DNA from: an uncultured Erysipelotrichaceae bacterium
GTDB taxonomy: Bacteria > Bacillota_I > Bacilli_A > Erysipelotrichales > Erysipelotrichaceae
Reading direction: 5' to 3'
Length of the DNA: 32,978 nucleotides
NCBI GenBank assembly: GCA_949744505.1
Contig: CATJXY010000023.1
Span: 1 to 32,978 of the forward strand
The notes under the pieces are model-generated. The model was given only the letters and a program-made list of their open reading frames with translations, was not told the origin of the DNA and did not search any database. A program made the translations under genes and the position numbers. Shown piece after piece: positions 1 to 32,978 of the stretch. Every line of letters starts with the position of its first letter. Within the stretch, counting starts at the first letter, position 1.

Positions 1-95
1 AGCCAGACCGTCTTGGTACGCTGGGAAGCGTAGCCTAGAGCTGAGCCCCTAGTGGGCGATTACCTAAAAACCACCAGCTAAGCTGGTGGATATTT
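1..95 (+). mobile_element. probable right end / omega RNA tail of an IS200/IS605-type element (partial)
   Basis: This stretch is non-coding and strongly structured. GCCC at 45-48 pairs with GGGC at 54-57. An eight-base perfect stem with a three-base loop follows, CCACCAGC at 71-78 and GCTGGTGG at 82-89. That hairpin is followed by an AT-rich tail rather than a T run, so it looks less like an intrinsic terminator than like the subterminal hairpin of an IS200/IS605 right end, where the omega RNA of TnpB also finishes. It is richer in GC than the DNA after it. The tnpB gene would lie to the left, outside the window. The family call rests on overall resemblance only. The 3' end of another structured RNA is the main alternative. 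Confidence 0.4.
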
Positions 96-204
96 ATTTA
101 TCAAAATGGATTTAAGTTAGATTATTGTAAACTCATTATCCAAATATACATTGTAATTTGAGATTGAAAATTTGATTAGTAATTGAATTAATAGTTCGAG
201 AATG

Positions 205-233
205 TTGACAATAAAAATGTCAAAATGTATACT
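205..233 (+). promoter_or_regulatory. sigma-A-type promoter of the giant surface protein gene
   Basis: A perfect TTGACA at 205-210 is followed after exactly 17 bases by TATACT at 228-233. Transcription would start near 240, giving a leader of about 40 bases with the ribosome binding site GGGAGG at 269-274. It is the closest match to consensus that I found in the window, which suggests strong expression of the downstream gene. Confidence 0.75.
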
Positions 234-280
234 ATAAGGGAAAAATAATCGTTACTAATAAAAAAATAGGGAGGAAATTT

Positions 281-3200
281 ATGCTTTTGTATAAATGGAT
301 GAAAAAAATAGCTATACAAGTGATGGCTATTTTTCTGGCAGTTTGTTGTATATTGCCAAATTATAGTGTATTGGCTTCTCAGGAAGTCTCTGTTGAGGTT
401 GTATTAAGTCCGAAAATCGATTTAGTTCTTACAACCGGAATCACAGGCTTAGATTTAAGTAAGTTTGAAGAAGACTTAATCGATGCACTGGAGAGACGTG
501 GGGTAGGAACCTCAAATACGGACATGGTAGAAATCAGTGCGATTGAAACAACGAGTGCAAGTTTGGAATCAACGAGTGTTGACTTTGTATCGGTAGTTAA
601 TCAATGGAAAACAGTAGGTGCTGATACATGGTCTGCAACAGAAAATGGAGAGATTTATAGTAGAACTCCTGGTGGTCAATCCAATCCGGCATGGTGGGGA
701 ACGGGAATCATTAATCCAGACGGCTTTGAAATTGATGATTTAAAGGCAGAATTTACGTTGGTTAATGGTGGTAAGCTTAATGAAGGGTTCTGTTTTAACG
801 TTACTCAAAATGATGATGGTTCTTTAAATGGATATTTTATATCCTATTCAAATCATACTAATACTACAAGAGCGTTATTCCGTTTTGATCATTATACTCT
901 TGATCAAAAATTTGATAGTGGAATCAACAATATTATGTGGTGTTATAATAAGAATAGTTGGAATGTTGGAGCAAAACATACGTCTGGGGCGGATACTTTT
1001 ACAAGTCTTGCGACTTGGACTGATGCTGGGAAAAACATTAACTATGAAGTAACATGTAAAAATGGTCAAATTGTCATAAAGGATAATGGGAATGTGGTCG
1101 CAAATGTTACTGATAATACTTATCCGAAAGGTACATATGGATTTTGGGGAAATAACTGCGAAATGGCAGATTTTAGTTATGTATCTAACTTGAAGATTAC
1201 AGCAACAAAGACTGTGTCTAAAGATTATGCGCAAGTGCTTTTGGAGCCAAAATGGAGAGCGGAAGCGGCTCATTTTGTAGTCAATGTTGAAGATCCAATC
1301 AATGAAAGTTTGAAGAATCCTGAAGCATTGGCACGTACATTGGCAGATGATATCCATTTTATTCAATGGGGAAGTAATGAAAATAAAAGCTCAGCCGAGG
1401 ATTTCATCGCTAAGAATGATGGAAATGGAATTTTTTGTGATGGAACAGATTATAAAAAAGCAGTAGAAGCGACAGCGGATTACATCAAAAAAATCATTGA
1501 TCAAATGCAAAAATCAAATGCACAGTATGTTCTTATCGGAGAGAACATAGAGTTGGTAGTATCTCCTGAGAGTATTAAAGTTGGAGCGGTTTCAGAATTA
1601 TTTCCAACTGGAAGATGGTTGATTCATCATGATCCGACCAGCTTTGATAACGATGAAGGGCAATCTCCGCTTACAGAGGTATTTCAACCGGATCTTTTAT
1701 GTGCTTTTGATAAACCGGGACGATATGAAATTTATTTCGATAATGAAAAAGTCAAGGAAGTTTATGTTCATCGAAAACCGATCGCAGATTTCAATATTGG
1801 AATTAAGGATGGAAATGTTACCTTAACTTCGGTTTCGTATGATTTAGACTCGAATAATGATTTGGGATATGGAAAAGGAATTGCAAAAGAAGAATGGTAT
1901 TATAAAAATGCAGAAGATGATAGTTGGTTGAATGGAAAACTTGATCATTTAACTGCCAATGAAGTTTATATCATTAAATTAAAAGTGACAGATATGCAAG
2001 GAGTTTCCACTGAAACGATTAAATATGTGGGAATAGGTGCTCCGGTATCAAACTTCGGCCTTAGCTCGAATGCGATATCAACTGCGGATCGTTTGGAAGT
2101 TCAAGATTATTCTTATGATCCACAAGGATATAATTTAACATCATATGAATGGGTCTTGAAAAAAGGAACAAAAGTAGTTGGGACATATACAACTCCTCAA
2201 TTTCCGGATTTGAATTTTAATAGTGCGGGATTTGGAGAAGGAGAATATTCTCTTTCATTGAAAGTAACTAATACAGCCGGAGATTCTTCTGGAATCTTTA
2301 CTCAGGCATTTAAAGTAGATACAGCCAGATATACCAATCAATTTGTTCATTATGCTACAGGATTCCAAAATAATGAAGGAAATGTGGATGATGGCCTAAG
2401 ATTTTTGATGCAGAAGACTTACTTTACTCAGACATATGGAACTGAATTTGTTCCTGCAACACACGCATTAGCTATACCAAACGGATTTTATTTGAAAGAA
2501 AAATATAGTATTGGTGATCAGGAATACAATACAAACACAGCTGTTAAACAGCCTGGAAATGCGATGGAGATGGTCTTTGAATATGCTCCTTATGAATATA
2601 CGATTGAATATGATCTAGACGGAGGAACTTTAGAGGAAGAAAATATCACTTCTTACACAGTACTTTATGGGTCTCCGTTACATAAGCCGGTAAAAGAACA
2701 TTACACATTTTTGGGTTGGTATGATCAAAATGGAAAGAAATTAGACGGAATTAATGAAGGCGCAACGGCTACATTTAAAAATACGGCAGATTTTTACAGT
2801 CAGTTAGCTAAAAGAACATCCGGAGATTTAAAACTGACTGCAAGATGGGAATATCGTGTTTATCAAGTAAGTGCAAGCAAATATGGACATGGCTCAATTA
2901 GTAATGGTGGAACATTCGGAGAAGGAGAAGAAATCACAATTACATGGACACCGGATGAAGGGTATTCGGTTATACGAGTTATGGTGGATGGAATTGTGAG
3001 AGATGACCTATTAAATGGTGGAGCGGGAAATTCAATCACATTTAGTGAAATAAGTGATAATCATTCTGTACGGGCGGAATTTGGAAAAGTAGATCCGGAA
3101 GAAGAGGAAGAACCGAAAGAATATTTCCTAATTGCTACTGAGCAAAAAGGTGGAAGCAAAGATGCGACTATTTCAAAATCAAAAACTTTGGCAGAGGGAA

Positions 3201-6130
3201 GCGATTATGTAGTAGAATGGCAACCAGGAGAATTTGATGAAATAGAAAGTATTACAGTTGATGGTCAAAATTATCCGATTGAAAAAAGAAATGTTGAATT
3301 TAAAAAGATTTCGGGAAATCATAAAGTTGTAGTAGTGTATAAAAACAAAGAGGAAAAACCAAATACTCCAATTACAGAAGGATATTATACAATTACGGTT
3401 AATTCACAAGATGGGGATGCGAAAAGAGTTGATACATCTACAACAGGAAGTGCAGTTGTAAAACCAAAAGAAGACCATACAGTAGGATGGAGTGCAAAGA
3501 ATGGTTATGAAGTAGCTTCTGTTCGTATTGATCCAAACCAAAAAACAGAAATCGTTTTGAGTGAAGAAGAAATTCTTGCGGGAAGCTATACCTTTACAGA
3601 AGTAACGGCAAATCATATTGTAGAAATTATCTTTAAAAAAGATTCAGAAGAACCAAGTGATAAAAAACGTGTAGAAGTAAAAACAGAATTGGTTGGAGGT
3701 CCTGGGCAAATAACGGAATCAGCAACAATTTGTGAAGGAGAGGATTATTCTGTTCAATGGGATTCTGTTGTTAAAACTACAGAAGATGTGGATGCACCGG
3801 ATTATGCAGTATATAAGGTAACAGAGGTTATCTTGAATGGTGAAACAGTTGGGTCATCTGAGAATAAACTGGAATTGAATGATATTAAAGCAGATCAAAC
3901 AGTGAGAGTAGTAATGGAACCTGTTTTGCATCAGGTTGAAACAGTCATTGTCGGAAAAGGTTCTATTGATCCAACCGCAACACTTTATGATGGACAAAAT
4001 TATATCGTTAATGCTTCACCGGAAGAAGGATGGGTTTTAAAATCTGTTGTTGTAGATGATACGCCTGTTTATGAAAAACCGGTTTCAGAAATAATCTCTG
4101 CTGATGATATTCAAGAAAAAGCAGATTTATCTGAAAATGAAATTTTAGATGAAACCATAGAATCTGAATTAGCAGAGAATGAAGATTTGGAAGAAAGTGA
4201 AGAATTATCTAATGATGGTCAAAGTGAGCCTGCGGTAGAGGAACAAGCTGAAATAAGTGAAGAAGAGGCTGTGTTGGAAGAAGAAATTGTTCCAATGATG
4301 ATGACAAGGGAACTTAATGAAGTCACAATGACGGTCGATGATCAAAATGATGTTCCTGTCAATGTACAGATCAGTAGTATTACACAAAACCATAAGATCC
4401 ATGTCGAATTCATGAAGGAAGACGGTACATCTGAGGATACAACAAATTATCTTAATATTACAGGGCGAATTGAAGGAGGACCTGGAAGTTTTGTCGGAAG
4501 CGGTCAATATGAACCGGGAAGTCAAAAAACGGTATCATGGACTGTTCCGGAGTCCTATGAAGTAGCTGCTGTAACTGTAATGGTTAATGGTATACAACGG
4601 AATGATCTTCCTATTAATGATACTTCATTGGAATTAAAAGATATTCAAGATAACTATGATATTACAGTTACATTAAAGAAAAGCGGAGGGGCTTCAAACC
4701 CGACAGATCCAAACCCAAATTCGAAAAAATGGTCTGTCATTACTGCAATTACCAACGGAGAAGGTGAGATTACGCAAAGTACTCATGATCTTCCGGATGG
4801 AAGTGACTGGAATGTCAATTGGGATTTTGATGATACTAAATTTGTAATTAAAGAAGTTAGAATAGATGGTATAACTGACGATAGCTATTTATTGAAAAAA
4901 GAAGTGAACTTTACAAATCTTTCATCTGATCATTCTGTTGAAATTATTTTATCTTCTAAAAGTTCATCTCAATATCCAAGACCGGATAAAAAAGATCAAT
5001 ATTTGATTTCGACGGAGAGAACTCAGGGAGGAACAATTGATTCGAGCATTCGTGTTGAAAAAGGAACAAATCATACGATTCATTGGTCAGCTGAGCCGGG
5101 ATATACAGTTGTTTCGGTAATTGTTGATGGTACAAAGAGAAAAGATTTGATTGACAAAGGATTGGTGGAATTCCAAAACATCGGAAAAGACCATCAAGTT
5201 ACGGTTGTTTTTGCAAAAGAAGGAGAATCAAAGCCTGAAATCAGTGATTTGTATACAATTACAACAGGGATCGGTGAAGGTAAAGGATTTATTGATAGTT
5301 CGCTTAAAGTGACAAAGGGGTCTAACCATGTTGTAAATTGGATTCCTGCAGAAGGCTATAAAGTGAAGACTGTCATTTTAGACGGTATGATTCGTGATGA
5401 TCTTCAAGAAACAGATCATTTTGAATTTGAGAATATCCAACAGAGCCATTCAATAACTGTATTGTTTGAAAAAGAAGAGATTGTGGATGCAGAAAAACAT
5501 GAAGAATCTTTCTTGATTGAAGTTAGCAGAGAAGGAAAAGGAACAGTGAGCCCGTCTGCAATGATAACAAGAGGACAGAGTTATGTTGTCAGCTGGGAAG
5601 CAGCAGAAGGATATATTGTCGGTCGAGTAGAAATTGACGGAGTAAATTGTCCGGAATTATTAAATGCATCATCAATTGAATTAAAGAATATAGGTTCTAG
5701 TCACAAAGTAAATATTGTGTTTGATCACATTGGCGGAGCCATTATTTCTCCGGATGAGATTGTGTATGTCACAACAAAACTGAGTGGAGGATTAGGATCG
5801 GTTACAGGTAGCTTTACATTAGAAAAAGGTGAGAATGTCTTTATACAGTGGACAGCAGAAAAAGGTTATGTATTTTCTAAAGTGCTTGTGAATGGAGTAG
5901 AAGTATCTTCAAGTGGAAATTCACTAAGACTCGATAATGTGAAAGAGGATATGGAAATTGAAGTTGTGTTAATGAGTGAGAAAGATTTACCACAAGGCAC
6001 AACAAATATTCCTGTTGTCAATACAGGTGATGAATCCCAAATGAACTTGATTATGATGGCGATGATTATTGCGATGATGGGACTGTTATCAAACTTCCTA
6101 TATCGATATCACAAACAGGAAATAAATTAA
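281..6130 (+). CDS. giant secreted repeat protein with wall-sorting-like tail
   Basis: This 1949-residue protein begins with a signal peptide (about 1-33, cut near VLAS). Residues about 105-310 are rich in W, G and N and look like a beta-sandwich, possibly concanavalin-like. PKD-like sequence follows at about 500-690. A Listeria-Bacteroides (InlB B) repeat lies at about 772-859, with YDLDGG, FLGWYD and TARWE. Eleven divergent copies of a 70-85 residue repeat then run from about 860 to 1898. The C-terminus has NTGD at 1914-1917, a hydrophobic segment and a basic tail, resembling a variant sortase signal. The start is supported by GGGAGG six bases upstream. The gene stands alone between its own promoter and terminator. 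Adhesion or host-surface binding is an inference; no catalytic motif was recognised. Confidence 0.85.
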   Translation: MLLYKWMKKIAIQVMAIFLAVCCILPNYSVLASQEVSVEVVLSPKIDLVLTTGITGLDLSKFEEDLIDALERRGVGTSNTDMVEISAIETTSASLESTSVDFVSVVNQWKTVGADTWSATENGEIYSRTPGGQSNPAWWGTGIINPDGFEIDDLKAEFTLVNGGKLNEGFCFNVTQNDDGSLNGYFISYSNHTNTTRALFRFDHYTLDQKFDSGINNIMWCYNKNSWNVGAKHTSGADTFTSLATWTDAGKNINYEVTCKNGQIVIKDNGNVVANVTDNTYPKGTYGFWGNNCEMADFSYVSNLKITATKTVSKDYAQVLLEPKWRAEAAHFVVNVEDPINESLKNPEALARTLADDIHFIQWGSNENKSSAEDFIAKNDGNGIFCDGTDYKKAVEATADYIKKIIDQMQKSNAQYVLIGENIELVVSPESIKVGAVSELFPTGRWLIHHDPTSFDNDEGQSPLTEVFQPDLLCAFDKPGRYEIYFDNEKVKEVYVHRKPIADFNIGIKDGNVTLTSVSYDLDSNNDLGYGKGIAKEEWYYKNAEDDSWLNGKLDHLTANEVYIIKLKVTDMQGVSTETIKYVGIGAPVSNFGLSSNAISTADRLEVQDYSYDPQGYNLTSYEWVLKKGTKVVGTYTTPQFPDLNFNSAGFGEGEYSLSLKVTNTAGDSSGIFTQAFKVDTARYTNQFVHYATGFQNNEGNVDDGLRFLMQKTYFTQTYGTEFVPATHALAIPNGFYLKEKYSIGDQEYNTNTAVKQPGNAMEMVFEYAPYEYTIEYDLDGGTLEEENITSYTVLYGSPLHKPVKEHYTFLGWYDQNGKKLDGINEGATATFKNTADFYSQLAKRTSGDLKLTARWEYRVYQVSASKYGHGSISNGGTFGEGEEITITWTPDEGYSVIRVMVDGIVRDDLLNGGAGNSITFSEISDNHSVRAEFGKVDPEEEEEPKEYFLIATEQKGGSKDATISKSKTLAEGSDYVVEWQPGEFDEIESITVDGQNYPIEKRNVEFKKISGNHKVVVVYKNKEEKPNTPITEGYYTITVNSQDGDAKRVDTSTTGSAVVKPKEDHTVGWSAKNGYEVASVRIDPNQKTEIVLSEEEILAGSYTFTEVTANHIVEIIFKKDSEEPSDKKRVEVKTELVGGPGQITESATICEGEDYSVQWDSVVKTTEDVDAPDYAVYKVTEVILNGETVGSSENKLELNDIKADQTVRVVMEPVLHQVETVIVGKGSIDPTATLYDGQNYIVNASPEEGWVLKSVVVDDTPVYEKPVSEIISADDIQEKADLSENEILDETIESELAENEDLEESEELSNDGQSEPAVEEQAEISEEEAVLEEEIVPMMMTRELNEVTMTVDDQNDVPVNVQISSITQNHKIHVEFMKEDGTSEDTTNYLNITGRIEGGPGSFVGSGQYEPGSQKTVSWTVPESYEVAAVTVMVNGIQRNDLPINDTSLELKDIQDNYDITVTLKKSGGASNPTDPNPNSKKWSVITAITNGEGEITQSTHDLPDGSDWNVNWDFDDTKFVIKEVRIDGITDDSYLLKKEVNFTNLSSDHSVEIILSSKSSSQYPRPDKKDQYLISTERTQGGTIDSSIRVEKGTNHTIHWSAEPGYTVVSVIVDGTKRKDLIDKGLVEFQNIGKDHQVTVVFAKEGESKPEISDLYTITTGIGEGKGFIDSSLKVTKGSNHVVNWIPAEGYKVKTVILDGMIRDDLQETDHFEFENIQQSHSITVLFEKEEIVDAEKHEESFLIEVSREGKGTVSPSAMITRGQSYVVSWEAAEGYIVGRVEIDGVNCPELLNASSIELKNIGSSHKVNIVFDHIGGAIISPDEIVYVTTKLSGGLGSVTGSFTLEKGENVFIQWTAEKGYVFSKVLVNGVEVSSSGNSLRLDNVKEDMEIEVVLMSEKDLPQGTTNIPVVNTGDESQMNLIMMAMIIAMMGLLSNFLYRYHKQEIN
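2859..5975 (+). repeat. eleven tandem divergent InlB-like repeats (protein level)
   Basis: Eleven consecutive units share one pattern: a beta start such as YxIxT, a small G-rich turn, a hydroxyl-rich strand, a K/E-G-x-x-x-x-V-x-W core, GY-x-V-x-x-V-x-V/I-D/N-G, then a final I-x-x-x-H-x-V-x-V-x-F strand. The pattern fits the divergent InlB B-repeat group. Units are clearly related but not identical at DNA level, so this is an old array rather than a recent expansion. The fifth unit carries a long acidic insertion. Confidence 0.75.
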
Positions 6131-6190
6131 TTATCTCCAATAATTCAAATGTTTTATATTATTTTGATATTCATAAATCAAAGTAAAGAT

Positions 6191-6230
6191 AAAGGCTAAG
6201 ATAATAGAAATGATAATCTTAGTCTTTTTT
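6191..6230 (+). terminator. intrinsic terminator after the surface protein gene
   Basis: AGGCTAAGAT at 6193-6202 pairs with ATCTTAGTCT at 6216-6225 (ten pairs, one G-T), followed by TTTTT. It lies about 60 bases after the stop codon of the surface protein gene and isolates it from the XRE genes. Confidence 0.8.
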
Positions 6231-6307
6231 ATTTGCTTATCAGCGAAATTTTAATAAAAATTATAAAAGTAAACCTATGGTATGTGTAATTTAATTAGTT
6301 AGAATGT

Positions 6308-6313
6308 TATCAT
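6308..6313 (+). promoter_or_regulatory. possible extended -10 of the first XRE gene
   Basis: TATCAT at 6308-6313 is preceded by TG and one base, forming an extended -10. No good -35 is visible 17 bases upstream. Transcription would begin close to the ribosome binding site AAGGAG at 6321-6326. Confidence 0.35.
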
Positions 6314-6336
6314 TGTTGTAAAGGAGAGAAAAAATT

Positions 6337-6855
6337 ATGGATCAAGAGAAAATCGGTAAATTTATATCATCACAAAGAAAACATAAAAATTTAACGCAAG
6401 AACAATTAGCGGAAAAACTAGGTATAAGTAAGAATGCAGTCAGTAAATGGGAAAGAGGGATTTGTCTGATGGATATGTCTCTGCTGTTTCCTTTAAGTAA
6501 AATATTAGATGTAAGCATAGTAGACATTCTTTCCGGTGAATTGGTTGAAAAAAAAGATTTAAATGAAAAGTATGAAGAAAGTATAGAAAATATTGTTAAA
6601 TTAAATGAAGTAAAATCAAAAGCGTTTGGTATATATGGATTACTTATCATTTATGTTTTTCTAATTGTATATAAATCCATAAATAATTTACCATCTAATG
6701 ACATCATTGCTTTATTATTGGGATTGATTTCTTTTAAGTTTGCATATAAGTATCATTTAGAGAGAAACAAGTCTAATATAATTATTAGCAGTATTTCGTT
6801 TGTCTGCTGTATTTTTATGCTTATTGTTTATGTTTATTTAACTTATAATATATAA
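6337..6855 (+). CDS. XRE-family transcriptional regulator with membrane-spanning tail
   Basis: The 172-residue protein starts with an XRE/Cro-type helix-turn-helix: TQEQLAEKLGIS and NAVSKWERG lie at about residues 19-40, including the S-K-W-E-R-G stretch typical of the family. A short charged linker follows. The C-terminal half is hydrophobic, with about three membrane segments near 97-115, 122-140 and 147-170. The start has AAGGAGAG upstream. Membrane-tethered XRE proteins are widespread in Firmicutes, mostly without known targets. The second XRE gene at 7176 has the same layout, so the pair may be paralogues around the small gene between them. The ligand and target are unknown. Confidence 0.75.
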   Translation: MDQEKIGKFISSQRKHKNLTQEQLAEKLGISKNAVSKWERGICLMDMSLLFPLSKILDVSIVDILSGELVEKKDLNEKYEESIENIVKLNEVKSKAFGIYGLLIIYVFLIVYKSINNLPSNDIIALLLGLISFKFAYKYHLERNKSNIIISSISFVCCIFMLIVYVYLTYNI

Positions 6856-6878
6856 TAATTGAAAAGGAAGGTGAACGT

Positions 6879-7082
6879 ATGGGAGTAGCATCGATATTTT
6901 TGATGAGAAAGAGAATTATAGTAAAAAAGATGGAACGATGTGGTGCAATATCTAAAGAAACTGCAAAGACATTAACTGAGGCGGGAATATTTAATCCAAA
7001 TGCATTTCCAAAAATAACTGAGCAATTAGTGAGAGATAAAGTTTTAGTGAAAACTGATAATAAATATTATTTAAATAGATAA
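6879..7082 (+). CDS. small conserved-looking protein of unknown function
   Basis: The 67-residue protein has a good ribosome binding site (GGAAGGTGA) and begins 23 bases after the first XRE gene, so the two are probably co-transcribed. The N-terminus is short, hydrophobic and then basic (FLMRKRIIVKK). The rest reads like a small winged-helix fold: a helix with SKETAKTLTEAG, a loop IFNPNAFPK, another helix, then a beta-hairpin-like end VLVKTDNKYYL. No catalytic motif is visible. DNA binding or a partner role for the XRE proteins is possible but is an inference from shape and position. Confidence 0.6.
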   Translation: MGVASIFLMRKRIIVKKMERCGAISKETAKTLTEAGIFNPNAFPKITEQLVRDKVLVKTDNKYYLNR

Positions 7083-7175
7083 TATTGAACATGAATTATT
7101 TGAAACTCTACTTTAAAGAGGTGTTAAAATTTCTTATTTCAATATAAAATACTTAGAAAAGAAGAGGAGTAATTT

Positions 7176-7685
7176 ATGAATCAAGAAAAAATAGGGAAAT
7201 TAATTGCAGAATGTCGTAAGATTAAAAAAATGACACAAGTGGAATTGGCTGATAAATTGGGAGTTACCGATAAATCAGTCAGTAAATGGGAAAATGGTAA
7301 ATGTTTGCCTGATGTATCTTTATATAAAGAATTGTGTACTATATTGGGAATTACATTAAATGAATTTTTTGCCGGAGAGAGAATTGATGCTGAAGAATTC
7401 AAACAGGTAGCAGAGAAGAATTTATTTAATGCATTAGAAAATAGTTCCTTTACATTACGAGAAAAAATTCAATATTTTAGTAATAAATGGGATAAAGAAC
7501 ATATATTAGAACTTATCATTGTTATGCTTGTAATAGTCGGATTCATCATTTACGGTTTCATAAAGAATAATGGAATCCAATACTTATTTATGATAATAGG
7601 TATTATCTATGGTTTATTTGAGAGAAACAGAAAACAAGCATATATTGAAAAAAATGCTTATAAACAAATTGTTGATAATAAATAA
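7176..7685 (+). CDS. second XRE-family regulator with membrane-spanning tail
   Basis: The 169-residue protein has the same design as the regulator at 6337: MNQEKIGKLIAE at the start, a helix-turn-helix at about 18-40 with TQVELADKLGVTDKSVSKWENG, and the LPDVSLY motif common in this group. A longer linker follows, with DAEEFKQVAEKN and the acidic EKIQYFSNKWDKE. The tail has two hydrophobic segments near 110-126 and 130-146. The start is set by AGAGGAG about eight bases upstream. Recent duplication with the first XRE gene is unlikely because identity outside the DNA-binding domain is low. The target is unknown. Confidence 0.75.
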   Translation: MNQEKIGKLIAECRKIKKMTQVELADKLGVTDKSVSKWENGKCLPDVSLYKELCTILGITLNEFFAGERIDAEEFKQVAEKNLFNALENSSFTLREKIQYFSNKWDKEHILELIIVMLVIVGFIIYGFIKNNGIQYLFMIIGIIYGLFERNRKQAYIEKNAYKQIVDNK

Positions 7686-7772
7686 TTGTTTCAGATAAAA
7701 TCAACTCAATGAATTTAAATTAAGAGCATTTTATACTGATGATTTTTAAAAAAAGTTTTCATTCAAACAATT

Positions 7773-7806
7773 AAAAACTCTGCATTTGTTGATTTACAGA
7801 GTTTAA
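7773..7806. terminator. probable bidirectional terminator between convergent genes
   Basis: AAACTCTG at 7775-7782 pairs with CAGAGTTT at 7797-7804 around a 14-base loop. A/T runs flank both sides, so it could end the plus-strand XRE gene and the minus-strand LytTR/DUF3021 operon, whose last stop codon is just a few bases away. Confidence 0.6.
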
Positions 7807-7811
7807 AAAGA

Positions 7812-8267
7812 TTAATTTATTTTGTGTAAACTTTCATTCATTTTTTTTATATTCCGTTTTCCTATTGAAAACTGGATGATCCAAACAATAATAAAAATAA
7901 GAACAAAAATACCAAAGTATTGTAAAAAGCCACTTATACTGTGTTCCATCCAATATGTGAAATAAGCAATCGGTAGCATAATTAAAGAAACAATTGAAAA
8001 GTAAATTGCTGTTTGTTTGACAATACTCCAATTTTCGATTTTCCAAATTATTGAGCTTGCGGCAAATCCTATCCCTAAGAGTCCGCAAAGAATGGTTTGT
8101 AAAATTACAGCATTAATTTCATTTCCCATTATTGAAATCAGTTTTGGAACACAGGAGATATAATATCCATTTCCCCATTTAAGAGAAATGAATACAGTGA
8201 TTAAATATCCAATCGTGATTCCAATAGGAAATCCTAAAATACTACGTAGAATTATTTGTTTTTTCAT
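7812..8267 (-). CDS. DUF3021-family four-helix membrane protein
   Basis: The 151-residue protein has four hydrophobic segments (about 8-28, 52-75, 85-104 and 115-135) and a basic C-terminal tail. Its size, four-helix layout and position right after a LytTR regulator match the DUF3021 family. In many Firmicutes such proteins are encoded next to a small LytTR protein. The pair is thought to sense envelope stress or peptides and to control neighbouring transporters, though the mechanism is poorly known. The start overlaps the ribosome binding region at the end of the LytTR gene (GAGGTGA), so translation is probably coupled. No ABC transporter lies beside it here, so the target is probably the operon itself or a distant gene. 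Confidence 0.75.
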   Translation of the reverse strand: MKKQIILRSILGFPIGITIGYLITVFISLKWGNGYYISCVPKLISIMGNEINAVILQTILCGLLGIGFAASSIIWKIENWSIVKQTAIYFSIVSLIMLPIAYFTYWMEHSISGFLQYFGIFVLIFIIVWIIQFSIGKRNIKKMNESLHKIN

Positions 8268-8276
8268 TTTTTCACC

Positions 8277-8717
8277 TCATATTCCTAAGATTTTTTTGAG
8301 CTTTGCGACATATCTGCGTGAGACATAGGTTACATTCCCATTTGAAAGCTTAATGCAAATAGTGCCGGTAATACTTAAATCAAAATTATGCACTTTTTTT
8401 AAATTTATAATCTCTGACTTTGAAATTCGAATGAATTGATTAGAATTAAGTCGTTCTTCCAATTCATATAACCTAAAATGTACAGCATATTCTCCGTTAG
8501 AAGTAACTGCAAAAACTTTTCCATCATTTGCGTAAATTTGGATTAATTCATCTTGATCTAAAATCTCAATTTTCTCATTTTTAATACCGGAAATAATTTG
8601 TGAACTAATGGTTGAAAGTTTTTTTACAAGATCATTTATTTCATCGGTCATCGAAGCAGTTAAGATAATGATTTTAGGCTCAAGATAAGTCTTATCCATT
8701 TGTATTTCTATTTGCAT
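8277..8717 (-). CDS. LytTR-domain DNA-binding regulator
   Basis: This protein of about 146 residues has an N-terminal region related to the small LytTR regulators (MQIEIQMDKTY, then EPKIIILTA) and a C-terminal LytTR DNA-binding domain from about residue 50. Landmarks are IYANDGKVFAVT, YELEERLNSNQFIRISKSEIINLKKV and the final YVSRRYVAKLKKILG. It lacks a receiver domain, so it is not a classical two-component regulator. I place the start at the ATG at 8717 and not at the upstream GTG at 8726, because the GTG overlaps the ribosome binding site AAGGAGG at 8726-8732. The downstream DUF3021 gene forms an operon with it. Confidence 0.85.
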   Translation of the reverse strand: MQIEIQMDKTYLEPKIIILTASMTDEINDLVKKLSTISSQIISGIKNEKIEILDQDELIQIYANDGKVFAVTSNGEYAVHFRLYELEERLNSNQFIRISKSEIINLKKVHNFDLSITGTICIKLSNGNVTYVSRRYVAKLKKILGI

Positions 8718-8749
8718 TGTTAACACCTCCTTTTAAACTATGTGATACT

Positions 8750-8778
8750 ATTGTAAGGAAAAGAAATGAATATTACAA
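8750..8778 (-). promoter_or_regulatory. promoter of the LytTR-DUF3021 operon
   Basis: Read on the minus strand, TTGTAA (8778-8773) is followed after exactly 17 bases by TACAAT (8755-8750). The start codon is 33 bases further on. LytTR proteins in such pairs often control their own promoter, but I did not identify a clear direct-repeat operator. Confidence 0.55.
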
Positions 8779-8855
8779 TTTGTTTTCAATAATCGGTTGA
8801 TTTAGAAAGATAAGTGGTTGAATATTTCAATCAATTTTATATTCATTATTTTAAA

Positions 8856-8884
8856 TTGAGTTAAGTATAAAAACATGTTAAAAT
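8856..8884 (+). promoter_or_regulatory. extended -10 promoter of the flavoprotein gene
   Basis: TTGAGT at 8856-8861 and TAAAAT at 8879-8884 are 17 bases apart, and TG plus one base precedes the -10. It runs divergently from the LytTR promoter about 80 bases away, so both could share a control region. Confidence 0.55.
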
Positions 8885-8925
8885 TTATTAGAACATTACA
8901 TATGATGAATAAAGGAGGGAATTAA

Positions 8926-9546
8926 ATGAAGGTATTATTAATAAATGGAAGTCCGAGAATTAATGGTAATACAACATTGGCTTTGAACGAAATGGTAAAA
9001 GTATTCGAAAAAAACGGAATAGAAACAGAGATTGTTCAAATTGGGAATCAAGCAATTCGTGGATGTATTGCTTGCGGAAGTTGTCATCAAAATGAAAGAA
9101 AATGTATTTTTGATGATGCAGTGAATCAAGTTGCTCCTAAATTTGAAGAGTGTGATGGTCTTGTGATTGCCAGCCCGGTATATTATGCGTCAGCTAATGC
9201 AACTTTAATAGCATTTCTTGATCGTTTATTTTATAGCACTCCATTTGATAAAGCAATGAAGGTGGGGGCGAGTGTTGTTGTGGCAAGAAGAGGGGGAGCA
9301 TCCGCTACTTTTGATGAATTAAATAAATATTTTACTATCAGTAATATGCCGATTGCATCAAGTCAGTATTGGAATAGTGTTCATGGATTGGACAAGGGGG
9401 AAGCAATGCAGGATGAAGAAGGTCTTCAGACAATGCGTACATTAGCTGAAAATATGTCTTTCCTTATGAAAAGTATCGCTTTGGGAAAAGAAAAATATGG
9501 TCTTCCTGTAAGGGAAAAGAAAAATCCAACTAATTTTATTCGCTAG
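8926..9546 (+). CDS. flavodoxin-fold NAD(P)H-dependent FMN oxidoreductase
   Basis: The 206-residue protein opens with KVLLINGSPRINGNT, the FMN phosphate-binding loop of the NADPH-dependent FMN reductase / flavodoxin-like family. GCIACGSC and a further Cys in ERKC follow near residues 46-62. This Cys cluster occurs in the iron-sulfur flavoprotein-like branch, where it may hold a cluster or act in redox chemistry. IASPVYYASANA, near residue 83, is the typical second flavin-binding loop. AGGAGGG precedes the ATG. It is a single-gene unit with its own promoter and terminator. The substrate cannot be deduced; quinones, nitro compounds or another electron acceptor are possible. Confidence 0.8.
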   Translation: MKVLLINGSPRINGNTTLALNEMVKVFEKNGIETEIVQIGNQAIRGCIACGSCHQNERKCIFDDAVNQVAPKFEECDGLVIASPVYYASANATLIAFLDRLFYSTPFDKAMKVGASVVVARRGGASATFDELNKYFTISNMPIASSQYWNSVHGLDKGEAMQDEEGLQTMRTLAENMSFLMKSIALGKEKYGLPVREKKNPTNFIR

Positions 9547-9548
9547 TA

Positions 9549-9577
9549 AAAACTGATAATTGAAAATATCAGTTTTT
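9549..9577 (+). terminator. intrinsic terminator of the flavoprotein gene
   Basis: AAACTGATA at 9550-9558 pairs with TATCAGTTT at 9567-9575, and the stem runs into a T-rich tail. It begins two bases after the stop codon. Confidence 0.8.
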
Positions 9578-9595
9578 TAATTTACAATTGCTTCC

Positions 9596-9647
9596 AAAAA
9601 AGAGAGTAATATTTCCTATACTTGGAAGGAATGGTACTCTTTTTTTA
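9596..9647 (+). terminator. second, longer terminator-like hairpin
   Basis: AGAGTA at 9603-9608 pairs with TACTCT at 9635-9640. A/T pairs extend the stem outwards, and an inner TTTCC/GGAAGGAA helix is possible. A run of seven T follows. It may be a back-up terminator or may belong to the following operon's upstream boundary. Confidence 0.65.
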
Positions 9648-9689
9648 CTTTAATGAAAAACAAATGTTTCTTGCTTTAGAAAAATGTGC

Positions 9690-9695
9690 TATTAT
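9690..9695 (+). promoter_or_regulatory. extended -10 of the cell-surface operon
   Basis: TGcTATTAT at 9687-9695 is a good extended -10. Seventeen bases upstream is the moderate -35 TTTCTT (9667-9672). The predicted transcript start is near 9702, only about ten bases before the ATG at 9712. Confidence 0.45.
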
Positions 9696-9711
9696 ATAGT
9701 TGGTGATTTTT

Positions 9712-10737
9712 ATGTCGAAAAAAAGTGCAAACGATATATTGAAAAAGAAAAAAGCAATCATTTTTGTGATACTTGTTCTTTTAATTGCAATTGTTACATT
9801 TGGAATATATAGTGCGTTTTTTGTTCCTGAAAAAGAGGATGATCCAATTGTTAATATTGACCCAACGGTTCCTACCGAACCGGACAGTTCTCTTTCAAAT
9901 CCAAATGATCAAAAACCCGATGAAACAGATTCACTAGAGCAAGTTAAAGTGGATTTGGTAGAATACACAACATATTGTTTTGAAGATTTGAATTTTAATT
10001 TTATTATTGCGAAAGTTCGTGTTAAGGCGGAAGACTCAATTAATATTACTTTAGATCATTTTATAACTTCCGAAAGTATACAATTAGATGATATTGACTC
10101 TTATCTTTCTATTTTAGATAGTCACAATTTGTATGTTGGAAAGCAGAGAGTTCAATTTGAATTGCTTTCGAATGAAAACAGCATGGTCGCAAATATTTTT
10201 ATTCCGGTTAAAGATAAAAATGCAAAGACAATTACAGTCACAACGGATTTTAATCGTAAAAATAATCTTTCGTTTTCTTTAGAAACCTCAACCGGTACAA
10301 AAGAAATGTTAGGTTATCATGCAGAGGATGTTATTACAGATGGGAAAACTTATGAACTGAAAATAAGTAATGTGATTGATGTTACCGGAGAAGATTTATT
10401 TATTACGGAAAATGGGAATTCGGTACAGGAATATTATTCTTCATCTACTAAAATTTATGCATTTTATGTAGATGCGATTTCTTTGTGGGGAGATGAAGTT
10501 ATTATTGAGGATGCTTGTTATATTACAGATACAAAAATAGAATTTAAAGCTTTGGATTCTCGTTATTCAACTATGAAGCGAGATAATATTGTCGGTAAGC
10601 CAATTAAAGAATCGGAAACCGCTCCGATATTGTTTATGACATTGAATTATGAAGAAAATCCGATTATCTATCAAGGAATTTTGAAAATTAAAATTAAAGG
10701 ACAAGATAAATGGATTGAAATTAGGCTTAGCTTATAA
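9712..10737 (+). CDS. membrane-anchored extracellular protein of unknown function
   Basis: This protein of about 341 residues has a basic N-terminus, one transmembrane segment (about 16-36, IIFVILVLLIAIVTFGIY) and a Pro/Asp/Ser-rich linker (about 40-75), then an extracellular beta-rich region of about 260 residues. The start is placed at the ATG at 9712, with GGTGA six bases upstream; an in-frame TTG at 9700 lies upstream of that site and is less likely. No known domain or catalytic motif was recognised. It is the first gene of a unit with a glucosaminidase (14 bases downstream) and a PASTA protein, which makes a role at the cell wall, such as partner or regulator of the hydrolase, a reasonable inference only. 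Confidence 0.7.
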   Translation: MSKKSANDILKKKKAIIFVILVLLIAIVTFGIYSAFFVPEKEDDPIVNIDPTVPTEPDSSLSNPNDQKPDETDSLEQVKVDLVEYTTYCFEDLNFNFIIAKVRVKAEDSINITLDHFITSESIQLDDIDSYLSILDSHNLYVGKQRVQFELLSNENSMVANIFIPVKDKNAKTITVTTDFNRKNNLSFSLETSTGTKEMLGYHAEDVITDGKTYELKISNVIDVTGEDLFITENGNSVQEYYSSSTKIYAFYVDAISLWGDEVIIEDACYITDTKIEFKALDSRYSTMKRDNIVGKPIKESETAPILFMTLNYEENPIIYQGILKIKIKGQDKWIEIRLSL

Positions 10738-10751
10738 AGAAAGGAGGAACT

Positions 10752-13700
10752 ATGAGTAGAATGATGAAAAGGATAATTGTTGCGATTATAACTATGTTTA
10801 TCAGTGTTGCGATGATGCCACTTCATGTAAATAAAATTTATGCTGAAACGACAGTGAGTTATACAGAAATGGGTTGTAATGCTTATGAAGTATCCAATGC
10901 AAACGCTGATGGTTCTTTCACTGTAATTGATTGTAAAGGGAATTTTAAAGATGCACTATCTTTGATGAAATCATCTGGAGAAAATGCAGTAGTTAGGCAT
11001 GCAGCATCAAAAAGCCCGATGAAGATTATTGCTATGAATAGTGGGATTGCCGCAACATATTCATTTCGTGTTGCATCTGGCAGTAGTGTTGCGACAACGG
11101 CTACCATTTGGCAATATGCGACATCAGTAGCTAATGAAAAAACAACTTATATCACATCGCATCGAGAAGTTGCATATTTTGATACTTATTCTTTTAATGA
11201 ATCTAGCGGTGATGGATATGTTCATATCAATTCTTCTGGGTTTGACGGATATATGCGATTGATTCAGGTAGATTTGATTCCAAGCATTTTTATTGAAAAC
11301 AATGTTCGAACTCTTTTAGGTGGAAATACAGCGGTTGCAAATTATGAACAACCTTTTTATGTGTATACAAAAAGAGCTTATTTTACTGTAGAACAAAATG
11401 GAAAATATAAAGAGCTTGTTTATCATTTTCATTCGCAATGGGCTTCTCAAAAGGATTACCAGCCGGCTTCTTACTCGTATGCCTTGGGACCTGCTGCGGA
11501 TTGGATGAATGTAAATGATCGATATTATAGTTATGATTATGTACATTATTTTTCAGATAAAAATTATACAGATTTAAAAGGTACATATTATAATTATTAT
11601 ATGTATTTACCACTTCGATCTCAAACAAATATCTCTGCAGAGCAAATGGAAAATTATCTTAGCAGCAAAGGGTATAATTCCTCTAATTCTAAGATGGTAG
11701 GAAATGCACATGTCTTCGTTGAAGGACAAAATCAATATGGTGTCAATGCCTTGCTTGTTTTTGCAATGGGGTGCTTGGAATCCGGCTATGGTACAAGCAA
11801 TATTGCAATGACAAAAAATAACCTTTTCGGTTGGGCTGCGGTAGATAGTGATCCAAATGACGCTACAGCATATCCAAGTATTTCTAGTGCAATTCTTCAA
11901 CATATGAATCGTAATTTGAGAGGATATATGGATGTGATGGATGCACGTTTCTTTGGTAGCCATATTGGAAATAATGGTTCAGGTTTCAATGTGAAATATG
12001 CCAGTGATCCGTATTGGGGGCTTAAAATTTCTTCTATTGCTTATGAGATTGATAAATTTGCAAATAGCAATAATGGAAATTTAAGCGATTATAATTATTA
12101 TCGTATCGGTATTTTGAATAATAATGTCAATATTAAAAAAACAGCGGATTCATCTTCGCAAACTTTATATAATTCAGCCTACGGGGCTACATATCAAAAA
12201 GATTTTACGGTTATTGTAAATGAGGGCAGTGGAACTTGGTTACAAATTCCAAGTACGAATGCAATTAATTCATCCGGAGCACTTATTAGAAATGGCGACC
12301 CGGTTCAAGAATATAATTGGCAAACAAGTTTAGGATATGTTATGGCTTCAGAATGCTCTTTGATTTATAACAGTCGTTATACAGAAAGTGTTTTACCAAA
12401 ACCGGGAATGATTCAAAGTGAGATGCTTGCCCAAGATATTGTCAATGAAACGAGTAGTTTAGCTTGGAGCAATAGTATTTTATCAATTAAAGGATATGCT
12501 TATCAGCCGGGATTCTCTGTTGGAAATTACAATAATATTTCACATGTTCTTGTTTTAACAGATAATTCAGGGAATAAAACACGATTTAATTTGGAACATA
12601 TATCTACTGCTAAGGCGATAACCTCAGTGAAGGGATTAGATTATACAAAATCCGGATATTCTTCCTCTTCTATCAATTTATCTTCTTTGAAAGTTGGAAC
12701 ATATAATGTATCAATGGAAGTAACGATGAAAAATGGAAATATCGTTTTGACAAAAGAGATTTTGTTAAATGCATCGAAATTACCGTCTGATATGGTTATT
12801 GGCAATGATACATATAAGATTTCTAATGCATCAGGATCTTTACAAATCACAAAATCTAGAAAAACAGTTGAAGTTAAACGTGCAGTTGTAAGTAGTCTTC
12901 AAGAGTTGAATTGGACATCTGATAATCGTGTTTATATCAAAGGAATCGGATATGTTCAAGGTATTGATAATACAAAACAAAATAAAATCGAAAAGAAATT
13001 GCTTATCTTGAATGCAGATAACAATGAAATTGTAAAAACGATTGCTTTGAATAATATTTATGATTCATTGGTTATGGGAGATGGCTATGATTATGAATGT
13101 GCATGGTATGATGGAACGTTTGATGTTTCGGATTTACCACTCGGTGAGTATAAGTTTACATTACAAATCAATTTTGACGGGAAAACTTATGAGACAGTCT
13201 TAACAAGTATTAATAAAAAATTTGAATTGGATGTAAAAGAATTGTCTGTTGAAAATGAAACGTATAAATATAAGTTTAATGAAAATCCAGTATATAGTTA
13301 TCGCTTGGAATTGGTTATCGGAAAGAATTACATTCATGAAATTTCGCCAACAGCACTTATTTCAAGAATGAAACCGGTATTGGTAGTGAATGATATTTCG
13401 ATTTCTCGAGAAAATGGTAAAAATATGTTGAATTTGGATGGAATGTCCTTTATATGGTATGTAAGATTTTCGAATAAAGATAAGATTTCTTATGATTTGA
13501 TTCTAGAAAATTTGAATACCGGAAAAGTATATGAGTCTTCTTTATCTCAACAAGCATGTTCGGTTGATTATACTTCGTTATACGGATTAAAGTATGATGT
13601 AAATTCTGCTTGCTTTGCCGGCTCAACAGATTTAAATGAATTGGAAAGTGGAGATTATGAGCTTTATTTGAAAATAAATTCACAGAATGATAAGAAAGTC

Positions 13701-13922
13701 TATGTGGATAGTATAAAGTTGTATTCACTTTATAGCAATTTCAAAGAGCAAAATATATCTGATGATAAAGGTGAATATGGATTAGCAATCAGAGGATACA
13801 ATAATCGATATCATCTAAGCATCAGCAATGTAGCGAATATAGCTGAAATAGAAGAAACGAGTATTGATGAGCTTGAAACAGAGCTTACAGAAGAAGATAG
13901 TAATCAAGATATTGAAGAGTAA
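10752..13922 (+). CDS. secreted GH73 endo-beta-N-acetylglucosaminidase (autolysin)
   Basis: The 1056-residue protein has a signal peptide (about 1-31, ending near IYA). The region at about 290-440 is a glucosaminidase domain: AMGCLESGYGTSNIA carries the family's catalytic Glu at residue 343, followed by NNLFGWAAVDSDP and a late DPYWGLKIS. The enzyme would cleave the GlcNAc-MurNAc bonds of peptidoglycan. An SH3-like segment follows at about 445-540 (VNIKKTADSS, GTWLQIPS). The 500-residue C-terminal part has several beta-rich repeats of unknown type with SWSNSILSIKG/NWTSDNRVYIKG-like starts, and an acidic end (DELETELTEEDSNQD). AGGAGG lies close to the ATG. It sits between an anchored protein of unknown function and a PASTA protein, probably one transcript. 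Confidence 0.85.
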   Translation: MSRMMKRIIVAIITMFISVAMMPLHVNKIYAETTVSYTEMGCNAYEVSNANADGSFTVIDCKGNFKDALSLMKSSGENAVVRHAASKSPMKIIAMNSGIAATYSFRVASGSSVATTATIWQYATSVANEKTTYITSHREVAYFDTYSFNESSGDGYVHINSSGFDGYMRLIQVDLIPSIFIENNVRTLLGGNTAVANYEQPFYVYTKRAYFTVEQNGKYKELVYHFHSQWASQKDYQPASYSYALGPAADWMNVNDRYYSYDYVHYFSDKNYTDLKGTYYNYYMYLPLRSQTNISAEQMENYLSSKGYNSSNSKMVGNAHVFVEGQNQYGVNALLVFAMGCLESGYGTSNIAMTKNNLFGWAAVDSDPNDATAYPSISSAILQHMNRNLRGYMDVMDARFFGSHIGNNGSGFNVKYASDPYWGLKISSIAYEIDKFANSNNGNLSDYNYYRIGILNNNVNIKKTADSSSQTLYNSAYGATYQKDFTVIVNEGSGTWLQIPSTNAINSSGALIRNGDPVQEYNWQTSLGYVMASECSLIYNSRYTESVLPKPGMIQSEMLAQDIVNETSSLAWSNSILSIKGYAYQPGFSVGNYNNISHVLVLTDNSGNKTRFNLEHISTAKAITSVKGLDYTKSGYSSSSINLSSLKVGTYNVSMEVTMKNGNIVLTKEILLNASKLPSDMVIGNDTYKISNASGSLQITKSRKTVEVKRAVVSSLQELNWTSDNRVYIKGIGYVQGIDNTKQNKIEKKLLILNADNNEIVKTIALNNIYDSLVMGDGYDYECAWYDGTFDVSDLPLGEYKFTLQINFDGKTYETVLTSINKKFELDVKELSVENETYKYKFNENPVYSYRLELVIGKNYIHEISPTALISRMKPVLVVNDISISRENGKNMLNLDGMSFIWYVRFSNKDKISYDLILENLNTGKVYESSLSQQACSVDYTSLYGLKYDVNSACFAGSTDLNELESGDYELYLKINSQNDKKVYVDSIKLYSLYSNFKEQNISDDKGEYGLAIRGYNNRYHLSISNVANIAEIEETSIDELETELTEEDSNQDIEE

Positions 13923-13941
13923 TCAGATCGGAGGATTATAA

Positions 13942-15954
13942 GTGAGTCAGAAAAAAATAAACTTAAAAGATAAAAAAACAATTTTACTTATATGCTCAGT
14001 AATCATTCTTGCAATCGTTGTAGGAGTAGCTTTGTTTTTCACTTTTAATTACGAAGGGAAATCGGTTGTAATGCCTGATTTCAAAGAAAAAACAGTTTCT
14101 GATATAGAAGTGTGGATCAACGATAACAACTTAAGTGATCAAGTCGAAATTGTTTATGAATTTGATGAAGAAATCGAAGAAAATGTTGTGATAACACAAA
14201 GTATTTCATCAGAAACAAAAATTAAAAAAGAAGATAAAATCTTAATTACTGTTTCAAAAGGACCTGATCCTGAAGCTAAAATTTCAATACCGGACTTCAA
14301 AGAAATGGATGTAGAAGAGATTCAAAAATTTGTAGAAGAAAATAAGCTTATGGATGTGACTTATGAGTATGTATTAAGTGACGATGTTGAAAAAGGAAAG
14401 CTGATTCAAACAAATATTCATATTGGAACAGTCACAATTCAGCGAAATCAAATGATTATTTTTACAATTTCTAAAGGACATGATGAATCTTTAGATATTA
14501 TCGTACCAAATTTTAGCGGATATACAAAGAACAAGGTAGCGAATTGGGCAAGTGCAAATGAAGTTAATGTGATTTATCAAGAAAATTACAGTGACACGAT
14601 TGAACGGGGTTATGTCATTTCGCAAGATCCAAAAGCAGAATCTGTTATTACAGCAAAAAGTAAAGTAACTGTAACGATTTCTTTAGGAAAACCGGTCACT
14701 GTTAAAAGTTTAGCTGGTATGACGAGTGCAGAAATTGGAACATGGGCTACTCAAAATAATGTAAAGGTCATTTTTCTGGATTATTTCAGTGATACAGTAG
14801 AAAAAGATAAAGCAATTTCAAATACTCCTAATAGCGGAAAAGTTTCTCAGCAATCAACGATTACAGTGAAAAGATCTCAGGGAAAACCAAATATCGAAGA
14901 TTATACCAATAAAACTAAAACTGATTTTGATGCATACTTGAATAAACTGAATGCTCAGTACAATTCCAGTGCTAAGATTACTGTTAATGTCACATATAAG
15001 TATGATGATACAGTAAAGAAAGATAGTATTATTTCTCAGGATAAAAAGGGAAGCCAAAATGTTGGGACAGTTATCAATTTGACAGTTAGTAAAGGAAAAC
15101 AAATAACCGTTATAGATTTGAGTGGAAAATCTAAAGAGGAAATCAATTCATGGGCTAATACTAATAAGCTATTGATTAATTATAGCTCTGAAAAATACAA
15201 TAACAATGTTGCTGAAAACAGTGCTATATCCAATGATAAAGTAAATGAAAAGGTTGATGAAGGAACAACGATCAATGTTGTTATTTCTAAAGGAAAACCA
15301 AATCTTGGAAATTATAAAGGTAAATCTAAAAATGAGTTTGAAGCATATATTGAGGCATTAAATAGTAATGGTGCTAATTTAAAGGTAAATTATACTGAAA
15401 GTTCTGATAATACAATTCAAGCAGGTTATATTATTGAAAATCCAACAGGAGCAGTGAATGTAGGTAGTACTATTCAAGTCAAGATTTCTACAGGTGCGGC
15501 GCCAATTACAGTAGGGAATTATGTCGGTAAAAACGCAAATTCTCTTGTGGTAGATGGACTTAATTTCAATATAGCCGAATATCGTTACAGTGATACTGTT
15601 GCATCAGGAGTAATCCTCGAACAATCTGTTGCACAAGGAACTTCTGTATCAAGAGGCACAACAATTAATCTTGTTGTATCGAAAGGGCCAGAACCTTTGA
15701 TTAGTCTATCAAATGGGTATTTGGCTGCATACTCTAGTACTGCTCTTTTTGAGGGAAGTATAGATAAAGAAATTGCTGCCATAAAAGCAAATATACAAAA
15801 TCTTGGATTTTCTAATGTGACTGTCGAATTAATATGTTCTAGAGATGGACATTCAGCCGGACTAGCGGATCAAGATTTGTCAACACCGCCAGGAAGCTAT
15901 AAATCCTCTTATCCTATCAAGGTTATTGTTTATAACGGTAATATGTGTGAATAG
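13942..15954 (+). CDS. membrane-anchored protein with eight PASTA domains, no kinase
   Basis: The 670-residue protein starts at GTG with CGGAGG eight bases upstream. A short cytoplasmic end (about 11 residues) and one membrane helix (about 12-35) are followed by eight PASTA-like units of 63-72 residues, up to about residue 582. Most units end in ISKG, VSKG or a similar motif. PASTA modules bind muropeptides or beta-lactams in Ser/Thr kinases and some PBPs, but there is no kinase or transpeptidase domain here. The final 90 residues (from about 582) form a distinct mixed alpha/beta tail. It lies 19 bases after the GH73 gene. A role in placing or controlling the wall hydrolase is inferred from that context. 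Confidence 0.85.
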   Translation: MSQKKINLKDKKTILLICSVIILAIVVGVALFFTFNYEGKSVVMPDFKEKTVSDIEVWINDNNLSDQVEIVYEFDEEIEENVVITQSISSETKIKKEDKILITVSKGPDPEAKISIPDFKEMDVEEIQKFVEENKLMDVTYEYVLSDDVEKGKLIQTNIHIGTVTIQRNQMIIFTISKGHDESLDIIVPNFSGYTKNKVANWASANEVNVIYQENYSDTIERGYVISQDPKAESVITAKSKVTVTISLGKPVTVKSLAGMTSAEIGTWATQNNVKVIFLDYFSDTVEKDKAISNTPNSGKVSQQSTITVKRSQGKPNIEDYTNKTKTDFDAYLNKLNAQYNSSAKITVNVTYKYDDTVKKDSIISQDKKGSQNVGTVINLTVSKGKQITVIDLSGKSKEEINSWANTNKLLINYSSEKYNNNVAENSAISNDKVNEKVDEGTTINVVISKGKPNLGNYKGKSKNEFEAYIEALNSNGANLKVNYTESSDNTIQAGYIIENPTGAVNVGSTIQVKISTGAAPITVGNYVGKNANSLVVDGLNFNIAEYRYSDTVASGVILEQSVAQGTSVSRGTTINLVVSKGPEPLISLSNGYLAAYSSTALFEGSIDKEIAAIKANIQNLGFSNVTVELICSRDGHSAGLADQDLSTPPGSYKSSYPIKVIVYNGNMCE

Positions 15955-15988
15955 AAAAAGGTCGAAACATACCTTTTTCTTTTTTTTA
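15954..15988 (+). terminator. intrinsic terminator of the cell-surface operon
   Basis: GAAAAAGGT at 15954-15962 pairs with ACCTTTTTC at 15971-15979 around an eight-base loop, followed by eight T. It begins at the stop codon of the PASTA gene. Confidence 0.85.
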
Positions 15989-16005
15989 AAATTAATTTAT
16001 GGTAA

Positions 16006-16011
16006 TATAAT
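16006..16011 (+). promoter_or_regulatory. -10 box upstream of tex
   Basis: TATAAT at 16006-16011 is a perfect -10, but the region 17 bases upstream is only T-rich (part of the preceding terminator). Start of transcription near 16018 would leave a leader of about ten bases, with GAGGTG at its very 5' end. Confidence 0.45.
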
Positions 16012-16027
16012 ATCCGCGAGGTGAATT

Positions 16028-18160
16028 ATGGAACAATTAATAGAACCAATTGCTTATCAGATGAAAATCAGTACAGAGCAAGTAAAAAATACATTAGAAT
16101 TATTGGAAATGGGAAATACAGTTCCTTTTATTGCGAGATATCGTAAAGAAGTGACAAAAGGATTGGATGAAGAACAAATCTATTTCATCGAGAAAGAATA
16201 TCGATATCAGCAAAATCTTCAAAAGAGAAAAGAAGATGTTTTGAGAATTATTGAAACACAAGGGAAATTAACTGACGAAATTAAAGCGCAAGTCAATGCG
16301 TGTTTGAAACTCAGTGAAGTGGAAGATATTTACAGACCTTATCAACAAAAACGTAAAACCAGAGCCACTGAAGCAATTAAAAATGGTTTAGAACCATTTG
16401 CATTGTGGCTAATGAGTTGTCCGAGATTTGGCTCCGTTGAAGAGGAAGCAAAAAAATACTTAAAAGATCCAATTCAATCTGTTGAGGAAGCCATTCAGGG
16501 AGCGAAAGATATTGTTGCAGAAAAGGTTTCAGATGATGCGAAAGTCAGAAGAAAAATAAAAGATAGTATTTTTCATTATGCTTGGATCATCACGAAAGAA
16601 AAGAAAAATCATAATGATGAAAAGAAAATATATCAGATGTATTATGATCGAAAAGAAAAACTGAATAATGTAGCTTCACATCGTATCATGGCCATAGATC
16701 GTGCAGAAAATGAAAAAGTAATTTCTGTTTCTTTAGAATATGATCAACAATATTTAATTAATTATGCTGTGAGAGGAATTTGTAAAAATAGAGATACCAT
16801 TGCTCAAAGCGTTATTGAAGAAGCAGTCAGTGACGGATTAAAAAGGCTTGCATTCCCATCTGTGGAAAGAGAAATTAGAAATGAACTTAGTGAAAAAGCG
16901 CAGGAAAAGAGTATTGAAATCTTTTCAATGAATGTGGAGAGATTGTTATTACAACCACCTTTAAAAGGAAGAATGATTTTAGGTGTCGATCCTGCATTTA
17001 GAACAGGATGTAAACTTGCGGTTGTTGATTCTACAGGGAAGATGATAACGATTTCTGTGATTTACCCTCATAGTGGAGCGAATCAAAGAAAAGAAGCAGC
17101 GAAAGAATTGGCAAGAATTATTAAAGAATATAAAATTGAAATTCTTGCAATAGGAAATGGAACGGCCTCTCGTGAGACTGAAAGTTTTGTTGCAGAAGTG
17201 ATTCGTGATAATGATTTAAATGTATCTTATACCCTTGTTTCAGAAGCGGGGGCTTCCGTTTATTCTGCAAGTGAATTGGCAAGAAAAGAGTTCCCGGATC
17301 TTCATGTTGAACAGCGATCCGCAGTATCAATTGCGAGAAGATTGCTTGATCCGCTTTCTGAGTTAATTAAAATTGATCCGAAAAGTATTGGTGTTGGCCA
17401 GTATCAACATGATCTTCCTAAAAAAGAACTGAATGACCGCTTGGATTTTGTTGTCAGCAAAGCTGTAAATAGAGTAGGTGTCGATGTCAATACAGCTTCT
17501 GTAGAGTTATTAATGCATATTTCCGGTTTAAACAAATCAACGGCACAATCTATTGTAGACGAACGAAATGAAAAGGGAAGATTTACAGACAGAGGCCAAT
17601 TGAAAAAGGTCAAAAAACTGGGGGCAAAGAGCTTTCAGCAAGCTGCTGGATTCTTGCGTATTACTGAGGGGAAAGAGATTTTAGATGAAACATCGATTCA
17701 CCCGGAGAGTTATGAAGCAGCTAAGAAGTTGATGAAAGAGCTTCAAATTCATACTTTGGGAGAACCTTTTAGCTATGATGAAAATCAAAAATATGAATTG
17801 TGTGCAAAATGTAATATTGATGAATATACTTTTGAAGATATTCTTGATTCATTACAACAACCGACACGAGATTATCGTGAACAATATGACGGACCGATGT
17901 TACGAAGTGATGTTTTGGAATTAAAAGATTTGAAAATCGGAGATAAATTGGAGGGTGTTGTTCGTAATGTTGTCGATTTTGGAGCATTTGTCGATATTGG
18001 GCTTCATGATGATGGCTTAATTCATATTTCTAAGATGTCAAAGGAAAGAATTTCTCATCCAAGTGAGCTTGTAGAAGTAGGAGATATTGTTACCGTGTGG
18101 GTATCTAACATTGATGAGTTTCGTCAGAAAGTTCAACTTTCCTTGATTGAGGACGAATAG
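16028..18160 (+). CDS. tex: Tex-family RNA-binding protein
   Basis: The 710-residue length is normal for the family. The N-terminal helical Tex region (about 1-200) contains NTVPFIARYRKEVTKGLDEE, a strong signature. A YqgF/RNase H-like domain at about 320-450 holds LGVDPAFRTGCKLAVVD and GNGTASRE. Helix-hairpin-helix motifs at about 485-565 include GVDVNTASVELL and GLNKSTAQSIV. An S1 RNA-binding domain (about 635-708) has GVVRNVVDFGAFVDIG and DGLIHIS. The protein binds nucleic acid and is linked to transcription and ribosome-associated quality functions. It starts a run of co-oriented genes; the rRNA methyltransferase start codon is one base after its stop, so translation is probably coupled. 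Confidence 0.95.
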   Translation: MEQLIEPIAYQMKISTEQVKNTLELLEMGNTVPFIARYRKEVTKGLDEEQIYFIEKEYRYQQNLQKRKEDVLRIIETQGKLTDEIKAQVNACLKLSEVEDIYRPYQQKRKTRATEAIKNGLEPFALWLMSCPRFGSVEEEAKKYLKDPIQSVEEAIQGAKDIVAEKVSDDAKVRRKIKDSIFHYAWIITKEKKNHNDEKKIYQMYYDRKEKLNNVASHRIMAIDRAENEKVISVSLEYDQQYLINYAVRGICKNRDTIAQSVIEEAVSDGLKRLAFPSVEREIRNELSEKAQEKSIEIFSMNVERLLLQPPLKGRMILGVDPAFRTGCKLAVVDSTGKMITISVIYPHSGANQRKEAAKELARIIKEYKIEILAIGNGTASRETESFVAEVIRDNDLNVSYTLVSEAGASVYSASELARKEFPDLHVEQRSAVSIARRLLDPLSELIKIDPKSIGVGQYQHDLPKKELNDRLDFVVSKAVNRVGVDVNTASVELLMHISGLNKSTAQSIVDERNEKGRFTDRGQLKKVKKLGAKSFQQAAGFLRITEGKEILDETSIHPESYEAAKKLMKELQIHTLGEPFSYDENQKYELCAKCNIDEYTFEDILDSLQQPTRDYREQYDGPMLRSDVLELKDLKIGDKLEGVVRNVVDFGAFVDIGLHDDGLIHISKMSKERISHPSELVEVGDIVTVWVSNIDEFRQKVQLSLIEDE

Positions 18161-18161
18161 A

Positions 18162-19556
18162 ATGAAATTAGAATGTGAATGTTTTGCATTGGATGCAAAA
18201 GGAAGAGGACTTGTTCGAATTCAAGATAAAGTTCTTTCTATTTCAAATTTATTACCGGGTGAAAAAGCAATTCTCGAAATAAATCAGAAGAAGAATTTTA
18301 TTGATGCAAAAGTGATTGAAATTATTTCTGCAAGCAAGCATCGAGTCGAGCCGAGTTGTTCCCATTTTAGTCAATGTGGGGGGTGTCAACTTTTACATCT
18401 TGACTATAAAGCGCAACTTGATTTTAAGCGCAGACAACTTGTAAAATTATTTAAAAAAGAAGTGCAAATACCGGCTATTCTAGGTATGGAAGATCCAACT
18501 CGTTATCGCAATAAAGTTCATTCAACTTTTTCATTAAGTAAAAAAGGAAAAGTAATTAGCGGAATTTATGAAGAAAACAGTCATCATGTTGTGAATATCA
18601 GTACATGTATGATTCAAAACAAGGAAGCGGATATTATTATTGAAGCATTAAGGAAATGTTTGAATGATTTTAAGATCGAACCGTTTAATGAAGATACACA
18701 GACAGGATTTATTCGTCATGTTTTGATTCGAAAAGGGTTTGGAACATCACAAGTTTTAGTTGTTCTTGTTGTGGCAAATAAAGTTTTCTATGGGGTTAAT
18801 AATTTTGTTAAGGCATTTTTAAAACAATGTCCTATGATCACTTCTATTGTTATGAATATTAACGATAAAAAGACAAGCATGGTTTTAGGAAATGAAGAAA
18901 AAGTGCTTTATGGAAAAGGATATATTGAAGATAGTTGTCTTGGGATGAAATTCAAAATTTCCTCTTCTTCTTTTTATCAAGTCAATACAGTTCAAATGGA
19001 AAAACTCTATGCTCAAGCTTTAAAAATGGCATCAGTAAATAAAAATGATCGTGTGTTGGATGCGTATTGCGGAATAGGGACAATTACGTTATGTGCGGCA
19101 AAATTAGCAAAAGAAGTAATCGGTGTAGAATTGAATCGACAAGCGGTTCATGATGCAATTGATAATGCTAAAATGAATGAAATACATAATGTTCGCTTTA
19201 TATGCAGTGATGCTTCAAAATGGATGATCCAGAGTGCAGAAAATCATGAGAAATTTGATGTTGTCATCATGGATCCTCCGCGTAGTGGATCCGATTCTCG
19301 TTTTTTAAACGCCTGTTTGAAATTAAAGCCAAGAAAAATTATTTATATTTCATGTAATCCTGAAACACAAGTGCGCGATCTTGAAATTTTGAAGCGTAAT
19401 TATAAAATTCAATCTACACAGGGGGTTGATATGTTTCCGTTCACAACTGAGATTGAAAATATTTGTTTGTTGGTAAGAAAGACAAATAATGAGACCTATG
19501 AAGGGAAAAGATTTGATAGACTAAGGAGAAATGAAAAAAGGTCTAAAATAAAATAA
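18162..19556 (+). CDS. rlmD: 23S rRNA (uracil-5)-methyltransferase, RlmD/RumA type
   Basis: The 464-residue enzyme transfers a methyl group from S-adenosylmethionine to C5 of a uracil in 23S rRNA. A TRAM-like domain (about 1-57) precedes the iron-sulfur cysteines C66, C72, C75 and C149, seen in CSHFSQCGGC and STCMIQ. Methyltransferase motifs are DAYCGIGTITL, MDPPRSGSD and YISCNPETQVRDL, with the catalytic Cys at about 398. I place the start at the ATG at 18162, eight bases after GAGGA inside the end of tex; an in-frame TTG at 18147 lies too far upstream. Gram-positive members may methylate two uracils (RlmCD), so the exact substrate site is open. The C-terminus is basic. Confidence 0.9.
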   Translation: MKLECECFALDAKGRGLVRIQDKVLSISNLLPGEKAILEINQKKNFIDAKVIEIISASKHRVEPSCSHFSQCGGCQLLHLDYKAQLDFKRRQLVKLFKKEVQIPAILGMEDPTRYRNKVHSTFSLSKKGKVISGIYEENSHHVVNISTCMIQNKEADIIIEALRKCLNDFKIEPFNEDTQTGFIRHVLIRKGFGTSQVLVVLVVANKVFYGVNNFVKAFLKQCPMITSIVMNINDKKTSMVLGNEEKVLYGKGYIEDSCLGMKFKISSSSFYQVNTVQMEKLYAQALKMASVNKNDRVLDAYCGIGTITLCAAKLAKEVIGVELNRQAVHDAIDNAKMNEIHNVRFICSDASKWMIQSAENHEKFDVVIMDPPRSGSDSRFLNACLKLKPRKIIYISCNPETQVRDLEILKRNYKIQSTQGVDMFPFTTEIENICLLVRKTNNETYEGKRFDRLRRNEKRSKIK

Positions 19557-19592
19557 TGAGAATAAAATGATGAGGAAAGGACGACTGATATC

Positions 19593-20597
19593 ATGCGGAA
19601 GTTTCTCATCATTTTTATTTGCCTTTGTTCTTTTTCTTTTTTAGAAGTTAAAGCGCAAAGTTATATCGTTATTTCTTTGAATGATAATACTGTATTAGAG
19701 GAAGAAAACGCCCATGAAGTAGAAAGTGTTGCCTCCATATCAAAAGTGATGACAGCACTTGTTGCGCTTGAAAATGGTAATTTTTCTGATGTTTGGGAGG
19801 TGGGCGATGAAATTTATAATGAGGGTGGAATCAATATTTATTTAACAGTAGGACAAAAAGTAAATATGAAGGATTTGATGTATGGCATGATGCTAAGAAG
19901 CGGATGCGATGCAGCCAATGCAATTGCTTATCGAGTAGGTGGAGATATTGAGACGTTTGTTGCAATGATGAATGAAAAAGCACAAGAATTAGGGATGCTA
20001 GATACAGAATTTCATAATCCAACCGGTTTAGATGTTGTTGAAGAAGGAAATTATTCAACTGCATACGATATGGCACTATGTATGGCAGCGGCAATGAAAA
20101 ATGAAACATTCCGTGAAATCGTATCCACACAAGACTATACGAGCGAATGGGGATCAAGATGGAAAAACAGTAACAAATTACTTGAAGATTTTGCGTTTTG
20201 CACAGGTGGAAAAACCGGGTATACAAAAAAGGCAGGAAATACATTGGTTAGTGCCGCTGCTTATCAAGGAGCAGAATACATTATTGTTACATTACAAATA
20301 CCTGATCGGTATGAATTTCATAAAGAAAAATATACTCAAATCATGAATGACTATAAACTTTATACGATTTTAGATGCACAGTTCTTTGAATTAGAGGGTT
20401 ATAAAATTACAATTGATGAACCGTTTCAAATTTGTGCGAATCAACAGATGATAAATGAAGGAGAATTTATAGCTTATTTAGATAGAGATAGTTCTCAATA
20501 TGTTGTGGAATATAATTACAAAGATATTCAAATTATAAAAACATATAGTGCTGAAAAAATAAAAAAGAAAATCTGTTTCTGGAGGTTTTGTCTATGA
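19593..20597 (+). CDS. D-alanyl-D-alanine carboxypeptidase (S11, low-molecular-weight PBP)
   Basis: The 334-residue protein has a signal peptide (about 1-21, ending EVKA). The active-site SxxK occurs in ASISKVMTALVAL (Ser at about 49-52). The second motif reads SGCDAAN, so the usual SxN Asn is Cys. The KTG motif is in TGGKTGYTKKAGNT. The enzyme would remove the terminal D-Ala of peptidoglycan stem peptides outside the membrane. It is shorter than B. subtilis DacA or DacF. The C-terminus ends in a short basic and aromatic stretch that could sit at the membrane. It overlaps spmA by four bases (ATGA). The order dac-spmA-spmB resembles the dacB-spmA-spmB sporulation locus of B. subtilis. Confidence 0.88.
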   Translation: MRKFLIIFICLCSFSFLEVKAQSYIVISLNDNTVLEEENAHEVESVASISKVMTALVALENGNFSDVWEVGDEIYNEGGINIYLTVGQKVNMKDLMYGMMLRSGCDAANAIAYRVGGDIETFVAMMNEKAQELGMLDTEFHNPTGLDVVEEGNYSTAYDMALCMAAAMKNETFREIVSTQDYTSEWGSRWKNSNKLLEDFAFCTGGKTGYTKKAGNTLVSAAAYQGAEYIIVTLQIPDRYEFHKEKYTQIMNDYKLYTILDAQFFELEGYKITIDEPFQICANQQMINEGEFIAYLDRDSSQYVVEYNYKDIQIIKTYSAEKIKKKICFWRFCL

Positions 20598-21169
20598 GTA
20601 AAATATGGAGTTTTATGATTCTCATTTCTTTATTTGTTGGAATTGGCAGTGGTCGTATTACCTCTTTAAATCAGGTTTTAGTTTCTGTGGGACAAGAAAC
20701 ACTTGATTTTGCTTTGCCGATGATGGCATCTACTTGTTTTTTCAGTGGAGTCATGTATGTTGCTAAAGAGGGGGGATTAATGAGTGCCCTTGAAAAATTA
20801 CTTCGTCCTTTTTTTAGATTGATTTTACCAGATTTGAAAAATAATCCGGAAGCCCTTCAATATATCAGTGCTAATATTGTCATCAATATGTTTGGATTAG
20901 GGTTTGCGGCGACTCCAAGTGGATTAAAGGCAATGCAGCTCATGCAAAAAGATAACCCGAAAAAAGATACAGCAACTCGGTCCATGATTACATTTCTTGT
21001 CTTAAATACAGCCGGAGTGACAATTCTTTCTACGATGATCGTTTCTTTAAGAGCTCAATTTAATGCAGTCATACCAACGGATTATATGCCATATGCAATC
21101 ATTGCGACAACTTGTGCATGTATTGCCGGATTGCTCATGGATAGGTGGTGTAATTATCGTGGCAAGTGA
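20594..21169 (+). CDS. spmA: spore maturation protein A-like membrane protein
   Basis: The protein of about 191 residues is strongly hydrophobic and matches the SpmA half of the nucleoside-recognition (Gate) family: FALPMMASTCFFSGVMYVAKEGG, LLRPFFRLILPDL, NIVINMFGLGFAATPSGLKAMQLMQ and FLVLNTAGVTIL. I choose the ATG at 20594 because GGAGG at 20581-20585 is eight bases upstream; a TTG at 20588 would be only two bases from it. It overlaps both neighbours. In B. subtilis SpmA and SpmB are needed for spore core dehydration, but homologues also exist in bacteria that do not sporulate, where the role is unclear. Confidence 0.88.
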   Translation: MSKIWSFMILISLFVGIGSGRITSLNQVLVSVGQETLDFALPMMASTCFFSGVMYVAKEGGLMSALEKLLRPFFRLILPDLKNNPEALQYISANIVINMFGLGFAATPSGLKAMQLMQKDNPKKDTATRSMITFLVLNTAGVTILSTMIVSLRAQFNAVIPTDYMPYAIIATTCACIAGLLMDRWCNYRGK

Positions 21170-21668
21170 AATTATTTTACCGGCATTGGTTATTTTGATC
21201 TTTGTTGTTGCGTTAATTAAAAAAGTAGATGCATATGAAGCATTTATCAGTGGATGTAAAGAAGGATTAGGCTTGTTTGTTAATGTTTTTTCCAGTCTTT
21301 TAGCGATGATGCTTTCTATTTCGCTTTTAAGGGAATCAGGAGTATTTGATATTTTGTCTGATTTTATTTGCAAGATATTTCCTTCGATTCCCGCTCCTAT
21401 TTTTCCTCTCGTTATGTTTCGCCCTATATCCGGAAGTGCATCTTTAGCAATTTTAATTGATATTTTTAAGAATTTCGGTCCGGATTCATTGGCCGGGAAA
21501 ATGGCAAGTGTTATTCAAGGATCAACAGATACGACGTTATATGTCATTACATTATACTTTTCAACCGTAGGAATTAAAAAAATTAAAAACAGTTTGTGGA
21601 TTGGTTTATTTGCGGATTTTGTCGGGATTACATTGGGAATCTTATTGACCTTAAAGTTCATGTCTTAA
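21159..21668 (+). CDS. spmB: spore maturation protein B-like membrane protein
   Basis: The protein of about 169 residues has SpmB landmarks: ASEIILPALVILIFVVALIKKVDAYEAFISGCKEGL, MLSISLLRESG, FPLVMFRPISGSASLAIL and VIQGSTDTTLYVITLYFSTVGIKK. I start it at the GTG at 21159, which gives a normal SpmB N-terminus, with AGGTGG about ten bases upstream; it then overlaps spmA by 11 bases. A longer reading frame from 21063 would add 32 residues that lie over spmA and look unrelated to the family. SpmA and SpmB probably work as one membrane complex. Confidence 0.88.
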   Translation: MASEIILPALVILIFVVALIKKVDAYEAFISGCKEGLGLFVNVFSSLLAMMLSISLLRESGVFDILSDFICKIFPSIPAPIFPLVMFRPISGSASLAILIDIFKNFGPDSLAGKMASVIQGSTDTTLYVITLYFSTVGIKKIKNSLWIGLFADFVGITLGILLTLKFMS

Positions 21669-21727
21669 AAGACTGGCATAAAAGTTGAAACACTGGTAAA
21701 ATAAAGAAATGAAATGAGGAATCAGTT

Positions 21728-22459
21728 ATGGAAAGATTACAGAAAGTCATTGCTGCCAGTGGAATCACATCGAGGCGCAAAGCGGAAGAGATGATTGTTG
21801 CGGGAAGAGTTTGTGTCAATGGTCAAATTATTCATGAATTGGGATATAAGGTAAAAAAGGGTGATCAGATCGAGGTCGACGGAAAACTGATCAATAAAGA
21901 AAATAAAGTTTATTATGTGATCAATAAACCGAAAAAAACATTGTGTACACTCAATGATGAACATGGCAGAAATATGGTAACAGATTTGATTCAATGTTCG
22001 GAACGAATTTATCCGGTTGGAAGATTGGATTATGATACGACAGGGCTTCTTGTATGTACGAATGATGGTGATTTTGCAAATTGTCTTGTTCATCCACGGT
22101 ATCATATTCCCAAAACTTATGATGGGGTTTTAGATGGGATTTTAACTACAGAGCAAATTAAGATGATTGAAAGCGGAGTTGTGTTGGATGATGGAATCAA
22201 AACACTTCCTTGTAAGTTAACAGTTACAAGTAAGAATTTTGAGAGAAACATGATGAACTTTACAATTGTAATCAAAGAAGGCAGAAATCGTCAAATCAAA
22301 CGAATGATGGAGGTATATGGATTAAACGTAGTCAGATTACATCGTCGTAAATTGGGATTTTTGACTGTAAATGATTTGAATATTGGAGAATATCGTTTAT
22401 TAAAACCTTATGAAGTAAAACGTCTTCGTCGTTTAGCAGAAGAGGGAAGAGAAAAGTAA
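21728..22459 (+). CDS. rluB: RluB-type rRNA pseudouridine synthase
   Basis: The 243-residue protein has an N-terminal S4 RNA-binding domain (about 1-60, RLQKVIAASGITSRRKAEEMI, GRVCVNG) and a RsuA/RluB/E/F catalytic domain with VGRLDYDTTGLLVCTNDGDFAN, whose Asp in GRLDYDTTG is the catalytic residue. KEGRNRQIKRMMEVYG is the typical late motif. It would isomerise a uridine in 23S rRNA, by analogy with RluB near position 2605 of E. coli. In B. subtilis rluB also follows the spmA-spmB genes, so the order is conserved. It starts 59 bases after spmB, with GAGGAA upstream. It could share that transcript or have its own weak promoter. Confidence 0.88.
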   Translation: MERLQKVIAASGITSRRKAEEMIVAGRVCVNGQIIHELGYKVKKGDQIEVDGKLINKENKVYYVINKPKKTLCTLNDEHGRNMVTDLIQCSERIYPVGRLDYDTTGLLVCTNDGDFANCLVHPRYHIPKTYDGVLDGILTTEQIKMIESGVVLDDGIKTLPCKLTVTSKNFERNMMNFTIVIKEGRNRQIKRMMEVYGLNVVRLHRRKLGFLTVNDLNIGEYRLLKPYEVKRLRRLAEEGREK

Positions 22460-22480
22460 GCATAAAATGAAATAAATGAT

Positions 22481-22508
22481 TTGCCTTTAAAAAAGTCTGT
22501 GATATAAT
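22481..22508 (+). promoter_or_regulatory. promoter of the pyrimidine operon
   Basis: TTGCCT at 22481-22486 is followed after 16 bases by a perfect TATAAT at 22503-22508. TG plus one base precedes the -10, forming an extended -10. Transcription would begin near 22515, just before the attenuator. Confidence 0.75.
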
Positions 22509-22514
22509 AGTTGT

Positions 22515-22605
22515 GGCTTTAAGTTAGTGCAGAGACGCTAAGAAGGAAAATCGAACTTTTTAATAGTACCAACACCTTCAAAGTATCTCTTTGAAGGTTT
22601 TTATT
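22515..22605 (+). promoter_or_regulatory. PyrR-type transcription attenuator of the pyr operon
   Basis: AGTG-CAGAGA-CGCT at 22526-22539 matches the PyrR binding-loop consensus ARUC-CNGNGA-GGYU. The hexaloop fits exactly, and the closing C-G pair is replaced by G-C, a compensatory change. Outer TT/AA pairs extend the stem (22524-22541). A terminator follows: ACCTTCAAAG at 22574-22583 and CTTTGAAGGT at 22589-22598, then T5. GAAGG at 22542-22546, just after the anti-antiterminator stem, can pair with CCTTC at 22575-22579, giving a possible though short antiterminator. With UMP or UTP present, PyrR would stabilise the first hairpin and so allow termination. pyrR itself is not in the window. Confidence 0.7.
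22574..22603 (+). terminator. terminator hairpin of the pyr attenuator
   Basis: A ten-base perfect stem (22574-22583 with 22589-22598), a five-base loop TATCT and a T tract. It sits upstream of pyrB within the same transcript, which identifies it as an attenuator rather than the end of the rluB unit alone. Confidence 0.85.
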
Positions 22606-22625
22606 ATGTTGAAGGAGGGCAAAGT

Positions 22626-23498
22626 ATGGAAAACCTATTGAATCTAAAGAGTTGCAGCATTGAAGAAATTATGAGTCTTTTACAGGAAGCAGAGAAATGC
22701 AGACAAGGAAATTATATGGATAGTTTGAAAGGGAAAATCGTTGCAAACCTATTTTTTGAACCATCAACAAGAACACAATACAGTTTTAATACAGCAGAAG
22801 AAAAATTAGGGTGTAAAGTAATTAATTTCAATGCATCCTCAAGTAGTATGCAAAAGGGAGAAAGCTTTTATGATACAGTTAAGACATTTTCTAGTTTTCA
22901 AGTGGATGCAATTGTAATACGAAGCAGTGAAAATGAGTATTATAAGCAATTATTGGGAAAAATTAAGACTCCGATCTTGAATGCCGGAGATGGGACAAAA
23001 GATCATCCAACTCAAAGTTTACTGGATTTATTGACGATTTATCAGGAATTCCATCATTTTGAAGGATTAAAAATTGCAGTTGTAGGAGATATCAAGCATT
23101 CGCGTGTAGCTCATTCAAATATTGAAATTATGGAACGTTTAGGAATGGATGTATATTGTAGTGGACCGCAAGAGTTTAAAGATGAAGAGTATCGATACAT
23201 AGAATTTGAAAAAGCAGTGGAAGAGATGGATATTATTATGTTACTTCGTGTTCAACATGAGCGGCATGAACAAGCAATGAAGATCAGTAAAGAAGAATAT
23301 CATCAACAATATGGATTGACGATGGAGCGTGTAAATAAGATGAAAAAAAATGCAATCATCATGCATCCGGCACCATTTAATCGTAATGTCGAAATTGCTG
23401 ATGATGTGGTTGAATGTGAAAAAAGTAGGATTTTTAAACAAATTGAAAATGGTGTCTTTGTAAGAATGGCAGCACTTAGAAGATCAATGAGAGGTTAA
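22626..23498 (+). CDS. pyrB: aspartate carbamoyltransferase catalytic subunit
   Basis: The 290-residue enzyme joins carbamoyl phosphate and L-aspartate to carbamoyl aspartate, the committed step of pyrimidine synthesis. FEPSTRTQYSF holds the S47-T48-R49-T50 carbamoyl-phosphate loop. QKGESFYDTVKT carries the conserved Lys region. DHPTQSLLDL has H127-P-T-Q130, and MHPAPFNRNVEI is the late MHPxPxNR motif. It is slightly shorter than the usual 300-310 residues, and no regulatory subunit (pyrI) is present nearby, as is usual in many Firmicutes. AAGGAGGG precedes the ATG. It is the first gene after the PyrR-type leader; pyrC begins two bases after its stop. Confidence 0.95.
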   Translation: MENLLNLKSCSIEEIMSLLQEAEKCRQGNYMDSLKGKIVANLFFEPSTRTQYSFNTAEEKLGCKVINFNASSSSMQKGESFYDTVKTFSSFQVDAIVIRSSENEYYKQLLGKIKTPILNAGDGTKDHPTQSLLDLLTIYQEFHHFEGLKIAVVGDIKHSRVAHSNIEIMERLGMDVYCSGPQEFKDEEYRYIEFEKAVEEMDIIMLLRVQHERHEQAMKISKEEYHQQYGLTMERVNKMKKNAIIMHPAPFNRNVEIADDVVECEKSRIFKQIENGVFVRMAALRRSMRG

Positions 23499-23500
23499 AT

Positions 23501-24772
23501 ATGAGTTTGCTAATAAAAAATGCCGAAGTCTATTTCAATGAAAGAATATCAAAAAAAGATGTATTCATAAATGATAAAGGAATTGTCAGTGTAGCAGATA
23601 GTTTGGATGTACCCTCTGCCAATGAAGTCATGGATGGAACAGGATATTTAATATCACCCGGACTGATCGATCCGCACGTGCATTTGCGAGAGCCGGGATT
23701 TGAATACAAGGAAACGATTAGATCTGGGAGTGAGGCTGCAGCAAGAGGGGGATTTACAACCGTTTTGGCAATGCCAAATTTAAATCCGGTACCGGATAAT
23801 GTGGAAAATTTAAAGAAAGAATTAGCTTTGATTGAAAAAGATGCTTGTATCAAAGTAATTCCATATGGTTCTATTACCCAAAAACAAGAAGGAAAAAAAT
23901 TGAGTCCGATTGCATCGATGAGTGAATTTACTTTTTGTTTTAGTGATGATGGAAAAGGGGTTCAAAAAGAAGAGATGATGCTGGAAGCGATGAAGGAAGT
24001 TGCCCATCATAACTGTTTAATTGCTGCTCATTGTGAAGATGAGAGTTTGATAAAAAAAGGAGCCTGTATTCATGACGGATATAAAGCAGATGAAATGAAT
24101 TTAATCGGAATAAGCAGTGAAAGTGAAACAAATCAAATTGAAAGAGATTGTAGATTGGCTTTAGCAAGTGGATGTCAATATCATGTCTGTCATGTTTCTT
24201 GTAAAGAGTCCTTAACCGTTATTCGTGATTATAAAAATCATGGAGCAAACATAACTTGTGAGGTAACACCTCATCACTTGCTTCTTTGTGAAGATGATAT
24301 TCATGAAGATGATGGTAAATTTAAAATGAATCCACCGCTTCGTACCCGTGAAGACAAGCAAGCACTTATTGATGGCCTTTTGGATGGAACGATCGATATG
24401 ATTGCGACAGATCATGCACCTCATTCAGAAGAAGAAAAAAGTAAAGGATTACAAGGAAGCTCCATGGGGATTGTCGGATTAGAAACTGCGTTTCCAATGA
24501 TTTATACCCATTTGGTTCGGCCTAATATCATTTCACTTAAAATGTGTTTGGAATTGATGAGCAGTCGCTGTGCTGAAGTTTTTGGATTAGATGGTGGAGC
24601 AATCGAAGATGGTTCTTTAGCAAATTTAGCTATTTTCGACTTAAATCATTCAACCAGGATTGATCCTGATAAATTTAAGTCAAAGGGACATTGTACTCCA
24701 TTTGCCTATCAAGAAGCTTATGGAGAATGTGTGATGACTTTTTATCGCGGAAAGTGTGTTTACAGGAGGTAA
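23501..24772 (+). CDS. pyrC: dihydroorotase
   Basis: The 423-residue zinc amidohydrolase closes carbamoyl aspartate to dihydroorotate. It is of the long (class I) type typical of Firmicutes. DPHVHLREPG has the metal ligands H59 and H61 plus the substrate Arg. ARGGFTTVLAMPNLNP, AHCEDES, CHVSCKES and ATDHAPHSEEEKSKG follow, the last holding the catalytic Asp at about 304. GSLANLAIFDL is the C-terminal beta-domain return. The start lies two bases after pyrB, and the SD is GAGAGG inside the pyrB end. The next gene, carA, starts four bases after its stop. Confidence 0.95.
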   Translation: MSLLIKNAEVYFNERISKKDVFINDKGIVSVADSLDVPSANEVMDGTGYLISPGLIDPHVHLREPGFEYKETIRSGSEAAARGGFTTVLAMPNLNPVPDNVENLKKELALIEKDACIKVIPYGSITQKQEGKKLSPIASMSEFTFCFSDDGKGVQKEEMMLEAMKEVAHHNCLIAAHCEDESLIKKGACIHDGYKADEMNLIGISSESETNQIERDCRLALASGCQYHVCHVSCKESLTVIRDYKNHGANITCEVTPHHLLLCEDDIHEDDGKFKMNPPLRTREDKQALIDGLLDGTIDMIATDHAPHSEEEKSKGLQGSSMGIVGLETAFPMIYTHLVRPNIISLKMCLELMSSRCAEVFGLDGGAIEDGSLANLAIFDLNHSTRIDPDKFKSKGHCTPFAYQEAYGECVMTFYRGKCVYRR

Positions 24773-24775
24773 TAT

Positions 24776-25873
24776 ATGGATCGTAAGATTATTTTAGAAA
24801 ATGGCATCGAAATGGTTGGAAAAGGTTTTGGCGCAGACTGCGATGCCATTCATGAACTTGTTTTTAATACATCCATGGTTGGTTATCAAGAGGTTATGTC
24901 TGATCCATCTTATACGGATCAAATCGTTGTGATGACATATCCGTTGATTGGAAATTATGGTGTGACTGATGAAGACTATGAATCTAAGAACTATTCAATT
25001 GGTGGATTCATTGTCAGAGAATATAATGATAAACCATCTAATTTCCGCTATACAAAAACGTTTTCTCAAGTATTAGAGGAAAACAATATACCGGGAATTT
25101 GTCAAATTGATACCCGTAAATTAACAAGAATCATTCGAAATGAAGGAAGTCAGAAAGTTCTGATTACAGATATAAATACCTCCTTGGAAGAAGGGTTGAG
25201 ACGAATTCATGAGCATGTAACTCGTCATGATCAAGTTCAAAGAGTTTCTTCTAAGAAAATTTGGTATTCCAGAACGGCTAATCCACAATATCATGTTGTA
25301 GCAGTAGATTGCGGAATTAAGTTAAATATCATCAGAAAGCTCAATGAAAAAGGATGCAATGTAACAGTCGTTCCCTATGATACTCCTTATTCTGTTATTC
25401 GTGAAATGAATCCGGATGGTTTATTTTTATCAAATGGACCGGGAAATCCCGAGGATGTTCATCCTGTAATTCAGCTCGTAAAAGAAGCTCAAGGAAAACT
25501 TCCGATTTTCGGAATATGCTTAGGTCATCAAATGATTGCTTTAGCAAACGGATTACATACTTATAAAATGAAATTTGGGCATCGAGGGGGAAACCATCCG
25601 GTTAAAAATTTATTAAACGGAAAAATAGAAATCACATCACAAAATCATAGTTATGCAGTTGATGCTTCCGGTAGACATGATCCTGCTCTTGAGTTTACTC
25701 ATATTAATTTACTGGATCAAACAGTAGAAGGGTTACAGATAGAAAATCAAACTTTGTTCTCTGTTCAATATCATCCGGAAAGTGCTCCGGGGCCACAGGA
25801 CAGTTCTTATCTTTTTGATAAGTTTATAGAGAATATGCAACGTTTCAAAAAGGGAGGGAAAGTAAATGGCTAA
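24776..25873 (+). CDS. carA: carbamoyl-phosphate synthase small (glutaminase) subunit
   Basis: The 365-residue subunit releases ammonia from glutamine and passes it to CarB. The N-terminal domain (about 1-170) includes [21 protein letters not shown]. The class I glutaminase domain follows: [10 protein letters not shown], then FGICLGHQ with the nucleophile C248, and [12 protein letters not shown] with H333 and E335. All catalytic residues are intact. AGGAGG at the end of pyrC is the ribosome binding site. It overlaps carB by eight bases, suggesting coupled translation and equal amounts of the two subunits. Confidence 0.95.
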
Positions 25874-28800
25874 AAGAACAGATATAAAAAAGATATTGGT
25901 AATCGGATCCGGACCGATTGTGATCGGTCAAGCGGCAGAATTTGATTATGCCGGAACACAGGCTTGTCTCGCCTTAAAAGAAGAAGGGTATGAAGTAATT
26001 TTAATCAATTCCAATCCGGCAACGATCATGACAGATACACAAATAGCAGATAAAGTATATATGGAACCACTTAAATTAGAATATGTAGCACGAATCATTC
26101 GTAAAGAAAGACCGGATGCTTTGGTTGCAACTTTAGGCGGTCAAACCGGATTGAACTTAGCAATGCAACTTGCTCAAAAGGGAATCTTAGAAGAATGTCA
26201 ATGTGAGATATTAGGAACTTCTTTTGAGTCAATCGAGCAGGCAGAAGATAGGGAACTGTTTAAAAATCTATGTGAATCAATCCATGAACCGATCTTGATG
26301 TCTCATACCGCAACCTCCTTGGAAGAATGTTTAAAATGTGCTCATGAAATCGGTTATCCCGTCATTTTACGTCCGGCTTTTACATTAGGAGGAACCGGAG
26401 GGGGTTTTGCGAATGATGATACAGAACTTTTGGAAATCGGTAAAAATGCTCTGAAGCTTTCCCCGGTATCACAGGTTCTTGTTGAAAAATCGATTAAAGG
26501 ATATAAAGAAATTGAATATGAAGTCATGCGTGATAAAAATGATACGGCAATTGTCATTTGTAACATGGAAAATATTGATCCTGTAGGTGTTCATACAGGA
26601 GATTCTATGGTTGTGGCACCGTCACAAACTTTATCCAATAAAGAATATCAAATGCTTCGTGATTCTGCATTGAAAATCATTCGTTCATTGAAAATTGAAG
26701 GAGGATGCAATGTACAGTTTGCTTTAGATCCATTTAGTTTTAAATATTATGTTATTGAAGTCAATCCACGAGTTTCCAGATCTTCTGCTTTAGCATCGAA
26801 GGCAAGTGGTTATCCAATTGCTCGTGTTTCGGCAAAAATTGCAGTTGGGATGACTTTAGATGAAATTCAAATTGCGAATACTCCAGCTTCATTTGAACCG
26901 GCATTGGATTATATCGTTACCAAAATTGCCCGTTTCCCATTTGATAAGTTTGCAACAGCAGATAGACATTTATCGACGCAAATGAAAGCAACGGGAGAAG
27001 TCATGAGTATTGGAAGAACAATGGAAGAAAGTTTGTTGAAAGCAGTTCGTTCATTGGAAATTGGTGTAGATCATCTTTATTTATCCAAATTTGATTCTTT
27101 TTCTACCCAAGAATTGCTTGAATCAATACAAGATGCCAGTGATGAGAGACTTTATGCAATTGCAGAATTATTTAGAAGAGAAGTAGATTTGAATTTGATT
27201 TATCAACAGACAAAAATTGATAGCTTCTTTTTGGAAAAGATAAGAAATATTCTGATTCTGGAGAAAGCTTTGATTCAAGATCCAAACAATGAGAGTTTAT
27301 TTAAAAAAGCCAAACGAATGGGATTCTCTGATAAATGGCTTGGTAAGTTATATCATAAAAATGAGATTGAAATGATTCAATACCGTAAAGAAAGAAATAT
27401 TAAACCGGTATACAAGATGATTGATACTTGTGCCAGTGAGTTTGATTCTTATGTTCCGTATTTTTATTCTACTTATGAAGATGAGAATGAATCAATTGTA
27501 TCGGATAAAGAAAAAATTATTGTTTTGGGATCCGGACCGATTCGAATCGGTCAGGGGGTTGAGTTTGATTATTCAACCGTACATGCGATATGGGCAATTC
27601 AAGAAGCTGGATATGAAGCAATTATTATCAACAATAATCCGGAAACCGTCTCAACAGATTATTCCATCAGTGATAAATTATATTTTGAGCCATTATGTGT
27701 TGAAGATGTGATGAATGTAATTGATTTAGAAAAGCCAAAAGGTGTGATTGTTTCATTGGGTGGACAGACAGCCATTAATCTTGCTGAAAAACTACAAAAA
27801 TGTGGGGTTCCGATTATCGGTACCGGTGTTGAAGCAATCGATCATGCTGAAAACAGAGATAGTTTTGAAAAAGTTGCTAAATTGGCAAAAGTACCTCAAC
27901 CAATCGGACAGGCTGTTACAACGATTCAAGATGGCTTAAAAGTGGCAAATCAAATCGGTTATCCGGTTTTAGTACGTCCATCTTATGTATTAGGTGGAAG
28001 AGCGATGCAGATCGTAAACAGCGATGCCCAGTTGATTCAATATTTGAACACCGCAGTTCTTGTTAATGAAGATCAACCGGTTTTGGTTGATAAATATATC
28101 GAAGGAATTGAAGTGGAAGTAGACGCTATTTGCGATGGAAACGAGGTCTTTATTCCGGGAATCATGCAACTTGTTGAGGAAACAGGTGTTCATTCCGGGG
28201 ATTCTATGAGTGTTTATCCACCGTATTCGTTAAGTGAAAAGACAAAGAAAACGATTGAACAGTATACAATCGAACTTGGTTTAAAAATCGGAATTCAAGG
28301 CTTATTCAATGTTCAATTTATTGTTGATGAAAATGAAAAAGTCTTTGTCATTGAAGTAAATCCTCGCTCTTCTCGTAGTGTACCATTCCTTTCTAAAGTC
28401 ACAAAAGTACCAATGGCGAATCTCGCTACAAAAGTGATGTTAGGAAAAACATTAAAAGATTTGGGATATACAGGAGGTGTCATGAGTGAGCGAAAGAAAT
28501 GGTATGTAAAAGCGCCAACATTCAGCTTCTCTAAAATTAGCGGATTGGATGCAACACTTTCACCTGAAATGAAATCAACCGGAGAAGCAATTGGATATGA
28601 TGATTCTCTGAATCGTGCTTTATATAAAGCACTTCAGGCAAGTAATTTGAGAGTTGCCAATTATGGGACTGTATTTGTGACTATTGCTGATAAAGACAAA
28701 GAAAAGGCACTTGGACTGATACGTCGATTCTACGATTTGGGATTCAATATCGAAGCAACAAGCGGTACCGCTAAAATATTAAAAGAAAATAAAATTAAGA

Positions 28801-29045
28801 CAAGAGTAAAGAAGAAACTTTCAGAAGGAAGTGAAGAGATTTTAGAATCGATTCGAAAAGGGCATGTTACTTACATTATCAATACATTATCTGTAAAAGA
28901 TGAGGCAAACAGTCGAGATGGATATTGGATTCGTCGTTGTGCTGTTGAGAATAATGTTACTGTATTTACTTCATTGGATACTGTAAATGTTTTATTGAAT
29001 GTTTTAGAAGAAATTACAGTGGGTGTTTCAGTAATTGATGCATAA
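25866..29045 (+). CDS. carB: carbamoyl-phosphate synthase large subunit
   Basis: The 1059-residue protein makes carbamoyl phosphate from bicarbonate, ammonia and two ATP. Two duplicated ATP-grasp halves are visible. The first starts with [19 protein letters not shown] and has [12 protein letters not shown]; the second has [18 protein letters not shown] and [12 protein letters not shown]. An oligomerisation region lies between (about 400-550). The C-terminal MGS-type allosteric domain (about 935-1059) has FDL-like [16 protein letters not shown], so UMP or ornithine type control is possible. Length is normal. It is the last gene of the pyrimidine unit. I see no strong terminator after it; the aro promoter follows within 25 bases. 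Confidence 0.96.
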
Positions 29046-29069
29046 AGTTTCGTTTGCATAAAACAATTC

Positions 29070-29099
29070 TTGCTTTTGAGTGTTAAGGAGTAGTATAAT
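29070..29099 (+). promoter_or_regulatory. promoter of the shikimate (aro) operon
   Basis: TTGCTT at 29070-29075 is followed after 18 bases by a perfect TATAAT at 29094-29099. Transcription would begin near 29106, directly at the leader peptide's ribosome binding site. Confidence 0.65.
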
Positions 29100-29118
29100 G
29101 AATGCATGGTGATAAATT

Positions 29119-29160
29119 ATGCATATTCATGAAATTTATTCTTATTACTACTTTAGATAG
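29119..29160 (+). CDS. aromatic leader peptide of the aro attenuator
   Basis: The 13-codon frame encodes MHIHEIYSYYYFR, with GGTGA at 29108-29112 six bases before the ATG. Four Tyr codons (TAT, TAT, TAC, TAC) and one Phe codon (TTT) fall in the last seven sense codons. The stop TAG ends at 29160, and the first stem of the leader starts at 29161. The frame is in the right place, has the right codons and carries its own ribosome binding site. It is likely a sensor of charged tRNA-Tyr and tRNA-Phe rather than a functional protein, as in the pheL and trpL leaders of enterobacteria. This function is inferred from structure and context. Confidence 0.75.
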   Translation: MHIHEIYSYYYFR

Positions 29161-29234
29161 CCCCGATAAGAACCAACATTGCTTGGATTTTTAATCGGGG
29201 TTTTAATTAGAGCATCCAAACCGATGCTTTTTTA
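29161..29234 (+). promoter_or_regulatory. trp-like transcription attenuator of the aro operon
   Basis: Three overlapping hairpins can be drawn. 1:2 is CCCCGAT at 29161-29167 with ATCGGGG at 29194-29200, plus an inner CCAA/TTGG helix. 2:3 pairs 29183-29195 with 29206-29219, about 13 pairs with one bulged C at 29213. 3:4 is AGCATC at 29211-29216 with GATGCT at 29223-29228, followed by a T run, the terminator. 2:3 excludes both others. A ribosome held at the last Tyr or Phe codon reaches into segment 1, freeing segment 2 to pair with 3 and allowing read-through. Fast translation leaves 1:2 and 3:4, hence termination. Pairings were checked by eye; energies were not computed. Confidence 0.7.
29210..29234 (+). 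terminator. terminator (3:4) of the aro attenuator
   Basis: AGCATC and GATGCT form a six-pair stem with a six-base loop, extended by a G-T pair, and followed by five to six T. It ends just before the aroB ribosome binding site. Confidence 0.75.
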
Positions 29235-29251
29235 TTTGAGAGGTGAAGAAA

Positions 29252-30250
29252 ATGGAAATCGTTGTTGATTTAAAAGAAAGAAGCTATCCTATAATTTTAG
29301 AAAGAGGGGCTTTAAAACAATGTTTTAAATGGATCAAGTCAGATCGTAAAGTTATGATTTTATCTGATGAAGGAGTTCCAAAAGAATTTCAAGAAGAACT
29401 TTTGAAGCAATTTCCAAATAGCTTTTTAAAAGTTGTAAAACAGGGAGAATCTTCAAAATCGGTGGATACATGGGCAGAATGTCAGAAAGAATTACTAAAG
29501 CATCGTTTCTCACGAAAAGACTGTTTAATTGCTTTAGGAGGCGGAGTGATCGGTGATTTGGGTGGATTTGTTGCCTCAACTTATATGAGAGGAATTGACT
29601 TCATCAATATTCCAACAACGACTTTATCGCAAATCGATAGTAGTATCGGTGGAAAAACCGCAATTAATGTGGAAGGTGTCAAAAATTGCGTTGGGGCCTT
29701 TTATCAGCCTAAAATAGTAATTATTGATCCGAATGTACTCAAAACATTAAATTATCGTCATTATGTAAACGGATTAATTGAAGCTCTTAAAGCAGGGTTG
29801 ATTTATGATTCGAGTTTATTTGAACTGTTTGAAAATGGAGATATTGAAAAAGAGATAGAAATGATTTTATATAAAGCTCTTTTAGTAAAAAAAGATGTAG
29901 TGGAAAAAGATGAAAGAGAAATGGGACTTCGGAAAATTTTAAATTTCGGTCATACGATTGGCCATGGAATTGAAAGTTATTATCATCTTCATGATATTTA
30001 TCATGGTGAAGCTGTCGCACTTGGGATGTTACCATTTATTTTAGATGAAGATTTGAAAAAGAGAACACTTGCCATTTACAATAAACTAAAGATTCAATCC
30101 GTTGTGGATTATGATGCTGAAGCGGTTTATCAATTTATGTGTAATGATAAAAAGGCAAGTGGAGATAAAATCACAACAATCCAAGTAAAAGAGTTGGGAA
30201 AAGCAATGTTGGTAGAAATGCCTCTTGAAGATTTAAGAAAGGTGTTGTAA
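29252..30250 (+). CDS. aroB: 3-dehydroquinate synthase
   Basis: The protein of about 332 residues converts DAHP to 3-dehydroquinate, the second shikimate step, using NAD and a divalent metal. Signatures are ALGGGVIGDLGGFVASTYMRG, IPTTTLSQIDSSIGGKTAINV and FGHTIGHGIES, with metal-binding His and Glu residues in these blocks. I start it at the ATG at 29252, with GAGAGGTG at 29238-29245; an in-frame GTG at 29243 overlaps that site. It is a little shorter than the E. coli enzyme. It is the first structural gene after the aromatic attenuator and runs into aroC after four bases. Confidence 0.95.
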   Translation: MEIVVDLKERSYPIILERGALKQCFKWIKSDRKVMILSDEGVPKEFQEELLKQFPNSFLKVVKQGESSKSVDTWAECQKELLKHRFSRKDCLIALGGGVIGDLGGFVASTYMRGIDFINIPTTTLSQIDSSIGGKTAINVEGVKNCVGAFYQPKIVIIDPNVLKTLNYRHYVNGLIEALKAGLIYDSSLFELFENGDIEKEIEMILYKALLVKKDVVEKDEREMGLRKILNFGHTIGHGIESYYHLHDIYHGEAVALGMLPFILDEDLKKRTLAIYNKLKIQSVVDYDAEAVYQFMCNDKKASGDKITTIQVKELGKAMLVEMPLEDLRKVL

Positions 30251-30254
30251 TACG

Positions 30255-31367
30255 ATGTCAAATACAATAGGAAAAAATATACGCATCAGTTTATTTGGAG
30301 AAAGTCATGGTGAAGCGATTGGAGCCATGATGGATGGTTTACCGAGTGGAATTAAAATTGATATGAATTTTTTGAATTCGATGATGGATCGAAGAAAAGC
30401 AAAAGGAAATATTTCAACTCAACGTAAAGAAGAAGATCAAGTAAAATTGATAAGTGGTGTTTTTGAGGGAAAGACAACCGGAACACCTTTGACGATTTTA
30501 ATTGAAAATAAAAATGTTCAAAGCAAGGACTACGATTCAATTAAGGACTTTATGCGACCATCTCATGCGGATTATACAGCTCATGAAAAGTATTATGGTT
30601 ATCAAGATTATCGTGGTGGAGGGCATTTCTCAGGGCGATTGACAGCACCACTTGTTGCAGCCGGAGCAATATGTATGCAGATATTACATGACCAAGATAT
30701 CGAAATCGGTTCTCATATTTTATCTTGCCAGGGAATTTGTGACGATTCATTCAGTACGGATGAAAAAGTTTTAAAGAAGCAAATTGAAAACATGAATCAA
30801 GTTTATTTTGCTTGCTTAAATGATCAAGCTAAAAATCAGATTCTTGAAAAGATCGAAGAAGCACGTAAAAATCAAGACAGTGTGGGTGGAATTATTGAAA
30901 GTGCTATCTTGAATGTTCCTGTCGGAATTGGAGATCCTACATTTGATTCTTTAGAAAGTGTTCTTTCTCATGCACTTTTCTCAATTGGTGCAATAAAAGG
31001 AATTGAGTTTGGATTGGGATTTGATTTTGCAAACCATACCGGATCAGAAGTCAATGATGCAATTCGATATGAAGAGGGAAGAGTTATCACTTTGAGTAAC
31101 AATAATGGAGGAATTAATGGTGGAATCAGTAATGGAATGCCAATTATTCTTCGCTGTGCCATCAAGCCAACTCCCTCTATTTTCCAAATGCAGCAAACAA
31201 TTAACATTCAAACGAAAAAGAATGTTGAATACAGCATTGTCGGAAGACATGATCCGGCAATCTTTCATCGTGCTCGTGTTGTCATTGACAGTATGATTGC
31301 GATTACAATTTTGGATTGCTTGATTGAGAGAAAAGGAATTTTATCCTTTATGGGAGAGAAAAAATGA
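30255..31367 (+). CDS. aroC: chorismate synthase
   Basis: The 370-residue enzyme removes phosphate from EPSP to form chorismate and needs reduced FMN. Motifs are SLFGESHGEAIGAMMDGLP at the N-terminus, MRPSHADYTAHEKYY, DYRGGGHFSGRLTAPLVAAGAI and VGRHDPAIFHRARVV. The RGGGHFSGR version replaces the RGGGRSSAR of E. coli and is seen in other Firmicutes, as far as I recall. Length is normal. The SD is AAAGGTG at the end of aroB. It overlaps the next gene by four bases (ATGA). Confidence 0.95.
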   Translation: MSNTIGKNIRISLFGESHGEAIGAMMDGLPSGIKIDMNFLNSMMDRRKAKGNISTQRKEEDQVKLISGVFEGKTTGTPLTILIENKNVQSKDYDSIKDFMRPSHADYTAHEKYYGYQDYRGGGHFSGRLTAPLVAAGAICMQILHDQDIEIGSHILSCQGICDDSFSTDEKVLKKQIENMNQVYFACLNDQAKNQILEKIEEARKNQDSVGGIIESAILNVPVGIGDPTFDSLESVLSHALFSIGAIKGIEFGLGFDFANHTGSEVNDAIRYEEGRVITLSNNNGGINGGISNGMPIILRCAIKPTPSIFQMQQTINIQTKKNVEYSIVGRHDPAIFHRARVVIDSMIAITILDCLIERKGILSFMGEKK

Positions 31368-32614
31368 GAAAAGGATTAATAGGAGAAAAACTCGGACATA
31401 GTTATTCAAAAATTATCCATGAAAGAATTGCCGATTACGAATATGAACTGATTAGTTTAAACCAAGAAGAGTTTAAGAAGTTTATGACAGAAAAAAACTT
31501 TGATGCGATCAATGTAACGATTCCATATAAAGAACAGGTCATTCCCTATTTAAATAAGCTAGATGAATCGGCTCAAGGAGTAAGAGCGGTGAATACGATC
31601 GTAAATAAAGAGGGGAATTTAATTGGATATAATACAGATACGTTTGGTTTTGAGTATACATTAAAAGTACATAAGATTGATGTCGAAGGAAAAAAAGTAG
31701 TTGTGCTTGGAAATGGTGGAGCATCTAAAGCTATTTGTGATGTCTTAAAAAGAAATAATGTAGGTCAAATCATCAAAGTAAAGAAAAATCCATCGCCTGA
31801 AACAATATTTTATGAACAATGTTATCAAGAGCATGCGGATGCATCGATTATCATTAATACAAGTCCGGTTGGCATGTATCCGAATAATGAAACTTGTCCA
31901 ATTGATTTAGAACCGTTTACAAATTTAGAAGCGATAGTCGATATTATTTATAACCCACTTAAAACTAAGTTGTTGATTGAGGCTGAAAAAAGAGGGATTC
32001 TTGCAGTGAATGGCTTAGAAATGCTTGTGGCACAGGCAAAGAAAGCAGTTGAATATTTTTGTGGCAGAGAACTTGATGATTCTTTGATTGAAGAGGTGAA
32101 TCAGGAATTAATTCAACAAAAAAGAAATATTGTATTAATCGGTATGCCAAGTTGTGGGAAGACAACGATTGGTAAGATCTTATCAGAAAAATTAGATTAT
32201 GATTTTGCAGATATGGATGAAGAAATCCTCAAAGAAATCAAAATGCCTATCAGCGAGTATTTCCGTCTTTATGGTGAGCAAAAGTTTCGTGAAATTGAAA
32301 ATCGTATCGCAATTGAGTTATCGAAAAGAAACCGTCTCATTATTTCTACCGGAGGTGGAGTAATAAAAAAGGAAGAGAATATAGATGCATTGCGACAAAA
32401 TGGTCTTATTTTCTTTTTAAACAGAGATTTAGATAAGCTTATTTCAGATTCATCCAGACCACTCAGTTCTTCGAAAGAAGCAGTGAAAAAATTGTATGAA
32501 GAAAGAATTCTGTTATATATCGAATATAGTGATTATAAAATTGACAATAATGGATTAATTGAGGATACTATCAATGAAATATACCATTATTTAAGTGAAA
32601 AAAAGGGAGAATAA
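31364..32614 (+). CDS. aroE-aroK: fused shikimate dehydrogenase-shikimate kinase
   Basis: The 416-residue protein joins two enzymes. Residues 1 to about 248 are shikimate dehydrogenase: GEKLGHSYSKIIH, NVTIPYKEQV with the catalytic Lys, VRAVNTIVNKEG, GYNTDTFGF, VVLGNGGASKAI for NADP, INTSPVGMYPN and NGLEMLVAQA. Residues about 253-416 are shikimate kinase: Walker A GMPSCGKT at about 260-267, ADMDEEI, EQKFREIE and STGGGVI. The linker is very short (EEVNQELIQQKR). Both motif sets look complete, so the protein should turn dehydroshikimate into shikimate 3-phosphate. It overlaps aroC and is followed by aroF after four bases. Confidence 0.93.
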   Translation: MRKGLIGEKLGHSYSKIIHERIADYEYELISLNQEEFKKFMTEKNFDAINVTIPYKEQVIPYLNKLDESAQGVRAVNTIVNKEGNLIGYNTDTFGFEYTLKVHKIDVEGKKVVVLGNGGASKAICDVLKRNNVGQIIKVKKNPSPETIFYEQCYQEHADASIIINTSPVGMYPNNETCPIDLEPFTNLEAIVDIIYNPLKTKLLIEAEKRGILAVNGLEMLVAQAKKAVEYFCGRELDDSLIEEVNQELIQQKRNIVLIGMPSCGKTTIGKILSEKLDYDFADMDEEILKEIKMPISEYFRLYGEQKFREIENRIAIELSKRNRLIISTGGGVIKKEENIDALRQNGLIFFLNRDLDKLISDSSRPLSSSKEAVKKLYEERILLYIEYSDYKIDNNGLIEDTINEIYHYLSEKKGE

Positions 32615-32618
32615 TACC

Positions 32619-32978
32619 ATGATTATCACATTGAAAAAAGAAGCATCAGAAAAAGAAATTCAATCATTAATGAATGAATTGGAGCAATTGGGACTAAAAA
32701 TCACGATGATTACCGGAGCCAGTTATAATGTTTTCGGACTTGTCGGGGATACAACAAAAGTGGATGAAAGGAAAATCAAAGCCAATAGTTTTGTAGAAAA
32801 TGTAACAAGAATTGCGGCTCCTTATAAAAAAGCGAGTCGAATGTTCCATCCTGAAGATTCAATCGTAGATGTATCGGGGATCAAAATAGGAGGAAAAGAA
32901 AAGATCGTTGTGATCGGAGGACCTTGTGCGGTAGAAGGAAAAGAACAAATCAAAAGAATCGCAAAAGAAGTAAAAGAA
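32619..32978 (+). CDS. aroF: DAHP synthase, N-terminal part (cut by window end)
   Basis: The visible 120 codons start at an ATG with AAGGGAGA upstream. The first 70 residues look like the ferredoxin-like domain of the AroF/AroG Gram-positive type (MIITLKKEASEKEIQSLMNELEQLG, ITGASYNVFGLVGDTTKVD). The start of the catalytic barrel follows, with FHPEDSIVDVSG, KIGGKEKIVVIGGPCAVEGKEQI. GPCAVEG matches the GPCSVE-type motif of the class. The enzyme would start the pathway from PEP and erythrose 4-phosphate; the ferredoxin-like domain usually carries feedback control. The frame is open to the window edge; nothing can be said of the missing C-terminus. Confidence 0.85.
   Translation, partial: MIITLKKEASEKEIQSLMNELEQLGLKITMITGASYNVFGLVGDTTKVDERKIKANSFVENVTRIAAPYKKASRMFHPEDSIVDVSGIKIGGKEKIVVIGGPCAVEGKEQIKRIAKEVKE

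Follow-up and report, generated by a model that had tools for sequence, protein, structure and literature searches.

A family-wide Tyr/Phe leader peptide before aroB as the probable attenuator of the aro operon in an uncultured Erysipelotrichaceae bacterium

The aro operon of an uncultured Erysipelotrichaceae bacterium is preceded by what is probably a real, family-wide attenuator, in which a short peptide rich in Tyr and Phe would be translated just ahead of a transcription terminator. We analysed a stretch of 32,978 nucleotides from this organism (the window, to which all coordinates refer; all features with a stated extent lie on its forward strand), and we put at about 80% the probability that positions 29100-29234 attenuate transcription of the aro operon in a ribosome-dependent way, according to how much charged tRNA-Tyr and tRNA-Phe is available. 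A leader-peptide attenuator is the best explanation because such leaders occur family-wide, and because Tyr/Phe leaders also stand before aroF, in one genome, and before a TrpX-like gene, in four. The core of the original prediction, a Tyr/Phe leader-peptide attenuator in front of the aro operon, is borne out by a frame, codons and a terminator that appear conserved in the family; the exact RNA switch that it proposed is probably not the right one.

The region combines a short frame with a Shine-Dalgarno (SD) sequence before the first gene, a run of Tyr/Phe codons, and a terminator in between. The frame (29119-29160), recognised from the sequence and from 50 homologous leaders, runs for 13 codons from the ATG at 29119 to a TAG ending at 29160 and encodes MHIHEIYSYYYFR, with Tyr codons at 29137, 29143, 29146 and 29149 and a Phe codon at 29152. 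The ribosome binding site that had been predicted along with it is present as GGTGAT (29108-29113), though this is only a partial SD match. A likely promoter (29070-29099) consists of a TTGCTT-like -35 element and a TATAAT -10 element (29094-29099), and went unlisted in our consensus scan on account of the weak -35; the 5' end of the leader RNA would lie near 29106, only about 13 nt ahead of the ATG. The terminator ends 18 nt before the start of aroB, the first structural gene (29252-30250, 3-dehydroquinate synthase; TIGR01357, 324 bits for a cut-off of 305). It is followed by aroC (30255-31367, chorismate synthase; TIGR00033), by a fused aroE-aroK gene (31364-32614, shikimate dehydrogenase-shikimate kinase) and by the start of a gene for an aroF-type DAHP synthase (32595-32978), whose translation resembles that of the aroF gene at locus L242 discussed below and which continues past the end of the window.

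By itself, the Tyr/Phe content of the window frame is unremarkable for AT-rich DNA, at least five aromatic codons being found in 6.5% of shuffles of this single frame (P = 0.065); it is decisive only by comparison. A search for AroB in 273 genomes of the window's family gave matches in 148, and in 50 of 84 family aroB upstream regions a short frame closes with a run of Tyr/Phe codons; this set is selected in that its members were chosen among frames with an aromatic run. A fixed rule (an ATG frame with at least four Tyr/Phe codons among its last six, 60-165 nt before aroB) picks out 41 of the 84 regions, where 50 dinucleotide shuffles give 0.44 on average and never more than 3, and the reverse strand gives 0, so that the expected conservation of the aromatic codons was indeed observed. 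Of the 628 codons of the 50 leaders, 257 code for Tyr or Phe and none for Trp; the two other reading frames have 68 and 92 Tyr/Phe codons. TAT/TAC and TTT/TTC vary synonymously, and the last aromatic codon stands exactly two codons ahead of the stop in 40 of the 50 leaders. Arg is the final residue of 27 of the 50 peptides and Glu that of 8, across both RNA architectures described below and with different codons used; such a residue may influence the dwell time of the ribosome at the stop codon.

The distribution of these leaders is narrow. In the other families of the class, only one aroB upstream region in 34 has a comparable frame (G298, MKSYILSKQTTEKFYFYYYITPLY), and none passed our filter in 17 genomes of a family of the same order (f2) in which aroF precedes aroB. 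Six distant AroB relatives examined in named genome contigs have no comparable leader, the AroB of a Subdoligranulum plasmid (52% identity) is without one, and a search of viral contigs gave no match. In the window's own genome, a search for four Tyr/Phe codons, one further codon and a stop yielded 58 matches; among the 30 whose loci were examined, the window leader alone combined a short frame with an SD and a terminator behind it.

The RNA of 29100-29240 folds much more stably than its dinucleotide shuffles (z -5.06, 0/200), and the predicted hairpins 1:2 and 3:4 were recovered. The hairpin P1 (29161-29200; 1:2 in the original numbering of segments) pairs 29161-29167 with 29194-29200 (-16.5 kcal/mol) and begins, as had been claimed, directly after the stop. 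It encloses a small hairpin P2 (29173-29176 with 29183-29186), a candidate pause hairpin with a U-tract at 29188-29192. The intrinsic terminator (3:4, 29209-29233) pairs 29209-29216 with 29223-29230 (-8.3 kcal/mol), has its T run at 29228-29233, and is the single terminator-like site within 28900-29400, where 0.1 would be expected. The third helix, 2:3 (29183-29219; UUGGAU with AUCCAA plus flanks, about 12 pairs, -6.4), can form in the window RNA and excludes 1:2, as the prediction of mutually exclusive hairpins had it; but it is neither conserved nor better than in shuffles, and we do not accept it as a conserved element. Nor did the upstream stretch pair with the terminator any better than its shuffled versions do (z -0.93).

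Comparison across the family shows two architectures, which we call class A and class B. In class A, RNAalifold overlooks P1 because the MAFFT alignment does not bring its arms into register, and we adopted instead an alignment-free swap test, in which the duplex energy of an arm with its own partner is set against that with partners from other species. Class B leaders (in genera g32, g36, g18, g20 and g24 among others) have, after the stop, GGGC (segment 1), AGATAATTGCCC (segment 2) followed by ATTTT, GGCATTATCTA (segment 3) and the terminator CCATATGGATAATGCCATATGG, the inner part of which (segment 4) can pair with segment 3. Here helices 1:2, 2:3 and 3:4 and the terminator all coevolve (p = 2e-4, n = 23; p ≤ 0.0016 with one sequence per genus). 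Class A leaders, including that of the window, have P1 right after the stop, enclosing P2 and a conserved U-tract (they keep a TGG and the T-tract after it), and then a terminator AGCATC...GATGCT. P1 coevolves (-13.0 kcal/mol with its own partner, -6.5 with swapped ones, p = 2e-4; also with one sequence per genus), as do the terminator arms (p = 2e-4), but in 24 homologues the 2:3 helix does not (-6.4 own, -6.7 swapped, p = 0.85; 0.94 and 0.88 in repeats). The covariation foreseen in three stems was thus seen in 1:2 and 3:4 and failed in 2:3. Pairings of the P1 3' arm, or of the 5' side of P1/P2, with the terminator gave no signal in class A, and a scan of 1117 window pairs brought out only P1, the terminator and a weaker pairing of the SD with the P1 3' arm. 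The class B covariance model (R1) has no match in the window's genome, and the window leader is on these sequence comparisons of class A. Taken together, these comparisons show conservation, accompanied by compensatory changes, of the frame with its Tyr/Phe codons, of P1 and of the terminator; a mutually exclusive antiterminator coevolves in the class B relatives, and in class A no conserved one was found.

How the ribosome would operate such an RNA decides between the possible wirings. The trp-type wiring of the original prediction has the ribosome mask segment 1 while it is stalled on the Tyr/Phe codons, which lets 2:3 form and prevents 3:4. The 2:3 helix does dominate once at least 10 nt past the stop are masked: P(2:3) is 0.78 in the folding model with about 10 nt covered, but only 0.01 with 4 nt. 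A ribosome usually shields some 15 nt downstream of the first base of its P site, and in either class segment 1 follows the stop codon directly. By this estimate, a ribosome waiting at the window's last Tyr or Phe codon would reach 29161-29164 at most, where 2:3 is at its low value, and one at the stop codon about 29170; segment 1 (29161-29176) would therefore be covered by a ribosome that has arrived at the stop codon and not by a stalled one. Set beside the lack of coevolution in 24 homologues (p 0.85-0.94), this leaves the trp-type wiring improbable. In class B, by contrast with that wiring, a coherent and sensible switch can be modelled: a stalled ribosome would allow 1:2 and 3:4 and hence read-through, and a ribosome at the stop would give 2:3 and the terminator, turning the operon off. 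The folding model has the class B terminator 5' arm bound at 0.62 in the stalled state versus 0.50 at the stop (p = 1.5e-4). The same calculation for class A goes in the opposite direction (0.33 stalled, 0.41-0.50 at the stop). For the window itself, the 5' arm before the 3' arm is made is bound at 0.83 in the stop state versus 0.20 when stalled, which in the model runs opposite to expectation, and equilibrium folding with ribosome footprints predicts the window terminator in every ribosome state (0.98-0.99). With class A folding in the opposite sense and the terminator present in all states, no antiterminator is demonstrated for class A; this, the 1117-pair scan and the weak SD of the window count against the attenuator reading, and the direction of the window's response would follow from the pathway and by analogy with class B.

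The class A antiterminator might instead be a long-range pairing, across P1, of the leader (the SD or the codons before the run) with the terminator loop and 3' arm, the position of the ribosome deciding whether the leader segment is free. In the window's subclass this pairing beats swapped partners (p = 0.0012, 11 species), and with one sequence per genus p is 0.006 for one choice of 7 genera, though 0.06 for the other; it reaches -15 kcal/mol in G024 and -13.6 kcal/mol in G070, and between G264 and G266 a synonymous CAA/CAG change matches terminators with GATGCT/GATGCC. In the other class A subclass, the SD coevolves with the stretch just after the U-tract, in the P1 3' arm (z -4.0 in the scan; p = 1.5e-4 over all 24 class A leaders, 0.03 per genus), but this pairing is absent in the window RNA (-1.7). 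Moreover, early stalling on the aromatic codons would put the ribosome over the leader segment, so that the switch would act in the wrong direction. Because many tests were made and the sequences are related, we regard both pairings as leads, not results, and consider the long-range antiterminator unlikely. Somewhat less likely still is that class A takes its switching strand from the leader itself, with the SD or the codons pairing with either the P1 3' arm or the terminator. If this were true, termination would be set by the position of the ribosome on the leader frame, or by its reloading, with no masking of a downstream segment, a wiring undescribed for leader-peptide attenuators. As an observation apart, complementarity between the SD and the stretch after the P2 U-tract covaries in several leaders (AGCGTGA with TTACGCT in G263; also, for example, L003, L006, G066 and G144) and could shut off re-initiation on the leader.

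The conserved aromatic-Arg/Glu-stop ending would also suit a nascent peptide that, like TnaC, arrests its ribosome in response to free Tyr or Phe. We find this very improbable: the peptides range from 9 to 22 residues, their N-terminal parts vary freely, Tyr and Phe interchange inside the run, and the class B scaffold is also used by His leaders. An ordinary terminator behind a chance frame, which the single-genome codon count would allow but the 41 of 84 regions contradict, or else a missed T-box or other riboswitch, is hardly credible; the Rfam search that had been suggested gave no match in the window, and T-boxes were readily found elsewhere in the same genome.

The attenuator reading charged tRNA would then work as follows. 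RNA polymerase would make the short leader and probably pause at the P2 hairpin with its U-tract, and the first ribosome would translate the 13-codon peptide. With plentiful Tyr- and Phe-tRNA, the ribosome would proceed to the stop codon and sit over the first 9-10 nt after it; segment 1 being covered, the terminator would form and transcription would end before aroB. If charged tRNA were short, the ribosome would wait on the aromatic codons, segment 1 would remain free, P1 would form and read-through would presumably follow.

Related leaders extend beyond aroB. Within the family, the R1 model has 49 matches (E ≤ 2e-5), and almost every one lies immediately upstream of aroB. One strong match (L242, genome G020) is a Tyr/Phe leader, MIKLDKKGFYYFYYR, that stands before aroF instead of aroB. 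Weaker matches in two genera are Tyr leaders (e.g. MKNINNLNQAQQWSYYYYFS) before a gene for a substrate-binding lipoprotein, which matches TrpX (NF041285) with an E of 3e-78 but, at 263 of 390 bits, below the cut-off. Four leaders of this TrpX-like group (L246, L250, L251 and L261) end in SANYYYFYYS, QWSYYYYFS, QQGSYYYYFS and QWSCYYYFS and are accompanied by terminators. The Tyr codons ahead of the TrpX-like gene suggest, from sequence, that Tyr or Phe, and not Trp, is the substrate brought in by this ABC transporter binding protein. Outside the family, the best R1 matches are His leaders (MKTNYNLLTQVHHHHKTGFDI, MKIQLQEQVHWHHHF) upstream of hisZ (L230, L231), in which the segment order, read by eye, is that of class B. 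The class B scaffold may thus be one attenuator frame with exchangeable sensor codons, Tyr/Phe or His.

The window's genome also contains 14 T-box matches (RF00230, L264-L277), mostly at tRNA synthetase genes and including tyrS (L265) and pheS (L276), and RF00230 has no match within the window. With T-boxes at tyrS and pheS and none at the aro leader, the aro operon is therefore an exception to the T-box rule in a genome that does use T-boxes. Other Rfam families were considered for the leader at gathering and permissive thresholds and none was credible, the best being RyhB with 19 bits for a cut-off of 55. Elsewhere in the window, the region upstream of pyrB (22500-22606) has the stretch CAGAGACGCT, which we take to resemble a PyrR-binding stretch, and after it the terminator hairpin CCTTCAAAG...CTTTGAAGG-TTTTT; it is a candidate pyr attenuator before pyrB-pyrC-carA-carB, and it had no Rfam match at the gathering score.

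These data indicate that, in one family of Bacillota, the synthesis of aromatic amino acids is controlled by peptide leaders that sense Tyr and Phe, and that two tRNA-sensing principles, leader and T-box (tyrS, pheS), may serve the same amino acids in one cell. Depending on the genus, leaders stand before aroB, aroF or the TrpX-like gene, and a scaffold with either Tyr/Phe or His codons makes evolution by sensor swap testable. The approximately 75 leaders, in two architectures, provide material on terminator control by a ribosome at the stop rather than at the critical codons.

The original prediction held that the leader may be undescribed. In a literature search that covered few subscription journals, we found no report of a Tyr/Phe leader before aroB in Firmicutes or in this family, but leaders with Phe or Phe/Tyr codons before aroF and attenuation in Firmicutes are published; the novelty is narrowed by AroR, by uORFC-13-1 and by the His leaders of Erysipelotrichales. 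The E. coli trp and pheA leaders resemble that of the window in that the leader codons match the product and a terminator precedes the first gene. In these E. coli leaders segment 1 overlaps the critical codons, whereas that of the window lies beyond the stop codon, and its 2:3 helix lacks conservation. The ilv-leu leader of Staphylococcus aureus, for which there is genetic evidence of peptide-leader attenuation (PMC5794164), is also a Firmicute leader, but with Leu/Ile codons and before branched-chain genes. His-leader attenuators are described in Erysipelotrichales, Peptostreptococcaceae and the Bacillus cereus group (PMC9413887), and hisS*/hisZ leaders in Bacillus (PMC2965389). Like the aro leaders, they are found in Firmicutes and have a short peptide with a codon run, followed by attenuator and terminator hairpins; those before hisZ (L230, L231) share the class B scaffold and differ by their His codons and his genes, and the window's class A leader, unlike them, is unmatched by the class B model. 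In Acholeplasma, uORFC-13-1 is a predicted uORF with a terminator upstream of aroF, known from 24 sequences of one genus and defined by at least one Phe codon only (PMC8632094); it shares with the window a uORF and terminator before a shikimate gene, and by its description is set apart in preceding aroF, not aroB. The AroR leader of the Corynebacterium glutamicum aroF operon has a Phe-Tyr-Phe motif, and stalling at Phe/Tyr raises transcription; it is reported to respond to Phe limitation and not to Tyr (Neshat et al. 2014, cited in PMC11802643). Compared by description, AroR belongs to an Actinobacterium and precedes aroF rather than aroB, and it has in common with the window a Phe/Tyr leader peptide before a gene of the shikimate pathway.
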